In this document: one piece after another, positions 1-39,055 of the stretch
Layout: each line of letters starts with the position of its first letter
Position numbering within the stretch: the stretch's first letter is position 1
Assembly: GCA_016783285.1 (NCBI GenBank)
Contig: JADHWW010000007.1
Coordinates: forward strand, 1 to 39,055
DNA from: Anaerolineae bacterium
Lineage (GTDB): Bacteria > Chloroflexota > Anaerolineae > B4-G1
Direction of reading: 5' to 3'
DNA: 39,055 nt
Notes under the pieces: model-generated
The model's database searches: none
Told to the model about the DNA's origin: nothing
Seen by the model: the letters and a program-made list of their open reading frames with translations, nothing else
Made by a program: the position numbers and the translations under genes

Positions 1-300
1 GCTGACTTTTCGTCACGCAGATCGGCTCACTGATTGGGACTACCCCCCACAGATGGGAAGAAAGTGGCGGTTCGTCCCATATCTGGGGGTGTTTTGACCC
101 ATCTGTGATCTGATGTGATGTTTAGTCATCCAGGGAGCAAAGACCCCACATCTGGGGGGTTGACGTCTGTTGATTGTACCACGTGCTTACGCAGCACACA
201 AGTAAGTTTAATCTGAGTCACCTTAAAAATCCCGCTGGGTGACGAAGTTTAAGGTTAAGGGGTGGCTGTAAGGAGTCGACGTGAGCGAGTACTTGGCGGG
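1..300. other. gene-free palindrome-rich stretch
   Basis: No convincing gene is seen. The stretch holds an imperfect hairpin with arms at 42-58 and 75-90 (ACCCCC/GGGGGT, AGAT/ATCT and GGGA/TCCC blocks) followed by GTTTTG, and a second short palindrome at 143-160 (ACCCC, six bases, GGGGGGT). The words CAGATG, CATCTG and ATCTG recur several times between 50 and 155. A third hairpin pairs ACCTTAAA (220-227) with TTTAAGGT (248-255) and lies just downstream of the minus-strand ykvA-like gene. These could be transcript ends or protein-binding sites; which one cannot be decided here. Confidence 0.5.
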
Positions 301-729
301 CTATGTCTCCACTGTTTCTTCCTCTGGGCTTTCTGGTCCTTTGATCTTGTACTCTCCCTCGATCACCACAGAAGGTTTGCCCTCTTCCTCCTCCACCACG
401 CGCCACTCTTGGATACGTGCCCCCAGCGCCAGCAGGTGCTCGTGTACCACTTCTGGCGGGGCCAACTCGATGAAGAGCTTGATTCCGATTAGCAGCACAG
501 CGGCGTCGTCCAGTTGGCCCAGGCCCAACGCTACGTCGGGGATGATGTCCACGGGGAAGAGAACGTATGCCAGCGCTGCCGGTGGGATCAGCTTTGTCCA
601 CAGTGGCACGCGCTGGTCCCAGAACAGCCGCCAGGCCAGGCGTGCCTGGCGCGCTACATCCTGAAGCCACGCCAGCAGTGCATTCGTGCCATCCGGCCGG
701 ATTGGCATGGGGCGTCGGTCTTCGCTCAT
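301..729 (-). CDS. YkvA/DUF1232 family small membrane-associated protein
   Basis: The predicted protein has 142 residues. Its middle carries the YkvA (DUF1232) signature, seen as YVLFPVDIIPDVALGLGQLD, a hydrophobic helical hairpin with conserved Pro and Asp residues. The family is widespread and its biochemical role is unknown; members are thought to associate with membranes. An upstream ATG would add 11 residues, but the ATG at 729 is chosen because AAGGAG sits about seven bases before it. The C-terminal third is very acidic and may be disordered. The gene diverges from the XPB-N-like gene, and a TATAAT promoter lies at 762-789. The family assignment is firm; function is not known. Confidence 0.8.
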   Translation of the reverse strand: MSEDRRPMPIRPDGTNALLAWLQDVARQARLAWRLFWDQRVPLWTKLIPPAALAYVLFPVDIIPDVALGLGQLDDAAVLLIGIKLFIELAPPEVVHEHLLALGARIQEWRVVEEEEGKPSVVIEGEYKIKGPESPEEETVET

Positions 730-761
730 CGTTTTACTCCTTGGTGTAAACACTACTGGCA

Positions 762-789
762 ATTATACCCTCTTCATCTAAATACGCAA
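762..789 (-). promoter_or_regulatory. promoter of the YkvA-like gene
   Basis: On the minus strand TTGCGT (789-784) and TATAAT (767-762) are separated by 16 bases. The -10 box is perfect and the -35 box partial. It lies 33 bases before the ATG at 729, back to back with the plus-strand promoter at 798-826. Confidence 0.6.
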
Positions 790-797
790 CTTCTGCC

Positions 798-826
798 TTG
801 TGGTCTCATTCTGGTCAGGCTATAAT
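798..826 (+). promoter_or_regulatory. leaderless promoter of the XPB-N-like gene
   Basis: TTGTGG (798-803) and a perfect TATAAT (821-826) are 17 bases apart. The ATG at 836 begins only nine bases after the -10 box, so transcription should start within a few bases of the start codon and no ribosome binding site is visible. This suggests a leaderless or near-leaderless mRNA. Confidence 0.6.
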
Positions 827-835
827 AAGCCTACT

Positions 836-2695
836 ATGCGCCCACTCTACCGATGCTTGCTGGATACCGATCTGGTCCGGTTGCGAGTCATCGCTCGCTT
901 CTGGGGCGTGGAACTGGCGGCCAGTCGCCAGCGGGATGTGGCAGCCGAGTTGGCTAAGGCGATGGCTGTACCTGAGGTTGTCGCCGATGCTTGGGATGTG
1001 CTTCCCGATGACCAGCGCCGGGCACTGGACACGTTGCTCGCCGCCGGGGGGCGGATGCCTCTGCGCGTCTTTGCCCGCCGGTGGGGAGAGATACGCACGA
1101 TGGGGCCAGGCCGGCTGGAGCGGGAGCAGCCCTGGCGGGGGTCTATCTCCCCCGCTGAAGGGCTCTGGTACAGAGGCTTTGTCTCCCGTGCCTTCGAACA
1201 GGGGGCTGAGGGAGCATACGAGGTTGTATTCGTCCCTCCCGAACTGCGGGCACATCTGCCGTCGCCCGCCGTACTGCCGCCCGTCATTGACCTCACATCG
1301 ACCTCCGATCCCGCTGCTGTGCAATCGGCCGGCGATGCGCTTCTCGACGATGCTTGCACGCTCCTGGCTTATCTTCAGAACGAGCGCTTACGCCCGGGTC
1401 CTGGCGGTGGCTGGCCCGCCTGTCAGGACGCCTGCCTTGTCCGTCGCCTGCACGACCCCGACCCTGCACGGCTGGCCTTCCTGCGCCATCTGGTCCAGCG
1501 GCTCGGCTGGGTGCGTGTGACCGATTCTGGTCATCTGCGCCCAGACCCAGGCCCCGTGTCCGTCTGGCTCCAGTCCTCAACCGGTCAGCAGCGGAGTGTG
1601 CTCGCTGAAGCCTGGCGGGACGATCCGACCTGGAACGACTTGTTTCATGTCTCCACCCTTCGCCCCGACGATACTGGCGCCTGGCGTAACGACCCGCTTC
1701 TGACACGAAAGGCGATTCTGCGTCATCTGATTGCATGCGCCTCGGGCGAATGGTATGCACTTGACGACTTCGTCGCTGCCGTTAAGCGGGCTGACCCCGA
1801 TTTTCAGCGGCCCGACGGCGATTATACCACCTGGTACATCCGTGACGCGACCACCGGCGCGTACCCCTCCGGCTTCGAAAGTTGGGACAGTATTGAGGGA
1901 GCACTTATCCGCTACATTATCACGGGGCCACTGGCCTGGCTGGGCCTGACCGATCTGGGAATAGACTGGAATCCCGCGACCGGTTTCCCTCGTCCTATAT
2001 TCCTCGTCCCTTCTCCTGCCTCTTGCTTCTTGCCTCCTTCTGCCTTCCGTTTGATCCCAGTGGGGGTGGTCTTCCTCGGCCTGGCCGAACCTCCGCCCGA
2101 GCAGGAACCCGCGCTGCTGGCCCTGCGCCCCGATTTCGCCGTGCTCGTGCCTTCAGCCCGGCGCTACGAGCGCTTTCAACTGGCCCGCGTCGCTGACTGG
2201 GTGGCTTCCTCCCGCGTAGGGTGGACTGAGGGGGGTACCTCCCCCCTCGCAGGGGGGACTGAGGGGAGTACCTCCCCCCTCGCAGGGGGGACTGAGGGGG
2301 GGCACTTCGTCTACCGGCTCACTCCCGCCTCGCTGGAGCGCGCACGGCAACATGGCATCCCCGTGGCACGCGTGCTGGAATTCCTGAGCCAGGTCACTGG
2401 TGCACCCGTGCCCCGCTCCGTCGAGGCGGCGCTGGTACGCTGGGAGGCTCGTGGAACCGAGGCCCGGCTGGAGCGAGTGGTGCTGTTGCGTCTCTCCAGC
2501 GAGGGGCTGATGGTACAGGTCACAGCCTCTCCGCTCACCCGGCATCTCGTCCGCGAGCAGGTCAGTCCGACGACTGCTCTGGTACACGAGCGAGATTGGC
2601 CCCGCCTTGTCGCTGCGCTGGGTGAGATGGGGTTGCTATCTGACGTTATCGCTTTGGAGGATGATGATGCGGGACAAAGTAATATCCGCCTTTGA
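836..2695 (+). CDS. helicase-associated (XPB/Ssl2 N-terminal-like) domain protein
   Basis: The protein has about 619 residues counted from the ATG at 836, which is preferred over an in-frame GTG/ATG 36 bases upstream because the TATAAT box lies between them. The C-terminal 120 residues (from VYRLTPASLERARQHG, then VLEFLSQVTG and SPTTALVHERDWPRLVAALG) fit the Helicase_C_3/XPB N-terminal-like domain found in many actinobacterial and Chloroflexota proteins. The N-terminal half has a winged-helix look (RPLYRCLLDTDLVRLRVIARFWGV). No helicase motor motifs are present, so helicase activity is not implied. Two in-frame repeat-derived inserts interrupt the protein, near 2011-2053 and 2224-2301. The last 29 bases overlap galK. 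Confidence 0.6.
   Translation: MRPLYRCLLDTDLVRLRVIARFWGVELAASRQRDVAAELAKAMAVPEVVADAWDVLPDDQRRALDTLLAAGGRMPLRVFARRWGEIRTMGPGRLEREQPWRGSISPAEGLWYRGFVSRAFEQGAEGAYEVVFVPPELRAHLPSPAVLPPVIDLTSTSDPAAVQSAGDALLDDACTLLAYLQNERLRPGPGGGWPACQDACLVRRLHDPDPARLAFLRHLVQRLGWVRVTDSGHLRPDPGPVSVWLQSSTGQQRSVLAEAWRDDPTWNDLFHVSTLRPDDTGAWRNDPLLTRKAILRHLIACASGEWYALDDFVAAVKRADPDFQRPDGDYTTWYIRDATTGAYPSGFESWDSIEGALIRYIITGPLAWLGLTDLGIDWNPATGFPRPIFLVPSPASCFLPPSAFRLIPVGVVFLGLAEPPPEQEPALLALRPDFAVLVPSARRYERFQLARVADWVASSRVGWTEGGTSPLAGGTEGSTSPLAGGTEGGHFVYRLTPASLERARQHGIPVARVLEFLSQVTGAPVPRSVEAALVRWEARGTEARLERVVLLRLSSEGLMVQVTASPLTRHLVREQVSPTTALVHERDWPRLVAALGEMGLLSDVIALEDDDAGQSNIRL
2011..2053 (+). repeat. pyrimidine-rich repeat insert within a CDS
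   Basis: A tract of TCCCTTCTCCTGCC, CTTGCTTCTTGCC and CCTTCTGCCTTCCG words encodes PSPASCFLPPSAFRL. It matches the look of dispersed CTTCTGCCTTC-type repeats known from many bacterial genomes and sits between two well-folded segments of the host protein. The reading frame stays open. Confidence 0.45.
2224..2301 (+). repeat. 33-bp palindromic tandem repeat inserted in frame
   Basis: A unit starting GACTGAGGGG and containing CCCCCCTCGCAGGGGGG begins at 2224, 2257 and 2290, a period of exactly 33 bases. The inner part is self-complementary and can fold as a short hairpin. It adds 11 residues per unit (TEGGTSPLAGG type) and keeps the frame open. A related degenerate copy lies at 6906-6975. Confidence 0.75.
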
Positions 2696-3875
2696 GACCC
2701 GTTTTACGTGCCAGCCAACGATTGTCGTGCGTGCCCCCGGCCGTGTGAATCTCCTGGGCGGGCACACCGACTACAACGATGGGCATGTCCTGCCGGTGGC
2801 GGTGGACCGTGCCGCATGGGTCGCGGCTGCTCCCATCGCCGCCCGTGAGGCCCGCGTGCGTGCGCTCGACCTGGGAGGCGATGCCATCTTTCCGCTTGAT
2901 GTCATCCCCCTCTCGGACGGCGGATGGGCGGACTACCCCCGGGGTGTCGCCTGGGCTCTGCAGGAGCGCGGGCTTAAACTGGTGGGAATGGAGGCGGTGC
3001 TGACCTCCGACGTGCCAGTGGGAGCGGGGCTGTCTTCCTCGGCGGCGGTGGAGGTGGCGTTTGCCTATGCCTGGCAGCAACTCTCCGGCTTCCAACTCGA
3101 CCGGCGCGACCTGGCACTGGTCTGTCGGCGGGCGGAGAACGATTACGTGGGCGTCAATTGCGGCATTATGGATCAGATGACGAGCGTGCTGGGAATGGAG
3201 GGGCACGCACTGTGGCTGGATTGCCGCACGCTGGAGGTGCGGCCAGTGCCGCTGCCGACAGGCATCGCCATCGTGGTGGCGGACACGGGGGTGCGGCGGC
3301 GACTGTCTACCTCGGAGTACAATGTGCGGCGTAGCCAGTGCGAACAGGCGGTGCGGCTCCTCAGCGATCACCTGGCTGGCATCCGTGCCCTGCGCGACGT
3401 GAGCCTGGACGACCTGAAGCGATTGCGGGCGCATGTGCCTGAGGTCATCTACCAGCGCGCTCTTCATGTTGTCACTGCTCAAATGCGGGTGTCGCTTGCG
3501 ACGGCGGCGCTGCGGCGGGGGGACGTGTTCACTGTGGGCGCGCTGATGAAAGCCTGCCACGCCAGCCTGCGTGACTACTACGAGGTGAGTTCACCGGAGT
3601 TGGACGCGCTGGCCGGCGCAGCCTGTGGGGTGGAGGGCTGCTATGGTGCACGGCTCACCGGCGCGGGATTTGGCGGGTGTATCGTCGCGCTCGTCGCTAC
3701 GGATGCTGTGCCCGACTTTGAGGCCCACGTCTCGGCGGCCTACGAGGCAGCTTTCGGCCGCCAGCCGACCATCTACGTATGCCACTCGGCGGATGGGGCG
3801 ATCTGTCAATCTTTCTCCACCAACTACCCTATCACCACCGGGATCACGACAGGGCGACTCCTGGTCTCCCGGTAG
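2667..3875 (+). CDS. galK: galactokinase (GHMP kinase family)
   Basis: The protein has 402 residues and would phosphorylate galactose at C1 with ATP in the Leloir pathway. Seen are the galactokinase signature APGRVNLLGGHTDYNDGHVL (residues 23-42), the GHMP phosphate loop PVGAGLSSSAAVEVA, the catalytic-Asp region NCGIMDQMTS, the Tyr-containing TSEYNVRR segment and the C-terminal GAGFGG loop. Position 32, which is Glu in typical galactokinases and contacts the sugar 6-hydroxyl, is Gly here (codon GGG at 2760-2762). ATG triplets occur at 2661, 2664 and 2667; 2667 is six bases from GGAGG (2656-2660). The gene overlaps the preceding gene by 29 bases and converges on rnj with a 52-base overlap. The sugar could be a galactose analogue. 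Confidence 0.88.
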   Translation: MRDKVISAFETRFTCQPTIVVRAPGRVNLLGGHTDYNDGHVLPVAVDRAAWVAAAPIAAREARVRALDLGGDAIFPLDVIPLSDGGWADYPRGVAWALQERGLKLVGMEAVLTSDVPVGAGLSSSAAVEVAFAYAWQQLSGFQLDRRDLALVCRRAENDYVGVNCGIMDQMTSVLGMEGHALWLDCRTLEVRPVPLPTGIAIVVADTGVRRRLSTSEYNVRRSQCEQAVRLLSDHLAGIRALRDVSLDDLKRLRAHVPEVIYQRALHVVTAQMRVSLATAALRRGDVFTVGALMKACHASLRDYYEVSSPELDALAGAACGVEGCYGARLTGAGFGGCIVALVATDAVPDFEAHVSAAYEAAFGRQPTIYVCHSADGAICQSFSTNYPITTGITTGRLLVSR

Positions 3876-5467
3876 AAAAATCTGGACAGCGCCTTTTGCA
3901 CTCGGCTTTCGATCTCTGCCGGGGCCGTCCCCGGCTTGGCCGAGGCCGCCGATTGAGTGATCTCCTCTGCCCGGGCCAGCAGGTCCTCCGCTCCGGGGGC
4001 GAAGATGAAGCCACGGGTGATGATATGTGGTCGGCCCACAGGCCGGCCCGTGCTCCGCTCGTAGCGCACGATGGACATTACAAAACCGTTCTGCCCCAGC
4101 GCTTCCCGTTCCCGCAACACCGCTGGTCCAATTTCGCCCACCCGCGCCCCATCCACGAAGACGTAGCCGCCGGGCACCCGCTCCCCAACGTGCACTCGGT
4201 CATCGAATGTCAAAACGTAACCATTTTCGACCACGGCGATGTTCTCGGGCGGGATACCCAACTCTCGCGCGGTCTTGCCATGCTGCTTAAGATGGCGCAG
4301 CTCACCGTGGATAGGCACGAAGAAGCGAGGACGGAGCAAGTTGATCAGCAATTTCTGCTCCTCCTGGCTGGCGTGGCCCGAGACGTGTACTGGTGCCAGT
4401 GGGTCGTAGTAGACGTCCGCGCCCTTCTGGAAGAGGCGGTTGATGACGCGGTGGATCAGTTCCTCGTTGCCGGGGATGGTGTGCGAGGAGAGCACCACTG
4501 TGTCTCCCTCTTGAATGCGCAGCGAACGGTGCTGCCCGACCGCCAGACGGCTCAGTACTGCCGTCGGTTCGCCCTGCGTGCCGGTCGCCATAATGACTGT
4601 CTTGCAGGCCGGCAAGTTCTTGATCTCGCCCAGGGTCACCAACATGTCATCGGGAATACGCAGGTAGTCCAACTCGCGGGCCATCTTGGTGTTCTCGGCC
4701 ATTGTCCTACCTGCGATGGCGATCTTCCGGCCGTTGCGCGCTGCCGCGTCTACCACCTGTTGGATGCGGGAGATGAGCGAGGCGAAGGTCGCTACGATCA
4801 CCCGGCCCGGCGCCTGGCGCATCACCTGGTCAAATGCATCGTCCAGCAGCGCCTCCGAAGAGGTAGTGCCGGGCCGGTCGGCGTAGGTGCTATCAGATAG
4901 GAGCACCAGCACCCCGCGGCCACTGAACTCGGCCAATTTGGCGTAATCGGTAGGCCAGCCATCCACCGGTGTGTGGTCGAACTTGAAGTCGCCACTATGT
5001 ACAATCAATCCCGCCGGCGTCGTGATGCCCAGACCTACCCCGTCGGGGATGGAATGGCAAACGTGGTAGGGCTCGACGGTGAAGGGGCCCAGGTCGATGA
5101 CGTCGCCGGGGGCGTAGGTATGCAAGTCGACCTGTGCCAGCAGGTGTCTCTGCTTCAGTTTGACCTCGATCAAGCCCCTGGTCAGCCGTGTGGCGTAAAC
5201 CGGCACGTTGAATTCCTCCAGGAAGTGGGACAACGCACCGATGTGGTCCTCGTGCCCATGGGTGATGGCGACTGCGCGTACCCGATCCTTCTTATCACGC
5301 AGGTAGCCCCAGTCGGGGATTATGTAGTCAATCCCCAGCATGTCCGATTCGGGGAACATGATGCCCGCGTCCACGACGAGGATATTGCGGCCGTACTCAA
5401 TGCTCGTCATGTTCTTGCCGACTTCCCCCAGGCCGCCCAGGGGCACGATGCGTAGTTTCTCAGTCAT
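3824..5467 (-). CDS. rnj: ribonuclease J
   Basis: The 547-residue protein is a metallo-beta-lactamase/beta-CASP ribonuclease with endo- and 5'-exonuclease activity, acting in mRNA decay and rRNA maturation. Seen are the zinc-binding HGHEDH motif (residues 70-75), the later SGDFKFDHTPVDG segment, the beta-CASP GTQGEP loop, SGHAS and PIHGE motifs, and a short C-terminal dimerisation domain. Length is normal for the family. ATG at 5467 has a GGAG about nine bases upstream. A promoter at 5695-5723 and a terminator-like hairpin at 5601-5646 imply a leader of roughly 220 nt, which may be regulatory. Coding ends overlap galK convergently. Confidence 0.95.
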   Translation of the reverse strand: MTEKLRIVPLGGLGEVGKNMTSIEYGRNILVVDAGIMFPESDMLGIDYIIPDWGYLRDKKDRVRAVAITHGHEDHIGALSHFLEEFNVPVYATRLTRGLIEVKLKQRHLLAQVDLHTYAPGDVIDLGPFTVEPYHVCHSIPDGVGLGITTPAGLIVHSGDFKFDHTPVDGWPTDYAKLAEFSGRGVLVLLSDSTYADRPGTTSSEALLDDAFDQVMRQAPGRVIVATFASLISRIQQVVDAAARNGRKIAIAGRTMAENTKMARELDYLRIPDDMLVTLGEIKNLPACKTVIMATGTQGEPTAVLSRLAVGQHRSLRIQEGDTVVLSSHTIPGNEELIHRVINRLFQKGADVYYDPLAPVHVSGHASQEEQKLLINLLRPRFFVPIHGELRHLKQHGKTARELGIPPENIAVVENGYVLTFDDRVHVGERVPGGYVFVDGARVGEIGPAVLREREALGQNGFVMSIVRYERSTGRPVGRPHIITRGFIFAPGAEDLLARAEEITQSAASAKPGTAPAEIESRVQKALSRFFYRETRSRPVVIPVVIG

Positions 5468-5501
5468 GTCACTTCACTCCAATAGATGTAACTGCCAGGC
5501 T

Positions 5502-5597
5502 ACCCTCCCGCAGGTTACGATTTGCTGTACTCGCAGGCTTGCATAGCCGTTGGGACGTGCTTTTGCGTTGAAAACCCGTCCAAACCTGCGGGAGGGT
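5502..5597. repeat. 15-bp perfect inverted repeat
   Basis: ACCCTCCCGCAGGTT at 5502-5516 is repeated as its exact reverse complement at 5583-5597, with 66 bases between. The arms could fold a long stem-loop in the rnj leader just upstream of the ribosome binding site. It may be a dispersed REP-like element similar in style to the one at 29801-29863. Confidence 0.7.
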
Positions 5598-5600
5598 GCG

Positions 5601-5646
5601 TCAAAATAAGAGCACCGCCCGGCCTGCGCCTCCAGCCCGGCGGTGC
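5601..5646 (-). terminator. terminator-like hairpin in the rnj leader
   Basis: On the minus strand the arms 5646-5635 and 5623-5612 (GCACCGCC/GGCGGTGC core, 12 bp with one mismatch, 11-nt loop) are followed by TCTTATTTT. It sits about 45 bases after the predicted start of transcription and about 130 bases before rnj, so it looks like an attenuator rather than the end of a gene. The U-tract is imperfect. Confidence 0.5.
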
Positions 5647-5694
5647 GTTCCATCAATTCCAGTGTCTCAGGCCCAACTGCTCCATACAGCATTA

Positions 5695-5723
5695 ATGGTA
5701 ACACGCCCTGCCGGTTCTGTCAA
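5695..5723 (-). promoter_or_regulatory. predicted rnj promoter
   Basis: A perfect TTGACA (5723-5718) and TACCAT (5700-5695) are separated by 17 bases on the minus strand. The only downstream minus-strand gene is rnj, about 220 bases away. Confidence 0.5.
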
Positions 5724-5849
5724 ATCCTGAACGCGGTTCGCTTGCCCAACGCCCCGACTCGTAGTATTATCTGGAGGAGACTTTTGGGAATGGAGTTGGC
5801 GTGGTGGAAGCGTCATTGCAGCCGGTTGCGGATAAGACGCAGAATAAGC

Positions 5850-5908
5850 GTGATATGTGCAGTATTGCGCTACCATGCATCAGATGAGTGATAGGTGTAA
5901 TATTGCGC
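5850..5908 (+). repeat. paired 21-bp direct repeats, possible operator
   Basis: GTGATATGTGCAGTATTGCGC (first copy, 5850-5870, last base omitted from any claim) recurs with 18 of 21 bases identical at 5888-5908, spaced 38 bases start to start. The pair ends 66 bases before the HEPN gene start and is the sort of arrangement used by operators, but no regulator gene is adjacent. Confidence 0.5.
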
Positions 5909-5974
5909 CCATTCAGGAGTTAGGTGCAGACTGGGAGGGCACAGTCCTATTGCTTCGCAGGAGGTGTACGCAAT

Positions 5975-6712
5975 ATGCCAGCGAAAACCGATGCCAGTGT
6001 CGTTCCTGAGAATGAGGTCGGTGAAAGCGATTCGGGTTTTCTGTCCGAGGTTGCTGAGCAGTACCGATCCATGCCTCAGGTTTTGGTTCTGCTTGCTCTG
6101 AGGGAGATGTTCTCTCAAGATTTGATTGATCCAGATAAGATAAATGAGTCCGAGTACCTGTGGAACGCTGTTCTAGATCATCACAATGAGGTTGTTCGTG
6201 ATATTGAGTTTCAAATCGCAATTTATCGTCCTTTTCTTGATGTTGCTGAATATGCCCTTGATATCGATCAGCCAGCCGTTGCTGTGGTTCTTGTTGCCAC
6301 CGCCGTTGAGCATATACTCAATCTTCATTTCAGAGATATGCTGACGCGGAAAGGATTTGATGAGAAACAGGTCAAGTCAGTGATTAGGGGCTGTAGAATG
6401 GAAGCCAAAACAGGGTGGCTGATGCGACTTGTCGGGATGCCCCCCTTGCCGGATGATCTCAAGAAACGCATTCACAGGGTGGTAGAGTTGCGGAATTGCC
6501 TGGTTCATTTCAAGGCCGAACCTACGAGGTTGGGTGCGTTTAAGGGAGGATGGGATAGATTAAGAGGAAGGCTCCAAGAGCTGGATACTGACGACTTAAT
6601 GGATCTGCCAGATGATTTGGAGTACGAGATGAGCTGGGCCTTGATTGAGGCGGATCCGAATCTCAAGCTGGCTGTCGAGGTATATCAAACGGCTGTTGAA
6701 GCCAAGCAGTAG
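5975..6712 (+). CDS. HEPN-like domain protein, possible ribonuclease
   Basis: The predicted 245-residue protein is all-alpha in appearance. Residues 173-178 read RNCLVH, matching the R-x4-6-H motif of HEPN nucleases (RNxxxH form), preceded by helices containing AVEHILNLHFRDML. HEPN proteins include toxin and defence RNases, but many are uncharacterised. ATG at 5975 follows GGAGGTG with good spacing; an upstream ATG at 5924 is poorer. Codon use is visibly richer in A/T-ending codons (GATATT, CTTGAT, GTTGTT) than in neighbouring genes, which suggests transfer. It stands alone with no clear nucleotidyltransferase (MNT) or antitoxin partner. Activity is inferred from one motif only. Confidence 0.6.
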   Translation: MPAKTDASVVPENEVGESDSGFLSEVAEQYRSMPQVLVLLALREMFSQDLIDPDKINESEYLWNAVLDHHNEVVRDIEFQIAIYRPFLDVAEYALDIDQPAVAVVLVATAVEHILNLHFRDMLTRKGFDEKQVKSVIRGCRMEAKTGWLMRLVGMPPLPDDLKKRIHRVVELRNCLVHFKAEPTRLGAFKGGWDRLRGRLQELDTDDLMDLPDDLEYEMSWALIEADPNLKLAVEVYQTAVEAKQ

Positions 6713-7001
6713 TCCGAGGCAGGAAGAGACCTGCGCCGCCTAACACTCGCTCTGCGATCCGTTCACTCGAAACCACGCACTGCGACACAGTCGCCTGAAA
6801 CGGGGGAATGAGCGGGAAAGATCACAGGTTCACTTGCCGATCTTTGACAACTGCGTGCATGTAGGTGGGCAACACAATACATCGGGGGTCGCCCAGTCGG
6901 GTGCTTTCCCCCCCATTCGCGGGATGAGAGGAGACTGAGGGGGGGACTTTGCGGGGGCAGAGGGGGGTAGCAGGTGAGGAGGATTTGTCCCCTGGCAACA
7001 G
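6713..7001. other. gene-free stretch after the HEPN gene
   Basis: No gene is seen. It contains GCCTAAC at about 6750, which resembles one end of an integron attC site, but no matching GTTRRRY end was found. A G/C-run segment at 6906-6975 is a degenerate relative of the 33-bp repeat at 2224-2301. The terminator of the RRM gene lies at the far end. Confidence 0.4.
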
Positions 7002-7036
7002 AAAAACCGCACGGCCTGCGGAGAAGCCGTGCGGTT
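7002..7036 (-). terminator. intrinsic terminator of the csp-RRM operon
   Basis: On the minus strand AACCGCACGGC (rc of 7026-7036) pairs perfectly with its complement at 7015-7005, an 11-bp stem, and runs into five T residues at 7006-7002. It follows the stop of the RRM gene by 27 bases. Confidence 0.85.
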
Positions 7037-7063
7037 GTACGTCTCGGTCAGGGCGGGTTGACC

Positions 7064-7351
7064 CTACCAGCGGCCACGGCTCCCGCCGCCTCCTCGGTCG
7101 TCCCGCTTCGGGCGTGCCTCATTTACCTTGATCGACCGCCCGTCCACCTCCCGGCCGTTGAGCTGGTTGATGGCCTCCAGGACTGCAGATTGCTCTGCCA
7201 TCTCGACGAATGCAAAGCCCTTGGACCGACCCGTCATACGATCTGTGATGAGGTTCACAGAAAGAACCTCCCCGATCGCTCCGAAGAGTTCAGATAGGGT
7301 AGCATCGGTGGTCTCGTAACTTAGGTTGCCCACGTACAGTTTTTTCGCCAT
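7064..7351 (-). CDS. RRM-type RNA-binding protein
   Basis: The 95-residue protein has a single RNA recognition motif with RNP2 KLYVGNLSY at residues 3-11 and RNP1 SKGFAFVEM near residue 44, followed by a Gly/Arg-rich tail (RDDRGGGGSRGRW). Such short RRM proteins occur in Cyanobacteria and Chloroflexota and are often cold-induced RNA chaperones. ATG at 7351 is preceded by GGAGGAG; an upstream ATG would add eight residues without a better site. It lies 44 bases downstream of a cold-shock gene on the same strand, which supports a joint role in RNA metabolism at low temperature. A strong terminator follows. Confidence 0.9.
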   Translation of the reverse strand: MAKKLYVGNLSYETTDATLSELFGAIGEVLSVNLITDRMTGRSKGFAFVEMAEQSAVLEAINQLNGREVDGRSIKVNEARPKRDDRGGGGSRGRW

Positions 7352-7395
7352 TGCTTTCTCCTCCAAACGCGGCACATGGCCGCCTATATACCTGG

Positions 7396-7605
7396 CTACA
7401 GAGCCCTCACACGGACGGCCTGCAAGCCCTTGGGTCCCTGCTCGACGGCGAACTCGACCTGCTGGTTCTCACGCAGTGAGCGGAACCCTTCTCCCTCGAT
7501 GGCCGAGTGATGGACAAATACGTCCTCTCCGGCCTCACGAGAGATAAAGCCATATCCTTTGGAATCATTGAACCATTTGACGGTTCCGGTTTCCCTTTCG
7601 GTCAC
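7396..7605 (-). CDS. cold-shock domain protein (CspA family)
   Basis: Starting at GTG 7605, with AAGGAG eight bases upstream, the protein has 69 residues, the normal CspA size. Seen are the nucleic-acid-binding motifs KGYGFI (RNP1) and VFVHHSAI (RNP2) in [19 protein letters not shown] and [10 protein letters not shown]. The longer frame reaching 7719 would add 38 unrelated residues and cross the leader hairpin, so it is rejected. It is the first gene of a two-gene operon with the RRM protein. A promoter at 7736-7764 gives a leader of about 125 nt that contains a terminator-like hairpin, in keeping with the regulated long leaders known for some csp genes. Confidence 0.92.
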
Positions 7606-7657
7606 TTTCTTTACTCCTTGGTTTACGTGATTTTGGGCGAAGCAGTGCGAGCAGAAC

Positions 7658-7698
7658 AAAAAAAGACCGCCCAGTTTCCGCAAGTCTGGACAGTCTTT
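7658..7698 (-). terminator. terminator-like hairpin in the csp leader
   Basis: On the minus strand AAAGACTGTCCAG (7698-7686) pairs with CTGGGCGGTCTTT (7674-7662) through 13 bp including two G-U pairs, with an 11-nt loop, and continues into a seven-T run ending at 7658. It lies 53 bases before the GTG of the cold-shock gene and after its predicted promoter. As there is no minus-strand gene upstream for over 400 bases, it is more likely an attenuator than a gene end. Confidence 0.7.
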
Positions 7699-7735
7699 GA
7701 TATTACAGCCAAGACCCACTTCATCTTAGATCAAC

Positions 7736-7764
7736 ATTTTACCACACTTGTGCGAAATAGCCAA
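7736..7764 (-). promoter_or_regulatory. predicted csp promoter
   Basis: TTGGCT (7764-7759) and TAAAAT (7741-7736) lie 17 bases apart on the minus strand; the -10 box is preceded by TGG. Start of transcription would be near 7729, upstream of the hairpin at 7658-7698. Confidence 0.5.
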
Positions 7765-8121
7765 GTGCTGAGCAGCCCCTTCCCTTTATGCTGCGATTGT
7801 GCTAGAATCTAGCAAGATGCAGGGTTGTCAGGAGAAGGTGTTGCTGCCTACTACGATGGCAGGCTTGGCATAATCGAACACAAAGCTCGCCATCGAACGA
7901 GTTAGCCAGGATTCGCCCGCCGCGATTTGATGTCAGGAAAGACGCCCAACAATCGCCCGTGCGACCGAAGTGGTTTGTGTAACTGTTATGACCAAACAAT
8001 CGGGACACAAAACGAGCATTCTTGACCAACTCTTATCCCAGCAAAGGGATTGTGCGCAAAGCAGCAAAAAGGTTGCTGAGCGAACGAAAGCGAAAATGAA
8101 ACCTGAAACGCGAAACCGACA
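7765..8121. other. gene-free stretch before the M20 hydrolase
   Basis: I see no recognisable gene, repeat or RNA here. A minus-strand open frame at 7802-8029 (75 residues) has no ribosome binding site and no family resemblance. A small hairpin, CAGCAA/TTGCTG, lies at 8062-8078. Confidence 0.4.
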
Positions 8122-9315
8122 ATGGATCTATTCACACTAAGTCCTCAAGACCGAAACGACCTGACGGCCTTTCTGCGCGACATGGTGCAGACGCCAAGCC
8201 CCTCGACCCAGGAGGGCGCGGTGGCGGAGCGCGTCGTCGCGGAAATGACGCGTTCGGGCTTCCGCGACGTGCGCATTGACCGCATCGGTAATGTCGTCGG
8301 CTGGATCGGGCCGGGCCGCGGCCCGGTGCTCATGCTCAACGGCCACATGGACACAGTACGAGTCAGCGACCCCGCAGCCTGGAGCCGCGCGCCTTTCGGA
8401 GCCGAGGTCGAGGACGGCGTGCTCTATGGCCTGGGCTCTTGTGATATGAAGGGTGGACTGGCGGCGATGGTCTACGGAGCAAAACTCTTGCGCGACGCCG
8501 GGGTGGCATTGAGAGGGGATATCGTCGTGGCCTGCGTGGTGCAGGAGGAACCGTGCGAAGGATTGGGGACACGTGTGTTGATTGAGGAGGAAGGGGCACA
8601 CCCGGATTGGGTCGTTCTGGGCGAGCCGACCGATCTGAACGTCAGTCGCGGGCACCGTGGCCGGCTGGAGATGTGCCTCGTCGCACATGGCCGTTCGGCT
8701 CACGCCGCTTGCCCGGACCTGGGCGACAACGCCATTTACACCGCCGCCCGGCTGGCGTTTGGCCTGGAACTCCTGGCCGGCCAGTTGGGACACGATGATT
8801 TTCTCGGTCCTGGCACGTTGGCGGTGACTGACATCTCGTCCGTCGCCGGCAGCCGCAACGCCGTGCCCGACCGTTGTGAGTTGATCATTGACCGACGGCT
8901 GACGCTAGGGGAGAACGAGACGAAGGCGCTGGCCGAGGTGCAGCGGGTCATCGCCCGCGAGGGAGTGCGCGCGGAGGTGGAGGTGACCGAGTACCACGCC
9001 GTCAGTTACACCGGCTACACCTGTGACGCTCGCGAGTTCTACCCCGCGTGGGTGATGGCGGGGGATCATCCGCTGGTGGTGGCCACCGTGCGGGCCGTCC
9101 GGGAGCAGTTGAAGCGCCGGCCCCAGGTGGGCCGTTGGGACTTCTCGACTGAGGGGGTCTACACAGCGGGTGTGGCCGGCATCCCCACTGTGGGGTTTGG
9201 CCCGGGCGACCCCCGCCATGCACACACCGCCGACGAGTACGTGCGGCTGTCTGACGTCTACGCCGCCGCGGAGGTGTACGCGCGGCTGGCGATGGAGTTG
9301 CTGGGAACGGGATAG
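8122..9315 (+). CDS. M20 family metallohydrolase (YgeY/ArgE-like)
   Basis: The 397-residue protein is a co-catalytic zinc peptidase or amidohydrolase of the M20 family. Metal and catalytic residues are all present: H75 and D77 in NGHMDTV, D108 in GSCDMKGG, the E142-E143 pair in QEEPCEG, the GEPTDLNVSRGHRGR segment and H368 in RHAHTADEY. Overall it most resembles the YgeY subgroup, which in Enterobacteria sits among purine-catabolism genes; acetylornithine deacetylase or carboxypeptidase activity is possible. The ribosome binding site is weak. psuG follows 92 bases later, and a nucleoside importer lies further downstream, so a role in nucleobase or modified-nucleoside breakdown is plausible but inferred. 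Confidence 0.8.
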   Translation: MDLFTLSPQDRNDLTAFLRDMVQTPSPSTQEGAVAERVVAEMTRSGFRDVRIDRIGNVVGWIGPGRGPVLMLNGHMDTVRVSDPAAWSRAPFGAEVEDGVLYGLGSCDMKGGLAAMVYGAKLLRDAGVALRGDIVVACVVQEEPCEGLGTRVLIEEEGAHPDWVVLGEPTDLNVSRGHRGRLEMCLVAHGRSAHAACPDLGDNAIYTAARLAFGLELLAGQLGHDDFLGPGTLAVTDISSVAGSRNAVPDRCELIIDRRLTLGENETKALAEVQRVIAREGVRAEVEVTEYHAVSYTGYTCDAREFYPAWVMAGDHPLVVATVRAVREQLKRRPQVGRWDFSTEGVYTAGVAGIPTVGFGPGDPRHAHTADEYVRLSDVYAAAEVYARLAMELLGTG

Positions 9316-9327
9316 ACGACAAACGAT

Positions 9328-9411
9328 ATGCGCGTTGTTCAGACGAAATGCAGGGCCGTGGGCGACCCGGCATGCATCTTTGAGTTGTACAAGACGCCGG
9401 TGCGAAAGTGA
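9328..9411 (+). pseudogene. possible V4R-domain C-terminal remnant
   Basis: A 27-codon open frame contains TKCRAVGDPACIFELYK, which resembles the conserved end of V4R (4-vinyl reductase) domains, where a Cys, Gly-Asp-Pro and second Cys recur. Nothing of the rest of such a domain is seen upstream, since the M20 gene occupies it. It overlaps the psuG start by four bases. It may be a remnant, or a real short leader ORF. Confidence 0.3.
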
Positions 9412-10319
9412 GCCCATTGTGGTCCAAGTCGGAGCTGGCTCAAGCGCTGGCGGCAGGCCAGTCGGTGGTGGCGTTGGAATCGGCGCTCATCACCCACGGC
9501 TTTGCACCCCCGGCAAATCTGGAGGTGGCCCGGCGGATGGAGGCGACGGTGCGCGAGCAGAGAGCGCTACCAGCCACCATCGCCGTGCTGGAGGGCAGGG
9601 TGAGGATAGGGCTCTCTGACGAGGAACTGGCGCGGCTGGCCTGCGACCGGACGGCCCGCAAGGCCAGTCTGCGCGACCTGCCGCCTGTGTTGGCCCAGGG
9701 CGCAAGTGGCGGCACAACCGTCGCCGCGACGATGCACCTGGCCCACTGCGCTTCCATCCGCGTCTTTGCCACCGGCGGCATCGGGGGTGTGCACCGGGGC
9801 CATCCCGAGGATGTCTCGGCCGATCTCCTCGCGCTGGCCTCCATTCCTATCATCGTCGTCTGCGCTGGGGCCAAGGCCATCCTCGACCTGCCACGCACGT
9901 TGGAGTACCTGGAGACCCATGGCGTGCCGGTGATCGGCTACCGTACCGGAGAGTTCCCCGCCTTCTACAGCCGTCACTCGGGACTGAGGGTGGATGCGCG
10001 GGTCGAGACACCGGAGGAGGTGGCGCAGATGGCGCGGGCGCGGACAGAACTGGGCCTGTCGGCGGCGCTCCTGATCTGTGTCCCCGTCCCCGAGGTGGAT
10101 GAACTCCCGGCCGGCGAGGCCGAGGCGGCCATCGCGCGGGCGGTGGAGGAGGCGGAATCGGCCGGCGTGGGCGGCAAGGCACTGACACCGTTTCTGCTGG
10201 CGCGGCTGGTCAAACTGACCGGTGGACGGGCGCAGCGGGCCAACGAGGCTCTGCTGCTCAACAATGCCCGCGTGGCAGCCTGCATCGCGCGGGCTTTGAA
10301 GGAGGTATCCCATGCGTAA
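9408..10319 (+). CDS. psuG: pseudouridine-5'-phosphate glycosidase
   Basis: The 303-residue protein cleaves pseudouridine 5'-phosphate to uracil and ribose 5-phosphate, the second step of pseudouridine breakdown. Family hallmarks are VALESALITHG with Glu24, the QGASGGTTVAATM stretch, FATGGIGGVHRG, the Asp-containing HPEDVSADLLAL, and CAGAKAILDL with the catalytic Lys. Length is typical. The start is GTG at 9408 with only a weak upstream purine stretch. No psuK kinase is adjacent, so the phosphate donor step is encoded elsewhere or by another kinase. It shares an operon with the M20 hydrolase and overlaps the next gene by eight bases. Confidence 0.95.
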   Translation: MSPLWSKSELAQALAAGQSVVALESALITHGFAPPANLEVARRMEATVREQRALPATIAVLEGRVRIGLSDEELARLACDRTARKASLRDLPPVLAQGASGGTTVAATMHLAHCASIRVFATGGIGGVHRGHPEDVSADLLALASIPIIVVCAGAKAILDLPRTLEYLETHGVPVIGYRTGEFPAFYSRHSGLRVDARVETPEEVAQMARARTELGLSAALLICVPVPEVDELPAGEAEAAIARAVEEAESAGVGGKALTPFLLARLVKLTGGRAQRANEALLLNNARVAACIARALKEVSHA

Positions 10320-12156
10320 CTCAAGACTCTTTCGCGCCGTCGAAGCAACCGCTGTACTGCTCTTCCTCGTCCAGGCCGTGCGCGTCCTGTTCTCCGTCCT
10401 CTTCGGCCTCATCTACGATGCCATCTTCTCTGAGACGCTGGCTCTAAGCACACTGGGTCTCATTATGCTCTTCGTCATCGCGGCGTTCTTGACGCCGCTC
10501 GCAGCCCCACGCCGTAGCCGCCGTGTGCCACTGCTTGTCACGGCCCTCGTCGCCGCGCTGGCCCGTATCCCGCTGACGATCAACTTGCCGGCGATACGGC
10601 TCTGGAGCAGCATCCTCATCGTCGGGGCGGCGGGGGTGTACGCCGTGACGCTGCTGCGCGAGCGGCCTCGCGTCTTCCCGACCTCCCTGCTGCTGGCCTT
10701 CGCTGCCGACCAGTCTCTCCGCGCCGCTGGCGACACCTTCGACGTGGGGCTGCGCGATTGGTGGCTGCCGGTGCAGGCACTGCTTTCGCTGGCGACGTGC
10801 GTCGTGGCCTGGCTGGCCTTCTCCCGTTCCCAGGACGAATCCCCAGCCGAGGAGGGTATCGGCATTGCGGGCGGTCTGGCTGTGGGGGCGCTGCTGTTCC
10901 TTGAGACCTCGCTGCTGGGCTTCCCCAACGGGCTGGCCCGCTGGAGTGGCGTAAACTATACCGTCATCGCGCCGCTCTTGATGGCGATCACGCTCCTACC
11001 GCTGATGCCCGGCGTTCGCCGGACAATGGCCCCGCTCCTGGGCGGTCTGGGACTGTTCTTCCTGGCACTGGCCGGGTTGGTGGCAGGGAAGCAGGCCGGT
11101 GGAGCCATCGCTGCCCTCGGCCTGCTGCTGGCCCAGTTCCTTGTCCTGATACCGCTCTTGGACGTCGTCGGCCCCCGCCGCAGCGGTCGGACGGGACTGG
11201 CATTGGCGCTGGGGATGGTGCTGTTTCTGGTTCTCAACTTCGCGCTGGCCTTCACCTTCACCTATCCCTACACCATCCTGGCCTTTCGCGGTATGGGACT
11301 GCACGTTTTCCTGATCGCCGCCGCCGTCGCCTGCCTTCCCGCCCTCCGCCTCTCCACCTCCCAACCAGTATCCAGTAACCAGCATCCAGCAACCTGGACT
11401 TGGCTGTCTGCCGCCCTGGTGGTGCTTCTGGCCACAGTCTTCGCCTGGCCCCCCACGCTCAATCTGAAGGAAACCGGCCCCATCCGGGTCGGCACCTACA
11501 ACATACACTATGGCTACAACACCTCCTGGCAACTTAACCTGGAGGCGCAGGCTCGCACCATCGAAGAGAGCGGCGCCGACATTGTGGTGTTGCAGGAGGT
11601 GGACGCCTGCCGCATCACCAGTTATGGCGTGGACGACGCGCTATGGCTGGCGCGCCGATTAGGAATGCAGGAGGTCTACGGCCCAGCGCTGGAGGGACTC
11701 TCCGGCATTGCGCTTCTGACCCGCTTCCCCATTGCCGAAGCCGACACCCGGCTGCTGACCAGTCAGTTGGAGCAGACCTCCATCGTGCACGCCCGCATGA
11801 CGGTCGGCGACCGGCCGCTGGATGGTTACGGCGTCTGGATGGGGCTGGAGCCGGAGGAGCGGGCACGCCAGTTGGACGACGCGCTGGCCTACATCGGCGC
11901 GGCCTCTCCGGCCGTCTTTGGCGGCGACTTCAACTCGACCCCCGATTCGCCCATCTACGCCCTCATCCAGGCCGCCGGTTTCGATGATCCCTTCATTGTT
12001 GGCGGCTTCGACCCAGCCCCCACCTCCCCGGCTATCGAGCCCGACGAGCGCATTGATTTCGTCTGGGCGCGGGGGCTGGATGTGAGGGACGGTCAGGTGC
12101 TCGATTCGCTGGCCTCCGATCACCGGATGGTCGTGGTCGAACTGGCGCTGCCGTGA
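10312..12156 (+). CDS. membrane endonuclease/exonuclease/phosphatase family protein
   Basis: The 614-residue protein has an N-terminal block of roughly ten to twelve hydrophobic segments (about residues 10-385) and a C-terminal endonuclease/exonuclease/phosphatase domain (about 388-614). The latter shows VGTYNIHYG (Asn), VVLQEVDACR (metal-binding Glu), GGDFNSTPDSPIY (D539, N541) and SDHRMVVVEL (D603, H604), so the catalytic set is complete. The substrate could be a phospholipid, inositol phosphate or nucleic acid. GGAGG at 10301-10305 precedes the ATG, which overlaps the psuG stop. A CAGTATCCAG-type repeat is inserted in frame between the last membrane segments (11355-11396). Its biological role is not known. 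Confidence 0.8.
   Translation: MRNSRLFRAVEATAVLLFLVQAVRVLFSVLFGLIYDAIFSETLALSTLGLIMLFVIAAFLTPLAAPRRSRRVPLLVTALVAALARIPLTINLPAIRLWSSILIVGAAGVYAVTLLRERPRVFPTSLLLAFAADQSLRAAGDTFDVGLRDWWLPVQALLSLATCVVAWLAFSRSQDESPAEEGIGIAGGLAVGALLFLETSLLGFPNGLARWSGVNYTVIAPLLMAITLLPLMPGVRRTMAPLLGGLGLFFLALAGLVAGKQAGGAIAALGLLLAQFLVLIPLLDVVGPRRSGRTGLALALGMVLFLVLNFALAFTFTYPYTILAFRGMGLHVFLIAAAVACLPALRLSTSQPVSSNQHPATWTWLSAALVVLLATVFAWPPTLNLKETGPIRVGTYNIHYGYNTSWQLNLEAQARTIEESGADIVVLQEVDACRITSYGVDDALWLARRLGMQEVYGPALEGLSGIALLTRFPIAEADTRLLTSQLEQTSIVHARMTVGDRPLDGYGVWMGLEPEERARQLDDALAYIGAASPAVFGGDFNSTPDSPIYALIQAAGFDDPFIVGGFDPAPTSPAIEPDERIDFVWARGLDVRDGQVLDSLASDHRMVVVELALP
11355..11396 (+). repeat. CAGTATCCAG-type repeat inside a CDS
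   Basis: The words CCAACCAGTATCCAGTAACC and AGCATCCAGCAACC form a degenerate direct repeat that encodes SQPVSSNQHPAT in a loop between hydrophobic segments. A related tract occurs at 23478-23512. The frame is preserved. Confidence 0.5.
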
Positions 12157-12163
12157 CTCCTCG

Positions 12164-12673
12164 TGTCGGTGGGTTCTGAAAGATGACGGGCTGCTCATCT
12201 TTACTTATCATCACTCACGACCAGAAGGCTGGTCTGCGATCCTGGAAGCCATTCACGAAGCGGGATTTTACATTGAGGCCACTCATCCCGTGAAATCAGA
12301 AATGTCAGTGGCGATACCGAAGCAGCAAGCCAAGAGCCCGATAGACATTGACATCATCGTCGTTGGGCGGAAACTCGCTCTGATAGATCCATTCCTGAAG
12401 ATCCCGGTAGACCTGCTCAGTGAGTGTATTGAGGAAACCGGTGGGATTGTTGAGGCATTCAACAGATCGAACAGAGAGTTGAGCCGTAACGACGTAACCG
12501 TCATCATGACGGCTCGCTTGATAACAACTTTGTCTCGGATACGCGATCTGGAAAAGATTCTCAGTTACTTGAGTTCTGTCGAAGGGGAGATGGGGGTAGT
12601 TGTTGAGAGAATCTGGAGACAGCAGAATCCGAGAGAAATACTCGTGGAAGAACAGCAAATGAGGCTCTTCTAA
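12164..12673 (+). pseudogene. C-terminal remnant of a DUF1156-type DNA methyltransferase
   Basis: An open frame without a usable start begins with CRWVLKDDGLLIFTYHHSR and continues with EGWSAILEAIHEAGFY, HPVKSEMSVAIPKQQAK and IDIDIIVV. This is the C-terminal part of adenine-specific DNA methylases of the DUF1156 group, which occur in phage-defence modules; the FTYHHSR and MSVAxPK blocks are characteristic. The N-terminal methylase core, including the NPPY motif, is missing because the frame abuts the end of the preceding gene. An ATG at 12290 lies mid-domain and is unlikely to start a functional protein. It is AT-richer than its neighbours and probably a deletion scar. Confidence 0.65.
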
Positions 12674-12729
12674 GTTGAAGACAAGGCAACGTCGGTTAAC
12701 GTGTAGCCTGTTAGTTAGGGAGGAACACA

Positions 12730-14682
12730 ATGGCTGAATCACAAGTATCACCATACGGCTCTTGGAAATCGCCCATCACCTCGGACCTGATCGCCTCTGC
12801 CACCATCAGGCTTGGGCAGATCATGCTTGATGGCGATGACATCTACTGGGCCGAGATGCGCCCGGCGGAGGGTGGGCGGTATGTCGTCGTACGACGGACC
12901 CCGGACGGGCGGATGACCGATGTCACGCCATCCCCCTTCAACGCCCGAACGCGGGTGCACGAGTACGGCGGCGGCTCCTTTGTCGTCGCCGACGGCACGG
13001 TCTACTTCTCAAACTTTGCCGATCAGCGGCTCTACCGCCAGGACCCTGGCGCCGAACCGCGACCGATCACCCCCGAGGTAGACCTGCGCTATGCAGATGG
13101 CGTCGTTGACCACCGCCGGGGCCGGGTCATCTGCATACGCGAAGACCACACCGACCCCGACCGCGAACCGGTTAACGCGATTGTAATCCTCGGCCTCGAC
13201 CTTGCAGACAATGGGGGCGGCGATGGGGGCCAGGTGCTCGTCTCCGGGAACGACTTTTACTCGTCCCCGCGCCTCAGCCCCGATGGGACTCGCCTGGCGT
13301 GGCTCACCTGGAACCATCCGAACATGCCGTGGGATGGCACTGAACTGTGGGTCGGCGAGTTGAGGGCAGATGGCTCGTTGGGTCGGACCGGGCGCGTTGC
13401 AGGCGGCGTCGCTGAATCCATCTTCCAGCCAGAATGGTCGCCGGACGGCATCCTGTACTTCATCTCTGATCGGACCGGCTGGTGGAATCTTTACCGCTGG
13501 CGCGACGGGCGCGTCGAGCACGTTTTCGAGATGGAGGCCGAGTTTGGAAGGCCGCAGTGGGTCTTCGGCATGTCCACATACGCCTTCGCGTCGGCTGAGC
13601 GCATCATCTGCGCCTACACCGAGCAAGGGATATGGCACCTTGTTGGTCTCGACACGGCGACAGGCGAAATCGAGTTGATAGAGCCCCCTTGCTCCGCGAT
13701 CGAGTACATCCGAGCGGCACCTGGTTGCGCCGTGTTCGTGGCGGGCTCACCGACGGAGCCGACGTCCATCGTCCGGCTTGATCTTGCCACACAGCAGTTC
13801 GAGGTGCTGCGCCGCTCGAACGAGACTGCAATTGCCCCCGGGTATCTATCGCTGCCACAACCAATCGAGTTCCCGACCGAGCATGGATTGACTGCCCATG
13901 CCTTCTTTTATCCACCCAAGAACCGTGACTACGCCGCTCCACCCGGCGAGCGGCCGCCCCTCATCGTCATCATCCACGGCGGGCCGACTTCGGCCGCCTC
14001 CAGCGCGCTCAGCCTGGGGATCCAGTACTGGACCAGCCGTGGAGTCGCTGTCCTGGACGTGAATTACGGTGGCAGTACCGGCTACGGCCGGGCGTACCGC
14101 CAAAGGCTCCAGGGCCAGTGGGGTGTCGTTGACGTGGACGACTGCGTGAACGGCGCGCGCTCTCTCGTCGAACGTGGTGAGGTTGACGGCAAACGGCTGA
14201 TCATTCGTGGCGGGAGTGCTGGCGGCTACACGACGCTCTGCGCATTGACCTTCCGCGACGTCTTCAAGGCTGGCGCAAGTTACTTCGGGCTCAGCGAACT
14301 AGAAGTATTTGCAGAGGAGACGCACAAGTTTGAGTCGCGCTACCTGGATCGACTGGTCGGTCCCTACCCCGAGCGGCGCGACCTCTACCGGGAACGCTCG
14401 CCGATCAACTTTATCGAGCGCCTCTCGTGTCCGGTGATTTTCTTCCAGGGTCTTGAGGACAAAATTGTCCCGCCCAACCAGGCCGAGTTGATGGTCGAGG
14501 CGCTGCGCGCGAAGGGAGTGCCGGTCGCGTATCTCCCGTTCGAGGGTGAGCAGCACGGGTTCCGTCGCGCCGAGAACATCAAGCGTGCCCTCAATAGTGA
14601 ACTCTACTTTTACTCGCGCATCTTCGGCTTCGATCTCGCCGACCCGGTGGAACCGGTGCCCATCGAGAACCTTGGGGCGTGA
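12730..14682 (+). CDS. S9 family serine peptidase (prolyl oligopeptidase fold)
   Basis: The 650-residue protein has an N-terminal beta-propeller region (about 1-380, with repeated [10 protein letters not shown] and [12 protein letters not shown] blades) and a C-terminal alpha/beta-hydrolase domain. The catalytic triad is Ser496 in GGSAGGY, Asp577 in GLEDKIVPP and His609 in EGEQHGF. Such enzymes act as dipeptidyl or acylaminoacyl peptidases on short peptides, usually in the cytoplasm; no signal peptide is seen. ATG follows GGGAGGA with good spacing. Its stop codon lies inside a GTGAGACGTGAAAC-type repeat. It stands alone between a decayed methylase and recF. Confidence 0.92.
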
Positions 14683-14745
14683 GGCGTGAGACGTGAAACG
14701 TGATGCGTGTTGTACATTGCGTGAGACTTGTCTTCACGTTTCACG
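14676..14745. repeat. GTGAAACGTGA-type inverted repeat
   Basis: Words GCGTGAGGCGTGAGACG, CGTGAAACGTGA (14692-14703) and its exact inverse TCACGTTTCACG (14734-14745) form a repeat cluster with a 12-bp stem and 30-base spacer. It overlaps the stop of the S9 gene and lies upstream of recF. It may act as a transcript end, but there is no U-run. Confidence 0.65.
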
Positions 14746-14783
14746 CTTTGTGTTCTCCCCTTCCCCCTTTGGCTCTCTCAGTG

Positions 14784-14789
14784 TACAAT
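14784..14789 (+). promoter_or_regulatory. -10 box of a leaderless recF promoter
   Basis: TACAAT lies nine bases before the recF ATG at 14799. No ribosome binding site is visible and the -35 region is poor. It repeats the pattern of a -10 box immediately before the start codon seen at 821, 17039, 34067 and 37704. Confidence 0.45.
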
Positions 14790-14798
14790 AGGGTTACC

Positions 14799-16031
14799 AT
14801 GCGCATCCGCTATCTCAGCCTGACCAACTTCCGCAACTACGCCCGGCTGGAACTGACACTGCCTGGGCGGCCGCTGCTTCTCTACGGCGCGAATGCCCAG
14901 GGCAAGACCAGCCTGCTGGAGGCGATCTATCTCCTCGCCACCGGTTCCTCGCCCCTGACCTCGCTCGACCGTCAACTGATCAAGTGGGAGGCTGAGGTGG
15001 AAGGATTGCCCTACGCCCGCGTGTGGGCCGAGGTCGTGCGCCGTGACCGTGTCCAGGAGGTAGAGATTGTCCTGCAGAAGAAGCCGCTGGCGAATGGCAC
15101 GGTCCGGCTGCAAAAGACGATTCGCGTGGACCGGGCGCGCAAGCGCCGCGCCGACCTGGCCGGGCGGCTGAATGTCGTGCTGTTTATGCCGCAGGACGTG
15201 GAATTGGTCGCCGGTCCGCCCGCTGGCCGCCGCCGCTACCTGGACGACACACTGTGTCAGGTGGACGGAGCCTACTGTGCGGCGCTGGAGCGCTACAACG
15301 AGGCGCTGCGTCAGCGCAACGCCGCGCTGCGGCACCTGCGCGATGAGAAAGGCGACCCGGCCCAACTGACTCCCTTTGAGGAGGTGCTGGCCCGCGAGGG
15401 GGTTGTTGTGGCCAATGGTCGCCGCGAACTGGTGGCCGCGCTCTCGCAGCGCGCCGGCTGCATCCACCAACAACTCACCGGCGGAGCGGAGTGGCTGCGG
15501 CTGGAGTATCACCCCAACTTCGACCCCGCCGCGCCACCCGCGCTGAAGTACCAGATGGGGCTGGGTCTGCAGCCCTACCAGGGCCCTCCGCTGGAGGTTG
15601 GAGCCGAGGGGTTGGTGGTGGCCTTCCGACAGGCGCTCCTGGCGCGGCGGGCGGACGAGATCGCGCGTGGGACGACACTCACCGGCCCCCACCGGGATGA
15701 AATACGCTTCGTTGCTGGCAGCCCTGCCCAGGGCACGCACGAGGTGGACCTGGGCACCTATGGCTCGCGGGGGCAGCAGCGCACGGCGGTGCTGGCGCTC
15801 AAACTGGCGGAACTTACGTTCCTGCGGGAGCGGACGGGGGAGGCACCGGTGCTCCTGCTCGACGAGGTGCTGGCCGAACTTGACGCAGCCCGGCGGCGCT
15901 ACTTCTTGGGCCAGGTGGACAGCGTCGAGCAGGCGCTGCTCACCGCCACCGACCCCGGCATGTTCGATACCGAGTTTCGCGAGCGGGCGGTGATGATGGA
16001 GGTGCAGGGGGGGATTGTGAGAAGTGAGTAG
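14799..16031 (+). CDS. recF: DNA replication and repair protein RecF
   Basis: The 410-residue SMC-like ATPase loads RecA at single-strand gaps with RecO and RecR. Seen are the N-terminal strand-loop MRIRYLSLTNFRNY, the Walker A GANAQGKT (residues 30-37), the ABC-type signature YGSRGQQRTAVLALKLAE and the Walker B PVLLLDEVLAELD. Length is slightly above the usual 360-400. The start at 14799 fits the conserved N-terminus exactly; a longer frame begins inside the repeat upstream. It is not next to dnaA, dnaN or gyrB, so this is not an origin-type locus. The promoter appears leaderless. Confidence 0.96.
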   Translation: MRIRYLSLTNFRNYARLELTLPGRPLLLYGANAQGKTSLLEAIYLLATGSSPLTSLDRQLIKWEAEVEGLPYARVWAEVVRRDRVQEVEIVLQKKPLANGTVRLQKTIRVDRARKRRADLAGRLNVVLFMPQDVELVAGPPAGRRRYLDDTLCQVDGAYCAALERYNEALRQRNAALRHLRDEKGDPAQLTPFEEVLAREGVVVANGRRELVAALSQRAGCIHQQLTGGAEWLRLEYHPNFDPAAPPALKYQMGLGLQPYQGPPLEVGAEGLVVAFRQALLARRADEIARGTTLTGPHRDEIRFVAGSPAQGTHEVDLGTYGSRGQQRTAVLALKLAELTFLRERTGEAPVLLLDEVLAELDAARRRYFLGQVDSVEQALLTATDPGMFDTEFRERAVMMEVQGGIVRSE

Positions 16032-16056
16032 GCGAGGACGGGGGATGGGCCGAATC

Positions 16057-16084
16057 TTGACAAATGCTCTAAAATGTTCATAAT
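16057..16084 (+). promoter_or_regulatory. orphan promoter upstream of the PIN remnant
   Basis: A perfect TTGACA (16057-16062) and CATAAT (16079-16084) are 16 bases apart. Downstream lies only the PIN-domain fragment, so this may be what remains of a toxin-antitoxin promoter. Confidence 0.5.
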
Positions 16085-16095
16085 GAGTCTGGTAG

Positions 16096-16242
16096 AGGAA
16101 AGAACCCATAGATGCACTCATCATCGGCTTGGCAGAACGAATGCCCGACGTCAAGGCCTTCGTCACCTGGAATGCCCGCCACTTCCGCGATAAGACACCG
16201 CTCACTGTCCTCACCCCACCTGAGTTCGTGGAGAGAGCATAG
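16096..16242 (+). pseudogene. PIN-domain toxin C-terminal remnant
   Basis: The frame from 16096 to the TAG at 16240-16242 encodes DALIIGLAERMPDVKAFVTW followed by NARHFRDKTPLTVLTPPEFV. The TWNARHF block with a late Asp is typical of the end of VapC-like PIN ribonucleases. The first two thirds of the domain, with the earlier acidic residues, are absent and a stop codon at 16093 closes the frame. No antitoxin is seen. It is a decayed fragment between recF and rsmG. Confidence 0.6.
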
Positions 16243-16249
16243 ATGAACC

Positions 16250-17032
16250 TTACCTCAACGGCCGCTTTTGGGGCACGCCCGGCCGGCGGGGGTACTTCTC
16301 CGGTGTGGCGGCTACTTTGTCTACCACCACCAGGTGGCGCGTTTCGGCCAGCCCGCGTAGTTCTACAGGCATCAATTGCCGCACCCGTCCTCCTAGCGTG
16401 ACGATGGCTGCATCGGCTCCGTGCACCTCGGCGGCGGCCCCCTCTCCCTTTTGCGCCAGCATCGCGCCTCCCACCCGTACCAATGGCAGCAGACACTCCG
16501 CCAGCGCTGGCATCTCCGCCACGGCGCGGGCCAGCGCCCAGTCGTACCGTTCGCGGTGGGCCGGGTTGCGCCCCAACTCCTCCGCCCGCCCGTGGGTTAC
16601 CTCGACCTTCTTCAATCCCAGCGCCTGCACGGTGTGCTTCAGGAAGGCCACTTTCTTACCCGTAGCCTCCAGCAGCGTCAGTCGTATCCCTGGGCAGACG
16701 ATCTTGAGCGGCAATCCTGGAAACCCGCCCCCCGTGCCCACGTCAATCGTCCGAGCCCCGGCCGCCAGTTCTGCCCAGGGTAGTGCCTTGAGACAGGAGA
16801 GGGAGTCGAGAAAGTGGCGTACCAGCACTCCTTCCCAGTCGGTGATGGCGGTCAGGTTGAAGCGTTGATTCCAGGCTACCAGTTCCCGGTAATATGTCTC
16901 AAAGGCGGTCAGATGGCGGTCAGCGAGCGTGACGCCCAGTCCACGCGCGCCTGTGACTAGCAGTTCCATTGATTGTTGGTTCTTGGGCTTCGGGGGTTGG
17001 GCTTTGTGATTTGTCATTTGTTCATTAGTCAT
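16250..17032 (-). CDS. rsmG: 16S rRNA (guanine527-N7) methyltransferase
   Basis: The protein of up to 260 residues uses SAM to methylate G527 of 16S rRNA. Seen are the Rossmann motif I DVGTGGGFPGLPL, NLTAITDWEGVLVRHFLDSL, the acidic LLEATGKK loop and SRAVAEM-like ARAVAEMPAL. The extreme N-terminus (MTNEQMTNHKAQPPKPKNQQ) is encoded by a TTTGTTCATTAGTCATTTG repeat and is probably not structural. ATG at 16969 (MELLVTGARG) fits the usual family start but has no ribosome binding site, whereas ATG at 17032 lies six bases after TATAAT and could begin a leaderless mRNA. The C-terminus has an extra basic tail. Confidence 0.92.
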   Translation of the reverse strand: MTNEQMTNHKAQPPKPKNQQSMELLVTGARGLGVTLADRHLTAFETYYRELVAWNQRFNLTAITDWEGVLVRHFLDSLSCLKALPWAELAAGARTIDVGTGGGFPGLPLKIVCPGIRLTLLEATGKKVAFLKHTVQALGLKKVEVTHGRAEELGRNPAHRERYDWALARAVAEMPALAECLLPLVRVGGAMLAQKGEGAAAEVHGADAAIVTLGGRVRQLMPVELRGLAETRHLVVVDKVAATPEKYPRRPGVPQKRPLR

Positions 17033-17044
17033 TTGTTCATTATA
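16987..17044 (-). promoter_or_regulatory. rsmG promoter embedded in a TTCATTAGTCATTTG repeat
   Basis: TATAAT on the minus strand (17044-17039) directly precedes a degenerate tandem of ATGAACAAATGACTA words. The first in-frame ATG is six bases after the -10 box. The repeat thus supplies start codons and possibly the spacer of the promoter. Confidence 0.5.
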
Positions 17045-17275
17045 TCACGTCCTGTCGATCAGCGCACATCGTGGCGTTAGAGCGTGCACGATGAGAGGTC
17101 GGGCTTGCCTTTGTCTCTAGTTTTGTTATAATACAGTCACTGCACCGGGCAGGTGGCTGGTTTCACATCTAGCGAAGGGAGGTGAGCGTATAGCGGAAGC
17201 ACACCAATACGTCTCTCAGTGAGTGACAAATCCGACTCTTTTGCCAAACCTATTCAGATTAGGAGGAGAATCTAA
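17045..17275. other. BMP operon promoter region and leader
   Basis: The region upstream of the BMP gene holds a promoter at 17105-17132 and then a leader of about 137 nt that includes GAAGGGAGGTGAGCG. I looked for purine and other nucleoside-related riboswitch cores and did not recognise one. Confidence 0.4.
17105..17132 (+). promoter_or_regulatory. promoter of the nucleoside importer operon
   Basis: TTGCCT (17105-17110) and a perfect TATAAT (17127-17132) are 16 bases apart. Transcription would start near 17139, giving a leader of about 137 nt before the BMP lipoprotein. Confidence 0.65.
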
Positions 17276-18343
17276 ATGCGCAAGTTACTCTTGGCAGGTA
17301 TAAGTGTACTGACAGTTGTGACGCTGCTGGCCGCCTGCGGCCCCCAGCCGACTGAGGTTCCTACGGAGGCTCCTACGGAGGCTCCTACGGAGGCTCCGAC
17401 CGAGGCTCCCGCCGTGGCCTTCAAGGCCGGTATGGTCACTGACGTAGGCGGCATTGACGACAAGTCCTTCAACGCCACCTCGTGGCACGGCATGGAACTG
17501 GCCGAGGAGGAGTTGGGGGTGGAGGTTGCCTATCTGGAATCGCAGCAGCAGACTGACTATGCGGTCAACATCACCCAGTTCCTGGACCAGGACTACGACA
17601 TGATCATCACCGTCGGTTTCTTGCTGGGTGAGGACACGGCGACGTTCGCCGAGCAGAACCCCGACACGAACTTCGCCATCGTGGACTACGCCTACGACCC
17701 GATCATCCCCAATGTCCTGGGCCTGACCTTCGCGACCGACGAGGCAGCCTTCCTGGCCGGGTACCTGGCGGCAGGGATGAGTCAGACCGGCAAGGTGGGC
17801 ACCTTCGGCGGCATCGAGATCCCAACCGTCACCATCTTTATGACCGGCTACAAGGCTGGCGTGGAGTACTACAACGAGCAACACGGGACCGATGTCGAAG
17901 TGCTGGGAATGAGCACCTTCGTCGGCAACTTCGAGTCCACTGATGACGGTCGCCGCGTGGCGGAGGATCTGATCGCCGAGGGTGCGGACATCATCATGCC
18001 GGTGGCTGGGCCGGTGGGGTTGGGCACGGCTGCTGCGATCAAGGAGAACCCCGGCACGATGCTCATCTGGGTGGACACCGACGGGTGCGTCTCCAACCCG
18101 GATTACTGCGACGTCACCCTGACCAGCGTTATGAAGAACATGGACATGGCGGTGCTGGACGCCATCCGGGCGGGCGTGGAAGGCACCTTCGAGGGCGGCT
18201 TCTACGTCGGCACGCTGACGAACAACGGGGTGGGCATCGCCGACTTCCACGAGTTCGAGGACGACGTGCCAGCGGAGTTGGCGGCCGAGCTGGAGGAGAT
18301 CGAGCAGGGGATCATTGACGGTACCATCGAAACTGGTCAGTAG
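17276..18343 (+). CDS. BMP family (PnrA-like) nucleoside-binding lipoprotein
   Basis: The 355-residue protein has a signal peptide ending in the lipobox LLAAC (Cys21), so it is anchored outside the membrane. A PTEAP repeat linker (residues 25-42) follows, then the BMP fold: GMVTDVGGIDDKSFNATSWH, ITVGFLLGEDTATFA, FATDEAAFLAGYLAAGMSQ and VWVDTDGC-like VDTDGC. BMP/PnrA proteins bind nucleosides for ABC import. ATG has AGGAGGAG nine bases upstream. It is the first gene of the importer operon, and a stable hairpin after it (18368-18394) could raise its expression relative to the rest. A second BMP domain occurs in the same operon. Confidence 0.92.
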   Translation: MRKLLLAGISVLTVVTLLAACGPQPTEVPTEAPTEAPTEAPTEAPAVAFKAGMVTDVGGIDDKSFNATSWHGMELAEEELGVEVAYLESQQQTDYAVNITQFLDQDYDMIITVGFLLGEDTATFAEQNPDTNFAIVDYAYDPIIPNVLGLTFATDEAAFLAGYLAAGMSQTGKVGTFGGIEIPTVTIFMTGYKAGVEYYNEQHGTDVEVLGMSTFVGNFESTDDGRRVAEDLIAEGADIIMPVAGPVGLGTAAAIKENPGTMLIWVDTDGCVSNPDYCDVTLTSVMKNMDMAVLDAIRAGVEGTFEGGFYVGTLTNNGVGIADFHEFEDDVPAELAAELEEIEQGIIDGTIETGQ

Positions 18344-18367
18344 CATGTGACCGGACGAGGTCTGTTG

Positions 18368-18394
18368 GCGGTGACGGGCCAGCCCCGTCACCGC
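18368..18394 (+). other. 11-bp hairpin between binding protein and ATPase genes
   Basis: GCGGTGACGGG (18368-18378) pairs perfectly with CCCGTCACCGC (18384-18394) around a five-base loop. There is no U-run, so it is more likely a 3'-end-protecting or partial-termination stem that lets the binding protein be made in excess, as in other importer operons. Confidence 0.6.
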
Positions 18395-18422
18395 TCCCAC
18401 TACATCTCGCGAGGAGGCGGCA

Positions 18423-19967
18423 ATGGCCCCTGTTCTGGAACTGCGCGGCATCACTAAGGCTTTTCCCGGCGTCCTGGCGAACGACCGCATTGACCTGACC
18501 CTGGAGGAGGGTGAGATCCATGCCCTCCTGGGCGAGAACGGGGCGGGCAAGACCACGTTGATGAACGTCCTCTACGGCCTCTACGCCCCCGACGATGGGG
18601 AGATTACCATACGAGGCCGTCGGGTGGAGATCCACGAGCCCAATGACGCCATCGCCCAGGGCATCGGCATGGTTCACCAGCACTTCATGCTGGTGCCGGT
18701 GCTCACCGTGACAGAGAATGTCATGCTGGGGGTGGAGTCGATCAAGAACGGGATTTTTCTGGATCGGGCCGCCGCCGCCCAGCGCATCCGCCAGATATCC
18801 GAACAGTACGGGCTGCAGGTGGACCCCGACGCCTACATTAGGACCCTGCCAGTGGGGGTCCAGCAGCGGGTTGAGATCATCAAACTGCTGTACCGGGAAG
18901 CGGATATTCTTATCTTGGACGAACCGACGGCGGTCCTAACTCCTCAAGAAGTAGAGGAACTCTTCAAGGTTGTCCGATCGCTGGTGGCGCAGGGCAAGTC
19001 GGTGATCTTCATCACCCACAAGTTGAAGGAAGTGATGGCCATCGCCGACCGGATCACCGTCCTGCGCAACGGGCGGGTGGTGGGCACCACCACCCCGGCC
19101 CAGACCGACGAGCAACAACTGGCTGCGATGATGGTCGGCCGGGAAGTGCTCCTGCGTGTGGAAAAGGGTCCTGCCAATCCCGGTGAGACGGTGCTGGACG
19201 TGGAGAACCTGGAGGTGATGGACGACCGGGGCAACCTGGCGGTCCGGTCCATTTCCTTCCAGGTGCGGGCTGGCGAGGTGCTGGGAATGGCTGGCGTCCA
19301 GGGGAACGGTCAGACGGAGTTGGTGCAGGCGCTGACCGGCCTCCGGTCACCGCTGTCGGGTCAGGTGCACATTCTGGACGCTGACGTCACTGGTGCGTCC
19401 CCCCGGCGGGTGCTGGAGCAGGGGGTGGCCCACGTGCCGGAGGACCGCCAGCAGGACGGGCTGGTGCTCAGTTTCCCTGTATCCGACAACCTGGTTCTCA
19501 ATACTTACTACTTGCCTCCCTTCGCTCGCCTGGGCATACTGGATCAAGAGGCCATCCTGGCGACGGCAGAGAAAGGGACGCGAATGTTCGACGTGCGCAC
19601 TCCCAGTGTGTTGACGCCGGTCTCTAACCTCTCCGGTGGCAACCAGCAGAAAGTCATCGTCGCTCGTGAGTTCTCCCGCCCCATCTGTCTACTTATCGCT
19701 TCCCAGCCCACACGAGGGCTCGACGTGGGCTCCATCGAGTATATCCACTGTCGCATCGTCGAGAAGCGTGATGAGGGGTGCGCCATCCTCCTGGTCTCGC
19801 CAGAATTGGACGAGGTGATGGGGCTTTCAGACCGCATCGCAGTCATGTACGAGGGGAGAATCATGGACACCCTGCCCGCTGATCAGGTGACCAAAGAGGA
19901 AATCGGTCTGCTGATGGCGGGGGTAAAGGAAGCGCGAAAGGAGGCTGCCGGTGCAAGCGTCGCCTGA
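18423..19967 (+). CDS. nucleoside-type ABC transporter ATP-binding protein (two ATPase domains)
   Basis: The 514-residue protein carries two ABC domains in one chain, the arrangement of RbsA and of the YufO/NupO group that serves BMP-dependent importers. Domain 1 has Walker A GENGAGKT (residues 37-44), a relaxed signature LPVGVQQRVEI and Walker B LILDEPTAV with D166-E167. Domain 2 has the degenerate GVQGNGQTEL loop (291-300, no Lys), the signature LSGGNQQK (403-410) and LLIASQPTRGLDVG, as usual in this family. GGAGG precedes the ATG. Its last 17 bases overlap the next gene, which implies translational coupling. Confidence 0.93.
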   Translation: MAPVLELRGITKAFPGVLANDRIDLTLEEGEIHALLGENGAGKTTLMNVLYGLYAPDDGEITIRGRRVEIHEPNDAIAQGIGMVHQHFMLVPVLTVTENVMLGVESIKNGIFLDRAAAAQRIRQISEQYGLQVDPDAYIRTLPVGVQQRVEIIKLLYREADILILDEPTAVLTPQEVEELFKVVRSLVAQGKSVIFITHKLKEVMAIADRITVLRNGRVVGTTTPAQTDEQQLAAMMVGREVLLRVEKGPANPGETVLDVENLEVMDDRGNLAVRSISFQVRAGEVLGMAGVQGNGQTELVQALTGLRSPLSGQVHILDADVTGASPRRVLEQGVAHVPEDRQQDGLVLSFPVSDNLVLNTYYLPPFARLGILDQEAILATAEKGTRMFDVRTPSVLTPVSNLSGGNQQKVIVAREFSRPICLLIASQPTRGLDVGSIEYIHCRIVEKRDEGCAILLVSPELDEVMGLSDRIAVMYEGRIMDTLPADQVTKEEIGLLMAGVKEARKEAAGASVA

Positions 19968-22146
19968 TAAGCCACGGGTAGGTCTGGTCACCGACGTGGG
20001 CCGCGTTGACGACGGCACCTTCAATCAGCACGCCTACGAGGGGCTGAAGCGGTGCGTGGAGGAGCAGGCCATCGAACTCGACGTCATCCAGACCGAGTCC
20101 CAGATGGATTACGAGCGCAATATCCATCAAACGATCGAGCGTGGTTGCTCCTTTGTCGTCACCATCGGCTCTCGCACGGGGGCGGCAGTGGAGCGGTTGG
20201 CGATGCGCTACCCTGCGGTCCAGTTCATCATCGTGGATCACGAGCCATTGCCGGAGAGTCGCAACGTTACTGGGCTGGTTTTCGCCGAGGATCAGGCCGG
20301 CTTCCTGGCCGGCGCGCTGGCAGGGCTGGTGACAGAGCGAGGCACAGTGGGCTTCGTGGGCGGCATGGACGTAGTGCCGGTGCGCAAGTTCCAGAAAGGA
20401 TTTGAACACGGCGTAGCCTTCACCAACCGGCGGGCGAGTGTGGTTCAGGAGTATACTGACTCCTTCACCGACCGGAAGGCAGGAGAGACAGCCGCCGGGG
20501 AGTTGGTCGGGCAGGAGGCCGACGTAGTCTTCGCCGCCGGGGGCTTGAGTGGCAGCGCGGCAATCCGGTCCGCGGCTCAGCAAGGGGCCTGGGTCATCGG
20601 GGTGGATCAGGACGAGTGGGTGACGACCTTCCAGGATGGGGAGGCCCCCGGCGCGGAGCGATTGCTGACCAGCGCCGTCAAACGAGTGGATCAGGCGGTC
20701 TACGCCGCCGTCATCCAAGCGGTGCAAGGGAGACTTCAGAGCGGGGCGCTTCGCTTTGACCTGGCGAACGATGGAGTCGGGCTGGCTCCCTACCACTTGG
20801 CGGACACAGCCGTCCCCTCCGAGGTGCGGGGTAAGATCCTGGAGGTGGCCGAAGCACTGCGCACCGGCCGCGTCCGCACCCAGGTGGGGCCTCAGGGGGA
20901 GGCGCTTTTCGGGGGGTTCTTGCAGCGCCTGATGGCCAGGAACTGGCAGGCGACCCTGATGCCGATTCTGGCTATCTTCACCGCGCTGGTCATCGGCGCT
21001 ATCTTCATCGCTGCCTTCGACCCTGAGGTTTGGGAGGCCTTAGGTGAAGGGCTTGGGGCAGGCCTGTCGGTGTCCTGGCGGTCCATCGTCCAGGCCTACA
21101 CCAACCTCTTCGAGGGAGCCTTTGGCAGCCCATCTCGCATCATCGAGGGCATCCGTATCTATTCCCAGACTGGAGAGACGGCTGAACTGCTGCGGGCCAT
21201 CTACCCGCTGACGGAGAGTCTGCGCGTTGCTACTCCCTACATCTTCGCCGGGCTGTCGGTGGCGCTGGGCTTCCGCTGCGGCCTGTTCAACATTGGCGCG
21301 GAAGGGCAGTACTTCATCGGCGGGTTGGCCTCGGTCTTCGTGGGCTACAGTCTTAAAGGTCTACCCTGGTTCATCCACCTGCCCCTGGCCCTGGGGGCGG
21401 GGATGGCAGGCGGGGCTCTCTGGGCGGCCATCGCCGGTTTCCTGAAGGCCAAAACCGGGGCCCACGAGGTGATCAACACTATCATGCTCAACTACATCGC
21501 CTACCGGGTGGCCGATTACCTCTTGCAGGTCGGTGGGCCAATGGCCCGGCCGGGGGACAGCCGGCCGGTGAGCCCCGAGATTGAGCTCTCTGCCTACCTG
21601 CCTCAGTTCTTCCCCAACAACCCCTCCATTCGCATCAACGTTGGTCTCTTTCTGGCGCTGGTCGCGGTCGGGGTGGTCTACTGGCTCCTCTTCAAGACGA
21701 CCTTAGGCTTTGAAATCCGGGCGGTGGGGGCCAACCCCCGCGCGGCGCGGACAGCCGGTATCAGCGTGGCGCGGAACTTCGTTCTGGCGATGGCGATTAG
21801 CGGGGCGCTAGCGGGGATGGCCGGGGCACACGACATCCTGGGCGTCATCCACTACATGCCCAACGCTTTCTTCTCTGGCTACGGCTTCGATTCCATCGCC
21901 CTGGCGCTCTTGGGCAAGAGCCATCCCGTGGGGGTGCTGCTATCGGCGCTTCTGTTCGGCTTTCTGCGGGCTGGCGCACAGCGGATGCAAGGGTGGGCCC
22001 ACGTGCCCATTGACATTATCTCCGTGCTGCAAGGGCTGATCATCATCTTCATTGCCGCTCCAGAGGTGATCCGTTTCCTCTACCGCCTGCGCGCTCCAGA
22101 AGAGGCAGCCGAGGCAGTCTTCACCCGGGGCTGGGGTCAGGTCTAG
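19951..22146 (+). CDS. BMP substrate-binding domain fused to ABC permease
   Basis: The 731-residue protein joins a complete second BMP domain (residues 1-about 305, with VGLVTDVGRVDDGTFNQHAY and FVGGMDVVPVRKFQKGFEHG) to a branched-chain/nucleoside-type permease (about 328-731, with FRCGLFNIGAEGQYFIGG and EVINTIMLNYIA). There is no signal peptide: the start is GTG at 19951 with AAAGGAGG six bases upstream, and the BMP fold begins within ten residues. The first membrane helix follows at about 334-355. If the permease has the usual N-in topology the BMP domain is cytoplasmic, an unexpected location. No frameshift or stop separates the parts. Partner permease and ATPase flank it. Confidence 0.88.
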   Translation: MQASPDKPRVGLVTDVGRVDDGTFNQHAYEGLKRCVEEQAIELDVIQTESQMDYERNIHQTIERGCSFVVTIGSRTGAAVERLAMRYPAVQFIIVDHEPLPESRNVTGLVFAEDQAGFLAGALAGLVTERGTVGFVGGMDVVPVRKFQKGFEHGVAFTNRRASVVQEYTDSFTDRKAGETAAGELVGQEADVVFAAGGLSGSAAIRSAAQQGAWVIGVDQDEWVTTFQDGEAPGAERLLTSAVKRVDQAVYAAVIQAVQGRLQSGALRFDLANDGVGLAPYHLADTAVPSEVRGKILEVAEALRTGRVRTQVGPQGEALFGGFLQRLMARNWQATLMPILAIFTALVIGAIFIAAFDPEVWEALGEGLGAGLSVSWRSIVQAYTNLFEGAFGSPSRIIEGIRIYSQTGETAELLRAIYPLTESLRVATPYIFAGLSVALGFRCGLFNIGAEGQYFIGGLASVFVGYSLKGLPWFIHLPLALGAGMAGGALWAAIAGFLKAKTGAHEVINTIMLNYIAYRVADYLLQVGGPMARPGDSRPVSPEIELSAYLPQFFPNNPSIRINVGLFLALVAVGVVYWLLFKTTLGFEIRAVGANPRAARTAGISVARNFVLAMAISGALAGMAGAHDILGVIHYMPNAFFSGYGFDSIALALLGKSHPVGVLLSALLFGFLRAGAQRMQGWAHVPIDIISVLQGLIIIFIAAPEVIRFLYRLRAPEEAAEAVFTRGWGQV

Positions 22147-22157
22147 GGAGGTTGGAT

Positions 22158-23453
22158 ATGAGCACTGCATGGGAGCGAGTTGCTGCCCGGGGAGGGATCC
22201 CTCGCCGACGAGCGGTCATATACGGTCTGATCTTTCTGGGAGCAGGGCTGCTCATCTTCTTGCTGTTCGCCCGCACGGCCAGTGGAGACCAGACGTCAAT
22301 CTTTGTACTGAACCCTGCGAGGTCGCGCGCGTTGCCGGTGCCAGACCTGCCCATTCCCACCGCGGCGGCGCTGTATGCGTTTGTGCTGGTGTGTGTCTTC
22401 CTGGGAGGCTGGCAACTGGCGCGGGGCTTCCGGCGGGCTAACCTGGCTCTAGGTGGGGTGGCGATGCTGTTCGTGCTGGCCTTCCTCACCTGGGCCGCCC
22501 GCGGCCGCTCGCTGAACCTGACCGGCCTGTTTTCTAGCGCCCTGCTGCGGGCCGTCCCTATCGCCCTGGCTGGGCTCTCTGGGGTGCTGTGCGAGCGCTG
22601 TGCGGTGATCAACATCGCCATCGAGGGCATGATGATCACCGGCGCCTTCTTCGCCGCGCTGATGGGGAGCGTGGCGGCCAATGTCTGGGAGTGGCCGTCC
22701 TGGGCCGCCCTGCCCTTCGGCCTGCTCAGTGCCCTGGTCGCGGGGGCGCTCCTGGGGCTGCTGCTGGCAGTTCTGGCAGTCCGCTTCAAGGTGGATCAGA
22801 TCATCGCTGGTACCGCCATCAACATCCTGGGAGTGGGTCTCACCAGTTTCCTCAGCGCCCGCATCCTGGCCGAGTTCCAGCACCTCAACAACCCTGGTAT
22901 CTTTCCGCGGGTCTCCGTCCCTGGCCTGTCCAGCATACCTCTCATCGGACCGGTTTTCTTTGAACAGAACGTGCTGGTCTACACACTGTTTGTCATCCTG
23001 GCGGTGGCACATGTGATGCTCTTCTATACCCGATGGGGGCTGCGCACGCGGGCGGTGGGGGAGCATCCTCGCGCGGCCGACACGCTGGGGGTCAATGTTT
23101 TCAAGACCCGTTACGTCAACGTGATGATGGGGGGAATGGTAGCAGGGTTGGGGGGGGCCTTCCTGATCCTGGGTTCGGTGGGCCGCTTCGATGAGTTGAT
23201 GACCGCCGGCAAGGGGTTCATTGGCCTGGCGGCGATGATCTTCGGTAAGTGGATGCCCTTTGGTACTTTCGGCTCGGCCCTCATCTTTGGCTTCGCCGAC
23301 GCGCTGCAGACCAAACTGTCCATCCTGGAGGTACCCATTCCCTCCCACTTCCTGTTGATGGCTCCCTACCTGGTGACGATGATCGTCCTGGCCGGTGTGG
23401 TAGGCGAGGCCATTCCACCCGCCGCAGATGGTCAGCCCTACGAGAAGCAATGA
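22158..23453 (+). CDS. nucleoside-type ABC transporter permease
   Basis: The 431-residue protein is a polytopic BPD_transp_2 family permease with about ten hydrophobic segments. The conserved core CAVINIAIEGMMITGAFFAA and the later GEHPRAADTLG and GGMVAGLGGAFL segments match the second permease of BMP-linked importers. ATG at 22158 has GGGAGG exactly six bases upstream and is preferred to the TTG at 22152. It follows the fusion permease by 11 bases and would form a heterodimer with it. The substrate is probably nucleosides by analogy with the operon's BMP proteins. Confidence 0.92.
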   Translation: MSTAWERVAARGGIPRRRAVIYGLIFLGAGLLIFLLFARTASGDQTSIFVLNPARSRALPVPDLPIPTAAALYAFVLVCVFLGGWQLARGFRRANLALGGVAMLFVLAFLTWAARGRSLNLTGLFSSALLRAVPIALAGLSGVLCERCAVINIAIEGMMITGAFFAALMGSVAANVWEWPSWAALPFGLLSALVAGALLGLLLAVLAVRFKVDQIIAGTAINILGVGLTSFLSARILAEFQHLNNPGIFPRVSVPGLSSIPLIGPVFFEQNVLVYTLFVILAVAHVMLFYTRWGLRTRAVGEHPRAADTLGVNVFKTRYVNVMMGGMVAGLGGAFLILGSVGRFDELMTAGKGFIGLAAMIFGKWMPFGTFGSALIFGFADALQTKLSILEVPIPSHFLLMAPYLVTMIVLAGVVGEAIPPAADGQPYEKQ

Positions 23454-23477
23454 TCAGCGATTGGCCGCCGGCAACTA

Positions 23478-23512
23478 GCCGCTAGCATCCAGTATTGAGT
23501 ATCGAGCATCTG
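23478..23512 (+). repeat. AGTATCGAGCATC-type repeat upstream of the amidohydrolase
   Basis: GCTAGCATCCAGTATTGAGT followed by ATCGAGCATC are degenerate copies of the AGCATCCAGTAT word also found at 11355-11396. It lies across the junction between permease and amidohydrolase and contains a possible TTG start. Confidence 0.45.
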
Positions 23513-24841
23513 GTGACCAGCATCCTGATCCAAAACGTAACCGCCATCACGTTGGACGAGCGGGACCGCATCTTGCGCGATGTGGACATCGCCATTGAGG
23601 GCCGGACCATCGTAGCGGTGGGTGAAGCCCCTGAGGGCTTTGCCGCAGACGAAGTAATTGACGGCCGGGAGCGCGTAGCGCTGCCCGGCTTCTTCAATGC
23701 CCACACCCACGCGGCGATGACGCTGGAGCGCGGCTGGGCCGAGGACCTTCCCTTCGACCGCTGGCTCAACGAGAAAATATGGGTCGCTGAGTCGGCATTG
23801 GAGGAAGAGGACGTCTACTGGGGCGCGGCGCTGGCCTGCTGCGAGATGATCCACTCGGGCATCGTCGGCTTCGCCGATCATTACTTCTGGATGAACCAGG
23901 TTGCCCGGGCTGTGGAGGAGAGCGGGATGAAGGCCAGCCTGGCCTGGTGTCAGTTTGGCACCGGTGTCGAGCACGAGGTGGGTGGAGCAACACTGGATGG
24001 CATCGTCCGCTTCGTGCGGGAGTGGCACGGGGCAGCCAATGGTCGTATTCGCTGCACTATGGGTCCCCATTCCCCTTACATGTGCCCGCCGGAGTTTGTG
24101 CGCCAGGTCGTCCGGACAGCCCATGCGTTGGATGTCGGTGTCCACCTGCACGTGGCCGAGTCGCAGGAACAGGTCACCAACTCCCTGTCCACCCATGGGA
24201 AGACGCCGGTGGCGCATCTGGCCGCGTTGGGCGTTTTCGACATCCCCACTATTGCTGCCCACTGTATCGTCGTCAGCGATCAGGACATCGCCACCCTGGC
24301 CGAGAAGGGTGTGCACGTGGCTCACACCCCCAAGACCTACCTAAAACTGGCGATGGGAATGGCACCGCTGCCTCGGCTGCTGGAGGGCGGTGTGAACGTC
24401 GCGCTGGGCACCGATGGCCCAGCCTCGAACAACGACCTCAACATGCTTGAGGTGCTGCGCATCACCGGACTGTATCACAAAAACGCACAGAGCCGGCCTG
24501 AGGTGTTGCCCCGTACCCAGATTCTGCGCCTGGCGACGCAGGCTGGTGCGCAGGCACTGGGTTTCCTGGAGAGCGGCGTCCTGGCCCCCGGCCGTCCCGC
24601 CGACCTGATCCTGCTTGACACCAGCGCTTGCCACTGGTTCCCGCGCCATGACCTGGCCGCTGGTATCGTCTACGGTGCGCACCCTGCTGATGTGAGCCAC
24701 GTCATTGTGGATGGGCGGTTGCTTCTGCGTGACGGAGAACTCCTGACGCTCGATGAGGAGCGCATTTGCTACGAGGCTGAGCGGCGCGCTTTTCGTATGG
24801 TTGGCACCCCGTTGCGCCAGGTGCGCGCCTATCGGGGGTAG
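23513..24841 (+). CDS. MtaD/SsnA-type amidohydrolase (nucleoside deaminase-like)
   Basis: The 442-residue metal-dependent hydrolase has the metal-binding H64-T-H66 in NAHTHAAMTLERGW, HLHVAESQEQ, the AAHCIVVSDQD histidine and Asp in LGTDGPASNNDLNM. These match 5-methylthioadenosine/S-adenosylhomocysteine deaminases and the related SsnA group, which deaminate adenine nucleoside derivatives or act on other cyclic substrates. GTG at 23513 gives the expected short N-terminus (TSILIQNVTAITL); a TTG 18 bases earlier lies in repeat sequence. Its place after the BMP importer suggests it acts on the imported nucleoside. The exact substrate cannot be read from sequence. Confidence 0.88.
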   Translation: MTSILIQNVTAITLDERDRILRDVDIAIEGRTIVAVGEAPEGFAADEVIDGRERVALPGFFNAHTHAAMTLERGWAEDLPFDRWLNEKIWVAESALEEEDVYWGAALACCEMIHSGIVGFADHYFWMNQVARAVEESGMKASLAWCQFGTGVEHEVGGATLDGIVRFVREWHGAANGRIRCTMGPHSPYMCPPEFVRQVVRTAHALDVGVHLHVAESQEQVTNSLSTHGKTPVAHLAALGVFDIPTIAAHCIVVSDQDIATLAEKGVHVAHTPKTYLKLAMGMAPLPRLLEGGVNVALGTDGPASNNDLNMLEVLRITGLYHKNAQSRPEVLPRTQILRLATQAGAQALGFLESGVLAPGRPADLILLDTSACHWFPRHDLAAGIVYGAHPADVSHVIVDGRLLLRDGELLTLDEERICYEAERRAFRMVGTPLRQVRAYRG

Positions 24842-24910
24842 AGCGTGCGGGAATGTTGTTATAGCGCTGAGCCCGCTGCTACAGGCACGTGGGGGGTTGT
24901 TTTCTTGCAC

Positions 24911-24939
24911 TTTACACCCTCAGAAAATCGTGCTATACT
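24911..24939 (+). promoter_or_regulatory. first promoter of the eight-gene operon
   Basis: TTTACA (24911-24916) and TATACT (24934-24939) are 17 bases apart, with an extended TGC before the -10 box. It lies about 70 bases after the amidohydrolase stop. Confidence 0.65.
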
Positions 24940-24962
24940 GAGTATGCTACATAAGACTGTAG

Positions 24963-24992
24963 TTGGCAATTTTTGCATATCTTTGGTATACT
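24963..24992 (+). promoter_or_regulatory. second promoter of the eight-gene operon
   Basis: TTGGCA (24963-24968) and TATACT (24987-24992) are 18 bases apart. It is 52 bases after the first promoter and gives a leader of about a dozen bases before the GTG at 25012. Confidence 0.55.
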
Positions 24993-25011
24993 GGCAGTAG
25001 AAGGCTTTAGC

Positions 25012-25272
25012 GTGGGCAATGAGACAGGGCAACAGGCGTGGGTTGAGACATGGGCTAGGCGCATCAATGCGCTGGGCCTCTCGCCGGTGGTGCTATCGTT
25101 GCTGGATATCGTCCATGCATTTGGGTTCTTGGGCAGCCAGGCGTTGCTCATGGCTCAGCCGCTGATGACCGGCATCGTGAACGAGACGACGATTGAGCGC
25201 ACCGTGGCTTTGCTGGACAGTCCAGAACAGCTGGCCCGTTTGAAAGTGTGCCTGGAAGGAGAGAAAGGCTAG
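25012..25272 (+). CDS. small hypothetical protein, first gene of the operon
   Basis: From GTG 25012 the protein has 86 residues. It is mixed hydrophobic and helical (LSPVVLSLLDIVHAFGFLGS, then a hydrophilic C-terminus ERTVALLDSPEQLARLKVCL) and has at most one weak membrane-proximal segment. I recognise no family. The longer frame from ATG 24973 would start before the second promoter's -10 box and is rejected. The next gene begins one base after its stop, so translation is coupled. Confidence 0.6.
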   Translation: MGNETGQQAWVETWARRINALGLSPVVLSLLDIVHAFGFLGSQALLMAQPLMTGIVNETTIERTVALLDSPEQLARLKVCLEGEKG

Positions 25273-25273
25273 A

Positions 25274-26044
25274 ATGGGTAGTCTTCTGGGTCCTATTTCA
25301 GGGGCGCACATCGGGGCCATCCTCTTGCTGACCCTCAGCGGCCTGGTGCTGATATCCCTGCTACTCCTGCGCGGTCGGAGGGGTCTGCATCCGGCGATAC
25401 GTCCGCTGCCCGCCTTCCAGGACTTGCGGGACGAAGCAGGGCGTGTCGCCGAGAGCGGTGGGACAATTCACATCGCGCTTGGCAACGGCGGGTTGAACGG
25501 GGGGGATGCAGTCACGTCGCTGGCCGGGCTTCAGGTGGTAGAGGCGCTAGCCGACACAGCCGTCTCCTACGGTGTCCCGCCAGTCATCACTGTGGGCGAC
25601 CCCACGTTGCTCCCTCTGGCCCAGGATGTCCTGCGCCGGGCGTACGAGCGCTGTGGTCTCGCAGAGTGGTACGACCCGGGTCGGGTGTGCTTCATCGCGC
25701 CCTCGCCGGTGGCGTATGCGGCCGGGGCCGCCAACGTGGCCGCGGCTGATGCTGTGACGACCAATGTAATAGCAGGTGCTTTCGGAGCCGAGGTCTCGTT
25801 GATTACCGACGCTGGGGCGCGGCGTGACCTGCCTCAGTTAGCTGCCGTTGCCGCTCCCTGTGCTGTTGGCGCACTGTATCCCGCCACCGATCGCCTGGCG
25901 GTGGGGGAGGAGCTGTATGCCGCTGGCGCTCATACGACTGGAGAGTGGCGCTACCTGGCCAGCCTGGTGGCCCAAGACGTCCTGCGCGTGATCTTGGTGC
26001 TGCTCATCCTGGGGACAGCCGTCTTGGCGCTTATAGGTGATTAG
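25274..26044 (+). CDS. unknown protein with TM-alpha/beta-TM layout (DUF6754-like)
   Basis: The 256-residue protein has a membrane helix near residues 12-33 (IGAILLLTLSGLVLISLLLL), a soluble alpha/beta-looking domain of about 190 residues with conserved-looking HIALGNGGLNGGDAVTSLAG and VGDPTLLPLAQDVLRRAYER, and a C-terminal membrane helix (LRVILVLLILGTAVLALIG). I believe it belongs to a Chloroflexota family labelled DUF6754, but this is from memory and uncertain. Both termini would lie on the same side of the membrane. No catalytic motif is evident. It sits in the second position of the eight-gene operon. Confidence 0.6.
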   Translation: MGSLLGPISGAHIGAILLLTLSGLVLISLLLLRGRRGLHPAIRPLPAFQDLRDEAGRVAESGGTIHIALGNGGLNGGDAVTSLAGLQVVEALADTAVSYGVPPVITVGDPTLLPLAQDVLRRAYERCGLAEWYDPGRVCFIAPSPVAYAAGAANVAAADAVTTNVIAGAFGAEVSLITDAGARRDLPQLAAVAAPCAVGALYPATDRLAVGEELYAAGAHTTGEWRYLASLVAQDVLRVILVLLILGTAVLALIGD

Positions 26045-26050
26045 AGGAGT

Positions 26051-26677
26051 ATGATGGGCCGTCTCATCAAGCAATGGTTTCCTGTCCTCATTGCGACAGT
26101 CACGGGCCTGGTTGTGCTGGCCGGGTACCTGATCCCAAGTCCGTCCTTGATTTTCTACCGTGACCACCTGGTCGAGTGGGCGGTCATCGTGGCTGCCTTT
26201 GCCTTCATCCTGGGCCTGTTCAACATTCTGCGCGTTCATGGTGAGCGGGCGATTCGCCTTCGGCAGGGCTGGCCCTATAGCCTGGTATTGCTGCTCGCTG
26301 CTTTGGTGGCCTGGGTCCCTCCGGTTCTGTATGGGCCATCGGGTACGCTAACCCAGCAGATGCTCGACTACGTGATCAGCCCCCTGGGGGCATCACTGGC
26401 TGCGTTGCTGGTCTTCACGCTGGCGTTGGCAGCGTTCCGCTTGCTGCGCGCACGACGCAGTGTGGAAGTTGTGCTCTTCATATTGATCGTGGCCGTGGTA
26501 TTGCTGGGTAATGCACCTTTCATAGGTCTGGAATGGCTGGCCGACGTCCGGGACTGGATCATCAATGTGCCGGGTATGGCGGGGGTGCGCGGCCTGCTAT
26601 TGGGAGTCGCGCTGGGCACGGTGATCACCGCCCTGCGGGTCTTCGTGGCCATTGACCGGCCTCATAGTGAATTCTGA
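26051..26677 (+). CDS. polytopic membrane protein of unknown function
   Basis: The 208-residue protein has about six hydrophobic segments (for example VLIATVTGLVVLAGYLI, WAVIVAAFAFILGLFNIL, GASLAALLVFTLALAAF) and little else. I recognise no family. GAGGAG lies immediately upstream; ATG at 26054 would be better spaced than the one at 26051, a difference of one residue. It is six bases after the previous gene and 11 before the zinc-ribbon gene, so it is part of the operon. It may form a membrane complex with its neighbours; this is only inference from linkage. Confidence 0.65.
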   Translation: MMGRLIKQWFPVLIATVTGLVVLAGYLIPSPSLIFYRDHLVEWAVIVAAFAFILGLFNILRVHGERAIRLRQGWPYSLVLLLAALVAWVPPVLYGPSGTLTQQMLDYVISPLGASLAALLVFTLALAAFRLLRARRSVEVVLFILIVAVVLLGNAPFIGLEWLADVRDWIINVPGMAGVRGLLLGVALGTVITALRVFVAIDRPHSEF

Positions 26678-26688
26678 GTTGTAGTGTG

Positions 26689-29124
26689 ATGATTTACTGC
26701 CCAAAGTGTGGCACGGCTAATCGAAGAGGTAGTCGCTTCTGTAACGAATGTGGCGAACCGCTCCCGATGCGCACGGCGCTGCGCTGCCCTATGTGCGGCA
26801 CGATGAACCCTGTCGGCAACGTCTATTGTGACCGGTGCAACGCTCGCCTTATCCCGATGGCAGTTTCGCCCTCCGAGGGAGTGAAACCTGAGCAGGTCCC
26901 AATTAAAGGGCTTTCCTTGCCCACTATCCCGCTGGAGGGGGAGAGTGAGCAGCAAGTTGAGGATGTGACTGAGGAAGTCGGGACACGGGAGGGGGCAGAG
27001 AGTTGGTTGGCGCGACTCCGGGCTTCGGCGGTGGAGGAGCAGCGGCAGGCTGAGGATGTGACCGAGGAAGTCGGGGCAGGGGAGGAAGCAGATTGGTTGG
27101 CGCGACTTCGTGCTTCGGCGGTGGAGGAGCAGCGGCAGGCTGAGGATGTGACCGAGGAAGTCGGGGCAGGGGAGGAAGCAGATTGGTTGGCGCAACTCCG
27201 GGCTCCGGCGGTGGAGGAGGAGGAGGCCGAGGGATCTGAAGTTATGGCCGAGCCCATCGAGCCAGTCGAGATCCCCGATTGGTTGCGTGATCTGGGGCCA
27301 ATCGGTGTGGAGGCTGAGGCAATACCAGGCGAGCAGCAGCCAGCTGCGGAAGCGCCTTTGGAGGAAGAAACACCGACGATGGCCCCGCCTGTCTTGGCTG
27401 AAGTTCCAGACTGGCTGCTGGAGATGGCGCCGCCGGAGGCGGCGGTTCGTGAGGTCGTGCCGCCAGCGGTCGAGGCTGTGCCTGAGGAGCCGGCTTTGGA
27501 ATTGCCCGCGCTTGCTCCGGCTGAGATTCCCGACTGGCTGCTGGAGATGGCGCCGCCAGAGGCGGCGGCTCCCGAGGTCGTGCCGCCAGCGGTCGAGGCT
27601 GTGCCTGAGGAGCCGGCTTTGGAATTGCCCGCGCTTGCTCCGGCTGAGATTCCCGACTGGCTGCTGGAGATGGCGCCGCCGGAGGTGGCGGCTCCCGAGG
27701 TCGTGCCGCCAGCGGTCGAGGCTGTGCCTGAGGAACCGGCTTTGGAACTGCCTGCGCTTGCTCCGGCTGAGATTCCCGATTGGTTGCGGGAGATAGCGCC
27801 GCCGGAGGCGGCGGCCCCTGAGGCTGCGCCACTGTTGCATCCACCCTTCGTGGGCGTGCCTGTGCCCGACGTGCCTGAGACTTCGGAGTGGTTGCGTGAG
27901 GCCGCTCTGGGGGAAGTGGTCGCACCGGAGACGGAGGCCGTCGAAGTCCCGGAGTGGCTGTCCGAACTCCAGGAGAAGCCTGCTCCTCCTTCTGCTCTAC
28001 CCGTCCCTGTCTTTGAAGGCGCGACTCTGTCCCTTCCACCTGAGCCTGGGATCGGGGCGGCCGAGGCTGAGGGTCTGGCGCGCGCGGAGATCCCCGACTG
28101 GCTGGAGGCCCTGCGCCCGCGCCTTGGGATGGATGAGGCAGCCGCTGAGGAGGAGCCGCTGGAGACCGAGGGGTTATTGGAAGGATTGCGCGGCGTCTTG
28201 CCCCCGGCCATTGAGGTGCCTTCCGTCCGCGAGAGCGCGCTGCCCGTCGAGGTCAGCGAGGCGAGTCTGTCTCGGGCTCAGTTGCTCCAAAGCCTGCTGA
28301 CCCGGCCAGCCGAGGCGCCGCGACCGGAGGTGCGCAGGCGGGGCATCAGCATTAGCGAACTGGTCCAGCGTTGGCTGGTGGCAGTCGTGCTCTTCGTAGC
28401 CGTAGGGGGCATGCTGATGGCGCCGCTGGTGATGCCCGATGTTCCAACCCTGGCACGGCCCGCTAGATCCCTTGGAGTGGAGAATCTGTACGCTGTCATC
28501 CAAAGCGTGAGTGCGGACGACACCGTCCTGGTCGCTTTCGAGTACGGACCACCGGAGGCGGATGAACTTGACCTGGTGGCAGAACCAATCCTGCGGCATC
28601 TGCTTGCCCAGGGGGCGCATGTCTCCGTAGTTAGCACGCAGTCTGAGGGACTGGCGGTGGCAGCGGGCCTGCTGGATACCATCGCACCGGCGGGGGGCGA
28701 ACTTGGCCAACAATATGCACTGTTGGGCTATCGGCCAGGTGGTACTATGGGTGTTTCGCAGATGCTGACCGATGCGGGTATACACCCCAGTCTGGTTCTC
28801 GTGTTGGCTGCTCGGCCTGCGGCACTGCGCTGGTGGGTTGAGCAGACACATGCGCTGTACGGCGACATGCTTCCAATCGTAGCGGGTGTGAGCGCGGCTA
28901 TAGAGCCGGCCGCCAGCCCATACCTGGATGCCAGCGCTGGACAACTGGAGGGTGCGATCAATGGGTTGAGCGGGGCAGCCGCCTACGAGACACTCCGCGG
29001 ATTGGGAGGGCGGGCTACTCAACGAATCAACGCCCTGGCGGCGGGGCACGTGGCCATCGTTGGTTTGATGGTCATCGGTGCGGTCTTCTACGCCCTCGGT
29101 GGCTCGCGCGGGAGGAGAGGGTGA
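26689..29124 (+). CDS. double zinc-ribbon membrane protein with WL-motif tandem repeats
   Basis: The 811-residue protein starts with two zinc ribbons, CPKCGTANRRGSRFCNECG and CPMCGTMNPVGNVYCDRC. Residues about 75-530 are acidic, Pro/Glu/Ala-rich and carry at least eleven short motifs ending in WL: SWLARLRA, DWLARLRA, DWLAQLRA, IPDWLRDLGP, VPDWLLEMAP, IPDWLLEMAP twice, IPDWLREIAP, SEWLREAA, VPEWLSEL, IPDWLEAL. A membrane helix (LVAVVLFVAVGGMLMAPLV, about 562-580), a soluble alpha/beta-looking domain of some 200 residues and a final helix (HVAIVGLMVIGAVFYAL) follow. With zinc ribbons inside, the soluble domain would be outside. ATG 26689 is preferred to the GTG at 26686. Function is unknown. 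Confidence 0.75.
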   Translation: MIYCPKCGTANRRGSRFCNECGEPLPMRTALRCPMCGTMNPVGNVYCDRCNARLIPMAVSPSEGVKPEQVPIKGLSLPTIPLEGESEQQVEDVTEEVGTREGAESWLARLRASAVEEQRQAEDVTEEVGAGEEADWLARLRASAVEEQRQAEDVTEEVGAGEEADWLAQLRAPAVEEEEAEGSEVMAEPIEPVEIPDWLRDLGPIGVEAEAIPGEQQPAAEAPLEEETPTMAPPVLAEVPDWLLEMAPPEAAVREVVPPAVEAVPEEPALELPALAPAEIPDWLLEMAPPEAAAPEVVPPAVEAVPEEPALELPALAPAEIPDWLLEMAPPEVAAPEVVPPAVEAVPEEPALELPALAPAEIPDWLREIAPPEAAAPEAAPLLHPPFVGVPVPDVPETSEWLREAALGEVVAPETEAVEVPEWLSELQEKPAPPSALPVPVFEGATLSLPPEPGIGAAEAEGLARAEIPDWLEALRPRLGMDEAAAEEEPLETEGLLEGLRGVLPPAIEVPSVRESALPVEVSEASLSRAQLLQSLLTRPAEAPRPEVRRRGISISELVQRWLVAVVLFVAVGGMLMAPLVMPDVPTLARPARSLGVENLYAVIQSVSADDTVLVAFEYGPPEADELDLVAEPILRHLLAQGAHVSVVSTQSEGLAVAAGLLDTIAPAGGELGQQYALLGYRPGGTMGVSQMLTDAGIHPSLVLVLAARPAALRWWVEQTHALYGDMLPIVAGVSAAIEPAASPYLDASAGQLEGAINGLSGAAAYETLRGLGGRATQRINALAAGHVAIVGLMVIGAVFYALGGSRGRRG
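27004..27273 (+). repeat. 90-bp tandem coding repeat
   Basis: A 90-base unit beginning TGGTTGGCGCGACT starts at 27004, 27094 and 27184, encoding WLARLRASAVEEQRQAEDVT plus ten further residues. The first two copies are nearly identical and the third diverges after about 36 bases. This implies recent duplication. Confidence 0.85.
27400..27840 (+). repeat. 123-bp tandem coding repeat, four copies
   Basis: A 123-base (41-codon) unit starting GAGATTCCCGACTGGCTG begins at 27400 (as GAAGTTCC), 27523, 27646 and 27769. It encodes IPDWLLEMAPPEAAAPEVVP followed by PAVEAVPEEPALELPALAPA. Inner copies are almost identical at DNA level; the first and last are more diverged. Confidence 0.88.
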
Positions 29125-29789
29125 TGCTCGACATCGTTGGACTGGTGCTGGGGGCGGTGCTGACGCTTCTCATCCTCAGCTATCTGCTAGGTGATAATCC
29201 CCTCTACCGGCTGGCATTGCACCTCTTCATCGGTGCACTAGTGGGTTACTCCTTCGGCATTGTGCTCCGCGATGTTTTCGTCGGTATGGTGCTGGGCCGA
29301 TTGTTAGACAATCCGGTTGCCGTGGTGGTCCCTCTGGTGTTGGGCCTCCTGTTGCTTTTCAAGGGTTTTCCCAGGCAGGCCTACGTAGGGAACCTTTCCA
29401 TCGCCTATCTCATCGGCGTCGGGGTAGCGACAGCATTGGGCGGCGCATTGCTGGGCACCATCGTCCCGCAGGTAGGGGCAACTGGACGTGCTCTGAGCCT
29501 TGCCTCGTTGGCATCTTTCCGCATGGGGCTATTTGATGGTTTGCTGATCGTCGTGGGCACGGTGTGTACGTTGATGGCCTTTACCTTTACCGCGCGAAAG
29601 CAGCAAGGGTTGGCGGGAGTGTGGGCTCAGATTGTTAGAGTGGTAGCAGGAGTTGGGCGTGTGTTTTTGGTTTTCGCTTTTGGCGTCACCTTTGCTGGAG
29701 CACTGACGGCGGCTCTCTCAATATTCATCGGTCGCATCCAGTATCTCATTGACGTCTACTTCTGCGTGATGAGTTTTCCGGGTGGGTAA
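29124..29789 (+). CDS. polytopic membrane protein of unknown function
   Basis: The 221-residue protein has about six hydrophobic segments, several Gly-rich (VGYSFGIVLRDVFVGMVLG, VGVATALGGALLGTIVP). No family is recognised. ATG at 29124 overlaps the preceding TGA by one base, with GGAGGAGAGG upstream, which indicates coupled translation; a GTG three bases earlier is possible. It belongs to the operon and is separated from the MutL-like gene by a palindromic repeat. The second membrane protein of unknown role in the cluster is about the same size as the gene at 26051. Confidence 0.65.
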   Translation: MLDIVGLVLGAVLTLLILSYLLGDNPLYRLALHLFIGALVGYSFGIVLRDVFVGMVLGRLLDNPVAVVVPLVLGLLLLFKGFPRQAYVGNLSIAYLIGVGVATALGGALLGTIVPQVGATGRALSLASLASFRMGLFDGLLIVVGTVCTLMAFTFTARKQQGLAGVWAQIVRVVAGVGRVFLVFAFGVTFAGALTAALSIFIGRIQYLIDVYFCVMSFPGG

Positions 29790-29800
29790 CTGCTCAGGTC

Positions 29801-29863
29801 AGACCTGACAGGTTTACAAGTGTACGGCCAGACCTGACAGGTTTTCCGAAACCTGTCAGGTCT
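29801..29863. repeat. AGACCTGACAGGTTT palindromic element
   Basis: AGACCTGACAGGTTT occurs at 29801-29815 and again at 29830-29844, where it is followed after four bases by its perfect inverse (29849-29863). The second part forms a 15-bp hairpin with a TCCG loop. The style is that of REP or small MITE-like elements dispersed in Chloroflexota and other genomes. It lies in the gap between two genes of the operon. Confidence 0.8.
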
Positions 29864-29882
29864 CAAGAGGCGAAGGGCAACA

Positions 29883-31643
29883 ATGGGAGAAGAACAACAC
29901 ATCGGCTCTATTTTACTGGCCGATTGCGGCACGGTGATGACCAAGGCCGTGTTGCTTGACCGGGTGGCTGGGCAATACCGCTTCGTAGCGCAGGGCGAGG
30001 CCCCTACCACGGCAGAGTATCCCTGGGCCGACGTGGCGGCTGGCATCCGTCATGCCGTCGAGCACATCTCCGAAATCACAGGCCGGCGCTTCTTCGATGC
30101 GAACGGCGATTTAATCTCCCCCGAGTCGGCAGATCGGCAGGGAGTGGACGTGTTTGCCGCAACTGCCAGCGCCAGCCAGCCGCTACAGGTCGTGCTGGGC
30201 GGTCTGGTGCGAGACCTGAGCGTCGCCAGCGCTGAGCGAGCGGCGGCCGGCACCTACTCATTGGTCAAGGAGGTTCTGTCTTGTGATGGCCAGGGAAGAG
30301 GCTTGAGCGACGAGGAGCGCGTGCGTGCAGTCCGTGACGCCGCGCCCGACGTGATCTGTATCGCCGGAGGGGTGGAGGGTGGTGCAGTGACTCCAGTGCT
30401 TGAGTTGGTAGAGGCAGTAGCCCTGGCTTGCTCGCTGATGGACACGAGTGTTCGTCCTTGCTTGCTCTACGTAGGCAACTCTCGATTGCGCCAGCGGGTG
30501 GTGGACATCGTGGAGGGGCGGGCTGAATTGCGCGTCGCTAGCAACGTGCGTCCTACTCTGACAGAGGAGAACGTGCTCGGCGCCCAGGCGGAGTTGGATG
30601 CGCTCTACTTGCAGGGCAAGATGGGGCAACTGCCAGGCATAGACACTGTGAGCGACTGGAGCCCGGCACCGCTTACACCCACCGCCCGCGCATTCGGCCG
30701 GCTGGTGCAGTACCTGTGGCATCTGGGCGACCCATCCAGGGGTGTGTTGGGTGTCGATGTTGGTGCTGCCAGCACGACGGTAGCCGCCGCCTTTGACAGC
30801 CGGCTCTTCCTGACGGTGCGTGGCGATCTGGGCGTCGCCTTCGGTGGGGAACAGTTGCTGCAGAAGCGGGGGGCCGAGACCGTCACCCGCTGGCTGCCCG
30901 AACCGATGAGCAACGACGAGGCGCGTGGGTTGTTCATCAACAAGGAGATGCACCCGGTCAGTATCCCGCAGGAGCCACGTGAGTTGTGGCTGGAACAGGC
31001 ATTGGCACGCGAAGCAATCCGCACGACGCTGGAGATAGCCCGTCCGGGCTGGAAAACTGGCGCTGCACAGCTCTATCACCGCTTCCTGCCGCTGTGTGAT
31101 ACTATCGTCATCAGTGGCGGAGTGCTGTCGCGTGCTCCGCGCCCCGGTCAGGCGGCCTTGATCGTGCTGGACGGGCTGGAGCCAATCGGGGTCAGCACGC
31201 TGGTGTTGGATGCGCACGGACTGGCCCCGGCGTTGGGAAGCGTCGCGGCGATCAAGCCGCTGGCGGCGGTGGAGGCGCTGGACAGTGGAGGCTTCGTCAA
31301 CCTGGCGACGGTGGTCACGCCAGTCGGGCATGCACGTGACGGCGATACCATCCTCAAGATAGGAGTGACTTACGACGACGGTAGCACGTTAAGCGTCGAG
31401 GTGCGCTACGGCGACCTGGAGGTGCTGCCCTTGCTGCCCGGTCAGCAGGCCGTGCTGGAATTGCGCCCACTGCGCCGCTTCGACGTGGGACTTGGCGGGC
31501 CGGGGAAAGCCGGCAAGCGACGCGTGAGTGGTGGGCTGGTCGGGCTGATCATTGATGCTCGTGGGCGTCCACTCCGTCTCCCGAGAGACCCGGAGCAACG
31601 CCAGTTACAGATGCGACAGTGGCTGTGGGATGTAGGAGGATAG
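29883..31643 (+). CDS. MutL-like (glutamate mutase accessory type) ASKHA ATPase
   Basis: The 586-residue protein resembles MutL/GlmL proteins, linked elsewhere to B12-dependent glutamate mutase as a repair or chaperone ATPase. ASKHA-fold nucleotide-binding features are seen: LLADCGTVMTKAVLLD near residue 11 (phosphate 1), VLGVDVGAASTTVAAAF (phosphate 2) and IVISGGVLSRAP (adenosine). The ATG has only a weak GAAGG upstream. No glutamate mutase subunit gene is present in the window, so its partner is probably in this operon or the protein has another role. The next gene is 78 bases downstream. Confidence 0.78.
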   Translation: MGEEQHIGSILLADCGTVMTKAVLLDRVAGQYRFVAQGEAPTTAEYPWADVAAGIRHAVEHISEITGRRFFDANGDLISPESADRQGVDVFAATASASQPLQVVLGGLVRDLSVASAERAAAGTYSLVKEVLSCDGQGRGLSDEERVRAVRDAAPDVICIAGGVEGGAVTPVLELVEAVALACSLMDTSVRPCLLYVGNSRLRQRVVDIVEGRAELRVASNVRPTLTEENVLGAQAELDALYLQGKMGQLPGIDTVSDWSPAPLTPTARAFGRLVQYLWHLGDPSRGVLGVDVGAASTTVAAAFDSRLFLTVRGDLGVAFGGEQLLQKRGAETVTRWLPEPMSNDEARGLFINKEMHPVSIPQEPRELWLEQALAREAIRTTLEIARPGWKTGAAQLYHRFLPLCDTIVISGGVLSRAPRPGQAALIVLDGLEPIGVSTLVLDAHGLAPALGSVAAIKPLAAVEALDSGGFVNLATVVTPVGHARDGDTILKIGVTYDDGSTLSVEVRYGDLEVLPLLPGQQAVLELRPLRRFDVGLGGPGKAGKRRVSGGLVGLIIDARGRPLRLPRDPEQRQLQMRQWLWDVGG

Positions 31644-31655
31644 GCGAATTGCGGA

Positions 31656-31721
31656 TTGCAGGCATTGGTTGTTGGCCATTCTTCATTGGCCATTCAGTTC
31701 ATCGTTCAATCGGTCGTTCAC
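31656..31721 (+). repeat. GGCCATTCTTCATTGGCCATTC-type repeat
   Basis: Degenerate copies of TTGGCCATTC occur in the gap before the barrel-protein gene, preceded by GCGGATTGCAGGC. The tract could encode an N-terminal extension from an ATG at 31656 but contains no ribosome binding site. It belongs to the class of simple repeats seen at several junctions in this window. Confidence 0.5.
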
Positions 31722-32783
31722 ATGTACTATCCCTTTGAGACTCAGGCGACTCCTCTGACCAACGTGCGTCGCGAGCGGATGTTGCCCGCGCCGGGCGAGG
31801 TGCTGGTGTGTGTTGGCGAGCAGGTTGAGCCCACGCAGGTCGTGGCACGTGTGAACCAGCCTAGCGATTTCCGTATTCTGCCGGTGGCGCGCTTGTTAGG
31901 TGTCCCTGCCTCCCGGATTAGACGCTACAAGCGCATCAATCTTGGGGATGAGGTTCGACGGGGTCAGGTGATCGCCGTGCGGCGTGGTCTGATCACTCAC
32001 TCCGTCAAGTCACCCATAGATGGTGTGATGACAGCCAGCGGTGGTGGGCGCATATTGATCGAGGCGCGACCTACCTTATTCGAACTGCGTGCCTATATCT
32101 CTGGCACGGTGAGCAACGTGCTGGAGAACCACGGCGTGGTCATTGAGACGGCAGGGGCTGTGATCCAGGGAGTGTGGGGAGCAGGCGGTGAGAGTTTTGG
32201 CGTGCTCAAATGCATGGTGAACAGCCCCGACAAGCCGCTGCGAGCCAAAGCCGTTGACCCCTCCTGCCACGGGACGATCCTCGTTGGCGGTGCGAGTTTG
32301 AACGAGACTGCGCTCAGGCGTGCTCAAGAACTTCAGGTGCGCGGGATCGTGATCGGTGGATTGCCGTCCGAACTGGTCTCACAGGTAGAGCGGTTACCCT
32401 TCCCGGTTATCGTCACCGAGGGCATTGGGACAGTGCCGATGTCGATGCCGGTCTTCCGCCTGCTCGCGACTAACGATGGCCGGGAGGCCTCGATCAGCGG
32501 ACGGGTTCAGCCACGCTGGGGTGTAGTGCGCCCCGAAATTGTCATCCCCCTGCCAGCCGAGACGATACCACCGACCCAGACGCAACCCGGCACGCCGCTT
32601 ACGGTAGGGGCACGGGTGCGGGGGGTGCGTCTACCCTGTATGGGCGCGGTGGGGACGGTTAGGGCGCTCCCTGTCCACGCCCGCCGTATAGAGACGGGGG
32701 CTATGGTGCGCGGCGCGGAAGTAGACTTAGGTCAGGGCGCACCAATCTTCATCCCCCTGGCGAATCTGGAGGTTTTGCGCTAG
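31722..32783 (+). CDS. barrel-sandwich hybrid (RnfC/biotinyl-like) protein of unknown function
   Basis: The 353-residue protein starts MYYPFETQATPL. Two segments look like lipoyl/RnfC-type barrel-sandwich hairpins: LPAPGEVLVCVGEQVEPTQV and INLGDEVRRGQVIAVRRGLI followed by HSVKSPIDGVMTASGGG. No biotinyl-Lys is obvious. The middle includes a Rossmann-like stretch (VDPSCHGTILVGGASLNETA, GIVIGGLPSELVSQVE). The last part, with ARVRGVRLPCMGAVGTV, ends in a beta-rich domain. I recognise no named family. It follows the MutL-like ATPase and may act with it. The ATG has no clear ribosome binding site because it is preceded by repeat sequence. Confidence 0.65.
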   Translation: MYYPFETQATPLTNVRRERMLPAPGEVLVCVGEQVEPTQVVARVNQPSDFRILPVARLLGVPASRIRRYKRINLGDEVRRGQVIAVRRGLITHSVKSPIDGVMTASGGGRILIEARPTLFELRAYISGTVSNVLENHGVVIETAGAVIQGVWGAGGESFGVLKCMVNSPDKPLRAKAVDPSCHGTILVGGASLNETALRRAQELQVRGIVIGGLPSELVSQVERLPFPVIVTEGIGTVPMSMPVFRLLATNDGREASISGRVQPRWGVVRPEIVIPLPAETIPPTQTQPGTPLTVGARVRGVRLPCMGAVGTVRALPVHARRIETGAMVRGAEVDLGQGAPIFIPLANLEVLR

Positions 32784-32840
32784 GCTCAGTCAGGGCAAGT
32801 ACAGCGTTGGAGCGAAGGACCGACCCAAGGAGGTAATAAA

Positions 32841-33383
32841 ATGTCAGATATGGAATTCTTCCTGGATGAAGAGGAAGAAGCAGTGGCAGAGGAGGGCGCT
32901 AACCGCACCTTCATCATCCTCGTGGCGGCGCTAGGAGGCCTGCTCGCGCTGGGCATCTGCGCTTTTGCCATCTGGGCTCTAGTCGGCAATCGTTGGATGC
33001 AGGAGCGCATTCAGGCGCAGAACCACGCTATCGAGGTCACCAACACCGCCGTGGCAATAGCGGCAGCGGATACGGCAACGGCTGCTGTCCTGCCCACAGC
33101 CGCAGATACTCCGGTCCCGACCGTCCCGACCGATACCCCTCGGCCGACATCGACAAAGCCTTCTACGGCGGTGCCAGTGACGCCAGCGGCGGAATCTGGA
33201 ACGGCGACCGAGGAGCCTGCGGCGACCTTGAATCCCACACCAACCCGCCGGCCGACGGCTACGCCGAGGCCGGGTGGCGAAAAGGTCCCGGGCACGGGCG
33301 TCGGTGCGCTGGGGGCTGGCGTACTGGCATTAGGGCTGCTGTTCCTATTGGTCGTGGTGCGTCGTGTGCGTCAGGCGGTGTAG
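32841..33383 (+). CDS. membrane protein with Thr/Pro linker and VPGTG sortase-like tail
   Basis: The 180-residue protein has an acidic N-terminus (DEEEEAVAEEGA), a membrane helix (about residues 25-47), a Thr/Pro/Ala-rich extracytoplasmic linker (about 75-145), then VPGTG (149-153), a second hydrophobic stretch (about 155-172) and the basic end RRVRQAV. The VPxTG-hydrophobic-basic order is that of cell-wall sorting signals, but the ending could also be a plain membrane anchor. ATG has a perfect AAGGAGGT upstream. No sortase gene is in the window. It is the last gene of the eight-gene operon; a terminator follows. Confidence 0.7.
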   Translation: MSDMEFFLDEEEEAVAEEGANRTFIILVAALGGLLALGICAFAIWALVGNRWMQERIQAQNHAIEVTNTAVAIAAADTATAAVLPTAADTPVPTVPTDTPRPTSTKPSTAVPVTPAAESGTATEEPAATLNPTPTRRPTATPRPGGEKVPGTGVGALGAGVLALGLLFLLVVVRRVRQAV

Positions 33384-33420
33384 CGGCGGCAGGCCTGCCT
33401 TCTGATCACATCATGGTGTG

Positions 33421-33461
33421 TGCCAATGGTCGGGCCACCGCTCGCCATTGGCATTTCTTTA
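33421..33461 (+). terminator. intrinsic terminator of the eight-gene operon
   Basis: TGCCAATGG (33421-33429) pairs perfectly with CCATTGGCA (33445-33453) and is followed by TTTCTTTA. It is 37 bases after the last stop of the operon. Confidence 0.75.
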
Positions 33462-33594
33462 TCTGCCACGGGCCGGTCAGATGACGGGGAGTTGTCTGCA
33501 GCGCCGCGGAAGGGGGGGGTGGCACTTTTCGCTGTGGCACGTGCCCAGCGATTGCGCGTCAAGGTGGCCGCGGAGGCAGTTGTTGGTGAGAAAG

Positions 33595-34056
33595 TCATTG
33601 GATTGCCTTCAACTCGATGCTGATGACGGTATAAACATAGGCCAGCGATGCAGACATTCCATGGGCAATGCGGCGGCCAACCTGGCTCGAAACGTCCACC
33701 GCGCGCAGACTGCCGCTCTCCATGGGGCAGAGTACAGCCAGTCCTCTCCCTTTGTCGTGCTCCTGGATGATCCACTCACCCCTGTGACGATAGCGGAACA
33801 TCTCGCCCAGGAAACTGACCCATAGCAGGCGCATTCCTTGCGATGGATTGGGGAATTGCCGCAGGTGGCGGTCAATCCACTCGTCCAGGAGTTGCAAAGC
33901 GGTGGGGTCGTAGGCCACTTCATAGCCGGCGAGACGGCTCAAGCCCGCTCGCGCCTGTTCTGCCGTCTCGGCGAGATGGCGTACCTGCTCTGGGGTCAGA
34001 AACTTCGCTGCTTCGGCCATCACCTGCCCTGCTTCTTGCCACTGCTCGACATCCAC
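33595..34056 (-). CDS. hypothetical protein
   Basis: The 153-residue product is probably soluble and mostly helical, with YDPTALQLLDEWIDRHLRQF and GEMFRYRHRGEWIIQEHDKG. It faintly resembles DUF3806-type proteins, but I would not assign a family. GTG at 34056 is selected because a TTGACC-17-TATACT promoter lies directly upstream and the alternative TTG at 34095 falls inside its -35 box. The gene stands alone, minus strand, converging on the eight-gene operon. Confidence 0.6.
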   Translation of the reverse strand: MDVEQWQEAGQVMAEAAKFLTPEQVRHLAETAEQARAGLSRLAGYEVAYDPTALQLLDEWIDRHLRQFPNPSQGMRLLWVSFLGEMFRYRHRGEWIIQEHDKGRGLAVLCPMESGSLRAVDVSSQVGRRIAHGMSASLAYVYTVISIELKAIQ

Positions 34057-34066
34057 TGTCGTACGC

Positions 34067-34095
34067 AGTATAGCACAGTCGTGGGGGGAGGTCAA
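34067..34095 (-). promoter_or_regulatory. near-leaderless promoter of the hypothetical gene
   Basis: TTGACC (34095-34090) and TATACT (34072-34067) are separated by 17 bases. The GTG at 34056 is ten bases after the -10 box, so the mRNA would have almost no leader. Confidence 0.65.
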
Positions 34096-34188
34096 TTGGC
34101 TAAGGCGAATGCTAATCTGCTATACTCCGACAGTGTGTTCATCCTGATACTCTTTCAACCGCTGCATCTGCAATCTCGAATTTGCAGT

Positions 34189-35022
34189 CTACTGAGGCCG
34201 CATTGTCTCCTGTATTCCATTTCCCACCAGGTTGGCCGCCAGTACCGTCAGTGTCAGCGTCAGGCCGGGGAAGGTGCTGACCCACGGCGCATCCCGTAGA
34301 TAGCCCCGGCCCTCGGCCAGCATCGCTCCCCATTCGGGGGTGCCCGGCGGCGCGCCCAGGCCCAGGAAGTTGAGGGCTGCCCCGTTGAGTAAGACCCACC
34401 CCAGTTGGGTGGCAGCGAAGGCCACGAGCGGCGCGGCGGCATTGGGCAGGATGTGGCGTATCAGTATACGCCACTCGTTACTCCCTATGGCCCGGGCCAC
34501 GTCCACGTAGGGCTGTGTGCGCACCTCCAGGACAGCGCTGCGGGCCACCCGAGAGTAGGCTGGCGCTGCTGCCAGTCCCACCGCTATTGCCACCGAACCC
34601 ATTCCCGGCCCCAGCAGTGCCACCATTGCCATCGCCAGTAGTAGACTGGGAAAGGCCAGTAGCGCGTCCACTATGCGCATCAATACCGCCTCGATCTGGC
34701 CGCCGAAGGAACCGGCCACCAGCCCCGCCGGCAGGCCCAGGCCCACAGCCACCGCCAGAGCCACGAGACCCGTCCCCAGGGTCCAGCGCCCGCCCCACAG
34801 GAGCCGCGCCAGCACGTCCCGGCCCAGTGGGTCGGTCCCCAGTGGGCTGCCTGGCCCCGGCGGGAGGAGTGCACGGTGCGTATCGGCCACCAGGGGGCCG
34901 GCAGGAGCCAGGAGCGAGGCCAAGCCTGCTCCCAACCCGGCCAGCGTCAGCCAGGTTAGCGCGGCCAGTGCGAGCGGTTGTCGCAGGAGGGGGCGCCGGA
35001 GCGGAGCGGTCCACTTGATCAC
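34189..35022 (-). CDS. DppC-type ABC transporter permease
   Basis: The 277-residue permease belongs to the dipeptide/oligopeptide/nickel family. Seen are the GTDPLGRDVLARLLWGGR N-terminal loop, membrane segments and the cytoplasmic coupling loop (YVDVARAIGSNEWRILIRHI, then LPNA). GTG at 35022 overlaps the preceding stop codon in GTGA and has GGGAGGG upstream; longer frames to 35568 are shadows of the partner gene. It is the third gene of a minus-strand operon with a binding protein and DppB-type permease. No ATPase gene follows in the window. Confidence 0.92.
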   Translation of the reverse strand: MIKWTAPLRRPLLRQPLALAALTWLTLAGLGAGLASLLAPAGPLVADTHRALLPPGPGSPLGTDPLGRDVLARLLWGGRWTLGTGLVALAVAVGLGLPAGLVAGSFGGQIEAVLMRIVDALLAFPSLLLAMAMVALLGPGMGSVAIAVGLAAAPAYSRVARSAVLEVRTQPYVDVARAIGSNEWRILIRHILPNAAAPLVAFAATQLGWVLLNGAALNFLGLGAPPGTPEWGAMLAEGRGYLRDAPWVSTFPGLTLTLTVLAANLVGNGIQETMRPQ

Positions 35023-35951
35023 GTCAGTCCCTCCCGCAGCCGGGGGTCCAGCCATGCATGTATCAGGTCCGCCGCCAGATTGACCAGGATGTAGACCAGC
35101 GCCCCGAACACGACCACCCCTCGCACCACTGGCAGGTCCCGCCAAAGGATCGCCTCCACTACCAGTTTTCCCAGTCCCCGGCGGGCGAAGACCGATTCTG
35201 TCACCACTGCCCCGCTCAACAGAAAGCCGAACTGTAAGGCGATGACGGTGAGGGCGGGGGCCAGCGCGGAGCGGAGCACGTGGACGAAGAGCACGCGCCA
35301 CGGCGGCAGTCCCCGTGCCCGCGCCGCCAGCACGAACTGTCCCCCCATCACTTCCACTACCCGGGCCCGCACCAGCCGGGCGATAGAGCCGGAGAGAGCG
35401 AAGCCCAACACCAGCGCTGGCAACACCAGGTGTCGCAGGTCTCCTTCCCCAGTCGCGGGCAGCCAGCGCAATTGGAGGGAGAACAGGAGAATCGCCAGGA
35501 GGCCCGACCAGTAGGTGGGTGTGGATAGGCCCAACACCGCCACTGTCGTGGCGACCGCGTCCAGCCACGTACCCCGCCGCACGGCGGCCAGAATCCCTAG
35601 TCCCAGCCCCATCGTCACCCCTACCACCATGGCGGCCAACGACAACTCGACGGTCGGGGGAAGCTGCTCCAGGATCATCCGGCCCACCGACCGGCCATGG
35701 AGCCAGGATTGTCCCAGATCACCTCGGACCAGATCCAGCAGGTAGCGCGTGTATTGCACCGGGACTGGGTCGTCCAGCCCAAGTTGGGTACGTCGCTCGG
35801 TGACTTCGTCGGGAGTGGCTCCAGAGGCGGCCAGGAGCGCCTGGGCGGGGTCGCCCGGCGTCAACTGCATGGCCACGAAGGCCAGTGTCGCCGCCAACCA
35901 AAGGACGAAGGCCGCCTGCACGAGCCTTCGTCCTACGTACCTTGCTACCAT
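35019..35951 (-). CDS. DppB-type ABC transporter permease
   Basis: The 310-residue permease starts with the family's MVARYVGRRLVQAAFVLWLA helix, has the large outer loop (LTPGDPAQALLAASGATPDE), and the coupling loop EVMGGQFVLAARARGLPPWR. It forms a heterodimer with the DppC-type permease for peptide, nickel or other small solute import. ATG at 35951 has only a weak purine stretch upstream. It lies 66 bases after the binding protein gene and overlaps the next gene by four bases. Confidence 0.93.
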   Translation of the reverse strand: MVARYVGRRLVQAAFVLWLAATLAFVAMQLTPGDPAQALLAASGATPDEVTERRTQLGLDDPVPVQYTRYLLDLVRGDLGQSWLHGRSVGRMILEQLPPTVELSLAAMVVGVTMGLGLGILAAVRRGTWLDAVATTVAVLGLSTPTYWSGLLAILLFSLQLRWLPATGEGDLRHLVLPALVLGFALSGSIARLVRARVVEVMGGQFVLAARARGLPPWRVLFVHVLRSALAPALTVIALQFGFLLSGAVVTESVFARRGLGKLVVEAILWRDLPVVRGVVVFGALVYILVNLAADLIHAWLDPRLREGLT

Positions 35952-36017
35952 GGCGAAATTCCTAATACTGCAGCGTCACCTGATTGACTGACAAACGTAT
36001 CTCCTCAATTCAAGCCC

Positions 36018-37616
36018 TCAATTTTTCAGCGTCACGTCAACCAACCAGGGGAACCACCCCTGAGCGTCGAAGCGAAGTCCCTGCACCCGGTTGCTGACCC
36101 CATTCAGGTTGACGTAGTCGCGGATGGGGATCACCAGCGCCTGATCCATCACCTGGAGTTGAACCTGGCTATAGAGCGTGACCCGCTGCCTCTGGTCCGA
36201 AATGCGCGCCCCATCCTCCAGCCAGGCATCCAGTTCGGGGTCGTCCACCTTTGACCAGTTGAAGTTTGCCTGGGAGTGGAAGAACTTGCGCAGGATGTCG
36301 GGGTCGCTGCCAGAGAGGTTGAAGGGAATCAAGTGATGCCGGCCCTCGCTCGCCACCTGCAGCGCCTCCGGATAACTCACCACCTGGCTATTCACACCGA
36401 CTCCCAGTTCTGACCATTGGGCTGCCAGCAATTGCCCTACCTCCGGCATGTAGCCCCAACCCATCAGGTAGAGGTCGAGAACCAGCGGCTCCCCGTCCCG
36501 GTCGCGAATGGCATCGTCGTCGGTGTCCGACCAGCCAGCCTGATCTAACAGCGTCGCCGCCCGCGCCGGGTCGTAGGGGTAGGTCTTCTGTACCGCTGGC
36601 TCGTAGCCGAAAGTGACCGCCGCCAGTGGCCCATGGGCCACCGGTGAGGTGTCTCGGAAGACGGCGGAGGTGATGGCCCGTCGGTCGGTCCCGTAGAGGA
36701 GTGCCTGCCGCACGCGGATGTCGTCCAGTGGCTGGCGGGCTGTGTTCATAAAAACCATCAGGGAAACGCCAGGTATGGGCACCGATTCGATGCGGAAGTC
36801 GGAATTCCCCTCCAGCCGGGCGACATCCTGCGGGGGAATCTCCCCCATCACGTCTGCCTCCCCGGTCTCCAGCGCGGGAGAGCGGATGGCCGGGTCCTTG
36901 AAGAAGCGGAACTCAATCTCCTCCAGCCTGGGCGCGGTCACTGCGTCCTTACTGGAATAGACGGGCGGCCCCCAGGCATAGTCGGAGTTACGCTGGAGCA
37001 ACAGATGATCACCCGGTACGTATTCGGCGAAGATGAATGGCCCAGTGCCCACCTGGTGTAACTGGTACTCATCCCCCCACTGCTCGACGGCGGCAGGGGA
37101 GACCATCCCCAGATAGACCTGGCTGAGTGCGTCGAGGAGTGGTGCGAAGGGCTCGCTGAGATGTATCTGAACCGTGTGCTCGTCCACTACCTCTGTCCGC
37201 TCATAGGGACCGAGCATGAAGCGGGCTTTCTGGGAGGCCAGGTCGGGGTTGGTGATGCGCCCCAGGTTAAAGCGTACCACTTCGGCGTTGAAAGGGGCGC
37301 CGTCGTGGAAGGTGACGCCTCGGCGGAGGTAGAAGGTATAGATCAGCCTGTCCTCGGAGACCTCCCAGCGCTCGGCTAGACCAGGGATGAACTCACCAGT
37401 CTCAGGGTCCTGGTAGACCAGAGTGTCGTACACTGAAGTGAGAGGGATGCCCAGTTCGGAGGAGGCGTTGACGTGGGGGTCAATCCCCGATGGGGCCAAC
37501 GTCAAGCCGTAGACGATGCGGGCACCGGATGATGGTGCGCTGCAGTCGACTAAGAGTGCTGAAAGCAGTGCGAGAAGGAGTAGATTGCAGATTGCAGAAA
37601 GAGAGAAATGTTTCAC
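36018..37616 (-). CDS. family 5 extracellular solute-binding protein
   Basis: The 532-residue protein is an SBP_bac_5 dipeptide/nickel-type binding protein. Seen are PSGIDPHVNASSELG, LAERWEVSEDRLIYTFYLRR, GVTFHDGAPFNAEVVRF, HQVGTGPFIFAEYVPGDHLL and the IRVRQALLYGTDRRAI segment. GTG at 37616 with AAGAAGG eight bases upstream gives a good signal peptide, MKHFSLSAICNLLLLALLSA, ending VDCSAP. Cys25 could be lipidated, although Asp at -1 is unusual for a lipobox. Part of the signal peptide is coded by a CTGCAATCTGCAATC repeat. The longer frame from 37700 overlaps the promoter and is rejected. Confidence 0.9.
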   Translation of the reverse strand: MKHFSLSAICNLLLLALLSALLVDCSAPSSGARIVYGLTLAPSGIDPHVNASSELGIPLTSVYDTLVYQDPETGEFIPGLAERWEVSEDRLIYTFYLRRGVTFHDGAPFNAEVVRFNLGRITNPDLASQKARFMLGPYERTEVVDEHTVQIHLSEPFAPLLDALSQVYLGMVSPAAVEQWGDEYQLHQVGTGPFIFAEYVPGDHLLLQRNSDYAWGPPVYSSKDAVTAPRLEEIEFRFFKDPAIRSPALETGEADVMGEIPPQDVARLEGNSDFRIESVPIPGVSLMVFMNTARQPLDDIRVRQALLYGTDRRAITSAVFRDTSPVAHGPLAAVTFGYEPAVQKTYPYDPARAATLLDQAGWSDTDDDAIRDRDGEPLVLDLYLMGWGYMPEVGQLLAAQWSELGVGVNSQVVSYPEALQVASEGRHHLIPFNLSGSDPDILRKFFHSQANFNWSKVDDPELDAWLEDGARISDQRQRVTLYSQVQLQVMDQALVIPIRDYVNLNGVSNRVQGLRFDAQGWFPWLVDVTLKN

Positions 37617-37659
37617 GATGTGCACCTTCTTGGGATTGTAGCAATGAATCAGAAATGGG

Positions 37660-37709
37660 ATTATAGCACACCCGATGAGGTTGACAAATCCCACCCCCAA
37701 CGGTACAAT
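37660..37709. promoter_or_regulatory. divergent promoters with overlapping -35 boxes
   Basis: On the plus strand TTGACA (37681-37686) and TACAAT (37704-37709) are 17 bases apart and the ATG at 37718 follows directly. On the minus strand TTGTCA (37687-37682) and TATAAT (37665-37660) are 16 bases apart and lead to the binding protein gene. The two -35 boxes share five bases of TTGACAA. Confidence 0.75.
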
Positions 37710-37717
37710 GCGCTCCT

Positions 37718-38545
37718 ATGTATGAGACCATTGAGCCCTTGGACCGCAATCACCTGAGCGTGCTGGTGGCTGTGCTTCTGCTTGGCAGCGTGCTCTTCCG
37801 CTTTATCGAACTGCCCGAGTACGTGTGGAGACCGCAGCCTCTGGGGTCGCCTTTAGAGATTCGTGTCACCGGCACCTGGCTGCTGATCACGTTGATGGTT
37901 GGGTTGGTCTGTACCGGCACCAATCTTGTCCTTCACGACCACCCACATCTGGAGGAGCACTCTGGGCGACCTACTTACATCTCCTGGATTCTGCCCGGCG
38001 CGGTGGCCGGAATCTCCGCTTACTTGCTGTCGCTTGCCCCCACCTGGCTGGTATGGATTGGTGGGCTAGCCCTGGTCGGCATTGCCATCAGCCTGGCCGT
38101 ATCTGCCGAATATACCGCTGTTTCCCCCGATGATCCCGGCTATCCCCTGGCCCGGCTTGCTCTCAACGTGCTGGCTTACCTCCTGGTCTTCACTCTTTTT
38201 GCCATTATCTACCACACTCGCACTCGCAGCCTGGTGACCGCCACTCTGACGCTGCTCGCGGCAGCGCTGCTGGCACTTGACCTGTTGAGTGTGGCGGACG
38301 CGCCACTGCGGCGTGTGCTTCTGTTCGCCGGCATTGTTGGTCTCGTCATCGGTGAAAGCACCTGGGCATTGAACTACTGGCAAATCAGCGCCTGGGATGG
38401 CGGTCTGTTCCTGTTGCTCATCTTCTACATCACTATCAATGTGGCCCATCAATACCTGCTGGAGCGCCTGAGAGTGTCAACCCTGGTCGAGTTCGCTGTT
38501 GTCGCCATCATCGTGTTGACCATCATCCTGCTCAGCGCCCCTTGA
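37718..38545 (+). CDS. polytopic membrane protein of unknown function
   Basis: The 275-residue protein has about eight hydrophobic segments (for example LSVLVAVLLLGSVLFRFI, LLITLMVGLVCTGTNLVL, LVEFAVVAIIVLTIILLSAP) and no catalytic motif that I can see. It may belong to a Chloroflexota membrane family of unknown function. It begins at an ATG eight bases after a -10 box and has no ribosome binding site, so it is probably leaderless. The phosphorylase gene begins 41 bases downstream on the same strand. Confidence 0.65.
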   Translation: MYETIEPLDRNHLSVLVAVLLLGSVLFRFIELPEYVWRPQPLGSPLEIRVTGTWLLITLMVGLVCTGTNLVLHDHPHLEEHSGRPTYISWILPGAVAGISAYLLSLAPTWLVWIGGLALVGIAISLAVSAEYTAVSPDDPGYPLARLALNVLAYLLVFTLFAIIYHTRTRSLVTATLTLLAAALLALDLLSVADAPLRRVLLFAGIVGLVIGESTWALNYWQISAWDGGLFLLLIFYITINVAHQYLLERLRVSTLVEFAVVAIIVLTIILLSAP

Positions 38546-38586
38546 GTGGCGATGTGGTCACCGTGCCCCTACGGGAGGAGAGACTC

Positions 38587-39055
38587 GTGCAGATTGAAGT
38601 CTCATCGCTATCGGCCAAGATACCTCCGCGCATCGCGCGTCTGGAGGATCTGGCATACAACTTCTGGTGGAGTTGGCACCGCGAGGCCCGCGATCTGTTC
38701 AAGATGCTGGACTATCCGTTGTGGCGCAGCACCGGGCACAACCCTGTGAAGATGCTGTTGGAGGCGTCGCCAGAGCGACTCGAAGAACTGGCCGCCGATC
38801 CACTCTTTCTCCGTCAGTACGATGCCGTGTTAATCGCGCTGGACGCCGACATAGGTAATGTGCATCTCTGGTTTCCGGCCAAGTATCCTGACCTGATGGC
38901 CCGACCCGTCGCCTACTTCTCGGCCGAGTTTGGGTTGCATCAATCGCTGCCCACCTACGCTGGCGGTCTGGGGGTGCTGGCGGGCGACCATTGTAAGGAG
39001 ACCAGTGACATCGGGCTGCCATTCGTCGCCGTGGGCTTTTTGTATGAGATGGGCT
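38587..39055 (+). CDS. glgP: alpha-glucan (glycogen) phosphorylase, 5' part
   Basis: The gene runs off the end of the window; 156 residues are seen. IARLEDLAYNFWWSWHREAR, HNPVKMLLEASPERLEEL, VAYFSAEFGLHQSLPTYAGG and LGVLAGDHCKETSDIGLP match the N-terminal part of the alpha-glucan phosphorylase family (with the DUF3417 N-terminal region), which releases glucose 1-phosphate from glycogen, starch or maltodextrin. The GTG start at 38587 follows GGGAGGAG. The pyridoxal-phosphate Lys lies beyond the window. Confidence 0.93.
   Translation, partial: MQIEVSSLSAKIPPRIARLEDLAYNFWWSWHREARDLFKMLDYPLWRSTGHNPVKMLLEASPERLEELAADPLFLRQYDAVLIALDADIGNVHLWFPAKYPDLMARPVAYFSAEFGLHQSLPTYAGGLGVLAGDHCKETSDIGLPFVAVGFLYEMG

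Follow-up and report, generated by a model that had tools for sequence, protein, structure and literature searches.

A BMP domain fused to an importer permease is a candidate cytoplasmic nucleoside sensor

Why would an importer permease carry a complete substrate-binding domain of the BMP family at its N-terminus, with no signal peptide, when its operon already encodes an ordinary BMP lipoprotein? Substrate-binding proteins are taken to act outside the membrane, and a pocket-intact one that apparently lies inside would show an external receptor turned into an internal feedback sensor. We analysed the window (the whole stretch of DNA, 39,055 nucleotides of an Anaerolineae bacterium contig) together with relatives of the fused gene. 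The reading that best accounts for the results as a whole, to which we give a probability of about 0.5, is that the fused domain is a cytosolic nucleoside sensor on the permease that would give the importer feedback.

The initial annotation described a single open frame with a BMP domain and a permease, and the open reading frame indeed carries both Pfam families: Bmp (PF02608) covers residues 12-279 (175 bits against a cut-off of 24.1) and BPD_transp_2 residues 422-701 (159 bits, positions 4-268 of the 269 of the profile). The GTG start with its ribosome-binding site is confirmed as well, and so is a BMP fold that starts near the N-terminus, since residues 7-321 resemble the solved BMP-family protein 7x0r. 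The joint between the two modules lies at about residues 320-336, directly before the first transmembrane helix (TM1). The automatic name "BMP family ABC transporter substrate-binding protein" is therefore to be corrected, the protein being a permease subunit. Against solved chains the permease profile gave no match at E up to 10, and a PADLOC search gave none either. Around the fused gene, the window shows the NupNOPQ/PnrA-type layout of a BMP lipoprotein, a fused double ATPase and two permeases, and the ordinary lipoprotein previously assigned to the operon is found in it (Table 1). The amidohydrolase that follows, a possible nucleoside-using neighbour of the operon, reaches the cut-off of none of the 25 listed NCBIfam models (25 of 48).

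Table 1. Features of the fused gene and its operon in the window
Feature	Position	Strand	Details
BMP-family substrate-binding lipoprotein	17276..18343	+	355 aa; Bmp 194.5 bits; signal peptide; lipobox-like LLAACG
Double-NBD ATPase	18423..19967	+	514 aa; two ABC_tran matches; 17-nt overlap with the fusion gene
Shine-Dalgarno-like AAAGGAGG	19937..19944	+	6 nt 5' of the GTG start
Fused BMP-permease gene	19951..22146	+	731 aa; GTG start; open frame
BMP domain	19975..20850	+	residues 9-300; without signal peptide
Pocket residues of the fused BMP domain			D15, D21, F24, N25, D96, F147, F172, V218, D219, K244
Linker	20851..20955	+	residues 301-335; VGPxGE motif common to both fused families
First transmembrane helix (TM1)	20956..21021	+	residues 336-357
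Permease core, BPD_transp_2	21199..22095	+	residues 417-715
Predicted cytoplasmic coupling loop	21700..21774	+	residues 584-608; from hydropathy
Second BPD_transp_2 permease, unfused	22152..23453	+	listed from TTG; ATG at 22158
Amidohydrolase resembling 5'-deoxyadenosine/MTA/SAH deaminases and chlorohydrolases	23495..24841	+	NCBIfam

The fusion is not an artefact. A sequencing error or frameshift, such as a hidden stop near residues 305-330, is ruled out by the conservation of the fused frame and linker: all 120 listed best homologues (70-91% identical) carry both Pfam families, and close to two hundred listed relatives have the linker conserved and in open frame. The same domain order was found elsewhere: 14 + 7 of 396 genomes from the class of G001 have fused frames without stops, and of these 21 frames those of G015, G215 and G302 are cut by contig ends. 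The loci of G350, G243, G095, G312, G551 and G510 were considered as broken fusions and rejected, as BMP domain and permease are separate neighbouring genes there; the BMP partners of G350, G243, G312 and G551 start with lipoprotein-like signals (that of G510 is ambiguous).

Next to the family of the window (family 1), there is a second fused family of at least 67 listed proteins, in which this BMP domain and linker precede a distant permease. Across the two families the BMP domains form one clade (support 100/99) and a single clade of the permeases is rejected (p-AU 0.0004), so the module sits on two permease lineages. For the permease part, the latter value rules out one fused gene inherited by both families, and the BMP domain seems, from these trees, to have been transferred whole between two distinct importers. 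It does not derive from the lipoprotein of its own operon, as the two belong to different BMP clades. In 2 of the 7 family-2 genomes (G257 and G293) no separate lipoprotein from the clade of the fused domain was seen, a point against the sensor reading for which incomplete bins are a possible cause.

On which side of the membrane does the fused domain lie? An export signal was judged by a hydropathy measure, the maximum over 15 residues. In the first 45 residues this value exceeded 1.6 in none of 120 family-1 and none of 62 family-2 proteins, against 89 of 96 unfused BMP controls, in which up to 110 residues upstream of the BMP domain were measured. Likewise, a lipobox pattern was detected in 74 of the 96 controls and in 0 of 21 fused loci, 3 further fused loci having too little upstream sequence. 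By hydropathy, then, the fused domain lacks the signal peptide or lipobox by which the BMP family is exported. Nor is a signal hidden upstream in the window, because the frame 5' of the GTG is open for just 8 further codons (stop-to-stop 19927-22143); an upstream start with a signal peptide is thereby excluded here, and none was present in the fused loci with sufficient upstream sequence. The lack of a signal peptide noted in the initial annotation thus extends to 182 fused proteins.

The charges that flank TM1 divide the two families. Net charge is higher before than after TM1 in 120 of 121 family-1 proteins, which supports a cytoplasmic BMP domain in this family; in family 2 the N-terminal flank is the more positive one in only 11 of 68 proteins, and the same support is missing. 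The domain is attached at a tail that is net positive before the same TM1 in 10 of 11 unfused sister permeases. In addition, we read six predicted spans in the hydropathy profile between the N-terminus and the coupling loop, which would place both on one side. The domain could instead be exported, with the N-terminus out and TM1 as a reversed anchor, and act as an ordinary tethered extracellular substrate-binding domain like those of ArtRQP, GlnPQ and OpuA. Such tethered external domains are known (PMC11466899, PMC8025302 and PMC11065425), the family-2 charge bias is not that of an N-inside protein, and the operon-type lipoprotein was not found in 3 of 16 family-1 genomes, where bins may be incomplete. 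We consider this arrangement unlikely, however: some 300 residues would have to cross the membrane without a hydrophobic N-terminus in any of the 182 proteins, the core would need to lie the other way round or have one span fewer than its unfused sisters, the family-1 charge bias points the other way, and a separate exported lipoprotein of operon type occurs in 13 of the 16 family-1 genomes (adjoining the ATPase in 6 of the 16).

A sensor requires a working pocket, whose positions were mapped via an alignment with 2fqw and via PMC13325309 and PMC7093131; the assignment of F151 to F147 assumes no gap between them, BmpA itself lying outside the alignment. In family 1, D96, F172, D219 and K244 are present in 121 of 121 proteins, D15 in 117, F24 in 111 (Tyr in 9 more), F147 in 110 (Tyr in the other 11), D21 in 110 and N25 in 106. 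The equivalents in the 68 family-2 proteins are K for K244 in 68, D219 and V218 in 67 each, F172 in 66, D96 in 64 (4 gaps), D15 in 52 (Glu in 8) and N25 in 47. Mean conservation of the ten pocket positions is 0.949 against 0.772 for the whole BMP domain, and 22 of 20,000 random position sets reach the pocket mean. With the pocket kept in this way, the fused domain probably binds a nucleoside. Such conservation would be seen in BMP proteins generally and does not tell which ligand is bound.

That the domain is instead a non-binding structural remnant, or an element of assembly or stability, is very unlikely. It does evolve faster than the permease core (conservation 0.770 vs 0.894), and a minority of proteins have altered residues near the base-binding loop, with N25 different in 15 of 121 (one a gap) and D21 in 11 of 121; but the residues that contact ribose and base vary little or not at all in either fused family, and the domain is retained on a second permease. 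Another ligand is also conceivable, a nucleotide or signalling nucleoside in place of the transported one, by which a cytosolic sensor would tie uptake to another metabolic state. The separate clades of the fused domain and the operon lipoprotein would fit with this, as would position 218, which is V in 8, S in 6 and A in 2 of the 16 family-1 genome copies and V in all 16 lipoproteins labelled operon type. We regard this option as quite unlikely, given that the rest of the known pocket is kept and that V218 is V in 107 of 121 proteins of the larger set.

Taken together, there is good, if indirect, support for an importer whose fused BMP domain is cytoplasmic and ligand-competent, because a hydrophobic N-terminus is missing, the pocket is conserved, the attachment is at a positive N-tail and TM1 shows the family-1 charge bias. 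Of the cytoplasmic sensor first proposed in the initial annotation, the location and the ligand competence, which we infer, thus stand on indirect grounds, with the family-2 charge bias against the location; nothing was found in favour of the topology switch offered beside it.

In the preferred reading as an internal feedback sensor, the product of the fused gene would be one of the permease subunits in a BMP-type (PnrA/NupNOPQ-like) nucleoside ABC importer. The BMP domain would lie in the cytoplasm directly below the membrane, close to the ATPases, and the separate lipoprotein would take up substrate outside. The inner domain would most likely bind the imported nucleoside, or a close product, and its open/closed motion could pass via the short VGPxGE linker to TM1, a high internal pool slowing transport or ATPase cycling (trans-inhibition). 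That the fused domain gates transport or ATPase activity, as suggested earlier, is plausible and is the mechanism that we prefer; the inhibitory sign and the route of control are proposals. PMC10710835 describes ABC importers that are trans-inhibited through cytosolic ligand domains, as well as regulatory domains of a "plug and play" kind; the trans-inhibition domains described there are on the ATPase and not on the permease, which counts against the model.

The domain could also be a receiving or buffering site that catches substrate at the channel exit, stops back-flow or passes the substrate to an enzyme. The location and pocket evidence is the same as for the sensor, and the deaminase-like amidohydrolase follows the operon in the window; even so we consider such a role unlikely, as one site per fused subunit would make a poor buffer and no conserved partner enzyme was apparent near the relatives' operons in our sample, where annotated neighbours are FtsY (3 loci), thioredoxin reductase (2) and other unrelated genes. 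Equally doubtful is an inner domain that itself takes part in the transport cycle, in which substrate-binding domains stand on both membrane faces, the external one loading and the inner one closing on released nucleoside to drive or block the inward-open state, even as regulated efflux, and portable between backbones.

A literature search over titles and abstract starts, with most subscription papers outside its reach, turned up neither a fusion of BMP domain and permease nor an importer with a substrate-binding domain in the cytoplasm. If the feedback sensor is real, the way in which ligand-induced closure of this fold reaches a transporter could be studied in a simple fused system. The closest known systems are PnrA/BmpD/BmpA and NupNOPQ of the BMP family (PF02608), which share the pocket residues and the set of lipoprotein, double ATPase and two permeases; the characterised BMP receptors are external, whereas an extra BMP domain without signal peptide is found here on one permease. 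In GlnPQ, OpuA and ArtRQP, too, a membrane subunit carries an in-frame substrate-binding domain, but their domains lie outside and are the system's own receptor, while the present one is apparently inside and additional to a separate lipoprotein. MetNI and ModBC are alike in the proposed logic, a cytosolic ligand-binding domain that restrains the importer of that ligand; their domains have other folds and are at the ATPase C-terminus, in contrast to a substrate-binding-protein fold at the permease N-terminus whose inhibition is proposed. Finally, LacI-type regulators are a case of the periplasmic-binding-protein fold serving as an intracellular sensor, from which the fused domain differs in having no DNA-binding domain and in being attached to a transporter.

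The fused gene is a single open reading frame whose 731-aa product carries the Pfam families Bmp (residues 12-279) and BPD_transp_2 (residues 422-701). It starts at a GTG with AAAGGAGG 6 nt ahead of it; the frame stays open for only eight more codons upstream, and the 5' end shares 17 nt with the end of the ATPase gene. The initial annotation had described a BMP domain joined in frame to a permease, with a GTG start and a BMP lipoprotein in the same operon, and this description is correct. A gene some 7 kb upstream of the operon encodes an Indigoidine_A protein, a possible nucleoside-related enzyme; this Pfam family includes PsuG, pseudouridine-5'-phosphate glycosidase.

Location of the features in the window and in other loci
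Feature	Location	Remark
Indigoidine_A protein	9408-10316	
BMP lipoprotein	17276-18343	same operon as fused gene
double-NBD ATPase	18423-19967	same operon as fused gene
fused BMP-permease gene	19951-22146 (+)	
second permease	22152-23453	same operon as fused gene
amidohydrolase	23495-24841	after second permease
812-aa protein with double zinc ribbon	26686-29121	near-identical tandem repeats in mid-region, PDWLLEMAPPEAA-type (by reading)
BMP lipoprotein, exported, with SBP_bac_5 second solute-binding domain	L123:6622-9561	one 980-aa frame (Pfam)
BMP protein	L172:5433-8204	924 aa
BMP protein	L173:4309-7122	938 aa
tandem BMP lipoprotein	L127:2657-4744	two nearly identical BMP copies, 696-aa frame (by reading)
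BMP lipoprotein, exported, with additional C-terminal domain	L117:7632-9869	746 aa

Both Pfam families are present in all 120 best-listed relatives of the fused protein (70-91% identity), which together with it form family 1. A second fused family (family 2) carries a similar BMP domain and linker on a distant permease; 66 of its 67 listed proteins, 64-92% identical to the fused gene of locus L123, contain both Pfam families. Relatives of either family with a stated organism are from Anaerolineae or Chloroflexi, most rows stating none. With an E-value up to 1e-20 to the window query, 3207 of 7998 scored candidates were retained, not all of them necessarily fused. In the class to which G001 belongs (this genome contains locus L004 and is titled Anaerolinea sp.), 396 genomes were scored on their best two candidates at E up to 1e-100, and family 1 was found in 14 and family 2 in 7; three of the 21 fused frames end at contig ends, and G400, whose contig starts inside the gene, is outside both counts. 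The order of G343 (48 genomes) holds 14 family-1 genomes and one family-2 genome. Across 400 genomes of the phylum, none of eight matches to the family-2 query (E up to 1e-110) was a single open fused frame. Since none of the best 80 of at least 587 loci from the genome-contig scan was fused, the architecture is a minority even within its class.

No export signal was detected in the fused proteins. Using the highest 15-residue hydropathy within the first 45 residues, a measure of hydropathy only with a threshold of 1.6, none of the 120 family-1 proteins over 700 aa (maximum 1.07) and none of the 62 family-2 proteins over 650 aa (maximum 1.20) had a hydrophobic N-terminus. Among unfused BMP controls, 89/96 exceeded 1.6 in the stretch ahead of the BMP domain (110 residues at most). 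A lipobox pattern was found in 74/96 controls versus 0/21 fused loci, three further fused loci being left out as their upstream sequence was too short. This lack of any signal argues against the fused domain being an exported, tethered receptor, as does the fact that a separate lipoprotein is usually present as well. By PF02608 search, an orthologue of the window lipoprotein occurs in 13 of 16 family-1 genomes, adjoining the ATPase as in the window in six and lying elsewhere or on another contig in seven; it was not found in G375, G051 and G405. Of seven family-2 genomes, four (G282, G021, G086, G302) encode a lipoprotein that is a close relative of the fused domain; the one in G060 is truncated and was judged on its score alone, and G257 and G293 yielded none.

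The proteins of L172 and L173 resemble the L123 BMP/SBP_bac_5 protein in length and BMP type, the Pfam basis for this fusion being L123 only. Read by eye, P0190 (703 aa) and P0189 (1217 aa) are further tandem BMP lipoproteins, P0190 with two BMP copies and P0189 with three plus a fasciclin match.

The E. coli permease RbsC has its N-terminus inside. In unfused sister permeases, the 20 residues before the same first transmembrane helix (TM1, residues 336-357) are net positive in 10/11, with start codons as taken, which may not be the true ones. In 120/121 family-1 proteins, the 16-residue stretch preceding TM1 is more positive than the 16-residue stretch that follows it; the same holds in only 11/68 of family 2, which speaks against judging topology by the charge rule alone. 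Lys/Arg density is higher in predicted inner than outer loops in the two families (0.134 versus 0.075; 0.108 versus 0.072). Our own reading of hydropathy gives six predicted spans from the N-terminus to the predicted coupling loop (residues 584-608), some peaks being merged or weak. No solved chain matching the permease profile was found.

According to PMC13325309, the pocket of the nucleoside-binding protein BmpA is lined by Phe27, Phe151, Phe176, Val224, Asp225 and Lys242, with the ribose engaged by Asp98, and replacing Phe27 or Phe176 by alanine abolishes binding; PMC7093131 describes the BmpD and PnrA pockets similarly. Through the PnrA chain 2fqw, the lining residues correspond to F24, F147, F172, V218, D219 and K244 of the fused protein, and Asp98 to D96. 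In family 1, D96, F172, D219 and K244 are invariant (121/121), and D15 (117), D21 (110), V218 (107), N25 (106), F24 (111, with 9 Tyr) and F147 (110, with 11 Tyr) are largely kept. Mean conservation is 0.949 at ten pocket positions versus 0.772 for the whole BMP domain, a level reached by 22 of 20,000 random position sets. Such conservation would be expected of any working BMP protein, which the fused domain appears to have remained, and it counts against a relic. In the 68 family-2 rows, K244 (68), D219 (67), V218 (67), F172 (66), D96 (64, 4 gaps), D21 (62, 5 gaps), F147 (59, 4 Tyr, 4 Leu) and F24 (58, 5 Tyr, 5 gaps) are kept; the D15 (52, 8 Glu) and N25 (47) positions are less so, and the base-facing end of the pocket therefore seems looser. 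A minority of family-1 domains, such as P0095 and P0112, have an altered base-contacting loop (D20 to G, 8/121; D21 to R, 5/121; N25 to S, 8/121), which may reflect a changed ligand preference.

The same BMP module appears on two permease backbones. A careful tree built from 46 BMP domains unites the fused domains of the two families in a single clade (100/99), also recovered in a larger tree of 118 rows (99); in the smaller tree family 2 does not form a clade of its own, one row lying at the base (90/54), and three fused rows have an unusual letter make-up. The nearest neighbours are exported lipoproteins (LIPOf), mostly from family-2 genomes, support for the exact sister being weak (83/42), and the window operon lipoprotein falls in a separate clade. 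In a careful permease tree (50 cores), family 1 (88/83 alone) joins unfused permeases from its own order (100/99) and family 2 (100/99 alone) lies in a distant set, in agreement with a 135-row tree; constraining the two fused families to a single clade lowers the log-likelihood by 118 units (p-AU 0.0004). Grouping either fused family alone with lipoproteins gave p-AU 0.015 and 0.004, in tests chosen after the first tree was seen. Comparing 60 of 121 family-1 and 50 of 68 family-2 rows, linker residues 301-319 show an identity of 0.55 between the fused families versus 0.28 to unfused sisters, and VGPxGE is common to both. As the linker (residues 301-335) is shared, while from TM1 onward family 1 is at least as similar to its own unfused sisters as to family 2, the module joint probably lies at about residues 320-336. 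Two independent captures of closely similar BMP genes could also give two backbones, but the shared linker counts against this, and transfer of a ready-made module between permeases appears the best account.

The fused BMP domain is most likely a cytosolic nucleoside sensor, which would exert feedback on the importer. It could alternatively be a receiving or buffering site, or sense a different ligand. IMG-type names ('permease subunit/basic membrane lipoprotein Med') recognise both halves, so the architecture is already in databases; as far as our searches of titles and abstract starts show, it is unstudied, and they gave no account of a permease fused to a BMP domain, nor of any importer with a substrate-binding domain on its cytoplasmic face. 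Fused substrate-binding domains are external in ArtRQP (PMC11466899) and in GlnPQ and OpuA, whereas the window domain is read as cytosolic. The proposed action would rather resemble that of MetNI and ModBC, which excerpts of PMC10710835 describe as inhibited by substrate-bound cytosolic domains, within a view of regulatory domains as 'plug and play' across transporters.
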